Shown here: positions 1 through 64,000 of the stretch, piece by piece | How the letters are laid out: every line of letters starts with the position of its first letter | Numbering within the stretch: position 1 is the first letter of the stretch | Assembly (NCBI GenBank): GCA_023151185.1 | Contig: JAKLJL010000011.1 | Coordinates: forward strand, 1 to 64,000 | Direction: 5' to 3' | DNA: 64,000 nt | DNA from: Bacteroidota bacterium | Lineage (GTDB): Bacteria; Bacteroidota; JABWAT01 | Notes under the pieces: model-generated | What the model saw: only the letters and a program-made list of their open reading frames with translations | Told to the model about the DNA's origin: nothing | The model's database searches: none | Position numbers and translations under genes: made by a program

Positions 1-32
1 TCTCATACCTGGAAGAGTAGGTCGCTGCCGGC
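1..32 (+). rRNA. 5S ribosomal RNA, 3' end only
   Basis: The first 32 bases match the 3' part of bacterial 5S rRNA: the helix-E/loop region followed by GAGTAGGTCGCTGCCGG, the usual closing strand of helix A. They are followed at once by a run of eight T. The rest of the gene, and presumably the 23S and 16S genes, lie before the window. Recognised by motif only; no covariance model was run. Confidence 0.8.
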
Positions 33-43
33 TTTTTTTTATC

Positions 44-70
44 AAAAGCCACCCCCAAAAGGTGGCTTTT
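44..70 (+). terminator. stem-loop behind the rRNA operon
   Basis: AAAAGCCACC (44-53) pairs perfectly with GGTGGCTTTT (61-70) around a 7-nt loop. The A-run and T-run at its feet make it a plausible bidirectional intrinsic terminator ending the rRNA transcript. The T-tract downstream is short, so termination may rest partly on the T8 at 33-40. Confidence 0.55.
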
Positions 71-390
71 GTCGTTTGGTTGGGTATCCATGTTTTCCTC
101 TCCTCACAACCGGGCCAGAGCTCTCTGAACCGGCATCACCAGAGCTTTATCTTCTGCCAATCTTCTTTGTCCCGGGGTAAGGGACAACTTCTGAAAAAGA
201 TGTTCTAATCCTTTAATTATATTCAATTTGCAGGGTTGTCCATCTTTGCCCTTTATTTAATCAACTTCTAACCGGAATGGCCAGTCCGGAGATAATTCGG
301 GCTTTAATCTTTCCGAAATCAGTTCTACCTTCATGACTGTGAAAAAATCTGCTTCTGCAGAGACTAAATGTTGGTAAACAGAGGAAAAAA
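71..390. other. gene-free leader between 5S and nifJ
   Basis: These 320 bases hold no convincing gene and no clear TAnnTTTG promoter. A minus-strand frame of about 50 codons (104-256) has no ATG start near its beginning and resembles nothing I recognise. A Shine-Dalgarno GAGG at 381-384 precedes the nifJ start. Confidence 0.5.
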
Positions 391-3300
391 ATGAAACGGA
401 AAATGGTTACGATTGATGGCAACGAGGCAGCCGCCTTTGTGGCACATAAGGTAAATGAAGTCATTGCTATCTATCCGATTACTCCCTCATCCACCATGGG
501 AGAACTTTCAGATGAGTATTCAGCTAAGGGACAAAAAAATATCTGGGGAACCGTTCCCAGCGTTACCGAGATGCAAAGCGAAGGGGGGGCTGCAGGTGCT
601 GTTCACGGTGCCCTGCAAACCGGAGCTTTAACAACCACCTTTACGGCTTCGCAGGGTCTTCTTCTGATGATCCCGAATATGTACAAAATAGCCGGGGAAC
701 TGACTTCAACCGTCTTTCATGTTACTGCCCGGTCACTTGCCGCACAGGGACTTTCAATTTTTGGGGATCACTCAGACGTAATGGCTGCCCGCCAGACCGG
801 CTGGATCATGCTGGCCTCGAACAACCCCCAGGAAGTAATGGATACTGCTTTAATTGCCCACCGTGCAACACTCGAAGCCCATCTGCCTGTTATTCACTTT
901 TTTGACGGATTCAGAACGTCACATGAAGTCTCGAAAATTGAGCAGCTCACCAGTGAGGATTTAAAGGCGATGATGCCGGATCACCTTGTAATTGCTCACA
1001 GAAAAAAAGCTTTAACCCCGGATTCACCGGTTATGCGGGGAACTGCCCAAAACCCGGATGTGTATTTTCAGGGCCGTGAAACGGTAAATCCGTTTTATGA
1101 AAAAACCCCGGGAATTATCCAGAAAGTGATGGATGAGTTTGCAGGGTTGACCGGCAGACAGTACCGGTTGTTTGATTATTACGGGGCACCGGATGCTGAC
1201 CGGGTAATTATCATGATGGGGTCAGGAGCCGAGGCTGCATCCGAAACAGTCGATTATCTAGCATCCAGAGGAGAGAAAATCGGTCTGATAAAAGTTCGGC
1301 TGTACCGCCCGTTCAGCCGGGAACATCTGATCCAGGCCCTTCCGGTGACAACAAAGGCGCTGGCAGTTCTCGACAGAACCAAGGAACCGGGATCCAACGG
1401 TGAACCGCTTTATCATGATGTGCTGACGGCGCTTACCGAATCGATGCAGGACGGGACACTTCCTACAGCATCGTTCCCAAAATTTATCGGCGGCCGGTAC
1501 GGACTTTCCTCGAAGGAATTTACCCCGGCTATGATCAAAGCTATTTATGATGAGCTGAAAAAAGATAAACCCAAAAACCATTTCACAATCGGCATTACAG
1601 ATGACCTGACGAATTCCCATCTGGTTTATGATGCGGACTTTACCACAGAAACTCCGGATGTCTTCAGGGGAATGTTTTATGGACTTGGAGCAGACGGAAC
1701 CGTTGGTGCCAACAAAAACTCCATCAAAATTATCGGAGAGGAAACTTCGAATTTTGCACAGGGATACTTCGTCTATGATTCCAAAAAATCAGGCTCCATG
1801 ACGACTTCTCACCTCCGGTTCGGGAAAAAGCCGATCCGGTCAACTTACCTGATTTCCCGGCCCACCTTTGTGGCATGTCATCAGTTTGCGTTTGTTGAGA
1901 AATTTGACATGCTGGCTGAAGCGGAACCCGGAGCGGTATTTTTACTGAACAGCCCGTATTCGAAAGAGGAAGTCTGGAACCACCTGCCCGGCCGGATGCA
2001 GCAGCAGATAATTTCAAGGAAGATCAGGTTTTATGTCATCGATGGACTAGAGGTTGCCAAAAAAACCGGTATGGGCGGCAGGATTAACACCATCATGCAA
2101 ACCTGTTTCTTTGCTATTTCGGGTGTTCTTTCCAGAGAGGAAGCCATCGGAAAAATTAAAGATGCTGTTAAAAAAACGTATGGCAAAAAGGGTGAAGAAA
2201 TTGTCAGGAAAAACTTTGAGGCCATTGACCAAACCCTTGAGAACCTGTTTGAAGTCAATTACCCCGCAACCGTTACCGGCACACTGGCCGAGCCGGCTGT
2301 TGTTTCTGATCTGGCCCCAGACTTTGTAAAAAAGGTAACATCGCTGATGATGGCCGGAAAAGGGGACCAGATTACCACCTCCATGATGCCAGCCGATGGA
2401 ACCTGGCCAACTGCAACAACCCAATGGGAAAAACGGAATATTGCTTCTGAAATCCCTGTTTGGGATCCGGAGACCTGCATTCAATGCGGGAAATGTGCGC
2501 TGGTTTGTCCGCATGCGGTAATCCGGATTAAGGCTTATGACGGAAAATATCTGTCAGGATCTCCTGAGACCTTCAAATCAACTGAGGCGAAAGGACGGGA
2601 ATTTGATCCAGGCACAAAATATACCATCCAGATTGCGCCTGAAGATTGCACCGGATGTGAACTTTGTGTCGAAATCTGCCCGGCAAAAAATAAACAGAAC
2701 ACCTCCCTGAAGGCCATTAATATGGCGACGCAGCTTCCGATCAGGGAAACAGAAAAGAAAAACTGGGACTTTTTCCTGAACCTGCCAGAGTATGACCGGT
2801 CGAAAGTTAATGCCTCAACCGTAAAAGGATCCCAGTTGCTTCAGCCTTTATTCGAGTTTTCTGGGGCCTGTGCGGGTTGCGGGGAAACACCTTACCTGAA
2901 ACTGGTTTCCCAATTGTTCGGTGACCGGATGGTCGTAGCCAATGCGACTGGGTGTTCTTCGATTTATGGTGGTAACCTGCCGACAACGCCGTGGGCGAAA
3001 AATAAAGAGGGGCGCGGTCCTGCATGGTCCAATTCTCTTTTCGAGGATAATGCAGAGTTTGGTCTTGGTTACCGGCTCTCCATTGATAAACACAAGGAAA
3101 TGGCCACTGAATACCTGATCTCGCTGAAAGACCAGCTCGATCCGGCCCTGGTAGAGGGAATTCTCTCGGCAGAACAAAAGGAAGAACATGAAATCTTTGC
3201 CCAGCGGGAACGGGTTGATAAACTCAAAACAGCCCTGAAGACCCTGACCGGGAGTGCTGCCGTCATGCTGCTGACTCTGGCCGATTATCTGGTTAAAAAA

Positions 3301-3987
3301 TCAGTCTGGATTGTTGGTGGAGACGGCTGGGCTTATGATATTGGTTACGGTGGACTGGACCATGTTCTGACCTCTGGCCGGAATGTGAATATTCTGGTTC
3401 TGGATACCGAAGTTTACTCCAATACAGGGGGACAGATGTCCAAATCAACCCCAATGGGGGCAGTTGCCAAATTTGCTGCTGGAGGTAAGAGAAACGGCAA
3501 AAAGGACCTTGGGCTTATCGCGATGAGTTATGGGAATGTGTATGTGGCCAGAATTGCAATGGGAGCCAGTGATGTTCAGACAATCAAGGCAATTCAGGAG
3601 GCCGAAAAATATGACGGTCCGTCTCTGATTATTGCCTACAGTCATTGTATTGCCCACGGGTATAACCTGAAATACGGTATGCAGCAACAAAAACTGGCGG
3701 TTGATTCGGGTCACTGGAATCTGTTCAGGTACAATCCGGATCTGGTATCAGAAAACAAAAATCCGTTCCAGCTCGATTCAAAAGCCCCTAAAATCAGGCT
3801 CGAAGACTATATTTATAATGAAACCCGGTATAAGATGCTGACGAAAATGCATCCGGAAACGGCTAAAATGCTTTTGGATCAGAACCAGAAGGATGTTCAG
3901 GCCAGATGGAAGCATTATGAAACCCTGGCCTCAGAGGATTTCAGCACGAACGGCAACGGAATCAATCCAGTAAGAAAGGAGAACTGA
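391..3987 (+). CDS. nifJ: pyruvate:ferredoxin (flavodoxin) oxidoreductase
   Basis: Cytosolic enzyme that oxidatively decarboxylates pyruvate to acetyl-CoA and CO2, reducing ferredoxin or flavodoxin. The 1198 residues match the usual length of the fused single-chain form. In order: an N-terminal domain with YPITPSSTMGE near residue 29, domains II-III, two [4Fe-4S] motifs CxxCxxCxxxCP starting at C696 and C753, and the TPP/proximal-cluster domain with CAGC at 827-830, ATGC near 855, GGDG at 976-979 and SHCIAHGY near 1080. All cluster and TPP ligands look present. The ATG has GAGG a few bases upstream. The next gene begins two bases after the stop, so the two are surely co-transcribed. Direction in vivo (pyruvate oxidation or synthesis) cannot be told from sequence. 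Confidence 0.97.
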   Translation: MKRKMVTIDGNEAAAFVAHKVNEVIAIYPITPSSTMGELSDEYSAKGQKNIWGTVPSVTEMQSEGGAAGAVHGALQTGALTTTFTASQGLLLMIPNMYKIAGELTSTVFHVTARSLAAQGLSIFGDHSDVMAARQTGWIMLASNNPQEVMDTALIAHRATLEAHLPVIHFFDGFRTSHEVSKIEQLTSEDLKAMMPDHLVIAHRKKALTPDSPVMRGTAQNPDVYFQGRETVNPFYEKTPGIIQKVMDEFAGLTGRQYRLFDYYGAPDADRVIIMMGSGAEAASETVDYLASRGEKIGLIKVRLYRPFSREHLIQALPVTTKALAVLDRTKEPGSNGEPLYHDVLTALTESMQDGTLPTASFPKFIGGRYGLSSKEFTPAMIKAIYDELKKDKPKNHFTIGITDDLTNSHLVYDADFTTETPDVFRGMFYGLGADGTVGANKNSIKIIGEETSNFAQGYFVYDSKKSGSMTTSHLRFGKKPIRSTYLISRPTFVACHQFAFVEKFDMLAEAEPGAVFLLNSPYSKEEVWNHLPGRMQQQIISRKIRFYVIDGLEVAKKTGMGGRINTIMQTCFFAISGVLSREEAIGKIKDAVKKTYGKKGEEIVRKNFEAIDQTLENLFEVNYPATVTGTLAEPAVVSDLAPDFVKKVTSLMMAGKGDQITTSMMPADGTWPTATTQWEKRNIASEIPVWDPETCIQCGKCALVCPHAVIRIKAYDGKYLSGSPETFKSTEAKGREFDPGTKYTIQIAPEDCTGCELCVEICPAKNKQNTSLKAINMATQLPIRETEKKNWDFFLNLPEYDRSKVNASTVKGSQLLQPLFEFSGACAGCGETPYLKLVSQLFGDRMVVANATGCSSIYGGNLPTTPWAKNKEGRGPAWSNSLFEDNAEFGLGYRLSIDKHKEMATEYLISLKDQLDPALVEGILSAEQKEEHEIFAQRERVDKLKTALKTLTGSAAVMLLTLADYLVKKSVWIVGGDGWAYDIGYGGLDHVLTSGRNVNILVLDTEVYSNTGGQMSKSTPMGAVAKFAAGGKRNGKKDLGLIAMSYGNVYVARIAMGASDVQTIKAIQEAEKYDGPSLIIAYSHCIAHGYNLKYGMQQQKLAVDSGHWNLFRYNPDLVSENKNPFQLDSKAPKIRLEDYIYNETRYKMLTKMHPETAKMLLDQNQKDVQARWKHYETLASEDFSTNGNGINPVRKEN

Positions 3988-3988
3988 A

Positions 3989-4984
3989 ATGGATATCTCG
4001 ACGAATTACCTCGGATTAAAACTTAAAAGTCCGCTGGTGGCCTCAGCCTCTCCGCTTTCTACTGACGTTGCAAAAGTCAGACAGCTTGAGGATGCCGGTG
4101 CCAGTGCTGTGGTGATGTACTCGCTGTTTGAAGAACAGATTGAGCATGACAATCAGGCACTTGATACCTTTCTGGAACAGGGAACCGAATCATTTGCTGA
4201 GGCTTTGGATTATTTCCCGACACCTGAAGAATATTACAACCGTGAAGCAGAGGATTACCTGGAGCAGATCCACAAGCTGAAAAAGGCGGTTGACATTCCG
4301 GTAATTGCAAGCCTGAACGGGGTTACACCCGGTGGCTGGACAAAATATGCAAGAAAAATGCAGGATGCCGGTGCAGATGCCATTGAACTGAATGTCTATC
4401 ATATTGCAACCGACTTTTCAAAAAGTGCTCTGGATGTGGAAAATATCTACATCGAAGACCTGAAAAGTGTCAAATATGCAGTGACGATTCCTGTTTCTAT
4501 CAAAGTCGGACCTTACTTCAGTTCCTTTGCCAATATGGCCAAGCGACTGAATGAAGCCGGTGCAGACGGATTGGTCCTTTTTAACCGGTTTTATCAGCCG
4601 GATATTGATCTGGATGCGCTTGAAGTCATGCCCAATCTTCAATTCTCCTCACCGGCTGAAATGAGGCTTCCTTTACGGTGGCTTGCCATTTTGTACGGGC
4701 ATCTCAATTCCTGCAGCCTGGCAGCAACAACCGGCGTTCATTCCTCTTATGATGTCCTGAAGCTGATTATGGCCGGCGCAGATGTCACCATGCTGGCCTC
4801 TGCCCTTCTGAAAAACGGGATCGGCAGGCTAACTGAGATTGAAATGGAAATGAAGCACTGGATGGAGGAACATGAATATGAGTCCCTTTCTCAGATGAGG
4901 GGGTCTATGAGTTACCGGCATGTGAAAGATCCGGCTGCTTTTACCCGGGCCAACTACATGAAAACCCTTCAATCAATCAAGTAA
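3989..4984 (+). CDS. dihydroorotate dehydrogenase-like flavoprotein
   Basis: A 331-residue FMN-binding TIM barrel of the DHOD/PreA family. It opens with a typical first strand (TNYLGLKLKSPLVASASPLS). AGADAIELN near residue 133, SIKVGP near 171 and AGADVTMLASALL near 265 follow as in the FMN/phosphate-binding strands. It starts one base after the nifJ stop, with AAAGGAGA (3975-3982) as ribosome site. DHOD-like proteins directly behind nifJ recur in several phyla. I infer a redox role linked to ferredoxin or flavodoxin rather than pyrimidine synthesis, since no pyr genes are nearby. The true substrate is unknown. Confidence 0.85.
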   Translation: MDISTNYLGLKLKSPLVASASPLSTDVAKVRQLEDAGASAVVMYSLFEEQIEHDNQALDTFLEQGTESFAEALDYFPTPEEYYNREAEDYLEQIHKLKKAVDIPVIASLNGVTPGGWTKYARKMQDAGADAIELNVYHIATDFSKSALDVENIYIEDLKSVKYAVTIPVSIKVGPYFSSFANMAKRLNEAGADGLVLFNRFYQPDIDLDALEVMPNLQFSSPAEMRLPLRWLAILYGHLNSCSLAATTGVHSSYDVLKLIMAGADVTMLASALLKNGIGRLTEIEMEMKHWMEEHEYESLSQMRGSMSYRHVKDPAAFTRANYMKTLQSIK

Positions 4985-5002
4985 CGGTTTGAGGATTCAC
5001 GA

Positions 5003-5036
5003 ACAAAAAAGCCAGTCACCCGACTGGCTTTTTTGT
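5003..5036. terminator. bidirectional intrinsic terminator
   Basis: GCCAGTC (5011-5017), loop ACCC, GACTGGC (5022-5028), flanked by A6 and T6. Strong classical terminator closing the nifJ operon. Confidence 0.9.
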
Positions 5037-5123
5037 TTGTACCATCACACGAAAGAGTAGAAGTCTGCCAACAAATTGACATTCCGGTCCAAAATTCAGT
5101 TAATTTGGCAAAAAGGAATTTCT

Positions 5124-6299
5124 ATGCGGAATCTTGCATTTTTTCTTACTCTTTTTATGGCCGGGTCTGTGTTTGGTCAACCCGTAAGTACGTTTGATTC
5201 AAACGATGAAGGCTGGCAGACGACCTCTGATGCCAAACGGTATCCGGTGCCGGATTATTTTCCAACAGGAGGAAATCCGGGTGGGTACATTTCAGCGACA
5301 GATAACACCTCCGGAATCTACTTTTACTTCAATGCACCGGCTGGATTTCTTGGCGATCAATCCCTTTTCCTGGGTGATACACTGTATTTCGATCTCATGG
5401 TAAATTATTTGGGTGATGCCAATCCATCCCTTGCCGATATCCGGATTCAGGGAGCAGGGTTCGATTTGGTCTACAATTTCGGTTCGCCTTCTGCTGCCGG
5501 ACAATGGGTCAGCTATACAATTCCGCTTACCGCTGTTTCCGGATGGAAAAAAACAAGCCTTACCGGAGGCAGCCCTTCCGAATCTGAATTCCAGGCTGCA
5601 CTATCAAGTCTAACTCTTCTCCAGATCCGGGGTGAGTACACCACCAATGTTGATATCGTTGGTCTGGATAATGTCAGGATTGGCTGGCAAACGGTTCCGG
5701 TAGAACTGGTTTCGTTTTCCGGTTCACAATCGGGCAATATTGTGACTCTGAACTGGAGTACAGCATCAGAAACAAACAATTTTGGATGGGAAGTGGAAAG
5801 GCAAGAAGTCAGAAGTCAGGAGTCAGAAGACAGATTTTCAACAGGCTCACAGACTGAAAATTGGGAAAAGGTTGGTTTTGTTGCCGGAAATGGAACCACA
5901 ACCGAACCGCAATCATATCGTTTTTCTTCACCAGTCACAAGTCCCCTGTTACCGGCTGTTTTCCGGTTAAAACAGATTGATCTTGATGGAACGGTAAGCT
6001 TCAGTAAAATTTTAACTGTAACGGTCCATCCGGAGAGACTTGCACTTCTTCAGAATTATCCCAATCCTTTTAACCCGGAAACCCAGCTCCGGTTTTACTT
6101 ACCTGAGGCAGAAAAAGTCACACTTTCTGTTTTGGATATTACTGGTAGAACGGTTGCAGTTCTTGTTAAAAATTCCGGATTTCAGGCTGGCGGGCACGCC
6201 GTTTCTTTTTCCGGAGCTGAGCTTTCAACAGGGATTTATTTGACCAGACTAGAAGTTGGGGGGACGGTTTTAACTTCAAAAATCATGCTGGTGAAGTAA
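5124..6299 (+). CDS. secreted laminin-B-like protein with T9SS sorting domain
   Basis: Predicted 391-residue extracellular protein. A signal peptide (MRNLAFFLTLFMAGSVFGQ) fixes the start at the ATG at 5124, with AAAAGGA at 5111-5117; the reading frame extends upstream to a TTG without support. Residues about 20-190 resemble a laminin B (domain IV) jelly roll (FDSNDEGWQ, TGGNPGGYIS, FLGDQS, DNVRIGW). A fibronectin-III-like stretch typical of this phylum follows (VELVSFSG, VTLNWSTASETNNFGWEVER). From about residue 308 comes the type A C-terminal sorting signal with NYPNPFNPETQLRF. The product should cross the outer membrane through the SprA machinery and be cleaved or anchored there. The ligand of the laminin-B domain is unknown. 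Confidence 0.88.
   Translation: MRNLAFFLTLFMAGSVFGQPVSTFDSNDEGWQTTSDAKRYPVPDYFPTGGNPGGYISATDNTSGIYFYFNAPAGFLGDQSLFLGDTLYFDLMVNYLGDANPSLADIRIQGAGFDLVYNFGSPSAAGQWVSYTIPLTAVSGWKKTSLTGGSPSESEFQAALSSLTLLQIRGEYTTNVDIVGLDNVRIGWQTVPVELVSFSGSQSGNIVTLNWSTASETNNFGWEVERQEVRSQESEDRFSTGSQTENWEKVGFVAGNGTTTEPQSYRFSSPVTSPLLPAVFRLKQIDLDGTVSFSKILTVTVHPERLALLQNYPNPFNPETQLRFYLPEAEKVTLSVLDITGRTVAVLVKNSGFQAGGHAVSFSGAELSTGIYLTRLEVGGTVLTSKIMLVK
5805..5832 (+). repeat. degenerate 7-bp tandem repeat inside the coding region
   Basis: About four units of a GAAGTCA-like heptamer run in a row (GAAGTCA GAAGTCA GGAGTCA GAAGACA), encoding a Glu/Ser/Arg-rich loop. A 7-bp unit shifts frame with each copy, so unit loss or gain would frameshift the gene unless it came in threes. 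Confidence 0.6.
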
Positions 6300-6322
6300 A
6301 GGCTCGTCTTGATTTTGGAATT

Positions 6323-6338
6323 CAAATTTTCAAATTTG
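6323..6338. promoter_or_regulatory. candidate operator of the RHH regulator
   Basis: Perfect inverted repeat CAAATTT-TC-AAATTTG located 20 bases before the RHH gene. Position and short AT-rich half-sites suit autoregulation by a ribbon-helix-helix protein. This is inference; the base composition makes chance palindromes easier here. Confidence 0.4.
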
Positions 6339-6357
6339 GAACCAATACGGAACCATT

Positions 6358-6594
6358 ATGTCTACCTATACAATCAAACTTATATCCCCGGATTTACTGC
6401 AAAGAATTAAAATCCGTGCTGAGCGAAATAAACGAAGTATGAATCAGGAAATTCTTTATATACTTGAATCAGCTGAATCAGAGAATTTGGCATCCAACAG
6501 TCAGTTACTTTCTGATATCAGAGAGAATAGAAACTTGTTTCCAGTAATTTCTTTTGGGGAAATAGAATCTTATAAAATTTCTGGTCGGGAATGA
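6358..6594 (+). CDS. Arc/FitA-like ribbon-helix-helix protein
   Basis: 78 residues. The N-terminal half (TIKLISPDLLQRIKIRAERN followed by KRSMNQEILYILESA) has the beta-strand, helix and SMNxEI helix pattern of Arc/MetJ-type DNA-binding antitoxins. The C-terminal half (ISFGEIESYK) could be a toxin-binding tail. No toxin gene follows on the same strand; a convergent NYN-domain RNase gene lies just downstream on the other strand. The stretch is clearly more AT-rich than its neighbours, which suggests transfer. No strong Shine-Dalgarno is visible. Function as antitoxin is inference; as a DNA-binding RHH protein it is fairly secure. Confidence 0.7.
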   Translation: MSTYTIKLISPDLLQRIKIRAERNKRSMNQEILYILESAESENLASNSQLLSDIRENRNLFPVISFGEIESYKISGRE

Positions 6595-6764
6595 TTTTGG
6601 GTGGACTTTTCCCTGATTTTTTTTCTGATGTCCTTCATAACCTCCTTCAATGGCCTACCTGTATCTCCATTGGCTTTTTGAAATTTAGAAACAGACAATT
6701 TGGATATAAGATCAGAAATGTTTTTCATTCGGGTATTTGATTCGGTATGGTGTTTACGAGTCAT
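6570..6764 (-). CDS. hypothetical 64-residue basic protein
   Basis: Small Lys/Arg-rich reading frame that starts 25 bases after the NYN gene stop on the same strand, so it could be a second cistron. It overlaps the 3' end of the convergent RHH gene by 25 bases. No family is recognised and no clear ribosome site precedes the ATG; an internal ATG at codon 13 is an alternative start. It may not be a gene at all. Confidence 0.3.
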   Translation of the reverse strand: MTRKHHTESNTRMKNISDLISKLSVSKFQKANGDTGRPLKEVMKDIRKKIREKSTQNHSRPEIL

Positions 6765-6789
6765 TTGTTTTCAAAGCTGCTTTTAGAAA

Positions 6790-7407
6790 TCACCAATTTG
6801 CAGGTTTCCTAATTGTAGTTCCAGGTATTGGATTTGGTAATTGGGAAATTGCTAATTGTGAGTCTGAGTATCTTAGTACTGCATCGGCATGACTGCAAAG
6901 CATCTGTGATTGTTTTGTTTTCCTGTGCAATAAAATTATGACTTTTTTGCCTAATAACTTAACAAGTTTAACGGCTTCCACAAAATCACTATCATTCGAA
7001 ATCAATACTGCACAATCATAAGAATTTTTCCAAGCATCGTTTAGCATATGAACTGCTAAATTAACATCCGATCCTTTTTCTTCGGTTTAAATAATTCTTT
7101 CTTTAAACCTTGGAGGAACAGGATTTGCCAAAGGCGCAGAGACTTCGTGACTAAGAAAGGTACCGAAGTGTATTGTTAGGTTAGGAATATGAGCCTGAAT
7201 TGCTCTTATAAAAGTATCTTGGCGTTGTGGCTGGGAAGAATCAAAGCGACCAGAGACTCGTGCAGTGAAGTAATTAATTTGTTCAATTTGGTGTGAGTCA
7301 GTGAGAATATTTTTACATAAAGTATTAAAATCCAACCACTTAAAGGAAGATCCCTTTACTGAGCTGTAATAAAAATTAAAACCGTCAATGTAAATATTTG
7401 TTCTCAT
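6790..7407 (-). pseudogene. NYN-domain (LabA/DUF88-like) RNase, interrupted by an in-frame stop
   Basis: Two pieces of one NYN (PIN-like) RNase lie in the same frame. The N-terminal piece is 106 residues from ATG 7407 (MRTNIYIDGFNFYY, first catalytic Asp). The C-terminal piece carries GSDVNLA, the active-site run ISNDSDF and an end like family C-termini (QLPNPI...KPANW). They are split only by a TAA at 7087-7089; reading through it gives KERII-stop-TEEKGSDVNLAVHMLNDAW without a frame change. The family commonly has Lys-Thr-Glu-Glu-Lys-Gly-x-Asp there, so a single base change (AAA to TAA) explains it. Total length, about 205 codons, is normal for the family. Either a recent nonsense mutation or a sequencing error. 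NYN proteins are metal-dependent RNases. Confidence 0.8.
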
Positions 7408-7422
7408 GGGATCCTTTTAAAT

Positions 7423-7455
7423 GCAAAGGGCAACACATTTCTATGTTGCCCTTGC
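7423..7455. other. stem-loop between the metal operon and the NYN gene
   Basis: AAGGGCAACA (7426-7435) and TGTTGCCCTT (7444-7453) form a perfect 10-bp stem with an 8-nt loop. It could end the minus-strand copper operon, but the following U-tract is weak (TTTGCATTT), so its role is uncertain. Confidence 0.4.
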
Positions 7456-7560
7456 GCCATAAGACCGAAGCCCTATGGGATATCGATGAACAAAATTATG
7501 ACAATCGACAGGAAATGTCAATTTAATCCGATTATTTTCCTGCTCTGCATGAATTTACTT

Positions 7561-7890
7561 CTACTTCTTTTTCTCCAGATTCATTCCGCATTTTGGACAT
7601 TTTCCCGGTTTTTCACTTTTAACTTCCGGATGCATCGGGCAGGTATAACTTACAGCAGGTTCCTTAGACTTAACTGGCTTTTCAGTGGCAGGAACGTCTG
7701 CTTTCACCTCCGACTTTTTCATGGTTTCCTTGCAATCCATTGCCTTTTCATCACCCTTTTCGCTCTTATCCATCTGGCAGCAGGATTTTGTTTTTAAAGA
7801 ATCAGGCGGAGTCTGTGCCATGACCTGATTGGCTGAAAAAACAAATGCAAGCAATAAAAGGCCTGTTTGGAGAATTGTTTTCGTTTTCAT
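7561..7890 (-). CDS. periplasmic heavy-metal-binding domain protein
   Basis: 109 residues: a signal peptide to about residue 25 (NQVMAQ), a Lys/Cys-rich middle (SCCQMDKSEKGDEKAMDC) and a C-terminal heavy-metal-binding domain, YTCPMHPEV (C84) ... CPKCGM (C98, C101). The same domain ends the CusB protein encoded upstream in this operon. Last gene of the efflux operon, 42 bases behind cusA. Likely a periplasmic copper/silver chaperone or sink, comparable in role to CusF though unrelated in fold. Confidence 0.82.
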   Translation of the reverse strand: MKTKTILQTGLLLLAFVFSANQVMAQTPPDSLKTKSCCQMDKSEKGDEKAMDCKETMKKSEVKADVPATEKPVKSKEPAVSYTCPMHPEVKSEKPGKCPKCGMNLEKKK

Positions 7891-7932
7891 TGTCTGTTCC
7901 TTTTTTTAGTTGTTAAACCTGAATCAAAACTA

Positions 7933-10900
7933 TCAAGAGTGAATTTTTCTTTTCTTCCACAGAAAATAAACCGCCGGATAAACAAGCAGTTCAAGCAAAA
8001 CCGAGGTTACGACACCCCCAACCATCGGTGCTGCAATCCGTTTCATGACGTCGGCACCGGTTCCGGTACTCCAGAGAATCGGCAGCAGGCCGGCAATAAT
8101 CACCGCTGCGGTCATGATTTTCGGACGGACACGCTGAACGGCACCTTCATCAACGGCATCTTTTAATCCGGACAACGTCATCGTTCCCGAAAGTTTGGCT
8201 TTCTCATAAGCCCGGTCGAGATACAGCAGCATCACCACACCGGTTTCGGCATCAAGTCCAGCCAAAGCAATCAAACCCACCCAAACTGCGACCGACATGT
8301 TATAATCGAGAATCCAGAGAAACCAGATGGCCCCGATCAGCGAAAACGGCACAGCAAGCAGCACAATCCCAGTTTTAACCGCAGACTTGGTGTTGATATA
8401 GAGGATCAGAATAATCAGCAAAAGTGTCAATGGAATGACGACCATCAGGCGTTTTTCTGCCCGTTGAATGTACTCGAACTCACCCGACCAGATTAAACTG
8501 TAGCCCGCCGGCAGCTGAATGTTTTTGCTGATTATTTTTTGCGCCTGTTCAATGTATCCGCCAATATCAGAGGTGGTCAGGTCCACAAAGACCCAGGAAT
8601 TGGGCCGTGTGTCTTCTGTTCTGATCACCATTGGACCTTTGGTCAGTTTATATTCTGCAACCAGATTCAATGGTATCTGTGCCCCGGAAGGTGTTGAAAT
8701 GAGAGTTCTCATGAGTGCTTCGGGTGAATCCCTGAAATCACGGCTGTATCTGAGCGAAACCGGGTAACGTTCAAGTCCTTCAACCGTTGTCGTTACCGCC
8801 ATTCCGCCCATGGCTGTCCGGATGACATCCTGAATATCAGCGACGGAAAGTCCGTACCTCGCAGCATCTTCACGCCGGATTGAAATATCAAAATAATTGC
8901 CGCCGGCTGCCCGTTCAGCAAAAGCCGAAGAGGTTCCCGGAACGGTTCTGATCACAGCTTCCACCCGCTGACCAATTGCCTGAAGTGAATCCGGATTTGC
9001 ACCCGAGATTTTTATTCCGACCGGAGTTTTAATTCCCGTACTCAGCATGTCAATCCGGGTTTTGATCGGAAGCGTCCAGGCATTCGTCAACCCCGGAAAC
9101 TGAATGGCCTCATTCAGTTCGGCGATCAGTTTTTCTTTCGTCATTCCCGGCCGCCAGTCGGATTCCGGTTTCAGCCGGATGGTGGTTTCGAGCATGTCAA
9201 GTCCGGCAGGATCGGTAGCTGTTTCCGCCCGTCCGGCTTTTCCCCAGACAGATTCCACTTCCGGAAATGACCGGATGATTTTATCAGTCTGCTGAAGCAA
9301 TTCCTTTGCTTTGGTGATAGAAATTCCCGGAAGGGTCGTTGGCATGTAGAGAATGTCACCTTCCCACATGGGCGGCATGAATTCCGTTCCCAGTCTCGAC
9401 AGGGGGATCCAGGTGATCACAACCAGAATAACAGCAACAACAATAACTGAAACCGGCTTTTTCAGTGAAAAATGCATCACCGGCCGGTACAGGTTTATCA
9501 GAAACCGGTTAACCGGATTTTTATGTTCGGGCAGGATCTTTCCCCGGATAAAATATCCCATTAAAATCGGAATAATGGTCACTGAGAGTATCGTTGCCGC
9601 TGCCATTGAGTAGGTTTTGGTAAAAGCGAGCGGGTGAAAAAGCCGGCCGGATTCTGCTTCAAGCGCAAATACGGGGAGAAACGAAACCGTAATGACGGCG
9701 AGTGACCAGAATAAGGTCGGACCCACTTCCTTCGAAGCTTCCAGAACGACCGACCAGTGATTCCGTCGTTCAGATTCGGGTTTTTCAGTCTCATGTTCCA
9801 GATGTTTGTGGGTATTTTCGATCATGATGATGGCAGCATCCACCATGGCCCCGATGGCAATGGCAATACCGCCCAAAGACATGATATTGGCGTTTAACCC
9901 CTGCCATTTCATGACGATAAAAGCCATCAGGATGGCGGTCGGAAGTGTGAAAATGGCGACAAGTGCACTTCTTGCATGAAGTAAAAACAGAATGCTGATC
10001 AACCCGACAATCAGAATTTCTTCGAGTAATTTTTCACGAAGCGTATCTATGGCACGAAGAATTAAATCTGACCGGTCGTAACCGGTTTCAATAGTCACAT
10101 CTGATGGTAACCCGGCCCGGATTTCTTCAAGTTTTTTCTTGATTCCATCAATGGTTTTCAGGGCATTCTGCCCGTGGCGCATGACCACAATACCACCAAC
10201 TGCTTCACCTTCTCCGTTCCATTCCATGAGTCCGCGGCGCATTTCAGGTCCGGTCGTCACATCCGCAATATCCTTCAGAAAAACAGGCGTTCCCGACATC
10301 TCATCCGTCATAACCGGAATGGCCCGGATGTCATCTTCTGATTTCAGATAGCCAAGTCCGCGGATCATAAACTCGGTTTCACCAAGTTCGAGGGTTTCTC
10401 CGCCCGCATCCTGATTGCTTTTCATGATGGCCATTTCAACCATCGGAAGTGTGATTTTATACGATGCAAGACGAAGCGGATCAACGGTTACCTGATATTG
10501 TTTGACGAATCCGCCAACTGACGCCACTTCGGCAACACCCTCCACTGACGCCAGTTCATATTTCAAAAACCAGTCCTGCAGGGACCGAAGTTCTGCAAGG
10601 GAACGTGTTGGTGACGTAAGTGTATATTGAAAAACCCAGCCAACACCTGAGGCGTCGGGACCTAAAGTTGGAACGGCTCCTGCGGGAAGGCGCTTTTGTG
10701 CGGTGTTCAGATATTCGAGAACCCGGCTTCTTGCCCAGTACGGATCGGTTCCATCTTCAAATAAAACGTAAACCAGTGAATATCCGAAAAACGAATATCC
10801 CCGAACGGTTTTGGATCCCGGAACTGAAACCAAAGCAGTCGTAAGCGGATAGGTGATCTGGTCTTCAACGGTGACCGGTGACTGGCCCTGATAGTCGGTG

Positions 10901-11049
10901 TAAACGATGACCTGCACATCCGAAAGATCCGGAATGGCATCAATTGGCGTGTTAAACGCCGACCACGTACCGGCAGCAAGGGCACCGGCTGTCAACAGAA
11001 TGACAATGAACTTATTGTTCACCGACCAGGTGATGATTTTCTCCAGCAT
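7933..11049 (-). CDS. cusA: CusA/CzcA-family RND heavy-metal efflux pump
   Basis: Inner-membrane proton-driven pump of the HME-RND family, 1038 residues, full length (family about 1020-1050). It starts IITWSVNNKFIVILL, then has the PIDAIPDLSDVQVIV signature and the HME hallmark GLDAETGVVMLLYLDRA in the C-terminal transmembrane half. Two repeats of a large periplasmic loop and six-helix bundle are evident. The GxDAETG run and the copper-binding partner domains point to Cu(I)/Ag(I) rather than Co/Zn/Cd, but substrate is inferred. Its ATG overlaps the last base of the cusB stop, so translation is coupled. Confidence 0.95.
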   Translation of the reverse strand: MLEKIITWSVNNKFIVILLTAGALAAGTWSAFNTPIDAIPDLSDVQVIVYTDYQGQSPVTVEDQITYPLTTALVSVPGSKTVRGYSFFGYSLVYVLFEDGTDPYWARSRVLEYLNTAQKRLPAGAVPTLGPDASGVGWVFQYTLTSPTRSLAELRSLQDWFLKYELASVEGVAEVASVGGFVKQYQVTVDPLRLASYKITLPMVEMAIMKSNQDAGGETLELGETEFMIRGLGYLKSEDDIRAIPVMTDEMSGTPVFLKDIADVTTGPEMRRGLMEWNGEGEAVGGIVVMRHGQNALKTIDGIKKKLEEIRAGLPSDVTIETGYDRSDLILRAIDTLREKLLEEILIVGLISILFLLHARSALVAIFTLPTAILMAFIVMKWQGLNANIMSLGGIAIAIGAMVDAAIIMIENTHKHLEHETEKPESERRNHWSVVLEASKEVGPTLFWSLAVITVSFLPVFALEAESGRLFHPLAFTKTYSMAAATILSVTIIPILMGYFIRGKILPEHKNPVNRFLINLYRPVMHFSLKKPVSVIVVAVILVVITWIPLSRLGTEFMPPMWEGDILYMPTTLPGISITKAKELLQQTDKIIRSFPEVESVWGKAGRAETATDPAGLDMLETTIRLKPESDWRPGMTKEKLIAELNEAIQFPGLTNAWTLPIKTRIDMLSTGIKTPVGIKISGANPDSLQAIGQRVEAVIRTVPGTSSAFAERAAGGNYFDISIRREDAARYGLSVADIQDVIRTAMGGMAVTTTVEGLERYPVSLRYSRDFRDSPEALMRTLISTPSGAQIPLNLVAEYKLTKGPMVIRTEDTRPNSWVFVDLTTSDIGGYIEQAQKIISKNIQLPAGYSLIWSGEFEYIQRAEKRLMVVIPLTLLLIILILYINTKSAVKTGIVLLAVPFSLIGAIWFLWILDYNMSVAVWVGLIALAGLDAETGVVMLLYLDRAYEKAKLSGTMTLSGLKDAVDEGAVQRVRPKIMTAAVIIAGLLPILWSTGTGADVMKRIAAPMVGGVVTSVLLELLVYPAVYFLWKKRKIHS

Positions 11050-12356
11050 CAGAGTTCCTTCCTTACCAGATCCATTTTGCAGATCGGACAGGTCCCCATC
11101 TGATCTCGGATAATGTTGTGATGCATCGGGCAGGTATAAATTACTTTTTTGGCGCCGGATTTTCCCTTGGTATTTTCACCTGCAGTTTCCGAAATATGCT
11201 CATGCTGATGGCTGCTCATCCGGAGTAAAGCAGACTTCAGATTGCTTTCTGAATCCACCAGAAATTGTGAAGAAGTCACCACTTTTTCGCCGAGATGAAG
11301 TCCGGATAAAATCTCTGTAAATCCGTCTGAACTAAATCCGGTTTCAACTTCCCGGGGTTCAAAATATCCGCCATCAAGCGAAAGAATCGCAACGGTTGCC
11401 GATCCGGTATGAATAAGTGATTGGGATGAAACCGACAAGACAGAGGCCCCGCCTGGCCGGGAAATTGAGACGGAGGCAAAAAGTCCCGGTTTTAGTTTCT
11501 GGTCGGATGAATTTTTCACTTCAATCCGGATTTTCACAGTTCTGGTTTCTGAGTTTAATTCCGGGTTAACGAAGGAAACGGTTCCTTTAAAATCGGGACC
11601 TGAAAGTCCCTGTAAACTGATTGTTGCCGGTGACCCGACTTTGACAAGTGACAACTCATTCTGATATACATCAGCCAAAACCCAAACGGTAGCCAGATTG
11701 GTAATTCTGAACAAGGTCATTCCTGCTTCAACAGCCTGACCTTCAACTACCATTTTTTCGGAAATGAGTCCGTCTGAAGGTGAAACCAGTGTGAGCGTTC
11801 TCTTTACTTTTTTCGAGGTTTCCAGTGTTTTGAGTTCACTTTCCGGAATTCCCCAGTTGAGCAGCCGGGATTTTGCAAGACCAGATAATTTTTGCGTTTC
11901 TGCAGGAAGGGTGGCTTCGTAAGTCAGAGCCTGCAGATATTCTTCCTGTGCGGATACCAGATCCGGACTGTAAAGTTCAAGTAACGCCTGTCCTTTTCTG
12001 ACGGGTTTTCCGGTAAAATCCATGTGGAGTTTTTCTACATATCCCATTATCCGGGCAGTTACTGCAGTCTGAGCCGTTTCATCCGGAGCAACGACGCCGT
12101 TTGCTCTCACCGACGGACTCAGCTTTCTCAGTTCTGCAAGTTCTGTGCGGATGCCCATTTTTTGCTGGACGGCCGGATCAATGCGGATCTGCCCGGCCTG
12201 ATTTTCATTGTCTCCTGAATGCAGGTTTTCAATTGGAGTGGTGTTTTCTGATTCCTGTTTTCCGTGTTGGGTTTCCATGGATCCCGAAAAAACCAGATAA
12301 CCGAGGCCAAGTCCGGCAAGTAAACCGGCAAGAATGAAAAGAAGAAGTTTAGTCAT
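11049..12356 (-). CDS. cusB: CusB-type periplasmic adaptor with C-terminal metal-binding domain
   Basis: 435-residue membrane-fusion protein bridging the RND pump and the outer-membrane channel. An N-terminal membrane anchor (LLLFILAGLLAGLGLGYLVF) is followed by hairpin, barrel-sandwich (GYVEKLHMDFTGKPVRKGQALLELYSPDL) and beta-barrel segments (TNLATVWVLADVYQNEL). The end (YTCPMHHNI ... CPICKMDL) is a heavy-metal-binding domain like that of the small protein at 7561-7890, probably delivering metal to the pump. Its start overlaps the stop of the upstream 76-residue gene. Confidence 0.93.
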   Translation of the reverse strand: MTKLLLFILAGLLAGLGLGYLVFSGSMETQHGKQESENTTPIENLHSGDNENQAGQIRIDPAVQQKMGIRTELAELRKLSPSVRANGVVAPDETAQTAVTARIMGYVEKLHMDFTGKPVRKGQALLELYSPDLVSAQEEYLQALTYEATLPAETQKLSGLAKSRLLNWGIPESELKTLETSKKVKRTLTLVSPSDGLISEKMVVEGQAVEAGMTLFRITNLATVWVLADVYQNELSLVKVGSPATISLQGLSGPDFKGTVSFVNPELNSETRTVKIRIEVKNSSDQKLKPGLFASVSISRPGGASVLSVSSQSLIHTGSATVAILSLDGGYFEPREVETGFSSDGFTEILSGLHLGEKVVTSSQFLVDSESNLKSALLRMSSHQHEHISETAGENTKGKSGAKKVIYTCPMHHNIIRDQMGTCPICKMDLVRKEL

Positions 12357-12583
12357 AATTTTTCTTTGAAACGGGCAATGAAGCCCTTGTTTTTTACAGG
12401 TGTTGAGCAGCAGGACCGGGTTCCGCCCGAAAAAGTGTAGTAAATCCGGATAGCCATTCCGCCGGCAAGGAGTGACAGGATGATCCCGGATTGAAATCCT
12501 TCCGGATCAAGAAAATAAAACGTAATTCCGTTGATCAGAAGGACGGTAAAAACCGTTGAAAGTGTAAATCGGTAAAGAGTCAT
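12353..12583 (-). CDS. small two-helix membrane protein with Cys pair, in the efflux operon
   Basis: 76 residues with two transmembrane helices (LSTVFTVLLINGITFYFL and GIILSLLAGGMAIRIYY) and a cytosolic basic tail containing SCCSTP. The ATG at 12583 is chosen because GGAGAA stands about ten bases before it; an upstream in-frame start would run into the TolC-type gene. It lies between the TolC-type gene and cusB, with an ATGA overlap into cusB. No family recognised. The Cys pair and position suggest copper handling at the inner membrane, but that is inference. Confidence 0.65.
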   Translation of the reverse strand: MTLYRFTLSTVFTVLLINGITFYFLDPEGFQSGIILSLLAGGMAIRIYYTFSGGTRSCCSTPVKNKGFIARFKEKL

Positions 12584-12584
12584 G

Positions 12585-13826
12585 TTACCAGTTCTCCAAT
12601 GGAGTTGCTGTGATCCATTCCAGATCAGCCAGTGCATTTAAATAGGCATTTCTTGCTGTTTGATAACCAGACTCTGCCTCAAGCTGCATCCGGATGGCTT
12701 CCATAACCATGCTGAATTCTGCTTTTCCGTTCTGATAGGCAGTCAGGGTTGATTCCAATGAAAAAGTGGACTGAGGGATAATCACATCCTGAAATTCCAT
12801 CAGGTGATGATGTTCAGATTCTGCCTTTGCCAGAAATTGCCGGACCTGACTTCTGATCATCTGCCGGGCAGATTCTTTATTAAACCGGGTCTGATTTTCA
12901 CGGGCGGATGCTTCGGCAACTTTTCCTTCAACAGAACCGGATGACCAGGGTGCAACCGGGATGGAAATCCCAACCATCAGCGACCAGAAATCCTTATCCA
13001 TTTCCAGCATGTGCTTGTACTGACCTTTGATTTCAAAATCGGGGTAATACTCCCGTTCAGCAGCTTTTTTTTCAGCAGATGCCATCATCATTCCGGCTGA
13101 CATCTGTTTCAATTCGGGCTGATTTTCCTCAGCAAGATCTGCAAGTCTGGTAAAAGTCCAATCAGCAAAATGGGGAATGACTGAGGCTTCTGTCCGGATG
13201 GGTTGGTCTGCTGGACGTGCTGCAAGTTGGTTCACCATGGCCTCGGTCATCATCCGGTCAGATTTCGCCATGGCAAGATCATTTTCCTTCATGGAAAGTG
13301 CCGTTTGCAAACTTAGTACAGCCGCAAGTGACGACTGTCCGTTGCTGTATTGCCGTGAGGTGATTTCTGCTGCCTGTTTCAGATTTTGAAAAGAGCCTTC
13401 AGTGATCCGGATCAGTTCATCTGCCAGAACAAGATCATTCCAGGCTTTTTTCAACTGTCTGATCAGTTGGTTTTGCCTGACCTGAAATCCATGTCCCATC
13501 ATATCTGAGTTGAACCCGGCAGCATCCTTCATGGCAGAAAGTTTTCCGGGAAAGGGAATCATCTGACTGATGGAATAATCCAGTTCCTGCTGGTCTTTCA
13601 TCGGATTTGGAAAACCTGAAACGGGCGCATTGAAAAATTCGACTCCGGCCCTTGGTGCTTCCCAGGCGCCCGACTGAAGCTGTTTTGCCCGGGCAATTTC
13701 CTGTTCAGCCTGAGCCGATTTTAAATCAGGATGGTTACTAATAAGCGAAGCAACCAGACTGTCAAGCGTCTGGCCTTGACCTGTTCCGACTAAAAGAAAT
13801 AAAAATAAAAAATGTAAAATGCGCAT
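12585..13826 (-). CDS. TolC-family outer-membrane channel of the metal efflux system
   Basis: 413 residues with signal peptide (ILHFLFLFLLVGTGQGQ). The sequence is mostly long heptad-like helices: LDSLVASLISNHPDLKSAQ at the start, a second OEP repeat around LADLAEENQPELKQ, and coiled-coil-rich stretches. These are typical of CusC/CzcC-type trimeric channels, and length is normal. First of four tightly packed genes with cusB and cusA, so it should form the outer-membrane exit of the tripartite pump. Confidence 0.9.
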   Translation of the reverse strand: MRILHFLFLFLLVGTGQGQTLDSLVASLISNHPDLKSAQAEQEIARAKQLQSGAWEAPRAGVEFFNAPVSGFPNPMKDQQELDYSISQMIPFPGKLSAMKDAAGFNSDMMGHGFQVRQNQLIRQLKKAWNDLVLADELIRITEGSFQNLKQAAEITSRQYSNGQSSLAAVLSLQTALSMKENDLAMAKSDRMMTEAMVNQLAARPADQPIRTEASVIPHFADWTFTRLADLAEENQPELKQMSAGMMMASAEKKAAEREYYPDFEIKGQYKHMLEMDKDFWSLMVGISIPVAPWSSGSVEGKVAEASARENQTRFNKESARQMIRSQVRQFLAKAESEHHHLMEFQDVIIPQSTFSLESTLTAYQNGKAEFSMVMEAIRMQLEAESGYQTARNAYLNALADLEWITATPLENW

Positions 13827-13910
13827 GGTTTCTCCGGTGAACTAAATTCAGGTAAGAAATTGAATTCCGGAGAATGGATTTGAAGTGAGTTTTAAAGAGA
13901 ATTATAAATT

Positions 13911-13955
13911 GTCATCCTGAGTAATCCGTCGTCAGACGGATTGTATCGAAGGATG
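13911..13955. repeat. REP-like palindromic element
   Basis: An inner hairpin AATCCGTC-GTCA-GACGGATT (13923-13942) sits inside an outer pair CATCCT (13913-13918) / AGGATG (13950-13955). TCATCCTGAG...CGAAGGATG is a pattern seen as dispersed intergenic repeats in Bacteroidota-type genomes. Only one copy is in this window. Confidence 0.6.
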
Positions 13956-13997
13956 CATTCACCCAAAACCATTTTCCGGAAAGCTGAGAAACCAGAC

Positions 13998-14378
13998 TTA
14001 AATCAGGAAAACTTTGCAGGAAAGATAAACGGGGGGTGGAGAACCGGGGAGAACAAGAACCGGTGTTTGAACCGGAAGTGAGGCGACCGTCAAAACAGAA
14101 AGGTCAGTTGAAACCACTGCAACTGCTGTTGAAACTGAATTTTCAGTTGTCAGCTTTTCGGTTTCCAGTTTGTTGATGGTAATCGACGTGCAGCAGGATT
14201 GTGAGTCAGGAGAAATCGTTTTTCTGCCGGACTCTTTTTCACAGCAGGATTTCTGAACCGGCATTTCGCAACCCAAACCCATACTGCAAAGCTGAATGGA
14301 GGGAAATAATTCAGCAGCCAGGAAAAGAATTCCGGCGAGCATAATCCACGATGAATGACGGTTTATTGAAGTTAACAT
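13998..14378 (-). CDS. small Cys-rich membrane-anchored protein, first gene of the efflux locus
   Basis: 126 residues: an N-terminal hydrophobic segment (IMLAGILFLAAELFPSIQL), then QKSCCEKESG and SQSCCTS pairs, then a Val/Thr-rich and Pro-rich tail. No named family is recognised; small proteins with paired CC motifs are common beside copper genes. A TACCTTTG -7 element (14383-14390) places the likely transcription start at the ATG of 14378. So either the message is leaderless or translation begins at the in-frame ATG 14342, which gives a better-shaped signal peptide. The TolC-type gene follows after a REP-like element. Confidence 0.6.
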   Translation of the reverse strand: MLTSINRHSSWIMLAGILFLAAELFPSIQLCSMGLGCEMPVQKSCCEKESGRKTISPDSQSCCTSITINKLETEKLTTENSVSTAVAVVSTDLSVLTVASLPVQTPVLVLPGSPPPVYLSCKVFLI

Positions 14379-14382
14379 AGAA

Positions 14383-14414
14383 CAAAGGTAAACTTATTTT
14401 TGGTTTGCAGGCAA
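14383..14414 (-). promoter_or_regulatory. promoter of the copper efflux locus
   Basis: On the minus strand TTG (14412-14414), 21 bases, TACCTTTG (14383-14390): Bacteroidota-type -33/-7 elements. The predicted start is about base 14377. Confidence 0.6.
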
Positions 14415-14454
14415 TATCTGGCGAAAATCATGTAAACTTCTAATGAAATTGTAT

Positions 14455-14580
14455 AAAGAAGAGAATTCTCGCAAAGCCGCTAAAACGAAAGAAAACCAGG
14501 TTTTATTTTAAAGTCATTGTTTCCATTTCTTTTAAAAATGGGTGTTATTTCTCTGCACCTCTGCGGTAAATAATGAATTA
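14455..14580. repeat. repeat-like remnants (CGCAAAG / CTCTGCGG motifs)
   Basis: TTCTCGCAAAGCCGCTAAAA near 14466 and TCTCTGCACCTCTGCGGTAA near 14550 resemble a pair of roughly complementary motifs that recur between genes in many Bacteroidota/Ignavibacteriota genomes. They look eroded here. No gene is seen in 14379-14577. Confidence 0.3.
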
Positions 14581-15156
14581 AAAGCCAACCCCGACGGTTA
14601 TGTAGTCTCCATAAGGTATTGAAACCCCGGCTACGGACAGATTCGGTTTGATCTTCACTTTTACATTTCCGGGCTTCGAGTTGTACCCTGAAACGGCCAG
14701 TGCCACATTCAGAATATCTTCAAGTCCGCCACCTGGAACCAGAGCCAGAAGATCAGTTTCGACGGGCAGTGTGATCCCTGTAACCGCGTCCCCGCCGGGC
14801 AGGGTTACCGGATTTGCCAGGGTCCCGGTAATCAGCTCCTGATCATTTACCACCAGAATCCAGTCGAAGGCAGCCAGTAACGCATTTTTGTCATTTGGAT
14901 TTTTGGCTTCTAAATTCAGATTAAATGCAAACGGAATTTTTCCCGCAGTCAGATCACTTCCAATCAGGAGAAGGTCAAAAGCGGAGATTTCAGAGACTGT
15001 GGTTTTATTTTGAATGGAAATTCCGGAAATCCGGGTTTCAGAAACAGACTTCACCCGAAATTGACAGGAAAGTGCAGAAAAAGCCTCGGTAATTTTTTCA
15101 CATGAGGAAAGCATCAGGGTCAGCGGAAAAAGAAAAAGCACTGTCAGGGGTTTCAT
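14578..15156 (-). CDS. LEA14-like (WHy-domain-type) lipoprotein
   Basis: 192 residues with a lipoprotein signal (FLFPLTLMLSSC, Cys19). The mature part alternates beta-strands in the LEA type 2 pattern: VKSVSETRISGISIQNK, then IPFAFNLNLEAKNPNDKNALLAAFDWILVVND, then NKTTV- and NVKVKIKP-like strands. LEA2 folds in bacteria are envelope proteins of unclear function. It begins 25 bases after the permease stop on the same strand, so it is probably the last gene of the ArsR operon. Function unknown. Confidence 0.65.
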   Translation of the reverse strand: MKPLTVLFLFPLTLMLSSCEKITEAFSALSCQFRVKSVSETRISGISIQNKTTVSEISAFDLLLIGSDLTAGKIPFAFNLNLEAKNPNDKNALLAAFDWILVVNDQELITGTLANPVTLPGGDAVTGITLPVETDLLALVPGGGLEDILNVALAVSGYNSKPGNVKVKIKPNLSVAGVSIPYGDYITVGVGF

Positions 15157-15181
15157 ACTGGATTCCGGATTGAGAAAGAGT

Positions 15182-16195
15182 TTAAATCAGGCTGTTCAGC
15201 AAAAGGCCAACGATCAGAATTCCGGTTCCTACGATTCCGGCGAAGATGAAGAGCATTTTGACTTTCAGGACTTTTTTCAGGATCACCAGTTCGGGCAGGG
15301 ATAACCCGATAACTGACATCATAAAAGCCAGAGCCGTTCCTATTGGGACTCCCTTTTCAATCAGGACACTGACAACCGGCAAAATTCCCGCAGCATTCGA
15401 GTACAGCGGAATCCCGATCAGAACCGAAAGCGGAACGGAATACCAGGAATTTTGTCCCATTATATCCGCCAGCAGGTCTTCAGGTGCATATCCATGAACT
15501 GCAGCGCCCACCCCGACACCAAGAACGAGATAGAGCCAAACTTTACTTAAAACCTCCTGTACCGATGTCAACCCGGCCCTCATTCTGTCCTGAAAAAGCA
15601 ACCGGATTTCCGCTTCATACTGGACTCCGGTCTGAACCTGATAGACCCAGTCAGCAACATATTTTTCCAGCCTAAGCCTGCCGATGATCCAGCCGGAAGA
15701 AACGGCAATGCTTAGCCCGGTTGCCACGTAAATCGCGGCAATTTTCCAGCCAAACAAGCCAATCAGCAGCACGACTGCAACTTCATTGATCATCGGGGCC
15801 GCAATCAGAAATGAAAATGTAACGCCAAGCGGGATACCTGTCTCGATAAATCCGATAAAAAGCGGAATGGCAGAACAGGAACAGAACGGCGTGACTATTC
15901 CCAGCAAACCGGCAAGAAGATTTCCGGTGAAGGCCGGTTTACCTTCCAGCAGCTTTCTGGTCTTTTCTGCCGGGAAGTAGCTCCTGATGATTCCCACAAA
16001 AAACAAAATCAGAACCAGAAGCAGCAGAACTTTGGGAACTTCAAAAATGAAAAACCTGAAGGATTCAGCAAAATGAGTTCCCGGTTCCAGATTCAGTACC
16101 GTAACGGTCAGAAAATCAGCGGCCGGCTGGAGGCCCGCATAAAGAAGCCCCCATAGAATTAAACCGGAAAAAAGCAGGATACCAGGTCTTGCCAT
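15182..16195 (-). CDS. ArsP/DUF318-family permease (SO_0444-type metal or metalloid efflux)
   Basis: 337-residue inner-membrane protein with about eight helices. It carries the family signature TPFCSCSAIPLFIGFIETGIPLGVTFSFLIAAPMINE, whose Cys pair is thought to bind the substrate, and a second inverted half (GIPLYSNAAGILPVVSVLIEKGVPIGTALAFMMS). Members export organoarsenicals or divalent/soft metals. The partner genes (ArsR regulator, redox thioredoxin, rhodanese) and the three-base gap to the rhodanese gene show one functional unit. Substrate is not decided by sequence. Confidence 0.88.
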   Translation of the reverse strand: MARPGILLFSGLILWGLLYAGLQPAADFLTVTVLNLEPGTHFAESFRFFIFEVPKVLLLLVLILFFVGIIRSYFPAEKTRKLLEGKPAFTGNLLAGLLGIVTPFCSCSAIPLFIGFIETGIPLGVTFSFLIAAPMINEVAVVLLIGLFGWKIAAIYVATGLSIAVSSGWIIGRLRLEKYVADWVYQVQTGVQYEAEIRLLFQDRMRAGLTSVQEVLSKVWLYLVLGVGVGAAVHGYAPEDLLADIMGQNSWYSVPLSVLIGIPLYSNAAGILPVVSVLIEKGVPIGTALAFMMSVIGLSLPELVILKKVLKVKMLFIFAGIVGTGILIVGLLLNSLI

Positions 16196-16197
16196 GA

Positions 16198-16614
16198 TCA
16201 GCAGCAGGATTTACCGGAATTTTCATTTTCGTGGTGATGCCCGTGACCGCCGCAACAGGAGTGATCACCCGCTGTTTCGAGTACAGACTGAACATCACCC
16301 TTAGTCGGGAATCCTTTTTGGGCCCAGCGGATCAGGCCATGCTTCATGTTGATAACCTGTGAATATCCGTTATGAATCAGAAAAGCTGTTGCCCTAAGGC
16401 TCCTGGCACCACTTCGGCACACCAGAATCAGTTCCCGGTCTTTAGGCAGACGGGTGAACTCATCCTCGAACCGGGAAAGCGGAATATTCACACAATCGGG
16501 GACGTCATAGGCGAGTTCAGCAACCTCCTCCGGTTCCCTGACATCAACCAGCAAAGCTCCGGCCTGAATCCTGGCCTGTGTTTTTGTGGGGCATAGTTCC
16601 TGTATTTCCTGCAT
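16198..16614 (-). CDS. rhodanese-like sulfurtransferase with Cys/His-rich tail
   Basis: 138 residues. A single rhodanese domain covers about 1-110: LLVDVREPEEV, the CDC25-like active loop CRSGARS with C66, and YSQVINMKHGLIRWAQKGFP. The last 25 residues are unusual, HSCCGGHGHHHENENSGKSCC-like: four Cys and several His in a short disordered stretch that looks like a soft-metal site. GGAAAAAAA precedes the ATG. It sits between the thioredoxin and permease genes. Known rhodaneses move sulfane sulfur; here it may supply sulfide or a persulfide for metal handling, which is inference. Confidence 0.88.
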   Translation of the reverse strand: MQEIQELCPTKTQARIQAGALLVDVREPEEVAELAYDVPDCVNIPLSRFEDEFTRLPKDRELILVCRSGARSLRATAFLIHNGYSQVINMKHGLIRWAQKGFPTKGDVQSVLETAGDHSCCGGHGHHHENENSGKSCC

Positions 16615-16625
16615 GGTTTTTTTCC

Positions 16626-16862
16626 TTACTGAAGTAAAAGTTGTCTGATCTCGGTAACCTCTGCAACCCGTCCCCTGATGACAGATTTTCCATCAATCCA
16701 TAAAACCGGTGTTGTCAGAACGTGGTAACTGAGGATCTCCTGAATATCCTCAACCTTTTCAACTGTCGCCTCGATTCCGGAGAGTTTAACCGCCTCAAGG
16801 GTGTTCTGGTAAAGCGATTTGCATTTGGCACAGCCGGTGCCCAAGATTTTAATAGTTTTCAT
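16626..16862 (-). CDS. small redox-active thioredoxin-fold protein (TM0996/MTH895 type)
   Basis: 78 residues, start at ATG 16862 (GGAAAG upstream); a longer frame exists but is unlikely. MKTIKILGTGCAKCKSLYQ shows the CxxC pair at C11/C14, and TTPVLWIDGKSVIRGRVAEVTEI the cis-Pro strand and end of the fold. Length and sequence match the 'small redox-active disulfide protein 2' group, which often accompanies ArsR regulators and DUF318 permeases. It probably reduces or passes thiol-bound metal or metalloid within this operon. Confidence 0.9.
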   Translation of the reverse strand: MKTIKILGTGCAKCKSLYQNTLEAVKLSGIEATVEKVEDIQEILSYHVLTTPVLWIDGKSVIRGRVAEVTEIRQLLLQ

Positions 16863-16875
16863 GTTCTTTCCTGAT

Positions 16876-17208
16876 TTATCCGAACCAAACCGAGTCACGA
16901 TCCGGCTTTTCATCTGCCGGCAGCCGGAAAAAGGTGAACAGAAGGTCTTTGGCCTCTTCCCAGTTTTCCAGATTGACACAATATTTAATAAACGGGGCTT
17001 TTACCTCACCCTGAATCAGTCCGGCTTCTTTAAGTTCAGCAAGATGCTGGGATAAAGTTGACCGTGCAATGGGTAAATGTTCGGCCATGTCCCCGCTGTA
17101 GCAGCACTTTCCTGAATTCTGAATCAGGTAATCCAAAATAAACAGACGGGCCGGATGGCTGAGAGCCTTGGCATACCGGGCAGTTTTAATTCTTTGGTCA
17201 ACCGTCAT
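16876..17208 (-). CDS. ArsR-family winged-helix repressor
   Basis: 110 residues from ATG 17208. The order is ALSHPARLFILDYL, MAEHLPIARSTLSQHLAELKEAGLIQGEV (recognition helix and turn), then the wing and a C-terminal helix. C35-C36 (GKCCYSG) and C77 could be the sensor ligands; they do not form the classical ELCVCDL arsenite site, so the effector is open. A longer frame from TTG 17247 would run over the operator at 17228-17243, hence the ATG choice. First gene of the operon ArsR-thioredoxin-rhodanese-permease-lipoprotein and very likely its repressor. Confidence 0.92.
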   Translation of the reverse strand: MTVDQRIKTARYAKALSHPARLFILDYLIQNSGKCCYSGDMAEHLPIARSTLSQHLAELKEAGLIQGEVKAPFIKYCVNLENWEEAKDLLFTFFRLPADEKPDRDSVWFG

Positions 17209-17227
17209 GAAAGAGGATATTAAGTTA

Positions 17228-17243
17228 TTCGTAAAAATACGAA
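17228..17243. promoter_or_regulatory. ArsR operator
   Basis: Perfect palindrome TTCGTA-AAAA-TACGAA, 20 bases before the ArsR start codon and covering the predicted transcription start. It matches the TTCGTA...TACGAA half-sites known from many ArsR-type operators. Confidence 0.8.
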
Positions 17244-17244
17244 A

Positions 17245-17275
17245 CAAATATCCGACAAAAAGATCGGTTTGTCAA
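17245..17275 (-). promoter_or_regulatory. promoter of the ArsR operon
   Basis: Minus strand TTG (17273-17275), 20 bases, GATATTTG (17245-17252), one base off TAnnTTTG. The start point would fall inside the operator palindrome, as expected for repression. Confidence 0.5.
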
Positions 17276-17304
17276 TAGTGGGCCTGATTGCAGGTCTGTT
17301 TTGG

Positions 17305-17320
17305 CCGGACCCGGGTCCGG
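17305..17320. other. 16-bp perfect GC-rich palindrome
   Basis: CCGGACCCGGGTCCGG lies between mntP and the ArsR promoter. It could fold into a hairpin behind mntP, but no U-tract follows on either strand, so I do not call a terminator. Confidence 0.4.
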
Positions 17321-17343
17321 GGGAGTGGTTTTATGGAAACAGG

Positions 17344-17913
17344 TCAGGGAGAAAGATGGTCCCAGAGGATTTTAAAGCCGATGGCAATCAGAATCACCCC
17401 GCCAAATAATTCGGCTTGCTGTTCGAGATGACGGCCGGCCCACTTCCCGATAAAGACCCCTGAAAATGAAAAGAGAGCACAGACGATGCCAATCATAAGA
17501 ACCGGCAACAGAAGGGTAACCTCCAGAACTGAGAATGAAATACCGACAGCAAGGGCATCAATACTGGTTGCAACCCCCAGAATCAGCAGAGTTTTCGTTG
17601 AAATAATCCCGGTTTCCCCACCTGATTCTTCTTCCTCCTCTTTGCTGAAAGACTCCCAAACCATTTTCCCGCCTATGATCAGCAGAAGGGTAAAAGCGAC
17701 CCAATGATCAAAAGATTCAATCAGAGATTTGAACGAATTTCCTGCAAAGTAACCGAGGAGAGTCATCCCGGATTGAAAAATGCCAAAGGTAAGTGCTAGC
17801 CTGAGTCCCAGGCGGACATGATTTTCTGTGGAAGAAAGGCCTTTCGAGATGGAAACTGCAAAGGCATCCATGGCAAGGCCAACTGCAAGAAGAAGGGCAA
17901 CGGAAAAGGACAT
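17344..17913 (-). CDS. mntP: manganese efflux pump MntP
   Basis: 189-residue six-helix inner-membrane protein exporting Mn(II). It has the two family repeats with conserved Asp: GLAMDAFAVSISKG (D16) and GVATSIDALAVGISF (near 118). An acidic loop EEEEESGG joins the halves. Length is exactly typical. No yybP-ykoY manganese riboswitch can fit, because the CPBP gene ends 25 bases upstream; expression probably comes from that gene's promoter. Confidence 0.95.
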   Translation of the reverse strand: MSFSVALLLAVGLAMDAFAVSISKGLSSTENHVRLGLRLALTFGIFQSGMTLLGYFAGNSFKSLIESFDHWVAFTLLLIIGGKMVWESFSKEEEEESGGETGIISTKTLLILGVATSIDALAVGISFSVLEVTLLLPVLMIGIVCALFSFSGVFIGKWAGRHLEQQAELFGGVILIAIGFKILWDHLSP

Positions 17914-17938
17914 CTGGATTCTGGGGTTAAGGTAAAAA

Positions 17939-18886
17939 TCAGGCTTCTGGTGCTGATTCCGGCCGGATCTTTACAGGACCGGGCAGAACATTTCCGGTTT
18001 GATGAGCCCGGATCAGGAAGTAGATCCCGGCTGAGGTCGCCAGAATGACGGCAACCAGGCCCCCTTCAGGGCCGAAGCCACCGCCGGTCAGTAAATCCGG
18101 TCCGGAAATTTCGGGGCGGATCAATCCGGTTTGGGTGGAAGAGGAACCTGAAATAATGCATCCGAAAACCGGTCCCTGAAAGAAATTCCAGGTGAGGTGA
18201 AGGCCGGTTACCAGCCAGATTTTTCGGGTCAGCATGTAGGCAGCACCCAACAAAAGACCTGCTTCGAGTGAAATGGCCAGAGAGCCAAACAGAGTAGACT
18301 CCGGATTTCCCAAATGAGCCAGTCCGAAGAAAAGAGAAGAAATAATCAGGGCCGGATAGGACCCCCAATAAGATTCGATTTGCTGAAATAAACCGGCACG
18401 GAACAAAACCTCTTCCGAAAGCGCAACGGAGGTCAGTGAAATCAGGTTGATAATGAGAAAAGACAGGACAGCGGTATCGGTTTCCCAGAGAAATCCGGTA
18501 ATCCGGTAATATCCGGCACTTGCCAGAACCCCGACAGTTAAGGACATTATAGCAGCCCCCCAGAGCAGACCTTTTCCCAACTCGGGCAACCAGCGGGGGT
18601 CAAGAAGCGGGGTCTCTTTCCAGGTTTTCTTTCCGATCAGGACAAAACAGATAAATACGGAAGCGGTAACGGATAAAAGGTGAACAAAAAGCTCCATTCC
18701 CGGCCGGAAGCCCTGTAAGGATTTAACAGATTCCGGAAGGTAAGAAGCCGGTACCAGGATGGCATAAACCGGAATCGAGTAGACCAGAATAAATAAAACA
18801 GGGAGCAGAACCGGAAACAGGATAACCTTCCATAGGGGTGAATTTCCTGCCGGTGTCAGATAGCCGGGGTTGGGATTTGCTGTCAT
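17939..18886 (-). CDS. CPBP-family intramembrane glutamic protease
   Basis: 315 residues, about eight helices. The Abi/CAAX-protease motifs are present: SEEVLFRAGLF (EExxxR), FFGLAHLGNP (FxxxH) and HLTWNFFQG (HxxxN/B). The family includes prenyl-protein proteases and bacteriocin-immunity or signalling proteases; the substrate here is unknown. It is followed by mntP after 25 bases and is divergent from the M48 peptidase gene. Start ATG 18886 gives a cytosolic N-terminus of about 20 residues before the first helix. Confidence 0.9.
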   Translation of the reverse strand: MTANPNPGYLTPAGNSPLWKVILFPVLLPVLFILVYSIPVYAILVPASYLPESVKSLQGFRPGMELFVHLLSVTASVFICFVLIGKKTWKETPLLDPRWLPELGKGLLWGAAIMSLTVGVLASAGYYRITGFLWETDTAVLSFLIINLISLTSVALSEEVLFRAGLFQQIESYWGSYPALIISSLFFGLAHLGNPESTLFGSLAISLEAGLLLGAAYMLTRKIWLVTGLHLTWNFFQGPVFGCIISGSSSTQTGLIRPEISGPDLLTGGGFGPEGGLVAVILATSAGIYFLIRAHQTGNVLPGPVKIRPESAPEA

Positions 18887-18917
18887 CAGATTTCCTTCAC
18901 TTCACAAGAATTTCAAA

Positions 18918-18947
18918 TTGGCTTTTTCTGAGTTTTTTCTATTTTTG
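18918..18947 (+). promoter_or_regulatory. promoter of the M48 peptidase gene
   Basis: TTG (18918-18920), 19 bases, TATTTTTG (18940-18947): Bacteroidota-type promoter, 31 bases before the start codon. Confidence 0.65.
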
Positions 18948-18978
18948 TTCAAAATTACAAAGAAACGGGCTTAATGCG

Positions 18979-19791
18979 ATGAAACCTGTCCAAATTAAAA
19001 GAAAACGAACCCGGAATATTCTGATTGGGCTGCTTTTAACTGCTGCCGGATGTTCGACTTCTGCGAACATGTATTCCGTTGATGATGATAAAACTCTGGG
19101 AAAGAGAATTTCCCAGCAGATTGCCGAGGATCCATCTACCTACCCGGTTTTGAATGAGGCCCAGTACCCCGAAGCGTACCAGCATATTCGCCGGATCACC
19201 TCGACTATCCTGAATTCCGGCCAGGTTAAAATGAAGGACAAATTTGAATGGAAAGTTCAGATTATCCGGGATGATAAAACCCTGAATGCCTTTTGTACCC
19301 CGGGTGGCTACATTTATGTTTACACCGGAATCATCAAATATCTGGAGTCTGAAGATCAGCTTGCCGGAGTAATGGGGCATGAAATCGGGCATGCAGACAA
19401 CCGCCATTCCACCAAACAGATGACGAAGGCCCAGAGTGCCAATATTCTGATTACGTTGGCTTCGATTTTTATCGGTCGGGATATTTCAGGCATTGCAAAT
19501 CCGCTGGCAAGCTTAACGCTTTTAAAGTACGGCCGGGATGATGAAACCGAAGCAGATGCCTCATCGGTCAAATATCTGTATCCGACTGATTATGATGCCC
19601 GTGGTGCCGCAAGATTCTTCGAAAAAATGGTCAAATCGGGTCAATCGAGTAACGGTCCGGTTTTCCTTTCCACCCACCCCGATCCGGGAAACCGGGTACA
19701 GGCTATCACCAAAGAATGGCAGAAAATGGGCGGGAAGGAAGGTCAGACGTTTGCTGACCGGTACAACCAGATCAAAAAAAGCATCCCCTGA
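18979..19791 (+). CDS. M48-family zinc metallopeptidase lipoprotein
   Basis: 270 residues from ATG 18979. The lipobox LLTAAGC puts the lipid at C25, so the enzyme is anchored in the envelope and faces the periplasm. The zinc site is HEIGH at 134-138 with the third ligand in DDETEADASSVKYL. It resembles the BepA/LoiP-like and Oma1-like single-domain M48 group, which degrades misfolded outer-membrane proteins. The open frame extends further upstream but includes the promoter, so I reject the longer start. Confidence 0.93.
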   Translation: MKPVQIKRKRTRNILIGLLLTAAGCSTSANMYSVDDDKTLGKRISQQIAEDPSTYPVLNEAQYPEAYQHIRRITSTILNSGQVKMKDKFEWKVQIIRDDKTLNAFCTPGGYIYVYTGIIKYLESEDQLAGVMGHEIGHADNRHSTKQMTKAQSANILITLASIFIGRDISGIANPLASLTLLKYGRDDETEADASSVKYLYPTDYDARGAARFFEKMVKSGQSSNGPVFLSTHPDPGNRVQAITKEWQKMGGKEGQTFADRYNQIKKSIP

Positions 19792-19830
19792 AAAGTGAAG
19801 TCTGTCAGTTAAAAATCTGCCTTTGCCGGA

Positions 19831-19867
19831 CCCTGAAATTCTGTTACCAGATGACGGAATCTCAGGG
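19831..19867. terminator. long hairpin between convergent genes
   Basis: CCCTGAAATTCTGT (19831-19844) pairs with ACGGAATCTCAGGG (19854-19867) with one mismatch and one G-U pair. It sits between the ends of the M48 and hom genes. No U-tract follows, so it may stabilise 3' ends rather than terminate on its own. Confidence 0.4.
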
Positions 19868-19894
19868 TGAGGAGAGGTTGATTTCCAAAAGCAC

Positions 19895-21115
19895 TCACAT
19901 TACTGCAGGATAGGAGTGAGGCACCGGCTGTATTTTCTCAATGAAAACGGATTTTGGCAAACTGACGGCAAGATCGGCAAAGGTCTGAAGTTCTGCCAGG
20001 ACTCCCAGCGGTACCGTTTTTAAAACAATCCGGTTTGAACCGACCAGCCTGGATATCAACCCGTGGGTTCCGACTGCCTGAATTAACTTTTTCGTTTGTC
20101 CTTTTTTGGCGCGCAGGTAAACCTGATCCAGTATCCGGTTATGGTTGACCACTAGTTGGGTGTCTTTTTTAATTTCCGGCGGATGGTGATTAACTGAAAG
20201 AAGGTCTGCAACAATGGAGCAGGCAGTGGGATTTCCGCCGGCACCTTTGCCGGCCAGAACCTGACTGCCTGAGTACCGTGTATTTAACCGAATGGCATTG
20301 TACTCATTCCGGATGTCATAAAAGGGGTGCTCGCCGGTAATCAGTTCCGGTAAAATCCAGGCATCAAGGCCTGCACTGGTCCGTTCAAGATTGGCCAGAT
20401 ATTTCAGCCGCCCGTACCGGGTCAGGAAGTGATCTTCGTCTGACAGGTTCATCAGGGAAAAGGCTGGTATCTGTGCCGGGAGAACCGGGATTCCGAAAGC
20501 ATGCCAGGCAATAATAGCCAGCTTCTGCTGAATGTCCCATCCTTTCAGGTCATAACTCGGGTCTGCCTCCAGAAACCCCAGACTTCTGGCTTCTTCCAGT
20601 ATTGTCTGGACGGTAGAATTGCCCGCCTGCTGCAGCCGGGTCAGGATGTAATTGGTTGATCCGTTGATGATTCCGGTTACCTGCCGGATCTGGTGATGCC
20701 TGAGATTAAAATTCAGCGCAGAAAGAATAGGGATGGACCCGCCAACACTCGCTTCATACAACAGGTTAACTCCGTTTTCAGAGGCGAGGGCTCTGAGTTC
20801 TTCGCCATGATAGGCGATAAGAAATTTATTGGCCGTGATGACATGCTTTTTTTGCCGGAGAGCTTCCCGGATAAAATCATGAGCAGGCTGAATGCCGCCT
20901 ATGACTTCGATTACAACCTGAACCGAAGGGTCGTAAGCAAGTTCAAATAATTTTTCGGTAAACGGAATGTTGGTCTCGGTATGACGGTCCGGATGTTTAA
21001 TGGCCACCGAAACGATCTCATACTGTCCGGCATGATCGGCCTGAATTTGTTCCCAGACCTGTTTGCCGACAACACCGAATCCGGCAAGACCAATTCTGAT
21101 TTTCTTTCCTGACAT
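19895..21115 (-). CDS. hom: homoserine dehydrogenase
   Basis: Reduces aspartate semialdehyde to homoserine with NAD(P)H. 406 residues: Rossmann start IRIGLAGFGVVGKQV, nucleotide/substrate motifs VITANKFLIAYHGEEL (Lys) and LLYEASVGGSIPIL, and NGSTNYILTRLQ in the catalytic domain. The C-terminal region (LISRLVGSNRIVLKTVPLG) does not read as a regular ACT domain, so threonine feedback may be absent or altered. It starts one base before the metX stop region ends. Last gene of the SAM-riboswitch operon, so it serves methionine rather than threonine synthesis. Confidence 0.95.
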   Translation of the reverse strand: MSGKKIRIGLAGFGVVGKQVWEQIQADHAGQYEIVSVAIKHPDRHTETNIPFTEKLFELAYDPSVQVVIEVIGGIQPAHDFIREALRQKKHVITANKFLIAYHGEELRALASENGVNLLYEASVGGSIPILSALNFNLRHHQIRQVTGIINGSTNYILTRLQQAGNSTVQTILEEARSLGFLEADPSYDLKGWDIQQKLAIIAWHAFGIPVLPAQIPAFSLMNLSDEDHFLTRYGRLKYLANLERTSAGLDAWILPELITGEHPFYDIRNEYNAIRLNTRYSGSQVLAGKGAGGNPTACSIVADLLSVNHHPPEIKKDTQLVVNHNRILDQVYLRAKKGQTKKLIQAVGTHGLISRLVGSNRIVLKTVPLGVLAELQTFADLAVSLPKSVFIEKIQPVPHSYPAVM

Positions 21116-21116
21116 G

Positions 21117-23521
<2,405 letters not shown>

Positions 23522-23527
<6 letters not shown>

Positions 23528-23638
23528 GATCTCTCCCCGTATCGGGGGTAGGAATTGGCACCTTCGCCGGGATAATGATCCCCGGTGGGTTGCCATGGCG
23601 TCGCAGGGCCTGTCCCTCGGCCATTCTTGATAAGAAAA
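23522..23638 (-). ncRNA. SAM-I (S-box) riboswitch
   Basis: The minus strand reads CTTATCAAGA...GGCCGAGGGACAGGCCC...GGCAACC...GGTGCCAATTCC...GAGAGATCAGAAG, the full conserved core of the SAM-I riboswitch: P1 strands, kink-turn, P2/P3 and the J3/4 purines. P1 pairs 23521-23531 with 23631-23641 with one mismatch. SAM binding should shut off metY-metX-hom. Confidence 0.97.
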
Positions 23639-23660
23639 GGTCTTTGTGAAAGAACTGGAA

Positions 23661-23692
23661 CAAAGATACGGCGCAGAATATTTGGTTGTCAA
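23661..23692 (-). promoter_or_regulatory. promoter of the riboswitch-met operon
   Basis: Minus strand TTG (23690-23692), 21 bases, TATCTTTG (23661-23668). The start near 23655 lies just before the riboswitch. Confidence 0.75.
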
Positions 23693-24067
23693 TAGAACTG
23701 ACGAATAAAATACACCATAAACAGGCTTATGGTTAAATAATAATGGGTATTATTCTGTTGTATGCCTATGTGCCAGAATTATGTTCTGTTTTATTGATGG
23801 TTTTTCGATAGATCCTCCGGCTGAATCAGGCAGGACACTGAAAAATATCCCGGGCTACTCCCAGCCATCTTAACGGGATTCTAATAGGGATTTCCCCAAA
23901 ACAACAATCGACGTTTTTGACTTTAATACCCCCCCGGGGTAACTTTGCACCCGGCCAAAAGCCCGTTTTTTGTCAAAATTTTCATCCTGCCGGGAACCTT
24001 CAGGTTAAATTAAGTCCTTCAAAACTGCAGGAACCGGTTATTCCATTCACAAACAGAGGTAAATTCA
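23693..24067. other. divergent regulatory region between met and sdh operons
   Basis: This 375-base region has no gene. It contains the met promoter edge, the sdh promoter (23916-23947) and roughly 120 bases of sdh leader. AT-rich in its first half; no known motif seen in the rest. Confidence 0.5.
23916..23947 (+). promoter_or_regulatory. promoter of sdhCAB
   Basis: TTTG (23916-23919), 20 bases, TAACTTTG (23940-23947). Clear Bacteroidota-type match; leader about 115 bases. Confidence 0.75.
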
Positions 24068-24727
24068 ATGGGTTGGTTTACGAAAGCATTATCGACATCG
24101 ATCGGTAAGAAATTGCTGGTCGGACTGACGGGAATGTTTCTGAGCATTTTCCTGGTCGTCCACCTGTATATAAATCTGCACCTTTTCAAAAATGATGGCG
24201 GAGAAACCTTCCGGGCCATGGCTGAATTCATGGGAACGACCTGGGCTGTAAAAGTTCTTGAATTCGGACTTCTTCTCGGTTTTATTCTCCATATCGTTTA
24301 CAGTATTCTGGTAACCATTCAGAATAAGGCTGCAAAGCCGGCCGGTTACGGGGCATCACCCAACCCGGGCACCAGCAAAGCGTCGAGCCGGAATATGATC
24401 TGGCTGGGTCTGCTCCTGGGTGTTTTTCTGGTGATTCACCTTCAGGGTATTTATTTCAAGGCCAAATTTGGTCATGAAGCCCATGATATTTATGAACTTA
24501 CCCTTTCGGTCATGAGTGACCCCGCCTGGGCTGTTGTTTATCTGATCTCAATGGTTGCCCTTGCAATTCACCTGAAACACGGATTCCAGTCTGCTTTTCA
24601 GACTTTTGGTCTGAATGTTCCTAAATACAAAGGTATGATTGAGGCTGTTGCCATCCTGTTCTGGGTGGGTGTGCCGGCTGCCTTTGCTTCGATCCCTGTC
24701 TATTTCGCATTTCTGGGAGGAAAATAA
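24068..24727 (+). CDS. sdhC: succinate dehydrogenase/fumarate reductase cytochrome b subunit
   Basis: 219-residue di-heme cytochrome b anchor (b558 type) with five predicted helices. Helix starts include [81 protein letters not shown] and the last near [16 protein letters not shown]. His residues within these helices serve as heme ligands. Passes electrons between the quinone pool and SdhAB. Two bases separate it from sdhA. Confidence 0.95.
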
Positions 24728-24729
24728 TC

Positions 24730-26643
24730 ATGGCTTTAGATTCCAAAATTCCTGCCGGTCCCATTGAAACCAAATGGACCAACCACAAATTCAAAATGAA
24801 GCTGGTAAACCCGGCAAATAAAAGAAAATATACCGTCATTATTGTCGGAACCGGTCTTGCCGGCGGCTCTGCTGCAGCTTCACTGGCCGAACTCGGGTAT
24901 AATGTCCTGGCCTTTTCCTTTCACGAATCACCCCGCCGGGCACACTCCATAGCTGCACAGGGCGGTATCAATGCTGCAAAAAATTATCAGAATGACGGAG
25001 ACTCGGTTCACCGGTTGTTCTATGATACCCTGAAGGGTGGCGATTACCGTGCCCGTGAGGCCAATGTTCACCGTCTGGCAGAGGTTTCGGGTAATATTAT
25101 TGATCAGTGTGTGGCACAAGGCGTTCCGTTTGCCCGTGAATACGGTGGACTTCTGGATAACCGGTCTTTTGGCGGCGCACAGGTTTCCCGTACTTTTTAT
25201 GCAAAAGGGCAAACCGGTCAGCAGCTTCTGCTCGGTGCCTACTCTGCCATGAACAAACAGATTTCTGAAGGCAGGGTTCAATTTTTCCCGCGTCATGAAA
25301 TGCTGGACCTGGTAGTGGTGGACGGAAAAGCACGGGGTATCGTGACCCGTGACCTGAATACCGGAGAAGTTAAATCCTGGGCAGCCGATGCCGTCCTTCT
25401 GGCTACCGGTGGCTACGGAAACGTCTTTTTCCTGTCGACCAATGCCATGTATTCCAATGCAACCGCTGCCTGGCGGGCCCATAAAAAAGGCGCCTTTTTC
25501 GCAAATCCCTGTTTTACACAGATCCACCCGACCTGTATTCCGGTATCATCGGGCCACCAGTCCAAACTGACCCTGATGTCTGAGTCACTCAGAAATGACG
25601 GCCGGGTCTGGGTTCCGAAAAAGGCAGGGGACAACCGGCCGGCCAATCAGATTCCTGAGGATGAACGGGATTATTATCTTGAACGTCTCTATCCGTCATT
25701 CGGAAACCTGGTCCCCCGTGATGTTGCCTCACGCAGAGCAAAGGAAATGTGCGACAAGGAACACGGAGTCGGTGCTACCAAACTGGCTGTTTATCTCGAT
25801 TTTTCAGACGCCATCAAACGTCTTGGAAAAGCCGGTGTTGAAGAACGTTACGGCAACCTGTTTGATATGTACCAGCAGATTACCGGCGAAAATCCCTATG
25901 AAGTACCGATGAGAATTTATCCGGCAGTTCACTACACCATGGGCGGGCTCTGGGTGGATTATAACCTGCAGAGCACAGTACCCGGTTTATTCGTTCTGGG
26001 TGAAGCCAACTTTTCTGATCACGGTGCGAACCGGTTGGGTGCCTCTGCCCTCATGCAGGGTCTTGCCGACGGATATTTCGTTATCCCCTATACTCTTGGT
26101 GACTACCTGGCCACAAAGGGAACCGATAAACTGACCACATCGCATGAAGCTTTCAAAAAATCGGAAGAAGACGTGAAGGCAGTAACCAAAAAGCTGCTGG
26201 CCGTTAAAGGAAAAACCACGGTTGATGAATTCCATAAAAAACTGGGATTGATCATGTGGGATTACGTTGGGATGGCCCGGAATGAAGCCGGTCTGAAGCA
26301 TGCCCTGGAAGAAATCCGGAAAATCCGGGATGAATTCTGGAAAGATGTTCTGGTGCCCGGATCCGAAACCGAATTCAATCAGGAACTGGAAAAAGCTCAC
26401 CGGGTTGCCGACTTCATTGAACTGGGTGAACTGATGGCCCTGGATGCTCTTGAAAGAAATGAATCCTGCGGCGGACATTTCCGTGAAGAATATCAGACCG
26501 AAGATGGCGAAGCCCAGCGGGATGATGAAAAATATGCCTATGTGGCAGCGTGGGAATTCAAAGGCGTCGGCGAAAAACCTGAGCTTCACAAAGAAAATCT
26601 CACTTTTGAATATGTGAAACCTTCTCAGCGGAGTTACAAATGA
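24730..26643 (+). CDS. sdhA: succinate dehydrogenase/fumarate reductase flavoprotein
   Basis: 637 residues with covalently bound FAD. Dinucleotide motif [21 protein letters not shown], the FAD-attaching His in [14 protein letters not shown], capping and catalytic segments QIHPTCIPV and [10 protein letters not shown], and the C-terminal [21 protein letters not shown]. Length and the sdhCAB order are those of the Bacteroidota/epsilonproteobacterial type (class B, two hemes, single anchor). Direction (succinate oxidation or fumarate respiration) is not fixed by sequence. Confidence 0.97.
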
Positions 26644-27383
26644 TGAATATTACACTGAAAGTCTGGAGACAAAAGAACTGTAACTCGAAGGGTGCTTTTG
26701 AATCCTACCCGGTTGAAGGTGTATCACCGGATATGTCCTTCCTTGAAATGCTGGATATGCTCAATGAACGCCTGATCAAAAAGGGAATTGAACCAATTGC
26801 GTTCGATCACGATTGCCGTGAAGGTATCTGCGGAACCTGTTCAATGGTGATTAATGGCCGCCCGCACGGTCCGATTAAAGGGGTAACCACCTGCCAGCTT
26901 CACATGAGAAGTTTCAAGGATGGAGACAACATTGTGATTGAACCCTACCGGGCAAAAGCATTCCCGATCATTAAAGACCTGGTTGTGGACCGGTCTTCCT
27001 TTGAACGGATTATGGTTGCAGGTGGCTATGTCTCTGTTAGGACCGGAAATGCACAGGATGCCAATGCCATTCCGATTGGAAAGCACGAAGCTGATGAAGC
27101 CTTCAATGCTGCTGCCTGCATCGGGTGCGGAGCCTGTGTGGCTTCCTGCAAAAACTCTTCGGCAATGCTGTTTGTAGGAGCTAAAGTGTCTCAATACGCA
27201 CTTCTGCCTCAGGGAAAGCCTGAAAGAAAGGACCGTGTTCTGAATATGGTTGCTGCCATGGATGCAGAAGGGTTTGGAAACTGTTCCAACACCGGAGCCT
27301 GTGAAGCGACCTGCCCGAAAGGACTTAACCTGACCCATATTGCCCGGTTGAACCGGGAATATATCTCGGCAGTTCTTTCCTGA
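26640..27383 (+). CDS. sdhB: succinate dehydrogenase/fumarate reductase iron-sulfur subunit
   Basis: 247 residues with three clusters. [2Fe-2S]: [13 protein letters not shown] with a distal Cys in TTCQLHM. [4Fe-4S]: [13 protein letters not shown]. [3Fe-4S]: [16 protein letters not shown]. The ATG at 26640 overlaps the sdhA stop (an adjacent ATG at 26643 is equally possible), with GGAG about eight bases before. Confidence 0.97.
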
Positions 27384-27397
27384 TTCAGGAAAATTGA

Positions 27398-27427
27398 AAA
27401 AATCCGGCCCTGAGCCGGATTTTTTTT
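27398..27427. terminator. bidirectional intrinsic terminator
   Basis: AATCCGGC (27401-27408), loop CCTGA, GCCGGATT (27414-27421) then T-run; A-rich on the other side. It ends sdhCAB and the convergent hemerythrin gene. Confidence 0.9.
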
Positions 27428-27893
27428 ATCCCTTCCTGCTTCCTTCGGGCCATCCCGGTCCGGTTAGTTTTCTGAATGCACTTAAATAAGCTCCGATATC
27501 CATCAGGCGATCATTCCCGGTGGTCTTTTCAACCCATGGAAACAGATGACTTTCTTCAAACCGGATATGCCGGGTAAGAAGACCTGAAAAACCTGTAAGT
27601 CCTTCAGAATCCAGTCCGGCCATCCGTGCTATTGCTGCCAGACGGTCCAATTGTCTGTGCTCCTGAATCAGTTGATCCCGGAAGGGGATTGACTGACCGG
27701 AAACCTGGGAAAGGAGAAAACTTTCTTCAAGCTCAAAGTGGGTAGCCAGAGAGTTGTCCCAAAACCGGGTTAAGTACTTATTCAACACCTCAGTATTCAT
27801 TCCGTTTTCAGCTCCATTTTTCAGGCGCCGGGCAAAAACCAGTCCGTGATGATGTTCCCAACTGAACGGAATAAGTCCGGGGTGCCGTTTCAT
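27426..27893 (-). CDS. hemerythrin-domain protein
   Basis: 155 residues forming a four-helix HHE bundle. Di-iron ligands are in HHHGLVFARRL, ATHFELEESFLL, QEHRQLDRL and RHIRFEESHLFPWVE. Its ATG overlaps the last base of the ric stop region, so the two are translated together. Next to Ric, a role in O2/NO binding or iron storage under nitrosative stress is likely, though the ligand is not shown. Confidence 0.9.
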   Translation of the reverse strand: MKRHPGLIPFSWEHHHGLVFARRLKNGAENGMNTEVLNKYLTRFWDNSLATHFELEESFLLSQVSGQSIPFRDQLIQEHRQLDRLAAIARMAGLDSEGLTGFSGLLTRHIRFEESHLFPWVEKTTGNDRLMDIGAYLSAFRKLTGPGWPEGSRKG

Positions 27894-28612
27894 CAGCCGG
27901 CCCAGCTTGCTTCAAGGTCCAGAGCTTTTGGATGGAGCAGATTATTTTCGAGATGGACGTGCAGATGCAGGTCGGATTCCCAGTCCTTCAGTTCCTGCCA
28001 GGTGGTCCGGTAGGTGGTGCAACCATCCGGTGGGCAGGTGTACTGATTGGTCAGCCGGCTGAGTTCTTTCAGTTCCTCACCCACTTCACTATGCTCCAGT
28101 TCCATCATTCCAACCGGATTACGGACTGTACCGAACAGGGCCGCCGGTTTGGGTCCGCCTTCCCGGCGATTTGCGTCCATGGCCTTTATGTACGGGAATA
28201 AAATAAGTTCTTCTTTCATCAGGTGCTGAGCCAGTGCTCCATTGTGCCGGCCGAAGAGGGAACGTATTTCCAGAAGCTCAGGATGGTTCCGGCCATGAAC
28301 ACTGACCAGTTTGTCGAGGCGTGCTTCCAGAACCGGACCCTGTTTCCGGATATAGGCGTGATGGTGACCGGTAATATGATCAATTAATTCCGGCAGAGTC
28401 AATAAATCAAAAATGCCCGATTCAGGCGCTTTTTCAGTCCGGAGCTCAGTTAGTTCCCTGATCAGCGAGTCCATGTCCAGATTATGATCCAGGCTGATTT
28501 CAGAAAGTTTCCGTTTTCCGCCACAACAGTAATCTATCTGGTATTTTTCGAAAACACGGGCAGTTTTGAAATTTTCATTGACAAGTTCCCCGATTGTTTT
28601 ATCAGTCAGCAT
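27893..28612 (-). CDS. ric: iron-sulfur cluster repair di-iron protein
   Basis: 239 residues (YtfE/ScdA family). It repairs Fe-S clusters damaged by NO or oxidants. N-terminal ScdA_N domain with VFEKYQIDYCCGGKRKL (Cys pair), then hemerythrin-like ligands HHHAYIRKQ, HNGALAQHLMKEEL, EHSEVGEELKEL and HVHLENNLLHPKAL. Start set at ATG 28612, with GGAGGT at 28617-28622; the frame continues to a TTG without support. Followed by the hemerythrin gene with overlap. Confidence 0.95.
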   Translation of the reverse strand: MLTDKTIGELVNENFKTARVFEKYQIDYCCGGKRKLSEISLDHNLDMDSLIRELTELRTEKAPESGIFDLLTLPELIDHITGHHHAYIRKQGPVLEARLDKLVSVHGRNHPELLEIRSLFGRHNGALAQHLMKEELILFPYIKAMDANRREGGPKPAALFGTVRNPVGMMELEHSEVGEELKELSRLTNQYTCPPDGCTTYRTTWQELKDWESDLHLHVHLENNLLHPKALDLEASWAG

Positions 28613-28707
28613 AACAACCTCCGTTTTTATCAAAATTACTATATATAGAATAAATAGTCCATAAACTGATTCTTAAAATTTTCCTGATTGGAAATTCTCA
28701 TCAGAAA

Positions 28708-29691
28708 TTAATTTTTCCCAGAATCAAAAAAATGTCTCATCCCGAACAGAATAACGGGTATGAAAACCGGGAAACCGTATTGCCATAACCTGCCAACCGT
28801 CGAGGCATTGATTGCCAGCGGAAGCAGGAGAAAAACAGGCAGAAAGTAGAGGGCATGAGTCCAGATTGGCGGGCGGGTTTTCCAGAGGATCACATAGCCG
28901 GCAACCAGGGGAATCCAGAGCCATTGAAAAGATAAAAAAGTGCTGAGAAGCCGGTACGGAGTCAGAGAATTGGCCGTGTACAAAGATCCGAGACCAACAG
29001 ACAGGCGGTCTGCGGTGAAAACCGATCCGAAATCAGCAGAAAAGGTCAGCCGGAAAATGCTGTAGAGAACCAGGGCGGGGATCAGGCTAAGCCCCAGTTT
29101 CAGCCACGACCTTTTTTCTTCAAGCAAAAAAAGGGAAAAGGGAATCACCAGTAAAGCAGTCTCCTTAACGGCCAATGCCGGAACCATCCAGACAGCCAAT
29201 ATCCAGAATTGCCTTTTCTGGATCAGAACAAGGCTTAACGCCAGGGTTCCGTAAGAAAGTGAATCGGGGATGGTTTGGAAGGCCCAGTTCAGAACATAAA
29301 ATCCCGTCAGCCATAAAAGGGTGCCTATCAAAGACCAGTGAAATGTGAATCCGAAACCAGTGAGCAGCAGAAATAAGCAAAAGGATGCCAGAATGAGACC
29401 AAACAGAGATGGAATCCCAAACCGGAACAGTATCTGCTGATCCGGAGAAAGTGAAAAAAGGCCTTGGGGCAGTTCCGGTATATAACTTGCCAGAAGGGGG
29501 TGAAGAATCCGGAACCGGTAGTGCTTGGGAATTGCATTCAGAGGCTCACCGTTCATCATTTTCACATACTGGGCCGCATCGGTGGCCATCCCCGACCCGG
29601 TAGTTGATGAATTGGAAATATGGAAATAAAACAAAGAAAAGCAGATCCCGGTAAACAGGCCGACGAGTATTAAATAATTAAGGGGTTTCAT
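28708..29691 (-). CDS. polytopic membrane protein, GT-C-like
   Basis: 327 residues with about nine helices and a first large periplasmic loop containing ATDAAQYVKMMNGEP and KHYRFRILHPLLASYIPE. Those features recur in GT-C-type or EpsG-like membrane proteins that use polyprenyl-linked sugars. No catalytic assignment is possible from reading alone. Its start overlaps the stop of the family 2 glycosyltransferase by four bases (ATGA), which supports a job in the same glycan pathway. Confidence 0.65.
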   Translation of the reverse strand: MKPLNYLILVGLFTGICFSLFYFHISNSSTTGSGMATDAAQYVKMMNGEPLNAIPKHYRFRILHPLLASYIPELPQGLFSLSPDQQILFRFGIPSLFGLILASFCLFLLLTGFGFTFHWSLIGTLLWLTGFYVLNWAFQTIPDSLSYGTLALSLVLIQKRQFWILAVWMVPALAVKETALLVIPFSLFLLEEKRSWLKLGLSLIPALVLYSIFRLTFSADFGSVFTADRLSVGLGSLYTANSLTPYRLLSTFLSFQWLWIPLVAGYVILWKTRPPIWTHALYFLPVFLLLPLAINASTVGRLWQYGFPVFIPVILFGMRHFFDSGKN

Positions 29692-30434
29692 CGGATGAAT
29701 CCCCGAAGCAGAAAAAGCAGAACCCGTCCCGCCGGATCCGGTTTCAGCAAAGGTTTTGCAACAGGACTGTAAACCGACCTGATTGTTTTAAGAATACTGG
29801 TTAGGCTGGCACCCTGCGGTTTCCCGTAAACTCTCGGACGGTGACGGATGGGTAATTCCGTTATATTAAAGCCATGTCTCACGGATTTTACCATCATTTC
29901 GGCATCAAAAAAGGGTCCTGCAGATTCCGGTACACCAATGGACCCGATAACCCGCCGGTGATAAAACTTAAGTCCGGAATTGACGTCCCTGAACTGAACC
30001 TGAAACAGGTGCCGGATAAGGAAATTATAAAAGGAGGAGATAACCGATCTGATTTTGGGATCCGCCCGGTTAACCCGCAGACCCGAAATAACATCGGATT
30101 TCGGCGTTTGGGCTCTGAAAACAGAAAAATCATCTGCGGTATATTGGGCATCGCCGTCAGTATATCCGATCCATTCCAGTTTTGCATTTCGAATCCCGGT
30201 TGCCATCCCTGCACCGACTCCCCGGTTTTCAGGATGATGAACGGCACGGATATTTACAGTTTCCTGAGCCAGCCGGTCGCAGACCAGTCCTGTATCATCC
30301 GGACTTCCATCATTGACCAGAATTATTTCCCAGGGAATTCCGGCCGCCGACAGCACTGCGGTCCATTCCATGACAAGCCCGGGAAGTGCTTCTGCATCTT
30401 TATAGGCCAGAACGATAAGTGAAAAGGAGGTCAT
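29688..30434 (-). CDS. family 2 glycosyltransferase (DPM1/DPG-synthase-like)
   Basis: 248 residues with a GT-A fold: FSLIVLAYKDAEALPGLV, ILVNDGSPDDT, YTDGDAQY (the DxD metal site), DVNSGLKFYHR and FFDAEMMVKSVRHG. The pattern is that of dolichol-/polyprenyl-phosphate sugar synthases, with no C-terminal helices, so it likely loads a sugar onto a lipid carrier at the cytosolic face. Overlaps both neighbours by four bases. Confidence 0.9.
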   Translation of the reverse strand: MTSFSLIVLAYKDAEALPGLVMEWTAVLSAAGIPWEIILVNDGSPDDTGLVCDRLAQETVNIRAVHHPENRGVGAGMATGIRNAKLEWIGYTDGDAQYTADDFSVFRAQTPKSDVISGLRVNRADPKIRSVISSFYNFLIRHLFQVQFRDVNSGLKFYHRRVIGSIGVPESAGPFFDAEMMVKSVRHGFNITELPIRHRPRVYGKPQGASLTSILKTIRSVYSPVAKPLLKPDPAGRVLLFLLRGFIR

Positions 30435-31468
30435 GGATGAAGAACCGGTGTATAAATGCGGTGAATTCCGCTGATGGACACACGGGGGTGACGTCCCCCT
30501 GAAACCAAATGAATTGTTCCGTCAATGACACCCCCCAGAATGCCGTGGCGTCCTTCAGGTAAGGGATCAAGAATTTCCCATGAATCCGTTTCAGGAGAGT
30601 AACGTTCCATTTGGTACAGACAATGCCAGACCATTTCTCCGCCAAAAGTGTAAATCTGACCGTTTAATACGACGGACCCAAATCCGCCACGGGCGACCGG
30701 AATATCTGCTTTTCTCTCCCAAAGTCCGGTTTCCGGACTGAAACATTCGACCACCGGCAAATTCAGACGAAGGTCATCTTTTCTTCCGGAAAGGACATAC
30801 AGGCAGCTATTAACGGCCTCAACCCGGAGGTGGTCCCTGGGGGTCGGCATCGGTGAACTTTCACTCCAGGTTTGGGTTTTGAGATCAAACCGCCAGACTG
30901 TTGAGGTAATTTCCCGGTTTTCATCAATACCACCTGCATACCAGATGGCCGAATCAAGCACAGCAGCGCCGCCGGCACCCCGTGGTTTGGGCATCGGTAA
31001 GCCTTTTGACCACGTTCGGGAGGGAAGATGAAGTTTGTAAACGGTAGAAAGCGGGTCCCAGCGGGCAAACATAAACCACCGGAGTCTTAGTCCCAGCGGA
31101 CCGAACCCACCAATAACAAAAACGGTATCCCCAACAGAAACAACAGCAGCATGGTTGATCTTTTCGGGCAGATCAGGCCCGTTTTCCCACCTATTTTTAG
31201 CCGGATCGTAGATCATCACCGAGGTAAGAGTTTGGGCAAATGCATCAATCCCGCCCAGTACGACCATTTTCCCGTTGCAGACCGTGCCACCCGATTCTGT
31301 CCGGGGAACCGGCAGTTCCTCACCGGTTGAATAGGTACCGTGAATGCCGTTCACTGTTTCTTCCGGCGGAAAAACAGAGTTAGAAAAGTGCCACCACCAA
31401 AGCCAGAATCCGGTTAGGCAAACCATAACCGCCAGAGTGATCAGCAAGAGTTTGGGTTTCAGTTTCAT
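30431..31468 (-). CDS. membrane-anchored kelch-repeat protein
   Basis: 345 residues from ATG 31468 (an upstream TTG is the only longer start). One N-terminal helix (LLLITLAVMVCLTGFWLWWW) anchors a periplasmic or exported beta-propeller of about six kelch repeats: PRTESGGTVCNGKMVVLGGI, INHAAVVSVGDTVFVIGGFG, PRGAGGAAVLDSAIWYAGGI, PRDHLRVEAVNSCLYVLSGR, ARGGFGSVVLNGQIYTFGGE, GRHGILGGVIDGTIHLVSGG. Sialate-epimerase-type and other kelch proteins share the fold; no catalytic role can be read. First gene of the operon with the glycosyltransferase and membrane protein. Confidence 0.85.
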   Translation of the reverse strand: MKLKPKLLLITLAVMVCLTGFWLWWWHFSNSVFPPEETVNGIHGTYSTGEELPVPRTESGGTVCNGKMVVLGGIDAFAQTLTSVMIYDPAKNRWENGPDLPEKINHAAVVSVGDTVFVIGGFGPLGLRLRWFMFARWDPLSTVYKLHLPSRTWSKGLPMPKPRGAGGAAVLDSAIWYAGGIDENREITSTVWRFDLKTQTWSESSPMPTPRDHLRVEAVNSCLYVLSGRKDDLRLNLPVVECFSPETGLWERKADIPVARGGFGSVVLNGQIYTFGGEMVWHCLYQMERYSPETDSWEILDPLPEGRHGILGGVIDGTIHLVSGGRHPRVSISGIHRIYTPVLHP

Positions 31469-31509
31469 CCCTGGTTTCTGAAATAATGGCCGGAAAACGA
31501 TCAACAGAA

Positions 31510-31525
31510 TGTGACAGATGTCACA
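31510..31525. promoter_or_regulatory. Crp/Fnr-family binding site
   Basis: TGTGACAGATGTCACA is a perfect palindrome that fits the classical TGTGA-N6-TCACA Crp consensus, 42 bases before the kelch gene start. No regulator gene of this family is in the window. Confidence 0.6.
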
Positions 31526-31587
31526 AAATAATCATTAAAACCGGGTTGGAAAAACTGAATGTCAGGTTGGGTGGGGGATAAAATAAA

Positions 31588-31614
31588 AAAGTCCGTCGGA
31601 TGACGGACTTTTTG
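31588..31614 (-). terminator. intrinsic terminator of the tRNA gene
   Basis: GTCCGTC (31591-31597), loop GGAT, GACGGAC (31602-31608), with an A-run before and T-run after on both strands. It begins right behind the tRNA 3' end. Confidence 0.9.
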
Positions 31615-31687
<73 letters not shown>

Positions 31688-31707
31688 ATTTTTTCAAAAT
31701 TGAGTTA

Positions 31708-31738
31708 CAAAGATAACACCCGATTCAGGCTAAAACAA
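31708..31738 (-). promoter_or_regulatory. promoter of the tRNA-Ala gene
   Basis: Minus strand TTG (31736-31738), 20 bases, TATCTTTG (31708-31715); start about 15 bases before the tRNA. Confidence 0.75.
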
Positions 31739-31759
31739 GTGACTTCTTGTGCAGGCAGG

Positions 31760-34700
31760 TTATTGAATCCCAATGTGAACGTTAATTCCGATTTCGGACC
31801 GTGAGATTTCGGCAGAGGATAATGACCCGGTAATGGGTTTGGATTGGGTGTACCTCCAAAAGGCACTGGCATTGACCCTTGTAGAAATGGCATAACCCAC
31901 TCTGGGTTCCAGCGACAGGCGGTTGATTCCCTGTGCCGGGGGGCTTGTTTTTCCGCTGAGGGATTCAATTTTTGTCTCATCAACTGCATAACTTCCCGTT
32001 AACGAAAAATCCAGGTCATTTTTCAGGGTATTTCCATTGAACGGCCAAAAACTAAGCAGTGAGGAACCACTTTGAGTATAACTGACGGATGCTGAAATTT
32101 CGGTAGTATTTTGTGTCTGTACCTGGCGGCTGACGGTAGACAGCGTCATGGTTCGCCCTTTGTTGACGTTGACCCTGGATGTAAAGGGCTTTTTAAAACT
32201 GATGTTAAACCCAACCAAGGGACTAAACCGTTCTGACAACCGGGGTGAACCATATTCAATCCGGGGAGTCAGGTATTTTTCCTGGGTATCCGGATCTGTG
32301 ATTTCCTTTCCTGCGTCCGGGCGCGATGTATAGGTAGTCTGATATTCGCCTGTGTAACTGTGGGTCATGCTCATCGTTTGCACGATTGAGGCCCAAAGCG
32401 GAAATTTTTCGAGGCCGGAAACCTGAATTGACCAGTTTGGCAGTGGCATTAAATCCTGCCAGGAGGCAGGAACATCCCAGATTCCAAGTCCCAGTGCATT
32501 GGTAAGCGGTTTGGAAAGCTGAAAAAGTTCAAGCCCATCCCTGAAGGCACCGGTTATTTCATTGTTTCCAAGAATATAATTTCCGGTTGACGGGTTTGTC
32601 GGAAGATTTTTCCTGATTTCCTCGAAATCGCCCATTATTCCGATAAAAGACCGGGTAAACCCGCCGGCAGAGGTTGTTTGGGTCGGAAGCAAGGTTTTGG
32701 AATCCAGTTTAGACTCTTTACTTAAATTCCACTGTACTTTCCAGGACAGCTCAACTTTAATTTTCTCAGCAGGCTGAAAACCGGTTTTCCAGTCTATTCC
32801 GTTCTGCTGCCCATATTTTTCGGTCAGAATTACTCTTGTGAGAGAGTCAAATTTAGCTCTTGGTCCAGGGTCAGTTGTTAAACCAAGCTGGAATTTTAAT
32901 CCCGGTCCGGGAAGTTCTCCCGGTCTTTGGAGACGAAGCGGATCAGGCCACCAGTCCTGATTGAACGGGAAAAAGTTCAGAATTCCGGATCCGCCTGCCA
33001 CTCCGTTGGTCGAGTAGGAATTGGATTGGTTGAACCGGATGGTAATTGCATCCAGGCTTAAAAAGGCACGGGCAACCGAAGTTAAGTCTCTCAGCATTTT
33101 ATCGCTGAGGGAAAGGGTATCTGTTTTAGCCTGTTTGGCTGGCATTGCAGGTTTTACAGCATCCTGCTTGACTCCAAATATCTCACCAAGCCTGAAAGAA
33201 GATCCAAGTGATAAGGTGTTTTGCCAGGAAACAGTATTGCCCGAGTAAGTAGTAGCCGAGGCAGATGAGTTCGGGTTTACCCAGGCGTATTGGGCAGAAT
33301 ACTGTGATGTCAGGTTCATCACCTTGAGAAAGGGGATTTTATAATTTACCGTAACGGCCTGATTGTAGGAAAGATCCCGTCCAAAATCGAGCCGGATAGC
33401 TCTGGTAAAAAGATCACCCAGAATATCAGTTTCAGGGCGTTCCTGCTTCTTTGAATCCAGTAAAAGATCGGTCAGTACTGAACTGACGGCACCGTTTGCA
33501 TTCAGCGTAAGATTGTCGGAGACCTGGTAAACCAGGCCGAACCCATTTTTCGCATTAAACTGCCGGGATGCTTCGCTGGGCAGTGCCTGGGCTCTGTTTT
33601 TTGACTGAGTTCTTGAGCGGTCAAAACTGACATTCCAGTTAAATGAGGTTGGTTTCAGAAACAGTTTGGTTTCGGTCCAGTCCTTGACGGTAGCTTCGTC
33701 CAGCCATTTGTTCAGATAAAGAAAATCAGATTTGAAGACTGACATAGGCACAGCCAGCGGCTGAAGAAAAAAGTCCGGTTTAAATTGATAGGAGTAGTCA
33801 ATTTTTGAATTCCAGCGCCATCCGCGGCTCCATTCGACAGTCGGGTTCCGGGAAAAATCATTCGAATAGGAGAAATCAAACGAGAGTCTGTCAAGAGTTG
33901 TTCTGAGCAGCGGATTTGAAGAGGGAATCTGCTTTCTGACCTGAGACAGAGTAAACGTATTGCTGACCGTTACACTCCGGTTCAGGTCAATCAGCTTATC
34001 ACCCTGATCACCGGCAAGTGAGGCGGCTTCTTCAAGCAGTACATCTGACCCGGAAAGGTATTTGGGTTCCGCAACCGACTCGGTGTGGCTGACCGATATC
34101 GGCAGGTTGATGATGGGTTTTTCTCCCAAAAATTTATCTGCAGCCAAACTGCCCTGCACTGACCAGGTTACCGTGTTGGCTTTGTTCTGGCTGGCATCAT
34201 CACTGACACGGCGGAATTCGGCAGTTTGCTTTTCAATTACAAAATTCACCTTGGCCAGATCGGCAAGAACCAGAGAAACCGCAGTGTTTGCAGCCCAGCC
34301 GGTTTCTTCCTTAAAACCTGAAACCCGGAGTTCGTTGACCCAGATTGAGAAATTCAGGCTTTGAATTGTGCCCTTATTTTTAGGATTTCTGACGCCGATA
34401 TTAAATTGTTTGATCAGGGTCAGTGTAGGACTTCCTTTTAACGTTATGGTGGTACCATCCGGGTAACCTGCCGGGGATTTTTGAACAAGAGAAGTGTCGG
34501 TGGCCTTTTTTAGCTGTTTTAATGCTGTCAGCCTTGCAAGGTCAATATCAAATGTATTGGCGGGATCCCAGGTCGCATTACTGACCGATGTTTTTCTTTT
34601 ATCCGGATGAAGAGGTAAGGCAATTTCGTAATAGTTTTTTGAATCAGAACCGAATCTCAGAAAAATCTCAGCATCGTAGTTCGAAGTATCCTGATACCCA

Positions 34701-37700
34701 ACCGGAGTTTCCTCTCCGGTTGGATCCACATCCGGACCGTGAACAAACATTTTAAGGCGGTCATAGTTGGTAATGTTCAACGGTTGGGACAGGGTTTTGA
34801 CTATAGACCTTTCCTGCCCTTCCTTCAGACCCCTGAATTTGATTTCAAGAGATTGTTCATTCAGGCGGATATTTTCATCTGGCCGGGTTCTGTCCTTCTG
34901 GCGTTCAATTCCGGGAGGTGAGTCGTATTTATCCGGATTTTCCTCGATGTTGATAACGGCAATCGATACCACTGAGTCTTTCGATTCTTTCAGCCACTGG
35001 CTTCCAACGAAATCAAGTGAGGCAAACTGGAAATAGACATCCTTCTTAAACCCGGTCAGCCAAAGCCGGATGAATTTGGTAAAGGATAAATCTTTGATGG
35101 AGCCTACTTTTGAGTGCCAGTCCTTCAGAGGAATGCGGAACTGATACCATTTCGAGTTTTCATTTCCGCTGACAACGTATCCGGCTCCTGCTTTCAGTGA
35201 ATCGGGATGAATCGGGATTTTATATTGGAAATACTCGTTGATGTCATCAAGGGAAAAGTTGGAGTTCAAATCCTCTGTATCCGGATAAAGGCGGTCCTGG
35301 CTTCCTTCGGTTTTAGTATTTCCCTCTGATCCGTTAATGGCAGCATAGTTATACGAGCCCTGGGAATAACCGTAATTATCCCCTGAAATATCCTCAAGAA
35401 TCCGGATTTTTTCTTCGTCCGGGATCGGAACTGAACTGAGTGCTGAAATGAAAGGCTGGTAAAAAACCTTTTCTTCAGTGTCCGTTAACCCATCGATTCC
35501 ATTGTCATCATTTTTTGAAAAGACCAGAGAAGAACTTCCGGTGGGATATTTTCCCCAAACCGACTGACTGTTCTGCTGGGAGACACCAAGTTCTGAGTTT
35601 AGCTGGTTATCGGGAAGGATATCCTCAGATATATAACCCAGATCAATATAAAGATAACCGGTATCGGTTGCAGTAAAGACGCCGGGAGACAGTTTATCAT
35701 CAGATACCTGAGCCCAAAACTCGATAAACTCTATATTTTCATCTACCAGATTAGTGATGTAGGAAGGCACAGCCCGCTGAATTCCGCCCCAGGTTTCCCC
35801 ATTGGTTGAATAAATGGTCTGGTCGAGGCGGGTTGAAAAATTATAGGGCCCCCGCTTTTTAGGGAAATATTCCAGAGAGAAAGTAGAAATGGTATTATCC
35901 CGGCTTGAAACCGACCGTTCGGGCCAGATTTCCTGAATAGGAACCCGTGCCCCCAAATCATTGTAAAACCGGAGCAGAGCCCGGTAATTGGTAACTGAGG
36001 AATCGGGGTTAAACGGATTGTAAACTGCCAGTTTACTCTCATCCATGACCGGGGCACTTGAAATGGACCAATTGGTGTAGGTTACTCCCAAAGTTGTACT
36101 TTTCCGGCTTCCCTCGAAGTCATCAATATAGGCAACTCCATTGGGGTCAAGATCAGTATTCAGTTCAGTCGGGTGCCCGGGAATAATTTGGGCAATTTCA
36201 CCGGATATCGATACCGTCGAGGTTGCAGATGTTCTGACGCCAGGCAGGTAGTTAACCAGCCGGGTAAGAAACCGGCTGTTGGTTTCCCATTTCCCGTCCA
36301 TCCCGATAATGTTGTTCAGTTTGGGCTCATCCCCGATTCTGACTTTGTCGGTCAGGGGCTTTTCTGAGTATCTTAGCCAGGAAAATCCGAGTTTCAGTTT
36401 TTGGGTCAGGTCAAGATCAAACCTTGATCCCATGAAATTTTTTGAGGCAAGTGTAAAAAGGTCGTTGCTTTCGTACTGAATCGAGAGGTTGCTTCCACTG
36501 GTCAGATAGGTTGTGTTTTTGATCAGAATACTGCCCATCTGGTAGTCAACTTCATAATCGACATTCGGGGTGAGTGGAATGCCGTTATTCAGAACTTTTA
36601 CCGATCCTTCCACAATGTTGAAACCCAGGTTGTACCGGTTGCTGATGCTTCCTTTCACCTTTCCTGTGAAATAGTATTTATCCTTTGTTTTCAGCGATCT
36701 CAGTGCCTGATAGTTGGTATCATACAATTCTTCGAACAAAAGATCTGCCTTCTCCTTTTCACCGAGAGAAAGACCATTCACTGCTGTTCTTAGTTTCCAG
36801 GAATCAAACGGGCGGAGGAAAGGCAGGATAATTTCACCCCGTTTGCTGTCTACGGTGAACTTCTCAATAAAATCAAACTTATTATCTTTTGTACCCGAGT
36901 TATTGGCCCCGAGCCGGTCAAGATTCAGGACTTCTATCAGGTTAACCGAAGAGCCACCCGGCAGGTAAGATTGTTTAACGGCCTGATATTCGTATTTTAC
37001 TTCCAGTTCCAGATCACTTTCCCCAAAATCTGCACTGGGAAGTTTGTAGATATTCTTCAGCATCAGATCCCAGGCATACTGATTATTCGGGTTCGGAATT
37101 TCAGCCGGCCGGATCAGTTTTAAAATCAGGTTGGATTTTGATGAGGCGGATGATGACCCTGTGATGGAAAAATCACCCACCTGACTGGCTGGCTCTGTTC
37201 CTCTCTGAATGGAATAGGCAACAGCATATGCCGCATTCGGATCGCCCTGGGTATTAAAGTGGATAATCCCGGTAGACTTGTCGAGAGTGTAATCAATTCC
37301 TTCCTGAAGCTTGACGAAACGGCCAGAAACATATTCTGTGGTGGGAAATTTGGAGTCCTGAGGGGCCAGTTCCCCTGACCGGATTTTTTCAAGTACCCTT
37401 TCATAGGTATCCGCAAGCACAAGACCGCGGTAGGCATTTCCCGGACCACCAGGGGCCTGATAGTCGGTTTGGGGTAAAATCGGCTCATTCTCACCCAGTT
37501 TTAAAATGGCAACGGCCTGCCGTTCATCCTCTTTCCCTGTAGTCGTTACCCGTTGTTTCCAGACTTCTGCCTGAATAATGTTGTATCCGGTCACATACAT
37601 CAGTGGCGGGTTGGTAAAGATGGTGTCGTAATTTTCCCTGAAGTATCTGGAAAGGAAGAAGTGCTTATCAAAATCATACTGGCTGGCTGCCATTTCTATC

Positions 37701-38977
37701 GCATTTGACTGGGATCCGCCCGAGATGGTTTTGCTTTCAGTTTTGCCCTTTTGCTGGGAAACCAGAAATGTCCAGGTCAGGGGACCAAGCTGCATCGTAC
37801 TTTTTATTCCGAAAAGGGCAGAGGATCCCTGAACATACTTGGTAGGAGTCGTCAGACTCACATTTCCGGCTTCGACCTTTTGAACAATCTCATCCTCATA
37901 GCCGGTGTAGACGATTTTTAAACTGTTTTCGTACTCAAACGTCCGTTGGGTCGACCAGTCTGCTGAAATCTGAAGTTTATCCCCGACCGTTCCCTGAACG
38001 TTCATTTGAAATTGCTGATCAAAAACCGGATCGTTCTGGCTTCCCTTTCCGGCATAGGCAGAAGCGTTACTGTTCGTATTCGTTGCCCATCCGGCTTTGA
38101 TGTCGATGCTGCCATTTACCCGGATGTTGATTTTCGGCGGACCAAAGATGGTTCTGAATAGTGCACCGCCGCCCCCGGGAACATAAATATCCACATTGGT
38201 GATTTTGGAAAACAAAGCTTCAATTGCATCTGCCCGTTTAAACTGGGATTTGGCACCGGTTAAGGCCTGCCAGGTGTCCTTTGTGTTTTGGGCAAACCGT
38301 TCAGCAACATAGTCCTGATAAGGCATGGAAACCGGCCCCTTCAGAACGAGGTCACCCATTCTTTCGGTGATGGTGACCTGCTGAAGCAGGCTGTCGACTT
38401 CCACATTCTTTTTAATGGAGGACGGTGCATTCAGAAAAAGTCCATATTTGAGATCCTGTCCGGGATCCGGGACAAATTTTTGCTGGCGCTGAAATTTAAA
38501 CTGTTCCAGACGGGCGGTGGAATCGGCGACAAAATTCAGGGAATCTGCCAGTTTTTCGAGCAGGGTTTTGGGCTTCTTCTGCTTCAGGGAATCGGCTGAA
38601 AGAGAATCTGGTTTGCCGGGGGTTTTAAGTGAATCCCTCAGTAAAGAAAAAACAGGTGGTTTATTCAGGGAGTCTGGCCGGACAGACTGTAAAGAGGTGG
38701 TATCTGGGACCGGGCGGTGGTTCTGCCCTCCGGAATCGGGAAGCTGAACCGAAAGTCTGGTTTTTAAGGAGTCTGCCAGCGTCGTTGTCTTTACCGAATC
38801 GCCTGAAAAGATAAAGCTGCGGAACGGTGCCCGGTCAGTTTCAGGTCCGGAAGACGACCGGGTGGATGCCGGTGCCCATTTTCCCTGAATTCCGGAGCAG
38901 CCTGCCTGAAAGACCAGAACAGCAAGCCCGATTCCGGCAGCAAACCGGTATGAAGATGAGGTTTTGATAAAGTTCAA
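31760..38977 (-). CDS. sprA: T9SS outer-membrane translocon SprA (Sov)
   Basis: 2405 residues, the usual giant size (about 2300-2500) of the 36-strand barrel through which T9SS cargo leaves the periplasm. Family hallmarks include FGPPKINIRVNGSIDIKAG, FDQQFQMNVQGTVGDKLQISADW, FGIKSTMQLGPLTWTFLVSQQKG, DYEVDYQMGSILIKN, YIDDFEGSRKSTTLG and a C-terminal barrel ending in a hydrophobic strand. The N-terminus reads as a lipoprotein signal (LAVLVFQAGC, C28), which is not the usual description of SprA. An extra Ser/Pro/Lys-rich stretch of about 100 residues (PDSLNKPP, TPGKPDSLSADSLKQKKPK) precedes the conserved part. The other T9SS genes are not in the window. Confidence 0.96.
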   Translation of the reverse strand: MNFIKTSSSYRFAAGIGLAVLVFQAGCSGIQGKWAPASTRSSSGPETDRAPFRSFIFSGDSVKTTTLADSLKTRLSVQLPDSGGQNHRPVPDTTSLQSVRPDSLNKPPVFSLLRDSLKTPGKPDSLSADSLKQKKPKTLLEKLADSLNFVADSTARLEQFKFQRQQKFVPDPGQDLKYGLFLNAPSSIKKNVEVDSLLQQVTITERMGDLVLKGPVSMPYQDYVAERFAQNTKDTWQALTGAKSQFKRADAIEALFSKITNVDIYVPGGGGALFRTIFGPPKINIRVNGSIDIKAGWATNTNSNASAYAGKGSQNDPVFDQQFQMNVQGTVGDKLQISADWSTQRTFEYENSLKIVYTGYEDEIVQKVEAGNVSLTTPTKYVQGSSALFGIKSTMQLGPLTWTFLVSQQKGKTESKTISGGSQSNAIEMAASQYDFDKHFFLSRYFRENYDTIFTNPPLMYVTGYNIIQAEVWKQRVTTTGKEDERQAVAILKLGENEPILPQTDYQAPGGPGNAYRGLVLADTYERVLEKIRSGELAPQDSKFPTTEYVSGRFVKLQEGIDYTLDKSTGIIHFNTQGDPNAAYAVAYSIQRGTEPASQVGDFSITGSSSASSKSNLILKLIRPAEIPNPNNQYAWDLMLKNIYKLPSADFGESDLELEVKYEYQAVKQSYLPGGSSVNLIEVLNLDRLGANNSGTKDNKFDFIEKFTVDSKRGEIILPFLRPFDSWKLRTAVNGLSLGEKEKADLLFEELYDTNYQALRSLKTKDKYYFTGKVKGSISNRYNLGFNIVEGSVKVLNNGIPLTPNVDYEVDYQMGSILIKNTTYLTSGSNLSIQYESNDLFTLASKNFMGSRFDLDLTQKLKLGFSWLRYSEKPLTDKVRIGDEPKLNNIIGMDGKWETNSRFLTRLVNYLPGVRTSATSTVSISGEIAQIIPGHPTELNTDLDPNGVAYIDDFEGSRKSTTLGVTYTNWSISSAPVMDESKLAVYNPFNPDSSVTNYRALLRFYNDLGARVPIQEIWPERSVSSRDNTISTFSLEYFPKKRGPYNFSTRLDQTIYSTNGETWGGIQRAVPSYITNLVDENIEFIEFWAQVSDDKLSPGVFTATDTGYLYIDLGYISEDILPDNQLNSELGVSQQNSQSVWGKYPTGSSSLVFSKNDDNGIDGLTDTEEKVFYQPFISALSSVPIPDEEKIRILEDISGDNYGYSQGSYNYAAINGSEGNTKTEGSQDRLYPDTEDLNSNFSLDDINEYFQYKIPIHPDSLKAGAGYVVSGNENSKWYQFRIPLKDWHSKVGSIKDLSFTKFIRLWLTGFKKDVYFQFASLDFVGSQWLKESKDSVVSIAVINIEENPDKYDSPPGIERQKDRTRPDENIRLNEQSLEIKFRGLKEGQERSIVKTLSQPLNITNYDRLKMFVHGPDVDPTGEETPVGYQDTSNYDAEIFLRFGSDSKNYYEIALPLHPDKRKTSVSNATWDPANTFDIDLARLTALKQLKKATDTSLVQKSPAGYPDGTTITLKGSPTLTLIKQFNIGVRNPKNKGTIQSLNFSIWVNELRVSGFKEETGWAANTAVSLVLADLAKVNFVIEKQTAEFRRVSDDASQNKANTVTWSVQGSLAADKFLGEKPIINLPISVSHTESVAEPKYLSGSDVLLEEAASLAGDQGDKLIDLNRSVTVSNTFTLSQVRKQIPSSNPLLRTTLDRLSFDFSYSNDFSRNPTVEWSRGWRWNSKIDYSYQFKPDFFLQPLAVPMSVFKSDFLYLNKWLDEATVKDWTETKLFLKPTSFNWNVSFDRSRTQSKNRAQALPSEASRQFNAKNGFGLVYQVSDNLTLNANGAVSSVLTDLLLDSKKQERPETDILGDLFTRAIRLDFGRDLSYNQAVTVNYKIPFLKVMNLTSQYSAQYAWVNPNSSASATTYSGNTVSWQNTLSLGSSFRLGEIFGVKQDAVKPAMPAKQAKTDTLSLSDKMLRDLTSVARAFLSLDAITIRFNQSNSYSTNGVAGGSGILNFFPFNQDWWPDPLRLQRPGELPGPGLKFQLGLTTDPGPRAKFDSLTRVILTEKYGQQNGIDWKTGFQPAEKIKVELSWKVQWNLSKESKLDSKTLLPTQTTSAGGFTRSFIGIMGDFEEIRKNLPTNPSTGNYILGNNEITGAFRDGLELFQLSKPLTNALGLGIWDVPASWQDLMPLPNWSIQVSGLEKFPLWASIVQTMSMTHSYTGEYQTTYTSRPDAGKEITDPDTQEKYLTPRIEYGSPRLSERFSPLVGFNISFKKPFTSRVNVNKGRTMTLSTVSRQVQTQNTTEISASVSYTQSGSSLLSFWPFNGNTLKNDLDFSLTGSYAVDETKIESLSGKTSPPAQGINRLSLEPRVGYAISTRVNASAFWRYTQSKPITGSLSSAEISRSEIGINVHIGIQ

Positions 38978-39148
38978 ATTCGTTTATTTATCTGATCATT
39001 AATCTGTTTGATCGACTCCGGAAGCAAATAAATTCACTGACCCGCAGGGCCGGTGAATTAAAACCCGGAATTTCAAAGTTTTAAAGCGGTAACAGTTTAA
39101 CGATAGTCAGACTCCGGCAAGCGTGAATGGAAGACTTTAAAAAGACCT

Positions 39149-39179
39149 CAAAAATATCGAAAAAAGGCTTGGCTGACAA
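39149..39179 (-). promoter_or_regulatory. promoter of sprA
   Basis: Minus strand TTG (39177-39179), 20 bases, TATTTTTG (39149-39156). It gives a leader of about 165 bases, in which I see no known riboswitch. Confidence 0.7.
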
Positions 39180-39243
39180 CCTTTTTACAAGGTTACGGGA
39201 AAATTTGAGTGCAAACAAGGGGAAAAGAAGGTACTCAGGGCGG

Positions 39244-39873
39244 CTATTTCCGCTTCAGACCTTTGTCAGCTGTTACCCGGGGCATTTTCAGATTCATCCG
39301 GATGGAGACCAGGCGGATCATGAAAATAAATGCGACCGTTGAGATATGAATGACCTGATCATTCCATCCAACCCGGTGAAGCAGGAAGAAAAGTCCACCG
39401 CCGGCAAGACATGCCGTGGCATAAATTTCCTGGTTGTGGAAAATCAGGGGCGGCTGGTTGCTTAACACATCCCGGATCATTCCCCCGCCAACGGCAGTAA
39501 TGACCCCCATGATCACACAGATTTCGGGCGGAAGCCCGAGGGCTGCCGATTTCTGGATTCCGATCAGGGTATAGATTCCCAGTCCGACCGCATCCGGAAT
39601 GAACAGATAGGGCAGAATTTTTTTAACATCCCGGATTAGAAAAAAAGTGATCAGAGAGGTGATCAGAATAATCCAGAGATAGGAAAGGTCCTTCATCCAG
39701 AAGATCGGGTACTGATTCAGCAGAACATCCCGGATGGTCCCTCCGCCCAGACAGGTTACATAAGCCAGGACCAGGGCCCCGAAAGCATCCATCCGCCGTT
39801 CTGCAGCAGAAAAGACACCGGCAATTGCAAAAACGACAACCCCGGTATAATCGAACCATTCAATTGCTGTCAT
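39244..39873 (-). CDS. TRIC-type cation channel family protein (YadS/UPF0126)
   Basis: 209 residues made of two homologous three-helix repeats plus a final helix. Each repeat carries the glycine hinge motif: CLGGGTIRDVLLN and AVGGGMIRDVLSN. Prokaryotic members form trimeric K+/Na+ channels, sometimes annotated as glycine transporters; role here is unknown. It follows polA by two bases and probably shares its transcript. Confidence 0.9.
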   Translation of the reverse strand: MTAIEWFDYTGVVVFAIAGVFSAAERRMDAFGALVLAYVTCLGGGTIRDVLLNQYPIFWMKDLSYLWIILITSLITFFLIRDVKKILPYLFIPDAVGLGIYTLIGIQKSAALGLPPEICVIMGVITAVGGGMIRDVLSNQPPLIFHNQEIYATACLAGGGLFFLLHRVGWNDQVIHISTVAFIFMIRLVSIRMNLKMPRVTADKGLKRK

Positions 39874-39875
39874 AC

Positions 39876-42635
39876 TCAGTGGGCATCCAGCCAGTTCATC
39901 CCGGTTCCGGCTTCCGTCACAATCGGGACATCCAGCGGAAGTGCAGTTTCCATCAGGTTTTTAATGACCGGAATGACCTGATCTTTTTCTGAAACCGGAC
40001 AGTCAAAAATTAATTCGTCATGAACCTGAAGAATCATTTTGCAGGACAATCCGGATGTTTTCAGCCAGTTATGAACCGAAATCATGGCCAGCTTGATCAT
40101 GTCGGCAGCAGTTCCCTGTACCGGCGTGTTGATGGCAACCCGTTCGGCATTCTGCTGAATGTTCCGGTTTGAACTGTTCAGGTCGGGGATGTACCGGCGG
40201 CGTCCCTTCAGGGTTTCGACATAGCCCTTTTTCCGGCCCTCGGAGACAACGGTTTCCATGTAGGTTTTAATTGCAGGGAAAGTCGAAAAATACCGGTTGA
40301 TGATGTCACGGGCTTCTGCTTGCGGAATGCCAAGACGGGAGGCCAGCCCGAAAGGAGAAATTCCGTAAATGATCCCGAAGTTGACTTCTTTGGCTTTTCG
40401 CCTCATGTCGCGGGTGACCTCCTCTGCCGGGACACCAAAAACCCGTGCTGCCGTGCCGTTGTGGATATCGGCACCCTGCTCAAACATGGTTTTCATGGCA
40501 GAATCACCGGCAAGTGAAGCCACAATTCTGAGCTCAATCTGGGAATAATCAGCAGAAATCAGGACATGGCCGGGGGATGACGGAATAAATGCTTTCCGGA
40601 TTTCCCGCCCGGAATCTGTCCGGATGGGGATGTTCTGCAGATTGGGATTATTTGATGATAACCGGCCTGTGGCGGCGATTGCCTGGGCAAAAGTGGAATG
40701 GACCCGGCCGGTTCTGGGGTTGACCATTTCGGGAAGGGCATCCACGTAGGTTCCCTTCAGTTTATCGGTTTGCCGGTAATTTAATATTGATTCGATGATG
40801 GGATGCACAAACCGGAGTCCTTCCAGTACCGAAACATCGGTAGAGTAGCCGGTCTGCGTTTTTTTGGAAGGAGGAAGTCCAAGCCGCCCGAACAGAACCT
40901 CACCAAGCTGCTTCGGTGAATTGATGTTGAACTCAAATCCAGCGTGGGAATAAATTTCTTCCCGGTACTCAAGAAGTTTCCGGGTCATTTCAGAAGATAA
41001 TTCCTTCAGAAAACCGGTATCAATCCGGACACCTTCATATTCCATATCGGTCAGGACCGGAATCAGCGGGAAGTCAATTTCTCTGCAATACGCAGTGCCG
41101 GCGGTTTTATCAAGCTCCGGTTCAAGAGCCTGCCACAGCCTGAAGGTAACATCTGCATCTTCTGCAGCATATTCTGCTGCCTGCTCAACTGGCACGTCCT
41201 TCATGTTTTTCTGATTTTTCCCCGTCCCGATCAGATCAGAAATGGGTACCGGTTTATAGTCCAGATACTTTTCTGCCAGATCGTCCATATTCACCGCCTG
41301 GGCAGAATCGGCTACAAATGCTGCAACCATGGTATCAAAAAAAACCGGATAAACGTCAATACCGTACCGTTTCAGAATCAGGCTGTCATATTTCACATTC
41401 TGACCGATTTTTTTTACGTCCGGGTTGGTCAGGACAGGCTTAATCCAGGAGAGCTTCTCCCGGATGTCAGCAGGATCATCCGGATTGACCGGGATATAAA
41501 TTCCGGTAAACTCTTTAACGGAAAGGGCAATTCCGACTGGCTCGGCCACCATTGCATCCAGATGGGTGGTTTCCAGATCGAAACAAACCGGAGTCTCCTG
41601 TGACCGCTGGTTCAGGTAGGAACCGGCTTCTTCCCGGCTTCTGACAATCTGATAGTGGTGGTCAGTGGTCCGGATGGTTTTCCGGGAAAAACCTTGCTCG
41701 GTTTGGGGCAGGCTGCCGAACAGATCCTCACCCCCCGGACCTGAAAGATGGCTCCGGTGCTGGTTTTCAATCCGGGATTTAAAGGTTTTGAAATTAAGCT
41801 GGTGAAAAAGGGATATGAGTTTTTCGAACTGAGGCTGGGTGACTTTGAGGGTTTTCCAGTCAAGCTCAACCGGGGTATTGACGTCAATCGTGACCAGATA
41901 CCGTGAGGCCCGGGCCAGATCTTCATTTGCAGCCAGTTTGCTGAGATTTTTTGCTGTTGGATTGGCTTTGGCCGCCTCAAGGGCTTTTTCAACGGAGCCG
42001 AATTCCTGAATCAGTTTAATTGCTGTTTTTTCACCGATTCCGGGCACACCCGGAACGTTATCCGAAGAATCTCCCATCAGCCCAAGGACATCAATAACTT
42101 TTTCCGGCGTTACTCCGAATTTATCCTGGACTTCCCTGAAAGAAATCCATTCGAAGCCCGATTCATTTTTAGAGGTAGGCCTCAGAATCCGGATCCGGTC
42201 ATCCACCAATTGCATATAATCTTTGTCGGGCGTGACCATGACCACATCAACCCCTTCGCTGCCGGCTTTTTTCGCCAGAGTTCCGATAATGTCATCCGCT
42301 TCATATCCGTCAATTTCAAGTACCGGAATATCAAAGGCTCTCACGACTTCTTTTATAGCAGAAATCTGGGGTTTCATGTCTTCGGGCATGGGGGCCCGCT
42401 GGGCTTTATACTGGTCGTACTGCTGATGCCGGAAAGTGGGGGCTGCTGTATCGAAAACAACCGCAATATGATCCGGTTTATGATCTTCCATCAGCTTGAT
42501 CAGAGTCGCCGTAAACCCGTAAACTGCACCGGTTGGTTCATTGTTCAACGATTTCAGGTTGGCCTGAAACAAAGCATAATAGGCCCGGTAAACCAACGCC
42601 ATTCCATCCAGCAGATACAGTTTTTCCTGTGCCAT
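39876..42635 (-). CDS. polA: DNA polymerase I
   Basis: 919 residues with all three activities. 5' nuclease (about 1-300): YLLDGMALVYRAYYALF, DGYEADDIIGTLA, GDSSDNVPGVPGIGEKTA. 3'-5' exonuclease with intact DxE (CFDLETTHLD), KIGQNVKYDSLIL and YAAEDADVT, so proofreading should work. Polymerase: motif A ISADYSQIELRI, motif B RRKAKEVNFGIIYG, motif C QVHDELIFD. The start is ATG 42635 rather than the in-frame TTG just before. ATGA overlap with the upstream small membrane-protein gene. Confidence 0.97.
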   Translation of the reverse strand: MAQEKLYLLDGMALVYRAYYALFQANLKSLNNEPTGAVYGFTATLIKLMEDHKPDHIAVVFDTAAPTFRHQQYDQYKAQRAPMPEDMKPQISAIKEVVRAFDIPVLEIDGYEADDIIGTLAKKAGSEGVDVVMVTPDKDYMQLVDDRIRILRPTSKNESGFEWISFREVQDKFGVTPEKVIDVLGLMGDSSDNVPGVPGIGEKTAIKLIQEFGSVEKALEAAKANPTAKNLSKLAANEDLARASRYLVTIDVNTPVELDWKTLKVTQPQFEKLISLFHQLNFKTFKSRIENQHRSHLSGPGGEDLFGSLPQTEQGFSRKTIRTTDHHYQIVRSREEAGSYLNQRSQETPVCFDLETTHLDAMVAEPVGIALSVKEFTGIYIPVNPDDPADIREKLSWIKPVLTNPDVKKIGQNVKYDSLILKRYGIDVYPVFFDTMVAAFVADSAQAVNMDDLAEKYLDYKPVPISDLIGTGKNQKNMKDVPVEQAAEYAAEDADVTFRLWQALEPELDKTAGTAYCREIDFPLIPVLTDMEYEGVRIDTGFLKELSSEMTRKLLEYREEIYSHAGFEFNINSPKQLGEVLFGRLGLPPSKKTQTGYSTDVSVLEGLRFVHPIIESILNYRQTDKLKGTYVDALPEMVNPRTGRVHSTFAQAIAATGRLSSNNPNLQNIPIRTDSGREIRKAFIPSSPGHVLISADYSQIELRIVASLAGDSAMKTMFEQGADIHNGTAARVFGVPAEEVTRDMRRKAKEVNFGIIYGISPFGLASRLGIPQAEARDIINRYFSTFPAIKTYMETVVSEGRKKGYVETLKGRRRYIPDLNSSNRNIQQNAERVAINTPVQGTAADMIKLAMISVHNWLKTSGLSCKMILQVHDELIFDCPVSEKDQVIPVIKNLMETALPLDVPIVTEAGTGMNWLDAH

Positions 42636-43009
42636 CAAGACCGTCCCTTTACTGTTTTTTTCATCATTCTTGCTGTTAGAAATACCTGATAGAGTTCAAG
42701 TTGCCGGATGCTTAACCGGTTTTCTTTCATTCTGGCATTCTGGTTACGGGTATACGGTGTGAATTGCCACCAGGTAATCAGAATTCCATAGAGGATCAGT
42801 CTGACAGGAAGGTCAAATAAACCGGTCATGCCCAGCAGCACTTCAGAAATGACAATCAGCCCCATAAAGCCGGTGATGGAAATCACCATCTGGCGGTAGA
42901 TCATCTTCCGGCTTTCCTTTTTCAGACGGTAAAGTTCTTCCTGAACCCAGCCCGATTGCTTATCTTCGGGCAGGGATTTAATCTCATCGGGCAGGATAGG
43001 CAGACTCAC
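42635..43009 (-). CDS. small membrane protein of unknown function upstream of polA
   Basis: 124 residues if started at GTG 43009, which has AGGA seven bases before it; a TTG at 43111 would add an odd hydrophobic stretch. Layout: an acidic helix (LPEDKQSGWVQEELYRLKKESRKM), two transmembrane helices (VISITGFMGLIVISEVLL and LPVRLILYGILITWWQF) and a basic amphipathic tail. No family recognised. Translationally coupled to polA by ATGA. Confidence 0.6.
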   Translation of the reverse strand: MSLPILPDEIKSLPEDKQSGWVQEELYRLKKESRKMIYRQMVISITGFMGLIVISEVLLGMTGLFDLPVRLILYGILITWWQFTPYTRNQNARMKENRLSIRQLELYQVFLTARMMKKTVKGRS

Positions 43010-43154
43010 GGTATTTCCTGTACGTTTTAACAGTATGAAAATAGATAAATTCACCTGAAATGACAATTTCAAACACGAAAAGTCTCTTATCTGAAACCGG
43101 TCATGAACCAAACCGTATGAAACCGGTTGTACCGTTTTCCTGGGATACCAGCCT

Positions 43155-44270
43155 GTGAACCGATTTATTTTTCTGATCTGCCTGTCTTATTTCCCGCAGA
43201 CTCTGCTGGCTGGAGGTTCATTTTTTTCAAGCCGGACAGAACAGAATTTCAGGTGGATGGTTGCTTCCGGAATGCAGATCCCGGCAGAGAATCTGACCGG
43301 AAGTGTGACAACGGATCTCCGGGTTGGATCCCGCCTGGTTCCCTTCAGAATTGTGTCGGTCTCCGGTGAAATCCGGGCAGCCGGGGTGGCGCTTTCGCCT
43401 GCGTCTGACTCCCTTCTCGACTGGTATCAGAACCGGCTGTCCGACTTACTGGCAGAATGGATCCGGTCCGGTCCTGTTGAAGCCAAGGCGATGGTGATGA
43501 GTGAAAAAATCGGGATTCAGATGACCCGGTTTACAGGGCTGACGTCTGCAGACTGGATTGATCTTGCCCTTGCAGCTTCGGGTTCAGACCGTCTGGATAT
43601 TCTGCACTCCAGGTCGGCGGTTTCATTTATTTTTTCCGGAATACGGGTTACCGTTCCGGCCCGGGAGGACCTGGTTACCGGCCGTACACGTGAGGAACTC
43701 GATAACCGGCTTGCCCGGTCCCTTGCCACCCCGCAGTCTGTTTCAATCAGTCCGTTCTGTTCACTTGGCCAGGCATCCAGGGAAAAGGGAGAAGAATGGC
43801 TTCCCGGGTTTTATTCTGACCGGTTCGGACTTCAGACTGCAGCCGGATTTTCTCCGGTCTGGGATCCGGCAGCCCCGGATGCCAGCCTGAGAACTGCTTT
43901 TACTTCAGGAGCCGGGCAACTCGCCAGTAAAACCATCACCCTGAGCCATCATACCTACGGCAATCAGACCTCGGTTTATTCTCTTCCCGCTGAACGGCTG
44001 ATCAAAAACCTGTCAGCAGGTTACCAGATTTTTACAGGTCTTGAAAGCCCGGCTGGGGCAGACTCGAACTGGACGGTGACAGTTCTTGCTGTTCATCCGC
44101 AATTTGCCCACCAGCATTTGCTGGTCATCAGTGCACCGCTTGCCGGATTTTTCTCAAAAACCGGACTTGTCCTCCAGGCGGAGCTTTTTACTTTTATCCG
44201 GACGGATAACCTGAAATCTCTGGTTTCAGGTTACAAAGACAAAAAACCCGGCTACCGGATTCTTCGTTAG
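43155..44270 (+). CDS. secreted protein of unknown function, first gene of envelope cluster
   Basis: 371 residues, GTG start, signal peptide FIFLICLSYFPQTLLAGG. No family recognised. The mature protein is rich in beta-strand-like stretches (NLTGSVTTDLRVGSRLVPFRIVSV, LDILHSRSAVSFIFSGIRVTVP, NWTVTVLAVHPQFAHQHLLVIS) with a helical middle (LLDWYQNRLSDLLAEWI). No lipobox and no T9SS sorting signal, so probably periplasmic. The next gene starts 12 bases after its stop. Confidence 0.7.
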   Translation: MNRFIFLICLSYFPQTLLAGGSFFSSRTEQNFRWMVASGMQIPAENLTGSVTTDLRVGSRLVPFRIVSVSGEIRAAGVALSPASDSLLDWYQNRLSDLLAEWIRSGPVEAKAMVMSEKIGIQMTRFTGLTSADWIDLALAASGSDRLDILHSRSAVSFIFSGIRVTVPAREDLVTGRTREELDNRLARSLATPQSVSISPFCSLGQASREKGEEWLPGFYSDRFGLQTAAGFSPVWDPAAPDASLRTAFTSGAGQLASKTITLSHHTYGNQTSVYSLPAERLIKNLSAGYQIFTGLESPAGADSNWTVTVLAVHPQFAHQHLLVISAPLAGFFSKTGLVLQAELFTFIRTDNLKSLVSGYKDKKPGYRILR

Positions 44271-44282
44271 AAAGGAAGTTTT

Positions 44283-45740
44283 ATGAAGTCTTTCGGTTTT
44301 TCTTTTCTGATTTCTGTCCTGATTCCAGCCAGTGGCTTTGCCCAGGAGCTGAACCTGAAACAAAATGATTTTTTTATGGGAGAAGCTATCGGGACTGATT
44401 CTGCCCAGCTCAAGATGGAGGCCAGAAAGGAATTGATTCTGAGTATTCAGAACATTCTGTCGGTAGAATCTTCGTCTACCACTGCCGAAACCGAACGGGG
44501 AATTTCATCCTCAATAAAACAGAAAATCAACTCCTGGTCCTGGGTCAGACTTTCGGGAATCAGTTTTTCTTCGTTTGACCTGCCGGATGGAAAAGTGAAA
44601 GTCATTGCCTGGATTTCAAAATCCGATTACCGGAAATCAATGGATGATCTTGCCGGAGAACTGATCACTGCCTGGGAACTGGCATCCGAAAGGGAAAAAA
44701 CAGCAGGACTGTCCTCTGTTATTCCGGACTACTATCTCATTTATTTGAAATCCTGGTATTCGCCCGAGCCGGTCCGGACTGCCGGTATTCAGGATCTGAA
44801 ATCCTGGACCGCGGGGAAAATCAAGGGATTTCTGAAAGATGTTCTCATTTCACAGGGTGATCTAAAAGCTGATGATGGCGATGAAACTTCTTTCGAAATC
44901 CCGCTTCAGTTTTCCTATGAAAAAAAACCCGTCTCAGGACTTACCTTCCGTGAAGAAACAGAGTCGTTAACACCCAGGCCGGTAACCGATGGCCGGGGAT
45001 TGCTTGTTTCTCATTCTTTTCCTTCTTCTGGTGAAAAAATCTTCCGCCTCCGGCTCACTCCGGCATTTGATCCCAAATCCTCAGGAGGCGAACTTGACGA
45101 AATTCTGACTCTCTTTCCTCTGGAGGAATCCCGGACGGTGACGGCTGATTTCACGGCACTGATCGAGGTGGATTTTACCGTAACCCGGCTCGAAAATGAC
45201 GTCCTTCTGTTCAAACCGGTGATTAAAAACCTGAGTGTATCTTCCCTTGAATGGGATTTTGGTGACGGAAGCCGCAGTTATGAACAGGCTCCCCGCCAGA
45301 TTTATCTGGACCAGACCCAGCACTACACTGTCGGGCTTCTGGTAAATAAAAATAAGCGGTTTTCTGTGACGAAGACACTCTCGGGTACCGGTACCCTTGT
45401 TTCGGTTGAAAAAGCTCAGGTGCCGGCCGGATCAGGGGCCAAATCAGAAAAAACCGGACCAGGCGATCCGAAAAAACTGCTTCTTTCAGAAAAACAGGCT
45501 GAATCCCTTCTGTCCCTGCTTGAAGGCTACCGGGAGGCCGGTAAGCTGGTTTTTGGCTCAAAAAAGGATTTTCTCTTCCCCGAAAAGTGCTGGGTCGTTG
45601 TTTATCATCCCGAAACAAAGGAAATTAAGGGTTGGCTTGAACCAGCCGATGGCGGGTACCGTGATGTGACAACCGGTAGAAAAACTTCCGGACTAAAAGA
45701 CTACAAAGGGCTTTCGGCTATCTATATTGACTTCAAATGA
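44283..45740 (+). CDS. secreted LPP20-like protein with PKD domain
   Basis: 485 residues with signal peptide FSFLISVLIPASGFAQ. After cleavage comes a segment like LPP20/FlgT-N proteins (FFMGEAIGTDSAQLKMEARKELILSIQNIL), then an unrecognised middle. Near residue 318 is a PKD-type beta-sandwich (LSVSSLEWDFGDGSRSYEQAP ... HYTVGLLVNKN), and a charged linker leads to a final unknown domain. AAAGGAAG precedes the ATG. Its stop overlaps the next gene start (ATGA). The family assignment of the first part is moderate; function unknown. Confidence 0.65.
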   Translation: MKSFGFSFLISVLIPASGFAQELNLKQNDFFMGEAIGTDSAQLKMEARKELILSIQNILSVESSSTTAETERGISSSIKQKINSWSWVRLSGISFSSFDLPDGKVKVIAWISKSDYRKSMDDLAGELITAWELASEREKTAGLSSVIPDYYLIYLKSWYSPEPVRTAGIQDLKSWTAGKIKGFLKDVLISQGDLKADDGDETSFEIPLQFSYEKKPVSGLTFREETESLTPRPVTDGRGLLVSHSFPSSGEKIFRLRLTPAFDPKSSGGELDEILTLFPLEESRTVTADFTALIEVDFTVTRLENDVLLFKPVIKNLSVSSLEWDFGDGSRSYEQAPRQIYLDQTQHYTVGLLVNKNKRFSVTKTLSGTGTLVSVEKAQVPAGSGAKSEKTGPGDPKKLLLSEKQAESLLSLLEGYREAGKLVFGSKKDFLFPEKCWVVVYHPETKEIKGWLEPADGGYRDVTTGRKTSGLKDYKGLSAIYIDFK

Positions 45741-46744
45741 GTATAAATCTGAAACCCGCCGGTAAGAAACCAAAAACTGCAGGATTCCGGAAACTGACCG
45801 GCCTGTTTTGCCTGTTGCTCATGACACTCCCTGCTGTTGGTCAGAACCGGACGGAGGTCTCCTTTTCTGCATCGGGTGAACTGGAAGATCTTCTTTCTGA
45901 GCGGACAGGGAAAATTCTGACTGCTTTCAATCTGGCGGATGCGAAAAAAGTACAGCCCAAAATTCCCGGAGACTGGATTGCCAAAGGAGCCGGCAGATCG
46001 CTGAAAGAACTTTGGTCAGGGAGGTCCTTTTTTTGCCCGGAAACGGAACTCAGGACCAATCTGATTCACCGCCAGGACGGCCGGCTTGAAGTCAGGGGAA
46101 TTCCGGTCAGAATGAAAACTGATGGTGATTCTACTGCTTCGGAAGAATTGGTTCTGGTGTTTACCCCTGCCGGTAAACTCGAATCGGTCTATTTCGGTGT
46201 AGAAAACGAAAAATACACCACCCTGATGAGCCAGGGAGGAACCGTAAGTGACATCCGCCGCAGACAGATCATTCTCGATTTTGTTGAAAACTTCAGGACA
46301 GCCTATAACCGGAAAGATCTGACGTATCTGAAAACGGTCTTCAGTGATAATGCCCTGATCATTGTCGGGCATGTGGTGCAGGTTCAGAAAGACAACTCCG
46401 GTTATCTGAATGAAAATCTCGGCGAGCAGAAAGTTGAACTGATCCGGCAAAGCAAACAGGATTATTTGGCCGCACTGGAGCTGGTTTTCAGGAAAAACCA
46501 GTTTATCAAGGTCGGATTTGAAGAAATTGAAATTGTTCAGCACCGGAAGTTTAATTCGGTTTACGGGGTTACACTTCTTCAATACTGGAACTCAGCCGGT
46601 TATTCAGACAAAGGGTATCTGTTCCTGATGATTGATTTCAGGGAAGAAGATAAACCTCTGATTCACGTCAGAAGCTGGCAGCCACAAAAATTCACCGAAC
46701 CCGATTCAGTTATTTCGCTGGGTGATTTCGAAATCATTGAATAG
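45737..46744 (+). CDS. secreted NTF2-like protein of unknown function
   Basis: 335 residues. A basic N-terminus precedes a signal segment (LTGLFCLLLMTLPAVGQ). The C-terminal half resembles the NTF2/SnoaL cone: IILDFVENFRTAYNRKDLTYLKTVFSDNALIIVGHV, a helical insert (YLAALELVFRKNQFIKVGF) and YGVTLLQYWNSAGYSDKGYLFLMIDF. It overlaps the previous gene by four bases. NTF2-like folds bind small molecules or proteins; no catalytic residues can be named. Strictly linked to its neighbours by overlap and spacing. Confidence 0.65.
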   Translation: MSINLKPAGKKPKTAGFRKLTGLFCLLLMTLPAVGQNRTEVSFSASGELEDLLSERTGKILTAFNLADAKKVQPKIPGDWIAKGAGRSLKELWSGRSFFCPETELRTNLIHRQDGRLEVRGIPVRMKTDGDSTASEELVLVFTPAGKLESVYFGVENEKYTTLMSQGGTVSDIRRRQIILDFVENFRTAYNRKDLTYLKTVFSDNALIIVGHVVQVQKDNSGYLNENLGEQKVELIRQSKQDYLAALELVFRKNQFIKVGFEEIEIVQHRKFNSVYGVTLLQYWNSAGYSDKGYLFLMIDFREEDKPLIHVRSWQPQKFTEPDSVISLGDFEIIE

Positions 46745-46807
46745 AAACCTTTTAACCGGCCATCCCGTAAACAAACTGAACCAGTTTTAATTTTATCCGG
46801 AACCCTC

Positions 46808-48841
46808 ATGAAAAACCTGATTGGATTTCTGTTGGGCCTTTTTCTGATTCCTGCAGCCGTGCTTCCGCAGGAACTGAGGCAGTTTAAAGTCAGGGAAGAA
46901 ACCCGCCCGGCTTCAATTCCTGTCTTTACCCAATTTCCAAATGATGCTGCCGTAATTATTTATTCTTCAATCCCGCAGATCTCCTTTGAATCCAATACTG
47001 AAGGAATTCTGGCAAACAAATCTGTGGACGGAGAGTCGAAATACACCTTGATTTTACGGACGGAAACCCAAACTCTCACCGTTAAGTCACCCGGGTTTAT
47101 CGAAGCAAAAATCAAAATTCAGCGGATGCAGCCGAAAGATGTGAAATATTTTTCGATTGAAGCATCAGCCCGGTCTTTTGATCCCGAAAAGGGGGATCTG
47201 GTTTTAAAAACTGTTCCGGCCGGGGCCCGGATCCTGATTGACGGAATGCCTGAATTTGATCATTTCACACCCTTTTCCCTGACTGGGTTTGAGGCAAAAA
47301 CCTACAAAATCACCCTGGTCAAAGAGGACTATGACACGGTCAGGATTACTGCAGAAATCAAAAAGGGTGAGAAAATCAGCAAAGTTGCCGAGATGACTCC
47401 CCGGTTTGGGCTGATTGATCTTCAGACTGCCCCTGACAATGAATTCCGGGTTGATCAGGTTCTGATGCCGTTTGAACCGGGAGTTCCCGTCAGAGTTCCG
47501 GTTGGAAAGCACAGCCTGTCCCTCTCAAAGCCCAGATACATTCCGGTTTCGCAGCAGGTCGAAATCGGTCCGAATGATAATCCGCTTCTGGCAGTTCCTT
47601 TTAAAGCAACCCTGATCCCCGATTTCGGAACATGGACGTTCAAGGTCACTCCGTCGGGCGCCAAAGTTTATATTGACGACAAAGTCACCGATATAACCGG
47701 CGGACCTGTCGAAATACAGTCCGGAAAACGGATGTTCCGGGTTTACAGGTCGGGATATGACGATACCACATTTACAGAATCCATCCGCCGTCTCGAAAAC
47801 CGGGTTGTCGCCATTGACCTCAGGCGGCAGACTGGAAAACTTTACGTAACCAGCGATCCGGATGAAGCTTCCGTGTTTCTTGGGGATTCCCTGATCGGGT
47901 ATACACCCTTTGTCAATGAAGCAGTACCAACGGGTGTTTATGAACTCTCTATCCGGAAAGACCGGTATCAGACAGTAGTTTTCCCGGTGAACCTCAGGAG
48001 GGGTGAAACCGTAACCCGGTCTGCCGATCTGCAAACCCAGGGCCGCCTGACGGTTACCGGAACCAATGGCGCAACATTTAAAGTGTTTTCCAGGAATAAT
48101 TCCCCGGTCGAATTTGAAGGAACCATTCCCCTGATTTCAAAAAAACTTCCCCCGGGGCCCTATACCATTTACTTCACTTACCCGGGTTACGAAAAGGAAA
48201 GTATGAACTTTACCATTTCGGATCAGGACGAGATCCTGAATTTTGATCTGACCCAGACTGACGGAAAGTTTTTCAGGTTTACGGCTTTCGGAAATACCCG
48301 GATTTACAATCTTTATAATGACCGGACCGGGCTTGGATTTACCTGGGCCCGCCAGATTTTTACAAAGAAAATGATGTCTGAACTGACGGGAAAAAAGGTG
48401 GATAGCCACCAATTGGAAAGTTACAATGTTGAAATCCCGTATGAAGCGGCACCTTTCAGGCTGGTTCTTGGATACGGTATCAATGCAAAAAAATCACTGT
48501 ACGCAGCCTATTCACCGGTTACTGAATCGGGCGAAAAGGTGGACGGTTCTCTCAGGTTTGAAAACTATTTCCTGACCTTTTCGTATACGCCGTTTGTCCT
48601 GGCTGAACGGTTTTCACCTTCGGTCGGATTCAGAATGGAAAAGCTGGATATGTATTTCAGAAACAACCTCACATCCGAAAGAAAAAAGAAATCGGTTACC
48701 AACGGGTCTCTTTCCTTTGATCTGAATTTTTATCTGCAGAATCATGGGGCAACGCCGTTTCTGAAAGTGTCTTATCTGCCGTATGAAGGGAACAACTGGT
48801 CTGAAGCCAGAACCAGTATCCACTTCGGAATCCTGTTTTAG
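46808..48841 (+). CDS. PEGA-repeat protein with C-terminal outer-membrane-type beta domain
   Basis: 677 residues, signal peptide ending LIPAAVLPQ. An N-terminal beta domain (VIIYSSIPQISFESN) is followed by at least three PEGA-like units: GDLVLKTVPAGARILIDG near 133, GTWTFKVTPSGAKVYIDD near 275 and GKLYVTSDPDEASVFLGDSLIGYTP near 345. A fourth looser unit follows (GRLTVTGTNGATFKVF). The last 190 residues alternate amphipathic strands (FRLVLGYGINAKKSLYAAYSP, ENYFLTFSYTPFVL, SLSFDLNFYLQNHG) and end in a strand finishing with Phe, suggesting an outer-membrane barrel. The PEGA region may bind peptidoglycan or surface layers. Function unknown. Confidence 0.75.
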   Translation: MKNLIGFLLGLFLIPAAVLPQELRQFKVREETRPASIPVFTQFPNDAAVIIYSSIPQISFESNTEGILANKSVDGESKYTLILRTETQTLTVKSPGFIEAKIKIQRMQPKDVKYFSIEASARSFDPEKGDLVLKTVPAGARILIDGMPEFDHFTPFSLTGFEAKTYKITLVKEDYDTVRITAEIKKGEKISKVAEMTPRFGLIDLQTAPDNEFRVDQVLMPFEPGVPVRVPVGKHSLSLSKPRYIPVSQQVEIGPNDNPLLAVPFKATLIPDFGTWTFKVTPSGAKVYIDDKVTDITGGPVEIQSGKRMFRVYRSGYDDTTFTESIRRLENRVVAIDLRRQTGKLYVTSDPDEASVFLGDSLIGYTPFVNEAVPTGVYELSIRKDRYQTVVFPVNLRRGETVTRSADLQTQGRLTVTGTNGATFKVFSRNNSPVEFEGTIPLISKKLPPGPYTIYFTYPGYEKESMNFTISDQDEILNFDLTQTDGKFFRFTAFGNTRIYNLYNDRTGLGFTWARQIFTKKMMSELTGKKVDSHQLESYNVEIPYEAAPFRLVLGYGINAKKSLYAAYSPVTESGEKVDGSLRFENYFLTFSYTPFVLAERFSPSVGFRMEKLDMYFRNNLTSERKKKSVTNGSLSFDLNFYLQNHGATPFLKVSYLPYEGNNWSEARTSIHFGILF

Positions 48842-48871
48842 AGTCTCATCAACGAAAAAGGAGAGAGTAAA

Positions 48872-49462
48872 ATGAAACGCACGATGCTTATGCTGACCCT
48901 GATTGCCGGTCTTTCCGTTTGGTTTGCCGGCTGCGGCGGCGGAAAAGAAACCACCAACATTCACCAGAAGGCCAATGATGACATCATGGAAAATATTCCT
49001 GACTGGTACATGGAGCCTCCGAAAAATGATGATGAATACCTCTGGGCAACCGCCTCAGAAGTTTCCCGTGACCTTCAGATGGCTGTTAACAAAGCCAAGA
49101 CGACGGCAAACAGCGATCTGGCCCGGCAGATGGAAAACAATATTGACGTACTAACCAAGCGGTTCAGCCAGGAAACCGGAATGAATATTGACTCCAAAAT
49201 CCTTACCGATTTCTCTGAAACCACCAAACAGCTCAGCCGCCAGGCCCTTATAGGTGTTTCTGAAGAGAAAAAAGAAATCCGGAATGAGGAAGGCGTTTTC
49301 AGGGCTTATGTACTGATGAAGCTTCCGATGGGGAAAATGAAAGAAAATCTGTTGAACCAGATCAAAAAGGAAAATGAGCTTTATACCGCACTGAAGGCCA
49401 CAAAAGCCTATCAGGAGTTGGATGAGGCGGTAGAAAAACTGGATGAACGCCGTAAAAAATAA
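48872..49462 (+). CDS. LPP20-family lipoprotein
   Basis: 196 residues with lipobox LSVWFAGC (C21). MENIPDWYMEPPKNDDEYLWATASEVSRDLQMAVNKAKTTA is the typical LPP20 opening (PxWYxxPP, then a helix of regularly spaced Ala). The body (SDLARQMENNIDVLTKRF, LSRQALIGVSEEKKEIRNEEGVFRAYVLMKLPMG) also fits, and a charged coiled-coil tail follows. A strong AAGGAGAG site precedes it. Last gene of the five-gene cluster, ended by a terminator. LPP20 proteins are outer-membrane lipoproteins of mostly unknown function. Confidence 0.85.
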   Translation: MKRTMLMLTLIAGLSVWFAGCGGGKETTNIHQKANDDIMENIPDWYMEPPKNDDEYLWATASEVSRDLQMAVNKAKTTANSDLARQMENNIDVLTKRFSQETGMNIDSKILTDFSETTKQLSRQALIGVSEEKKEIRNEEGVFRAYVLMKLPMGKMKENLLNQIKKENELYTALKATKAYQELDEAVEKLDERRKK

Positions 49463-49501
49463 TCATCCGGGTTGAATTTAAGGTTGAATAGTTTTAATTA
49501 C

Positions 49502-49537
49502 ACGCCGTGCCGGACTTTTCCGCACGGCGTTTTTATT
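49502..49537 (+). terminator. intrinsic terminator of the envelope cluster
   Basis: ACGCCGTGC (49502-49510) pairs with GCACGGCGT (49522-49530), then TTTTATTT. The start codon of the next gene is only nine bases after the stem. Confidence 0.85.
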
Positions 49538-49538
49538 T

Positions 49539-50366
49539 ATGACCATAATCCAGCTTGAAAATTTAAAAAAATCATTCGGAACCAAGCAGGTCCTCCGGGG
49601 GGTAACCATTGAAGTCCGGGAAGGCGAGAAATTGGTTATCATTGGCCGGTCCGGATGCGGCAAGTCGGTTCTTCTGAAGCATATTGTCCGGCTTTTAAAA
49701 CCTGATTCGGGCCGGGTAACGGTTTACGGACAGGAAATGGGAACCCTGCGTGATTCTGCCCTGTTCGACATCCGGAAGCGGTTTGGCTATCTTTTTCAGG
49801 GTGCAGCCCTGTTCGACTCAATGACGGTTGGTGAGAATGTGGCTTTGCCTCTGGTCGAAAATTACCGGTTTACCGAAGATGAAATCCGGGAAAAAGTTGC
49901 CGAAAAACTGGAAATGGTCGGCTTGCCCGGGATTGAAAAACTGAAACCCTCAGAGCTGTCCGGCGGGATGAAGAAGCGGGTTGGGCTGGCCCGGGCTATC
50001 GTTACCGATCCGGATGTGATTCTGTATGATGAGCCTACGACCGGGCTTGATCCGGTTATGTCGGATGCAATCGACAGTCTGATCAATGATCTGGCGTCCC
50101 GGCTGAAGGTAACCTCGATTGTGATTACCCATGATATGGCCTCTGTACAGAAAGTGGCTGACCGGGTGATCATGATTCATGACGGGCTGGTTCATTTTGA
50201 AGGAACACCGGGCCGGCTTTTCGAGTCGAATGATCCTGTTGTTCAGCATTTCGTGAGCAGAGTGTCGGCAGATGATCAGGATATCCTTCACGAAATGGCA
50301 GATCTGACCCAAAAGGGCCGGTCTGAAAAGAGGCCGGATTCCATGACCTCCATCAAGAAAAAATAA
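49539..50366 (+). CDS. mlaF: MlaF/Ttg2A-type ABC transporter ATPase
   Basis: 275 residues. Walker A IGRSGCGKSVLLKHI, Q-loop YLFQGAALFDSMTV, signature LSGGMKKRVGLARAI, Walker B VILYDEPTTGLDPV and switch His THDM. The IGRSGCGKSVLLKHI and ALFDSMTVGENV wording is that of the phospholipid-transport (Mla/MCE) ATPases. It stands alone: no MlaE permease or MCE-domain gene is next to it, so its partners must be elsewhere. No Shine-Dalgarno can be seen, because the terminator hairpin ends nine bases before the ATG. A leaderless or read-through message is possible. Confidence 0.88.
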   Translation: MTIIQLENLKKSFGTKQVLRGVTIEVREGEKLVIIGRSGCGKSVLLKHIVRLLKPDSGRVTVYGQEMGTLRDSALFDIRKRFGYLFQGAALFDSMTVGENVALPLVENYRFTEDEIREKVAEKLEMVGLPGIEKLKPSELSGGMKKRVGLARAIVTDPDVILYDEPTTGLDPVMSDAIDSLINDLASRLKVTSIVITHDMASVQKVADRVIMIHDGLVHFEGTPGRLFESNDPVVQHFVSRVSADDQDILHEMADLTQKGRSEKRPDSMTSIKKK

Positions 50367-50375
50367 AAGATTCAG

Positions 50376-50409
50376 TTGTATTTTTGCACCCGTTAGTTTG
50401 CTATATTTG
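50376..50409 (+). promoter_or_regulatory. probable promoter of the lipoprotein gene
   Basis: TATATTTG (50402-50409) is a full -7 match. The best -33 TTG (50376-50378) is 23 bases away, a little far; a TTTG at 50383-50386 is rather near. Confidence 0.5.
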
Positions 50410-50444
50410 TTTTATTAACCAACCATAACAAAAGGAACCCAATC

Positions 50445-51326
50445 ATGAAAAAAATGGCGTATCTTCTTTCCCTGACTCTGATCGCTTCCCTGTCATTCTT
50501 TAGCTGCGACAATGCTGAAGATAACGAAGCACCGACAATTACTGAACTAAAAATAAATGGAGTTGCTTCTGACGGTTCTTCTGCAGAACTAAAAGATTCC
50601 AAAGTTACGATTAGTTTTACCGCCACCGATAATGATAAAGTTGCGTCTATCGATTTGAAGGAAGAGGGTGCATCAACATCCCTTGACAACCAAAAAATTG
50701 ACAAGTCAACTACCCCGTACTCTTTTGACTACAACTTCACCAAAGCTGTGAAATTGATTATTACTGTTGTTGATAATGATGATAAATCAGTTAACAAAAT
50801 TATCACACTTAGTATTGATCCAGGAGTAAATGCAACGACTACGTCCCTTTCACTAGGGGCTCAGGATGATCCGGCAAACGGTAGTTTTCTTGGAACAACA
50901 GATTTTGCCGTTTACAAACAGGCAGATGCATTTGCAAACCAGGCAAAAGTGGATATTCTTTATTTTTATGATGCAACCACGACAACAGCATATAATGCTT
51001 CTTTAGCTGCTCCGAACGACGAATTTGCTACTGGTTTGTTTACTGGTACCTCCGGGCTTGCCAATTGGAAAACAAAAAGGAATGCGACCATGCTGAAGAA
51101 AGTAGCCATTAGCGCTTCTGATTTCAGTGGGGCTGTTAAGGCAGTTACTGTTAAGGCAATTTATGATGCATCAACTGTTTCCGGTTCCAGTAAAGCAACT
51201 AAATTGGCTGCCAATGATTACGTTGCCTTTAAAACAGAAGCTGGAAAGTACGGACTTGCTAAAGTTGTTGCCGTTGCAACTGGAGTTGCCGGTTCAATCA
51301 CTCTGGATGTTAAAGTAGGAAAATAA
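50445..51326 (+). CDS. lipoprotein of unknown function, paralogue A
   Basis: 293 residues, strong AAAGGA site, lipobox LIASLSFFSC (C18). The first mature domain is immunoglobulin-like (APTITELKINGVASDG, KVTISFTATDNDKVASIDLKEEG, KLIITVVDNDDKSVNKIITLSIDPG). The second is a beta-rich domain holding DILYFYDATTTTAYNASLAAPND and a final AANDYVAFKTEAGKYGLAKVV. It aligns end to end with the next gene's product. Codons and composition (Lys, Asp, Thr, Ala) are more AT-leaning than neighbours, as in abundant surface proteins. Function unknown. Confidence 0.75.
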   Translation: MKKMAYLLSLTLIASLSFFSCDNAEDNEAPTITELKINGVASDGSSAELKDSKVTISFTATDNDKVASIDLKEEGASTSLDNQKIDKSTTPYSFDYNFTKAVKLIITVVDNDDKSVNKIITLSIDPGVNATTTSLSLGAQDDPANGSFLGTTDFAVYKQADAFANQAKVDILYFYDATTTTAYNASLAAPNDEFATGLFTGTSGLANWKTKRNATMLKKVAISASDFSGAVKAVTVKAIYDASTVSGSSKATKLAANDYVAFKTEAGKYGLAKVVAVATGVAGSITLDVKVGK

Positions 51327-51351
51327 CTTTTCCTGGATTCAGTTTTTTTAA

Positions 51352-51382
51352 GGGGCCGTCTCACAAGGACGGCCTTTTTTTT
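51352..51382 (+). terminator. intrinsic terminator between the two lipoprotein genes
   Basis: GGCCGTC (51354-51360), loop TCACAAG, GACGGCC (51368-51374), then T8. Confidence 0.9.
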
Positions 51383-51458
51383 CGGCAGGCTGACCACCTG
51401 CAAACTTTCTTCCCGGAAAACCGTACATCCCAAATCCGGTTTTCCAAAGAGGCGTTCG

Positions 51459-52328
51459 ATGAAAACACGAGTTATTTTTTTTCTGATCCTGTTTCTGGCA
51501 GGTGCCTTTGCAGGCTGCAGTGAACTGAAGGACCGGAATCCGCCAGCAATCCGGGATCTGACCGTCAACGGCTGGTCGGTCCGGGACGGCCGGGTATGGG
51601 CTGTATCCGGTGACAGTTTGAATTTTTCCTTCACCCTTACCGATGGCGGCCTTGTTAAAAGCTGGTCGGTCAAAGAAAACGGAGTTGTACTACCGGGCGG
51701 ATCTGCTTCGGGACTTTCAACTGACAGACTGGACGTTTCGGTTTGGTATCATTTTCAAAAAACTTCATCAATTCAGATTTCAGTCAAGGATGATGACAAT
51801 GAATCCGCCTCGGTTTCTTTTTCGGTGACCGAAGATCCGGGTGTGAAACTGGTAGAATCCGTCACGCTTTCGGCCCAGAATCAGGTAACCCCGGGGAATT
51901 TTGTCAGCCTGTTAACGGGTGCTGTTTTTACTCACCAGCAGGTTCTGCAGAATGCTGCCGGTATTGATGCTGTATTCTACACTGGTCTCAGCGGACTTTC
52001 CACCCTGGCATCGCCGGCAGACCCCGATGCAGCCCGGATTTATAATAACTCCTTTACAGGTCTCACGAAATGGTCTGTCAGAAATCCCACCCAGTTTGCA
52101 GCCTCTTATTCCAATTCCAGGGCATTTGACCAGATCAGCAGAGCATTTGCCCTTTCCCTGGGCTGGTATGAACAATCAGAAAAAGCAGAATCGAAAGTAT
52201 CCGGTTTGGCAGAGGGGTCTATTGTCAGTTTCAAAACAAATTCAGGAAAACTGGGAGTCCTGCGGGTAAAATCGGTTACACCCGGCCCGGATGGGCAGAT
52301 CGTTTTTGACATCAAGGTAGTGAACTGA
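51459..52328 (+). CDS. lipoprotein of unknown function, paralogue B
   Basis: 289 residues, lipobox FLAGAFAGC (C20). It has the same plan as the preceding gene product: PPAIRDLTVNGWSVRDG, LNFSFTLTDGGLVKSWSVKENG, SIQISVKDDDNESASVSFSVTEDPG, then DAVFYTGLSGLSTLASPAD and EGSIVSFKTNSGKLGVLRVKSV at the end. The two therefore arose by tandem duplication and have diverged strongly. Its stop lies two bases from the stop of the convergent photolyase gene, with no terminator visible between. Confidence 0.75.
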   Translation: MKTRVIFFLILFLAGAFAGCSELKDRNPPAIRDLTVNGWSVRDGRVWAVSGDSLNFSFTLTDGGLVKSWSVKENGVVLPGGSASGLSTDRLDVSVWYHFQKTSSIQISVKDDDNESASVSFSVTEDPGVKLVESVTLSAQNQVTPGNFVSLLTGAVFTHQQVLQNAAGIDAVFYTGLSGLSTLASPADPDAARIYNNSFTGLTKWSVRNPTQFAASYSNSRAFDQISRAFALSLGWYEQSEKAESKVSGLAEGSIVSFKTNSGKLGVLRVKSVTPGPDGQIVFDIKVVN

Positions 52329-52330
52329 GG

Positions 52331-53743
52331 CTATTTCTTTCTGTAAAGCAGCAGGGCTTTTTCTTTTGCTTCGGGATGCAGAACTACAGGAACCGGGTAG
52401 TCCGTCCCGATGCGGCATCCGTACAAAATCTGGTCTGCTTCTGATAACGTGGCAGGTGAGTGGATCAGGCCATCCGGAAGGTTTTTAAGTTCCGGACAAT
52501 ATTTCCGGATAAATTTCCCTGCCGGATCAAATTTCCTGGACTGAAGTTCCGGATTAAAAATACGGAAATAAGGCTGGGCATCGCAGCCGGTTGAAGCTGC
52601 CCATTGCCAGCCGCCATTGTTGCTGGCCAGATCGAAGTCGAGCAGTTTTTCAGCAAAATACTGTTCACCCCACCGCCAGTCTACATGCAGATCCTTCACC
52701 AGAAAACTGGCTGCAACCATCCTGAGCCGGTTATGCATCCAACCGGTTTGGTTCAACTGTCTCATTGCCGCATCCACGATGGGGAATCCGGTAGTACCTT
52801 CGCACCAGTGCCGGAATTTTTCTTCATCATTCGGGAACTGAAGTCCGGCATACTCCGGCTTAAAGGAATCCGACACCACATGCGGGAAATGCCAGAGAAT
52901 CTGGGAGTAAAAATCCCGCCAGATCAGTTCATTCAGCCATTTTACTGAACCTGACGAATTTTCTGACAATGCAAGCCTGACGCATTCCCTGATCCCGATC
53001 ATCCCAAACCGGAGATAGGGTGACAGGTAGGAAACTCCCTTTACTGCCGGGAAATCCCGGGTTTCTCCATAGGAAGCCATCCGGGCAGAAAAACCGGACA
53101 AGAACTGAAGTCCAGCCTGCCGGGTTCCCTGAATGGAAACATCAGCAGGACTAAATCCGATATCAGACAGTGTCTGGATTTCGGATGGATGCGGGTTAGC
53201 CGGAATCACCTTTTCAAGAAGGTTTTCACTGGCAAAGTGCCGGGTTTCATTCGCCGTAAGCCGTGACTTCCAGGCTTTGGAGTAAGGGGTATAAACCACA
53301 TAGGGTTTTCCATCTTCTTTTACAATTTCATTCTGATGGAAAATGACATGATCCCGTACCGAATGAAACCCGATTCCGGACTTCATCAGTTGCTCCTGAA
53401 CGGCTGTGTCGCGGTGGATGGCAGCCGGTTCATAATCGGTATTGGTGTAAACTGCTGAAGCACCGGTTTGGATGGCAAGTTCCGGTATCAGATACTCTGG
53501 TGAACCCTTCAGCATCAGAATCCGGCTCCCGTTCCTGGAGGCCAATTCCGAATTCAGTTCTCTGAGAGCATCAAAAATCAGTTGGACACGGCGGTCTTTT
53601 TTTTCCGTCAGCCGGTCCAGGATGGCGGGGTCGAATACAAAAACCGGAATGACCTGTTCTGACCGGGACAGGGCCAGAAAAAGCCCGTGATTGTCGGTAA
53701 GTCTTAAATCTCTGCGGAACCAGAACAGGCTGATGCGGGACAT
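52331..53743 (-). CDS. phr: deoxyribodipyrimidine photolyase (class I CPD type)
   Basis: 470 residues, the usual length. Repairs UV pyrimidine dimers with FADH- and an antenna cofactor. N-terminal alpha/beta antenna domain: SLFWFRRDLRLTDNHGL. FAD-binding helical domain: LNELIWRDFYSQILWHFP, GFPIVDAAMRQLNQTGWMHNRLRMVAASFLVKDLHVDWRWGE and FDLASNNGGWQWAASTGCDAQPYFRIFNP. These hold the dimer-binding and electron-transfer Trp residues. The strict NNGGWQWAAS...DAQPYFRIFNP wording favours repair over a cryptochrome role. Confidence 0.95.
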   Translation of the reverse strand: MSRISLFWFRRDLRLTDNHGLFLALSRSEQVIPVFVFDPAILDRLTEKKDRRVQLIFDALRELNSELASRNGSRILMLKGSPEYLIPELAIQTGASAVYTNTDYEPAAIHRDTAVQEQLMKSGIGFHSVRDHVIFHQNEIVKEDGKPYVVYTPYSKAWKSRLTANETRHFASENLLEKVIPANPHPSEIQTLSDIGFSPADVSIQGTRQAGLQFLSGFSARMASYGETRDFPAVKGVSYLSPYLRFGMIGIRECVRLALSENSSGSVKWLNELIWRDFYSQILWHFPHVVSDSFKPEYAGLQFPNDEEKFRHWCEGTTGFPIVDAAMRQLNQTGWMHNRLRMVAASFLVKDLHVDWRWGEQYFAEKLLDFDLASNNGGWQWAASTGCDAQPYFRIFNPELQSRKFDPAGKFIRKYCPELKNLPDGLIHSPATLSEADQILYGCRIGTDYPVPVVLHPEAKEKALLLYRKK

Positions 53744-53805
53744 GGTTTTCCTTTTCAGTTTTCAGTTTAAACACCAGTTAAGGCATCCCGGGTGCCCGGA
53801 AGGGC

Positions 53806-53838
53806 AAAAAAAAGGCCGGGTGTTAACTCCCGGCCTTT
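53806..53838 (-). terminator. intrinsic terminator of glgC
   Basis: GGCCGGG (53814-53820) pairs with CCCGGCC (53829-53835) around an 8-nt loop. On the minus strand it is followed by a run of eight T. Confidence 0.9.
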
Positions 53839-53863
53839 CTGATTTTGACTCTGCTTTCGGGTC

Positions 53864-55144
53864 TCAGATTTCATATCCATCGGGAACGATGGAATTTTTT
53901 GCGACTACGATAATACCGTCAACGATATGCAGGTGTTTATCCTTGTAGTTCTGCTGGCCCTGATGGTTGATCAGTTTTACGTTTTTTCCGATCCGGGCAT
54001 TTTTGTCAATAATGGCATTCCGGATCACCGTTCCTTCCCCGATTCCCATCAGCGGTTTTCCGTCATCCTTGGCCTGGTTTTTAAACTCATCGGTCATGTA
54101 ATAGTCAGCACCCATGATATAGGTGTTCTCAATATCACAATTATCCCGGATGATCGACCTGACCCCGACAATTGATCTGACGATCCGGGCATTTTGAATC
54201 AGGGATCCTTCAGAGATAATGGCCCGGTGGATATTGGCGTTATTGATTTTCGACCCGGGCAGATATCTGGGGTGGGTAAAAATCATGTGCTTTTCATCGT
54301 AAAAATCGAATTCAGGAACTTCATCAGTCAGGGCAATATTGGCCTCGTGGAAGCTCTTGATTGTTCCGATGTCTTCCCAGTACCCATCAAAGAAATGAGC
54401 GAAAACCCGTTTCATGCCTATTGCATTCGGGATGACCTGTTTACCGAAATCTTCATGATTATTGGCGTTCAGAAGTTCAAGCAGAACCGATGTTTTAAAG
54501 AGGTAAATCCCCATGCTGGCCATGTAGTTACGGCCTTTGGCTTCTACGCCGAACTTTTTAATAACCTCATCGTTCAGACGAAGGTCATCCAGAAGGCGGT
54601 CAGAATTGGGTTTTTCGTGGAATTCAACAATCCGTCCGTTGTCGTTGGTCCGAAGAATTCCGAACCCACGCGCGGCATCACGGGTAACCGGCAGAACACA
54701 CACTGTCAGGTCAGCCTTGTTTTTGATATGGGCATTGAAAACGGCCTGAAAGTCCATGTGGTACAACTGGTCACCGCTCAGAATCAGGGTGTACTCTGAC
54801 TTGATGTGGGTAATGTAGCTCAGATTCTGGCGTACGGCGTCCGCTGTTCCCTGATACCATTCCTTATTGGTCATGGTTTGCTGGGCGGCCAGGATCTGGA
54901 CGAATTCGTTCGAAAAATTGCCGAAATGATAAGCCTGGGTAATATGCCGGTGAAGAGATTCTGAGTTATACTGGGTCAGAACATAAATCCGTTTGATATC
55001 ACTGAGGATGCAATTGGAAATGGGGACATCGATCAGTCTGAACTTCCCTCCGATCGGGACGGCAGGTTTTGACCGGCTGGCTGTTAACGGGAAAAGGCGG
55101 GCACCCTGTCCGCCGCCAAGAATAACTGCAGTGATATTTTTCAT
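53864..55144 (-). CDS. glgC: glucose-1-phosphate adenylyltransferase
   Basis: 426 residues making ADP-glucose for glycogen. N-terminal nucleotidyltransferase signature GGGQGARLFPLTASRSKPAVPIGGKFRLIDVPISNC, WYQGTADAVRQNL, SGDQLYHMDF and FHEKPN. A C-terminal left-handed beta-helix has hexapeptide runs (GTVIRNAIIDKNARIGKNVKLINHQG). The length and the PVTRDAARGFGI segment suit the bacterial/plant-like type. Stand-alone gene; no glgA or glgB in the window. Confidence 0.96.
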   Translation of the reverse strand: MKNITAVILGGGQGARLFPLTASRSKPAVPIGGKFRLIDVPISNCILSDIKRIYVLTQYNSESLHRHITQAYHFGNFSNEFVQILAAQQTMTNKEWYQGTADAVRQNLSYITHIKSEYTLILSGDQLYHMDFQAVFNAHIKNKADLTVCVLPVTRDAARGFGILRTNDNGRIVEFHEKPNSDRLLDDLRLNDEVIKKFGVEAKGRNYMASMGIYLFKTSVLLELLNANNHEDFGKQVIPNAIGMKRVFAHFFDGYWEDIGTIKSFHEANIALTDEVPEFDFYDEKHMIFTHPRYLPGSKINNANIHRAIISEGSLIQNARIVRSIVGVRSIIRDNCDIENTYIMGADYYMTDEFKNQAKDDGKPLMGIGEGTVIRNAIIDKNARIGKNVKLINHQGQQNYKDKHLHIVDGIIVVAKNSIVPDGYEI

Positions 55145-55364
55145 GGTCTCTCCGGGACGGTTTTATGGTTCACTGGATAGTTGGACAACCATTAAATATA
55201 AGTAATAATATTGGGGTAGGACAACAGAAAAAGCCTGATTTGTCATTTATTAAAAGTGGAACCGTTTTTCTTAATCAACATCTCATTTTTCTGTATTTCA
55301 GGCCCGAAAGTGGACGGAAATTCCGCTGAAGCGTATCTTCCTGAAAACCAATTTTCCGGGGAAA

Positions 55365-58070
55365 ATGAAACCGATCTGGCTCCTTCTGTTTATCTGGGTT
55401 AATAGCTTTCCGGTACAGGGTGCGCACCGGTTTGTCCAGCTATCAGGTTCGGCCGGACTTAGTCAGAATTCTGTAACGGCAGTGGTGCAGGATAAGGCCG
55501 GTCGTCTCTGGATTGCGACCCGGGACGGACTGAATTTATGGGACGGATACCGGTTCAGGGTATTTAAAACCGATCCCTCCGATCCGGCTTCACTACCCGA
55601 GAACCAAATCAATTGCCTGGCAGCAGATACTTCCGGGCGGATCTGGATCGGGACTCAGGGTGCAGGTATGTTGGTTTATCACCTGTCGACCGGCAGGTTC
55701 TCACAGCCGGTTTCAAAAGAGAAAACCGGCCTGAATATACGGGCTATTCTGATCAGTTCGGATAGCCGGCTCTGGATCGGAAGTGATGATCAGGGGCTTG
55801 TTCTTGCAGAGACCTCGGGGAATGTGATCCGGAAGTTCAGTACCGGAACCGGTCCCGGGCAAATTTCCCACCCAAGAATCCGGTCCCTGACCGAAGACCG
55901 GACTGGTGCAGTTTGGGCCGGAACCTTTGGCGGCGGGCTTAACCGGATTGATAAACAGAGCCTCGGGACCAAACAGTTTACTTCCGGGCCGGGAAGTTTT
56001 CTGCCGGATAACCGGATCTGGAGCCTGCTGGCGGGCCGGGATGGGCTGATCTGGATTGGGACCTTTGGCGGCGGGCTGGTTTCCCTGAACCCGGAATCAA
56101 AAAAGGGGACTTTGTATTTTCCTGACCGGTCGCAGTCTGCTTCGGGGAATATCTGGTCAATGATGGAGGATTATACCGGAAGGATATGGATCGGAACTTA
56201 TGGTGCTGGTCTGTTCAGTCTGGATAAAAACAGGGATAAACTGGTACCGGTGCCATTTTCTGGCCAATCAGGCCGGGCAAAACAGGAATCGGCAGTCTTT
56301 TGTCTGTTTGCAGACCGCTCCGGGATGCTTTGGGCCGGAACTGAAACCAGCGGACTGTTCAGAACGGATCTGAAGCCGAACCGCTTCGATCTGCTGAACA
56401 ATGAAACTGTTCCCGGACTTTTACCCCACCCGGGGGTGATGTCAGTTCTCGAAGACCGTGATGGCCAGCTTTGGTTTGGTACACTGGGTGGCGGACTTTC
56501 CAGATACCAGCCGGAAACGGGTAAAACGGTCCATATAACCCGGGAAAACCAAAAACTTTCCGGAAATTTTATTCTGTCACTGCTGGAATCGGACGGCTGG
56601 ATATGGACGGGAACCGGCAGCGGACTTTCTCTTGTCAACCGGAAAACCGGACAGGTCAGCCCGATGCCGGCATTCCGGAATCAGGACCTGTCACCGGCCG
56701 GTCAGGACATCCGGGTAATGGTGAAAGGTCCTGACGATAAAATCTGGATCGGAACCAATGGCGGCGGGCTATTTCTGGCTGATGCCCGGGCCAAATTCTA
56801 TACCCGGTTCCGCCGGGAGGATTCTGGCAGCGGACTTTTATCCAACACGATCCGGGCGATTGCCTCCGCCGGGAACGGATCCCTCTGGGTCGGTACCAGT
56901 CAGGGGTTAAATTTATTCACGCCGGCGACAGGAGTCTGGAAAGCCTGGACTTCCGGACCGGAAAAATCGGGTGGTCTGACCGATCAGGAAATCCGGTGTT
57001 TGTATTCGGATGAAAAAAACAAACTGCTCTGGATCGGAACTCCGGCCGGACTGAACAGACTGGAAACAGAAACCGGCCGGGTTACCCACTTTCTTGAAAA
57101 AGACGGCCTTCCGAACGGGTTCATCTACGGTATCCTTCCTGACCGGGAGGGGCATTTATGGGTGAGTACCAACCATGGACTGGCCCGTCTGACACCCGCA
57201 ACCGGAATCATCCGGGCTTACGATGAAACTGACGGATTGCAGTCGAACGAATTTAACGGCGGGGCCTGGTTTAAATCGGATAGTGGCCGGCTGTATTTCG
57301 GCGGTATTAACGGGGTGACGGCTTTTAATCCGGGAGAGGTTCAGGACAACCCGTATCTGCCGAATCTGGTTCTGACGGATTTCAGAATTTTGAACCAGCC
57401 GGTCCCCGGGGCCGGTGATTTAGCCGGACTGAAACAGTATACCCTGAAACCCCGGCAAACCATGATTTCCTTCGAATTTGCTGCAACAGATTTTACCAAT
57501 CCGGAAAAGAATCAGTACCGGTACCGTCTGGAAGGATTTGATGAGGACTGGATTCAGGCCGGAACCCGCCGGTTTGTCACGTACACGAACCTTGATCCGG
57601 GTGATTATACCTTCCGGGTTTCCGGATCCAACAATGACGGCCTGTGGAATGACGGCGGGCTGTCGGTCTATCTGATCGTGAGGCCACCATTTTATAAAAC
57701 CACCTGGTTTCTGGCTCTGGTTTTAGCCGGTCTGATTTCGGCGGTGTACTTTTTCGGGAAATGGCGCCAGTCGGTGAAAGAACGGCGTGAAAAAGAACGG
57801 ATTGAACTGCTCAGGCAGGTTACCATCGGGGTTCTGCATGAAATCAGGCAACCGCTGCAGATTGTCCATGGGAATCTCGATATCCTCGGTCTGATGGATC
57901 AGGACCCGGATTCGGGAATGAAAGATCCCATTGAAAAAGCAACCGGCAGCGTAAACCGGATCAAAAATCTGCTCAGGAAATTGGAAGAACTTTTAAATGA
58001 TGCTAAATTTAAAACAAAGTCATACACCAGGGACCAGCAGATGATCGATCTGACCGGAGATAACGAATGA
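55365..58070 (+). CDS. two-component propeller sensor with DHp domain but no ATPase domain
   Basis: 901 residues. Signal peptide (WLLLFIWVNSFPVQGA), then about fourteen Reg_prop repeats of the form GRIWIGTxGxGL (from GRLWIATRDGLNLWDG to GRLYFGGINGVTAF). That is enough for two seven-bladed propellers as in Bacteroides hybrid sensors. A Y_Y_Y domain follows at about 700-765 (TMISFEFAATDFTNPEKNQYRYRLEGFDEDWI), then one helix (TTWFLALVLAGLISAVYFFG) and a dimerisation/phospho-acceptor helix pair with H825 in VLHEIRQPLQIVHGNLDIL. The protein ends 76 residues later: the N, G1, F and G2 boxes of HATPase_c are missing. The stop overlaps the receiver gene start (ATGA). It cannot phosphorylate itself as encoded. 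Confidence 0.88.
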   Translation: MKPIWLLLFIWVNSFPVQGAHRFVQLSGSAGLSQNSVTAVVQDKAGRLWIATRDGLNLWDGYRFRVFKTDPSDPASLPENQINCLAADTSGRIWIGTQGAGMLVYHLSTGRFSQPVSKEKTGLNIRAILISSDSRLWIGSDDQGLVLAETSGNVIRKFSTGTGPGQISHPRIRSLTEDRTGAVWAGTFGGGLNRIDKQSLGTKQFTSGPGSFLPDNRIWSLLAGRDGLIWIGTFGGGLVSLNPESKKGTLYFPDRSQSASGNIWSMMEDYTGRIWIGTYGAGLFSLDKNRDKLVPVPFSGQSGRAKQESAVFCLFADRSGMLWAGTETSGLFRTDLKPNRFDLLNNETVPGLLPHPGVMSVLEDRDGQLWFGTLGGGLSRYQPETGKTVHITRENQKLSGNFILSLLESDGWIWTGTGSGLSLVNRKTGQVSPMPAFRNQDLSPAGQDIRVMVKGPDDKIWIGTNGGGLFLADARAKFYTRFRREDSGSGLLSNTIRAIASAGNGSLWVGTSQGLNLFTPATGVWKAWTSGPEKSGGLTDQEIRCLYSDEKNKLLWIGTPAGLNRLETETGRVTHFLEKDGLPNGFIYGILPDREGHLWVSTNHGLARLTPATGIIRAYDETDGLQSNEFNGGAWFKSDSGRLYFGGINGVTAFNPGEVQDNPYLPNLVLTDFRILNQPVPGAGDLAGLKQYTLKPRQTMISFEFAATDFTNPEKNQYRYRLEGFDEDWIQAGTRRFVTYTNLDPGDYTFRVSGSNNDGLWNDGGLSVYLIVRPPFYKTTWFLALVLAGLISAVYFFGKWRQSVKERREKERIELLRQVTIGVLHEIRQPLQIVHGNLDILGLMDQDPDSGMKDPIEKATGSVNRIKNLLRKLEELLNDAKFKTKSYTRDQQMIDLTGDNE

Positions 58071-58471
58071 GTAAAACCATTTTCATTGTTGATGATGAAG
58101 AAGGCATCCGGGATATTTTCGAGACTATTCTCAAAATTTTTTACCGGGATAAAGTCAAGGCCGGCGAGCTTCAGATTGTCAAGTCGGAAGACGGCGCCGC
58201 AGCCGTTGCCAATGCCGGAAAACTGATTCCTGACCTGATTCTGATGGATGTTAAAATGCCGAAAATGGATGGCATTGAGGCATTCTATGCCATCCGGGAT
58301 CTGAACTCGGGGCACCCGGTCAAAACCTTTTTCATTACCGGGTTTGCCAGCGACGGCGAAATCGGGAACCGGATGAATCAGGCCATCCGTGATGGTGCTC
58401 TTGGTATGCTTCCCAAGCCGGTTTCCTCCCCTGATTTAAAAAAACTGGTTGATGATTATCTAAGCCCCTGA
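58067..58471 (+). CDS. single-domain response regulator
   Basis: 134 residues, one receiver domain without output: acidic pocket VDDEEG (D9, D10), phospho-acceptor D61 in LILMDVKMPKMDG, Thr in FFITGF and Lys in MLPKPVS. The loop FYRDKVKAGELQIVKSEDG is longer than usual. Overlap with the sensor gene makes it the obvious partner of H825, as a phosphotransfer carrier or a phosphatase substrate. No DNA-binding part, so the effect must pass through protein contacts. Confidence 0.93.
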   Translation: MSKTIFIVDDEEGIRDIFETILKIFYRDKVKAGELQIVKSEDGAAAVANAGKLIPDLILMDVKMPKMDGIEAFYAIRDLNSGHPVKTFFITGFASDGEIGNRMNQAIRDGALGMLPKPVSSPDLKKLVDDYLSP

Positions 58472-58537
58472 CCCGCCCGATGTGATCTTCAACAATTAAA
58501 CCGAACGGCCCTCATGGCTTACTCTTTTCAAATAAAG

Positions 58538-58568
58538 TTGAAATAGTCACTTCTTCAATTTACCTTTG
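58538..58568 (+). promoter_or_regulatory. promoter of pyk
   Basis: TTG (58538-58540), 20 bases, TACCTTTG (58561-58568). Start about 35 bases before the coding region. Confidence 0.75.
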
Positions 58569-58609
58569 CAACGACTTTTAATGATTCTCTAATGTAAAGG
58601 GATATTCTC

Positions 58610-60043
58610 TTGAGTATCAATCTTAATTCCCGCCGGGCAAAAATTGTCTGTACCCTTGGCCCTTCCTCTAACACCTATGAAACCATCCGGGATCTTGCTC
58701 TTGCCGGTATGGACGTGGCCCGTCTGAACTTTTCACACGGCAGCTATGAGGATCACCTTGAGCGGATCAAAATCATCCGGAAGGTTTCGGAAGATATCGA
58801 TAAACCCATTGCCATTCTTCAGGATTTGCAGGGCCCCAAAATCCGGGTTGGGAACTTCCAGTATGGGAAAGTGACATTGAACAACGGGGCCCGTTTTTCC
58901 ATTACGGTTGAAGACTGTGTTGGCGATGAAAACCGGGTCTCCACCTCTTACAAGAACATTGTAAAGGATGTTAAAGAGGGGGATATCATTCTTCTGGATG
59001 ATGGAATTCTGAAACTGAAGGTCCTTGAAAAAACGGAAACGGATGTCATTACAGAAGTTATTTTCGGTGGTGTTCTGAAGGACCGGAAGGGAATCAACCT
59101 TCCCGATGTTCTCATGACCGTGCCAGCCTTATCAGAAAAAGATATTGCAGATGTTCAGTTTGGGCTGCAGAACGAAGTCGACTATATTGCCCTTTCCTTC
59201 GTGCAGCGGGCAGATGATGTCCTGCAACTGAAGCGCATGATTACCGAAGCCGGATATGATACCCCGGTTGTCGCCAAAATAGAAAAACCCCAGGCGGTAA
59301 ACAGTCTGGATGCTATTACCGATGTTGCCGATGCAATCATGGTTGCCCGGGGTGACCTTGGTGTTGAACTGAATACAGAAGACGTTCCGCCAACCCAGAA
59401 GAAAATCATCAAAATGTGCAACCAGAAGGGGGTTCCGGTTATTACCGCTACCCAGATGCTGGAATCGATGATCCACAATCCCCGTCCTACCCGTGCCGAA
59501 GCTTCGGATGTGGCCAATGCCATTCTCGACGGAACTGATGCGGTGATGCTCTCTGCCGAAACGGCTGCCGGAGCCTTCCCGATCGAATCGGTGCAGACCA
59601 TGTCCAAAATCATTACCATTATTGAAAATTATGCACTGGCCAATACGGATCAGGATCTTAAAGTTAAAAATATCGTGTATTCGGCACCGCTGGCAATCGG
59701 GTATGCGGCCTGCAATGCTGCCAACATGGTGAATGCTTCTGCCATTGTGTGCATGACCCAGTCGGGTTCGACCGCTGTAATGATATCCAAATTCCGTCCG
59801 AAAAAACCAATTATTGCTGTTACTGCCCGTCGGATTTCCCTTCTGAGGCTCTGTCTCGTCTGGGGCGTTCAGGGATATCTGATAGAGGGGTTCAAAGACA
59901 ACGTGGATGATGCGGTTGAAGAAATGAAACAGTCCCTGATTGATGAGAAGGTTGTCCGACAGGGAAACCGGATTGTCATTACTGCCGGACTGCCGTTTAC
60001 CAAACGCCGAAGTACCAATATGATGCGGATCGAAGAGATCTGA
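58610..60043 (+). CDS. pyk: pyruvate kinase
   Basis: 477 residues converting phosphoenolpyruvate and ADP to pyruvate and ATP. Motifs: RRAKIVCTLGPSS, DVARLNFSHGSYEDH, LQDLQGPKIRVG, VAKIEKPQAV (catalytic Lys), MVARGDLGVEL and ATQMLESMIHNPRPTRAEASDVANAILDGTDAVMLSAETA. The start is a TTG (58610), with AAAGG about ten bases before; the in-frame ATG 18 bases upstream is followed at once by a stop. C-terminal domain complete, no PEP-utiliser extension. Confidence 0.95.
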   Translation: MSINLNSRRAKIVCTLGPSSNTYETIRDLALAGMDVARLNFSHGSYEDHLERIKIIRKVSEDIDKPIAILQDLQGPKIRVGNFQYGKVTLNNGARFSITVEDCVGDENRVSTSYKNIVKDVKEGDIILLDDGILKLKVLEKTETDVITEVIFGGVLKDRKGINLPDVLMTVPALSEKDIADVQFGLQNEVDYIALSFVQRADDVLQLKRMITEAGYDTPVVAKIEKPQAVNSLDAITDVADAIMVARGDLGVELNTEDVPPTQKKIIKMCNQKGVPVITATQMLESMIHNPRPTRAEASDVANAILDGTDAVMLSAETAAGAFPIESVQTMSKIITIIENYALANTDQDLKVKNIVYSAPLAIGYAACNAANMVNASAIVCMTQSGSTAVMISKFRPKKPIIAVTARRISLLRLCLVWGVQGYLIEGFKDNVDDAVEEMKQSLIDEKVVRQGNRIVITAGLPFTKRRSTNMMRIEEI

Positions 60044-60045
60044 GT

Positions 60046-60070
60046 AAAGGGGCCCCGGGCCCCTTTTTTA
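60046..60070 (+). terminator. intrinsic terminator of pyk
   Basis: AAAGGGGCC pairs with GGCCCCTTT around CCG, followed by T-run. It overlaps the 3' end of the convergent phosphodiesterase gene by three bases. Confidence 0.85.
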
Positions 60071-60568
60071 TTGCCAGCGGATGATCTGAGGCGTGATCCT
60101 GCCGTCTTCAATCCGGGCAATGGCAACTGAAAAAGCCGGTTCCCGGCGTCTGACAGTTGGCGATCCGGGGTTGATGAAAAGCCGGTTTTCTGAGGGGTGA
60201 ACCAGCGGTTGATGGGAATGCCCGAAAATAATAAGTTCTGCCTTCGAGCTGGCTGAAATCCGGCGGATATTCTGCCACGCTGAACCCGACCCCTGATGTC
60301 CGTGACAGATCAGGATCTGAACACCACCGGTGCTGATGGTCTGAATATCGCCGAGTTCCTGATGAAGTTCTGCCGGGTCATTATTCCCGGCAACGGCCAC
60401 AACCGGGGCCAGGCTGCCCAGAAGGTTCAGGATTCCCATCTCAAGAATGTCGCCGGCATGGCAAATCAGATCACACCCGGCAAAGGTTTTCAGAACAACC
60501 GGCGGGAGTGGTTTCCCCTGGGTACGAAGATGGGTATCGCTGATAATACCGAGGGTTTTAACCGCCAT
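60068..60568 (-). CDS. YfcE/MJ0936-type metallophosphodiesterase
   Basis: 166 residues, calcineurin-like fold with all metal ligands: GIISDTH, HAGDIL, AVAGNND, LICHGHQ and IIFGHSHQP. Members hydrolyse phosphodiesters such as bis-p-nitrophenyl phosphate or cyclic nucleotides; the true substrate is not known. It follows the small RHH-like gene with an 11-base overlap. Confidence 0.93.
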   Translation of the reverse strand: MAVKTLGIISDTHLRTQGKPLPPVVLKTFAGCDLICHAGDILEMGILNLLGSLAPVVAVAGNNDPAELHQELGDIQTISTGGVQILICHGHQGSGSAWQNIRRISASSKAELIIFGHSHQPLVHPSENRLFINPGSPTVRRREPAFSVAIARIEDGRITPQIIRWQ

Positions 60569-60830
60569 GACGGGTCGAATTTTTCATTTCGTTCATTTCC
60601 CGGATTACCTTGGACGTTTCATCATTGACCTCCCGCAGATCTTTGATTTTTGTCCGGATGTCCGAAATTTTGGCGATCAGCCTTTGGGCTTCATCGGTAT
60701 TTTTCTCAAACATGATGAAATATTCGATGGCTTTATTGATCGCCACCTCAAGATTTCCGTTATACCGTTGTTTGACAAGGTCCAGAAATTCCTTTTCAAG
60801 GCGGGGATCCAGTTTGGGCACTGCAGACAT
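60558..60830 (-). CDS. small coiled-coil protein, possibly RHH-like at its N-terminus
   Basis: 90 residues. The start PKLDPRLEKEFLDLVKQRY with NGNLEVAINKAIEYFI resembles the helices of CopG-type ribbon-helix-helix proteins, though the leading strand is short. The rest is a charged heptad coiled coil (AKISDIRTKIKDLREVNDETSKVIREM). AGGAG lies eight bases before ATG 60830. It sits between a kelch lipoprotein and the phosphodiesterase, 12 bases after the former. Function unknown. Confidence 0.7.
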   Translation of the reverse strand: MSAVPKLDPRLEKEFLDLVKQRYNGNLEVAINKAIEYFIMFEKNTDEAQRLIAKISDIRTKIKDLREVNDETSKVIREMNEMKNSTRHGG

Positions 60831-60842
60831 TGGGGGCTCCTG

Positions 60843-62144
60843 TTAGTCGGCCAGGTAAAAATGCTCGATGGTGGTGATAACCTGCTGTTCCCGATTCCAT
60901 CCGCCCAGAACCCAGATGTCCTTTCCCGAAGTGACCATGGTGTGGGCTGCCCGGGCAGTGGTGAGTGAGTATGGAAGGCGGTAAGTCCGTCCGGATTCAG
61001 GGTCAATGATTTCAAGCGAATTGAGCAGACGACGGCTTCCGTTTTCCTGAAGATACCCTCCCGAAATGATCAGAAACCTGCTTCCAAATTTAGCCGAAGC
61101 ATGATCTTTTCTCAACTCCTGGTAAAAAATATCGGATAAATAAAACCGGCCGGTTCCTGCCGAAATATAAAAAGAATACATCAGCGGATCGTAAAAATCA
61201 AAATAACCGGCTCCGAGAAACAGGAAACCGGGCGCTGCCGGCAGAACATTCAGTGTATGTTCATCAAGCGAATATCCGTTGGGTTTTGTGAGTTCGGTCC
61301 TGACCGAATCTTCGGAAGCTGAAAGCCGGCAGAAAGCTGAGGCAGAATATCCGCCATGAAGAAATATCTGATTTTCCAGCCGGTCCCAGGCAAATTCCCG
61401 GGTGATCCGGTTTTGGCGCTGTATACGGGCCGGCTGCCCGGGCGAAATCAGTTCAAACGGGAGCAGGGAGTCTGACCGTTCCGGCTGGTACAATCTGGGT
61501 CCTCCTCCAAAAACGGCCAGAGTCTGGGAATTTATTAAAAACAGGCTGCCATGCCCGGCCCGTCCGTACTGCAGGGAATAGCTGGGTTCTTCTGAAGAGA
61601 TCCGGAGGGCTGCATCGAAGCTTTCAGTTGAGTTAAGTGCCGGGTCAAACCATCCCGGAACTCCGCCGGTGCTGTACCATTTCCCGTCAGGTCCAGCAGT
61701 TGTTGAATGGCCGGCTCTGGGGTGAACCATAGAAGAAATGACCGGATCTTTCCGTAATCTGAGATGAAGAAAGGTAACCGAGTCTCTGATCCGGAGTCTG
61801 TCATCCAGAAAAAGGTCAATGTAAAGGGTGATAGAAGTATCTGCCGTGGACATCAGAATGGAAGTGGTGTACACCCCGTCTGAAAAAACCGGCTGCCGTC
61901 CCCGGACCTGAATCCGGTTAAACCCCAGACTGTCATCCGGGACCACACGGAAGCTGAGAGACAGGGTGTCGGAAGTCAGCACAACTGCCGGGTCAGGAGA
62001 GATCACTTCAATCCGGTAATCCAGATCTCCGGCAGAAATTTCGGGACGGTCGCAGGAAGCCAGACCTACGTAAACGGCAGCCAGGACCAGAAGCGGGGCA
62101 ATTTTTTTCAGGGTTAAACAGACTCCTTCATGGCTGAAATCCAC
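60843..62144 (-). CDS. kelch-like beta-propeller lipoprotein
   Basis: Up to 433 residues from GTG 62144. The signal part LKKIAPLLVLAAVYVGLASC starts only at about codon 12, so the start is uncertain. AAGGAG stands 11 bases before a CTG near 62110, and the GTG start overlaps the kinase gene by 31 bases. After the lipid Cys comes an Ig-like region (DYRIEVISPDPAVVL), then kelch-type blades (HPRAGHSTTAGPDGKWYSTGG, GRAGHGSLFLINSQTLAVFGGG, ASAKFGSRFLIISGGY, TARAAHTMVTSGKDIWVLGGW). Envelope protein with no readable catalytic site. Probably transcribed with the kinase gene. Confidence 0.75.
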   Translation of the reverse strand: MDFSHEGVCLTLKKIAPLLVLAAVYVGLASCDRPEISAGDLDYRIEVISPDPAVVLTSDTLSLSFRVVPDDSLGFNRIQVRGRQPVFSDGVYTTSILMSTADTSITLYIDLFLDDRLRIRDSVTFLHLRLRKDPVISSMVHPRAGHSTTAGPDGKWYSTGGVPGWFDPALNSTESFDAALRISSEEPSYSLQYGRAGHGSLFLINSQTLAVFGGGPRLYQPERSDSLLPFELISPGQPARIQRQNRITREFAWDRLENQIFLHGGYSASAFCRLSASEDSVRTELTKPNGYSLDEHTLNVLPAAPGFLFLGAGYFDFYDPLMYSFYISAGTGRFYLSDIFYQELRKDHASAKFGSRFLIISGGYLQENGSRRLLNSLEIIDPESGRTYRLPYSLTTARAAHTMVTSGKDIWVLGGWNREQQVITTIEHFYLAD

Positions 62145-64000
62145 TTTTTCATAATTTTATCAACTTCCTCAAGGATAACCGGTTTTGGGAGGTAGTCATT
62201 CATCCCGGCTTCAAGGCAGATTTCCCGGTCTTTTTCCATTGCATTTGCAGTCAGGGCAATGATAACCGGATTCACACCGCCAGTAATTTTCCTGATTTCC
62301 CGGGTGGCTTCAAGTCCGTCCATGACCGGCATCTGAACATCCATAAAAATAAAGTCAAACGGGTCCTGACTGAACATTTTCACGGCCTCGCTGCCATTTA
62401 CGGCCAGAGAACTGGCAAACCCTAATTTTTGAAGCATCCGTTTGATTAATACCTGGTTTACCGGGTTGTCTTCTGCAATCAGAATCCGGAGAGAGTGCAG
62501 AGGTGTTGAATCAGGTTCTGCTGCAGTTTTGCTGAGCCCGGCGGCCTGCTCGGGGCGGTGGTGCCAGACTTCCCGTAAAAACTGATTGACCTGATATCTG
62601 GAGATGAAATGGGTAATCCCGGATTTTCTGGAGCCGGAACTGATCTGGTATCCGCCGAGTCCCTGAATTGAGACAGCCGGTTCAAGGGTCAGAACCTGAT
62701 CAGAGGAAGACTTCAGCAGGGCAGAATCAACCGTAAAGCCCAGTCCTCTGAACAGTTTTCTGAACAGGAGTTTTTCACGGTGATTCATTCCCGAAAGCCT
62801 GAAGGCGACCGGCGGGTATCCGGCAGAAAAAGAACCCAGAACAGAAACCGAGTCGGGAACTGCGCAGGGAAGGGATACTGTGAAAATACTGCCGTTTCCT
62901 TCCCGGGAGCAAATGGTCAGATCGCCGCCCATTAGCTGGGAAATCCGTTTGCAGATGGCGAGACCCAATCCCGATCCGCCGAATTTCCGGGTAACCGAGG
63001 CATCCACCTGATAAAAGGATTCAAACAGCCTCAGCCGTTTCGACTCGGGAATTCCGATACCTGAATCCCGCACGTGAATCTGGATTTCCTGTGTGGATTT
63101 TCTGAATTCAGCGCTGATCAGGATATACCCAACCGGCGTAAATTTAATCGCATTATCCACCAGGTTGGACAGAACCTGCCGCAAACGGTTTTCATCACCG
63201 AAGATAAATTCAGGGATTTCCGGCTCGAAAACTGTAAACAGTTTCAGCTTTTTGTCAAGTGCTTTGGGTGTAAACAAGGTCAGAACCTTTTCTACAGCCT
63301 CGATCAGAGAAAAGGGTTTGTGTTCCAGTTCCATTTTTCCCGATTCAATTTTGGAAAAATCGAGAATATCATTGATGAGATGCAAAAGCTGCTCGCCGCT
63401 GAATTTAAGTGACTGAACATACTCGGTCTGTTCAGTGCTCAGACGGGTTTGCTGCAGCAGACTGGCCATTCCGATAACCCCATTCATCGGAGTTCTGATT
63501 TCATGACTCATTGTGGCCAGAAAATCAGACTTCAGTCTGGAAACTTCAATGGCCGATTCACGTGCCTTGATCAGTTCACGTTCAAGCTGTTTCTGCTGCG
63601 AAATATCCCGGATCAGCAGCAAGGCTTCATTGTTGGCCAGCAGAAGAAACCGGACTTCAAAGTCATAATCGGTACCGCTTTCTGACCAGATAAAATCATA
63701 ATGGTCATGATTCCCGGTCTCGAACAGGTTCTTCAGTGCCTGGACAACCGGCTCAGAAATGGATTCGGGGAAGGCAGAAAGCACCGAAGCCCCCTTTAAC
63801 TGATCTGCGAACCGGATAAACGGAAGAATAACCGGTCCGTGATGAAAGGACGTGATGATCAGGTTCTGATTGACCCGGGCCCAGAAATCGGGAATTGCCT
63901 GAACCAGTTCCCGGTTCTGCCGTTCAGATACGACCAGATTCCTTTCTGCGGTTTTCTTCTCCTGACTATTTCTTCTCACTTTAATTGCTGTGAAAATAAC
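62114..64000 (-). CDS. hybrid histidine kinase, 5' end outside the window
   Basis: The frame stays open to the window edge (reading VIFTAIKVRRN at the edge), so the N-terminal sensor or membrane helix lies beyond; 628 codons are seen. Order: PAS-like domain (LVQAIPDFWARVNQNLIITSF...), coiled coil, HisKA with SHEIRTPMNGVIGM, and complete HATPase_c (DENRLRQVLSNLVDNAIKF, VRDSGIGIP, GGSGLGLAICKRISQLMGG). A degenerate receiver-like segment without acceptor Asp follows (PPVAFRLSGMNHREKLLFRKLF), then an intact receiver (RILIAEDNPVNQ, FIFMDVQMPVMDG). BarA/TorS-like plan without Hpt. It has the ATPase domain that the sensor at 55365-58070 lacks. Confidence 0.93.
   Translation of the reverse strand, partial: VIFTAIKVRRNSQEKKTAERNLVVSERQNRELVQAIPDFWARVNQNLIITSFHHGPVILPFIRFADQLKGASVLSAFPESISEPVVQALKNLFETGNHDHYDFIWSESGTDYDFEVRFLLLANNEALLLIRDISQQKQLERELIKARESAIEVSRLKSDFLATMSHEIRTPMNGVIGMASLLQQTRLSTEQTEYVQSLKFSGEQLLHLINDILDFSKIESGKMELEHKPFSLIEAVEKVLTLFTPKALDKKLKLFTVFEPEIPEFIFGDENRLRQVLSNLVDNAIKFTPVGYILISAEFRKSTQEIQIHVRDSGIGIPESKRLRLFESFYQVDASVTRKFGGSGLGLAICKRISQLMGGDLTICSREGNGSIFTVSLPCAVPDSVSVLGSFSAGYPPVAFRLSGMNHREKLLFRKLFRGLGFTVDSALLKSSSDQVLTLEPAVSIQGLGGYQISSGSRKSGITHFISRYQVNQFLREVWHHRPEQAAGLSKTAAEPDSTPLHSLRILIAEDNPVNQVLIKRMLQKLGFASSLAVNGSEAVKMFSQDPFDFIFMDVQMPVMDGLEATREIRKITGGVNPVIIALTANAMEKDREICLEAGMNDYLPKPVILEEVDKIMKKWISAMKESV

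Follow-up and report, generated by a model that had tools for sequence, protein, structure and literature searches.

The type IX secretion system (T9SS), with PorKLMN, SprA/Sov, PorV, its accessory proteins and its cargo, occupies the same envelope and is found in the same genomes as the five-gene unit described here. To our knowledge, how the giant proteins exported by T9SS are held and arranged at the cell surface is poorly known. Other described systems share single parts with the unit: the eight-stranded outer-membrane barrels of the OprF/NspA type, the LpoB/LPP20/TPR lipoprotein clusters (peptidoglycan-synthase activators), and the LPP20-fold proteins, including Lpp20/HP1454 of H. pylori, FlgP, and FlgT. 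Among the last, FlgP builds rings beneath the outer membrane in flagellar motors (PMC12222027).

The window, that is, the whole stretch of 64,000 nucleotides that was analysed, belongs to a Bacteroidota MAG whose nearest named relative is UWPOB_BACT1 (a single-sequence search with E3 returned one near relative). The unit comprises the following genes and a 3' structure.

43155..44270, plus strand: E1, GTG start, 371 aa, exported orphan family
44283..45740, plus strand: E2, 485 aa, with an LPP20-like domain followed by helices, two beta-sandwiches, of which the second is PKD-like, and an alpha/beta domain at the C-terminus
45737..46744, plus strand: E3, 335 aa, exported NTF2-like protein, overlapping E2 by 4 bases
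46808..48841, plus strand: E4, 677 aa, PEGA/beta-sandwich stalk and predicted C-terminal outer-membrane barrel
48872..49462, plus strand: E5, 196 aa, LPP20-type lipoprotein
49503..49538, plus strand: terminator-like hairpin and T-run, from sequence and fold, between E5 and the ABC gene at 49539

An earlier note on this DNA had described five consecutive genes (43155-49462) with intergenic gaps of 12, -4, 63, and 30 bases, all coding for exported proteins; the ORF coordinates reproduce these gaps exactly, and each of the five proteins carries a hydrophobic export signal at its N-terminus, with a lipobox in E5. E1-E5 are real genes under purifying selection, because dN/dS against a congener was ~0.25 for E1, ~0.13 for E2, ~0.15 for E3, ~0.09 for E4, and ~0.07 for E5, rough values of which the direction only is safe, dS being near saturation. 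The hairpin after E5 has a folding energy of about -22 kcal/mol for 55 nt, a second small hairpin included; the automatic terminator scan did not report it, probably owing to the loop-length and bulge limits of the scan.

The ATG of an MlaF-like ABC ATPase gene (49539-50363) follows immediately after the T-run 3' of E5. This gene has no adjoining permease gene, three MlaE permease genes are present elsewhere in the window genome, and its synteny with E5 is retained in G001, G002, and G003. Two adjoining lipoprotein-like genes (50445-51326 and 51459-52328) are apparent tandem paralogues, the same relatives matching both.

Four genomes from two genera have all five genes in the same order: the window genome, G001, G002, and, from the other genus, G003; G001 and G002 also have extra paralogous clusters with tandem E4 copies. 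The E3 profile was found in 24 of the 395 genomes of the phylum and in 15 of 171 genera, the weakest matches being distant relatives or fragments, and no plasmid copies of E3 were found. E1 is present in eight of the 395 genomes, always together with E2-E3 and always adjoining E2, and full-length E2 is restricted to genomes with E3, the remaining E2 matches being PKD-only or LPP20-only. Five families (f1, f7, f26, f32, and f54) have E1-E2-E3 side by side, with a short E2 in f32 and f54; in f14 and f16, E2-E3 occur either by themselves or accompanied by E4/E5. E2 and E3 are fused into a single protein in three genera (g40, g80, and g6), and g137 and g157 carry the fusion as a second copy, which makes at least five genera. 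Because of the conserved order, the exclusive occurrence of E1 in E2-E3 genomes and the E2-E3 fusions, the five-gene set is a real co-evolving unit and not a collection of scattered homologues. The scatter that the earlier note had named as evidence against its proposal is not seen for E1-E3; it applies in part to E5, whose family extends to 65 genomes, vs. 24 for E3. The presence of the E5 family apart from E1-E4 is also what favors the view that unrelated exported proteins share an operon by coincidence, an explanation largely refuted by the same conservation across families and, in our judgment, highly improbable. The reading of the set as one assembled complex is thus partly supported overall: E1-E3, with or without E5, very probably act as one functional unit, and they would also be likely to form one physical complex.

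The soluble part of the unit contains the following recognizable regions.

44364..44618, plus strand: LPP20 (SHS2-like) domain of E2, residues about 28-112, from PDB profile and Foldseek matches to 4kzs
45126..45383, plus strand: PKD-like beta-sandwich of E2, residues about 282-367, from PF18911 (E=6.5e-5, below the cut-off) and PKD structures in profile and fold searches
46244..46711, plus strand: conserved C-terminal half of E3, NTF2-like, residues about 170-325, from the alignment (the Pfam match itself covers 238-301)

E1 showed no credible relative in Pfam, NCBIfam or the PDB and no match to the E2 or E3 profiles, so that it stays as unrecognised as it had first been called. The N-terminus of E2 matched 4kzs by profile (E=1.9e-4) and by Foldseek (E=0.012, probability 1.00), although Pfam reported no LPP20 match (PF02169) for the window's E2; together with the PKD match, which lies below the cut-off, this agrees with its description as an LPP20-like/PKD protein. 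Its signal is an ordinary export signal and not of the lipoprotein type. The E2 model (pLDDT 80) comprises the LPP20-like domain, helices, two beta-sandwiches, and the C-terminal alpha/beta domain, for which no clear relative was found. The top Foldseek match of E2 was the Aureispira grappling-hook protein; because it spans Ig-like modules, we took it as fold noise. The NTF2-like nature of E3 was also borne out, since Cds6_C was matched in 10 of 10 E3 orthologues (best E=1.7e-6), the window protein alone giving 0.025.

E4 had been described as a PEGA-repeat protein with a barrel-like end, and both parts were recovered.

46877..48268, plus strand: E4 stalk, about six beta-sandwich modules, four stretches being PEGA by Pfam (AF2 model, mean pLDDT 84)
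48323..48838, plus strand: E4 barrel domain, residues 506-677, eight strands with a terminal Phe, from AF2 and from Foldseek matches to NspA and OprF

The four PEGA stretches gave a Pfam E-value of 1.4e-36, and the C-terminal domain matched NspA (1p4t, TMt 0.68) and the OprF barrel (4rlc, TMt 0.61) by Foldseek, both with probability 1.00. We predict with confidence that E4 ends in an eight-stranded barrel, as judged from the AF2 model and the fold search, while the pTM of the model is low (0.35), making the packing and arrangement of its domains unreliable. The barrel fold is shared with the OprF/NspA type, but in E4 the extra modules are PEGA sandwiches that precede the barrel; a C-terminal OmpA peptidoglycan-binding domain was not detected by Pfam, and the barrel itself is the C-terminus. 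Both ends of even-stranded outer-membrane barrels face the periplasm, and the E4 stalk should therefore be periplasmic. Several E4 paralogues lack barrel-like ends, which we count against our preferred explanation.

48923..48934, plus strand: E5 lipobox FAGC, from the sequence

E5 scored against PF02169 with E=6e-4 and 20.6 bits, under the curated cut-off of 25.9 bits, and its profile matched PDB 5ok8 with E=7.8e-5; a simple lipobox pattern is present in 10 of 12 E5 relatives. The profile match and the FAGC lipobox together agree with the earlier assignment of E5 as an LPP20 lipoprotein. The set does contain two LPP20-like members, E5 and the N-terminus of E2, by profile homology to 5ok8 and 4kzs, respectively; compared directly, their profiles matched with E=5.5e-4 and a probability of only 30. 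Hence the fold of Lpp20/HP1454, FlgP, and FlgT is matched by E5 and the E2 N-terminus by profile, and by E2 also in the fold search, and E5 is a lipoprotein. These two proteins, and the rings that the LPP20 fold forms in flagellar motors (PMC12222027), are what would make the unit a ring-like or collar-like part of machinery for gliding or of a non-flagellar appendage, resembling the FlgO/FlgP/FlgT disks. We regard this as quite improbable, since LPP20-fold proteins have other roles as well, none of E1-E5 is a gliding or motor protein by Pfam or NCBIfam, and the window genome has no flagellin (N-terminal domain, PF00669). PEGA-barrel, NTF2-like, and E1 partners are absent from the described assemblies. 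A flagellar role was rejected on the ground of the missing flagellin; a role in anti-phage defence was also rejected, as no PADLOC model matched E1-E5.

In other genomes, E5 relatives without E1-E4 lie beside LpoB (PF13036, E=1.5e-39), beside TPR proteins and additional proteins of the LPP20 kind, and beside a lytic transglycosylase resembling MltC; their other neighbors away from E1-E4 are a double-LPP20 protein (F250) and the F514 family. The window genome itself has such a cluster, in which the gene of a second LPP20 lipoprotein lies next to those of LpoB and of a further LPP20-like protein (L025 7061-9225, contig C24). The unit could thus be a complex for cell-wall and outer-membrane maintenance, which would tether the outer membrane and control how peptidoglycan is made or turned over, much as LpoB-type lipoproteins do, giant neighbors (see below) being lineage-specific coincidences; that no cargo gene lies beside the window's own unit fits this as well. 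The unit shares the E5-type LPP20 lipoprotein with the LpoB/LPP20/TPR clusters; E1-E4 are, however, absent from those clusters, and PF13036 is found in none of E1-E5. The window operon also has no peptidoglycan enzyme and no cell-wall-binding domain recognised by Pfam or NCBIfam, no such genes lie alongside the E1-E3 core at the loci examined, and the patchy spread (24 of 395 genomes) is odd for a housekeeping function. On balance we consider a maintenance complex possible, and only slightly less probable than the reading that we put first (see below).

The F514 family is recurrent, about 500 aa long and without a Pfam match (L066 6329-7870, L132 9240-10811, and L134 5455-6939), and by eye its conserved Cys/His/Asp motifs resemble a transglutaminase-like fold; a shorter relative is encoded in the window genome (G000:C11:890017-890928). 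A Caspase-domain and PEGA protein (L125 10485-11630) was seen near an E5-family lipoprotein.

None of E1-E5 matched a T9SS component family in Pfam or NCBIfam, and none has a T9SS sorting domain (PF18962 or CHU_C, none at E<=1), in agreement with the earlier statement that no T9SS tail is present, and this sets the five proteins apart from both the secretion system and its cargo. No described system with this set had been known to the earlier note either; in the open-access literature we found nothing relevant on the set, including PEGA with LPP20 or with T9SS, and there was no match to a T9SS, flagellar or defence family. The component folds are known, and it is the combination, together with E1, that is new to us.

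Giant T9SS cargo is nevertheless adjacent in some lineages. The cluster is near a giant T9SS-tailed protein on the same strand in four genera (g40, g80, g36, and g137) of three families. The genes of g40 and g80 are arranged as F514 - E2E3 - E4 - F319 - giant, the giants being of 3556-5274 aa and the gaps between successive genes from E2E3 to the giant ~5 to 250 bases, with E5 and the double-LPP20 F250 upstream and divergent; the giant scanned from these loci combines FG-GAP and TIG with a short stretch matching TcdB-midN and with a T9SS tail. A giant of ~2750 aa with a T9SS tail begins 125 bases after E3 in g36, its end meeting a run of N, and in g137 a 1796 aa T9SS protein lies beyond E2-E3 on the same strand, the genes in between coding in turn for a protein of 355 aa, a short protein with PEGA, and a protein of 397 aa. 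Distant E3 relatives adjoin T9SS proteins of 2500-2750 aa in g51 and g20. A count of 7 of 15 genera would be too generous, as it takes in these two as well as G136, whose 2071 aa T9SS giant lies ~11 kb from E3 and was left out of the strict count. No giant cargo lies beside the cluster in the window's family, and none was seen at the f5, f14, f32, and f54 loci. By a rough density estimate, which counts clades that are related, a giant lies near a random locus with a chance of ~4%; for the strict set of close E3 loci, three of about nine families (f7, f16, and f50), the binomial probability is ~0.006, before shared ancestry is considered. The giant neighbors, which the window sequence by itself could not have revealed to the earlier note, are a hint of a substrate and of a role in display, a lead rather than a proof. 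T9SS tails occur in 23 of 23 cluster genomes tested, vs. 39 of 52 others, a co-occurrence that says little because the tails are widespread, only f8 among the sampled families being without them.

Among the giants seen were L076 531-11198, with ~29 FG-GAP repeats, TIG domains, a short TcdB-midN-like stretch, and a T9SS tail, and the T9SS-tailed L081 2617-18441. Four E3- or PEGA-type proteins near T9SS giants resemble each other in a membrane-like segment at the C-terminus and in an end rich in Pro (PPGRP).

L071 8764-9954, L073 8259-10055, L075 8735-9913, and L078 15498-16565: PPGRP-ended E3-/PEGA-type proteins near T9SS giants

T9SS tails that score over the cut-off are present on ~110 proteins of the window genome, and the window contains a gene that we take, by its length rather than by a model, to be SprA-like. 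A Laminin-B domain protein with a T9SS tail is encoded at 5076-6299 of the window.

The reading that we put first, with moderate to low confidence and only narrowly ahead of the maintenance complex, is an outer-membrane/periplasm scaffold that assists T9SS-dependent surface display. The eight-stranded barrel would place E4 in the outer membrane, and the stalk, with its six or so beta-sandwiches, would hang into the periplasm, where it could reach the cell wall. The LPP20-fold lipoprotein E5 would probably be held at the inner leaflet of the outer membrane, and E1, E2, and E3 would be soluble in the periplasm, E2 and E3 working as one piece. By analogy with the ring-forming FlgP (PMC12222027), the LPP20 folds could form a self-assembling collar around E4. 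We infer that such a scaffold may hold or organise the outer membrane at the places to which T9SS delivers its cargo for display, giant surface proteins in particular, and that the unit of the window may serve cargo whose genes lie elsewhere in the same genome. The boldest form of this scaffold reading, an undescribed Bacteroidota machine spanning outer membrane and periplasm in which LPP20-fold collars surround a PEGA-stalk barrel and anchor or assemble the giant surface proteins secreted by T9SS (1800-5300 aa, of the FG-GAP, TIG, and cadherin types), seems to us unlikely.

Even if the role proves to be in the cell wall, the unit would bring at least two families (E1 and E3) without described function and would tie LPP20-fold lipoproteins to a PEGA-barrel partner. 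As a conserved but sporadic envelope set that lies near giants in some lineages, it may offer a direct test case for the surface display of giant proteins exported by T9SS.
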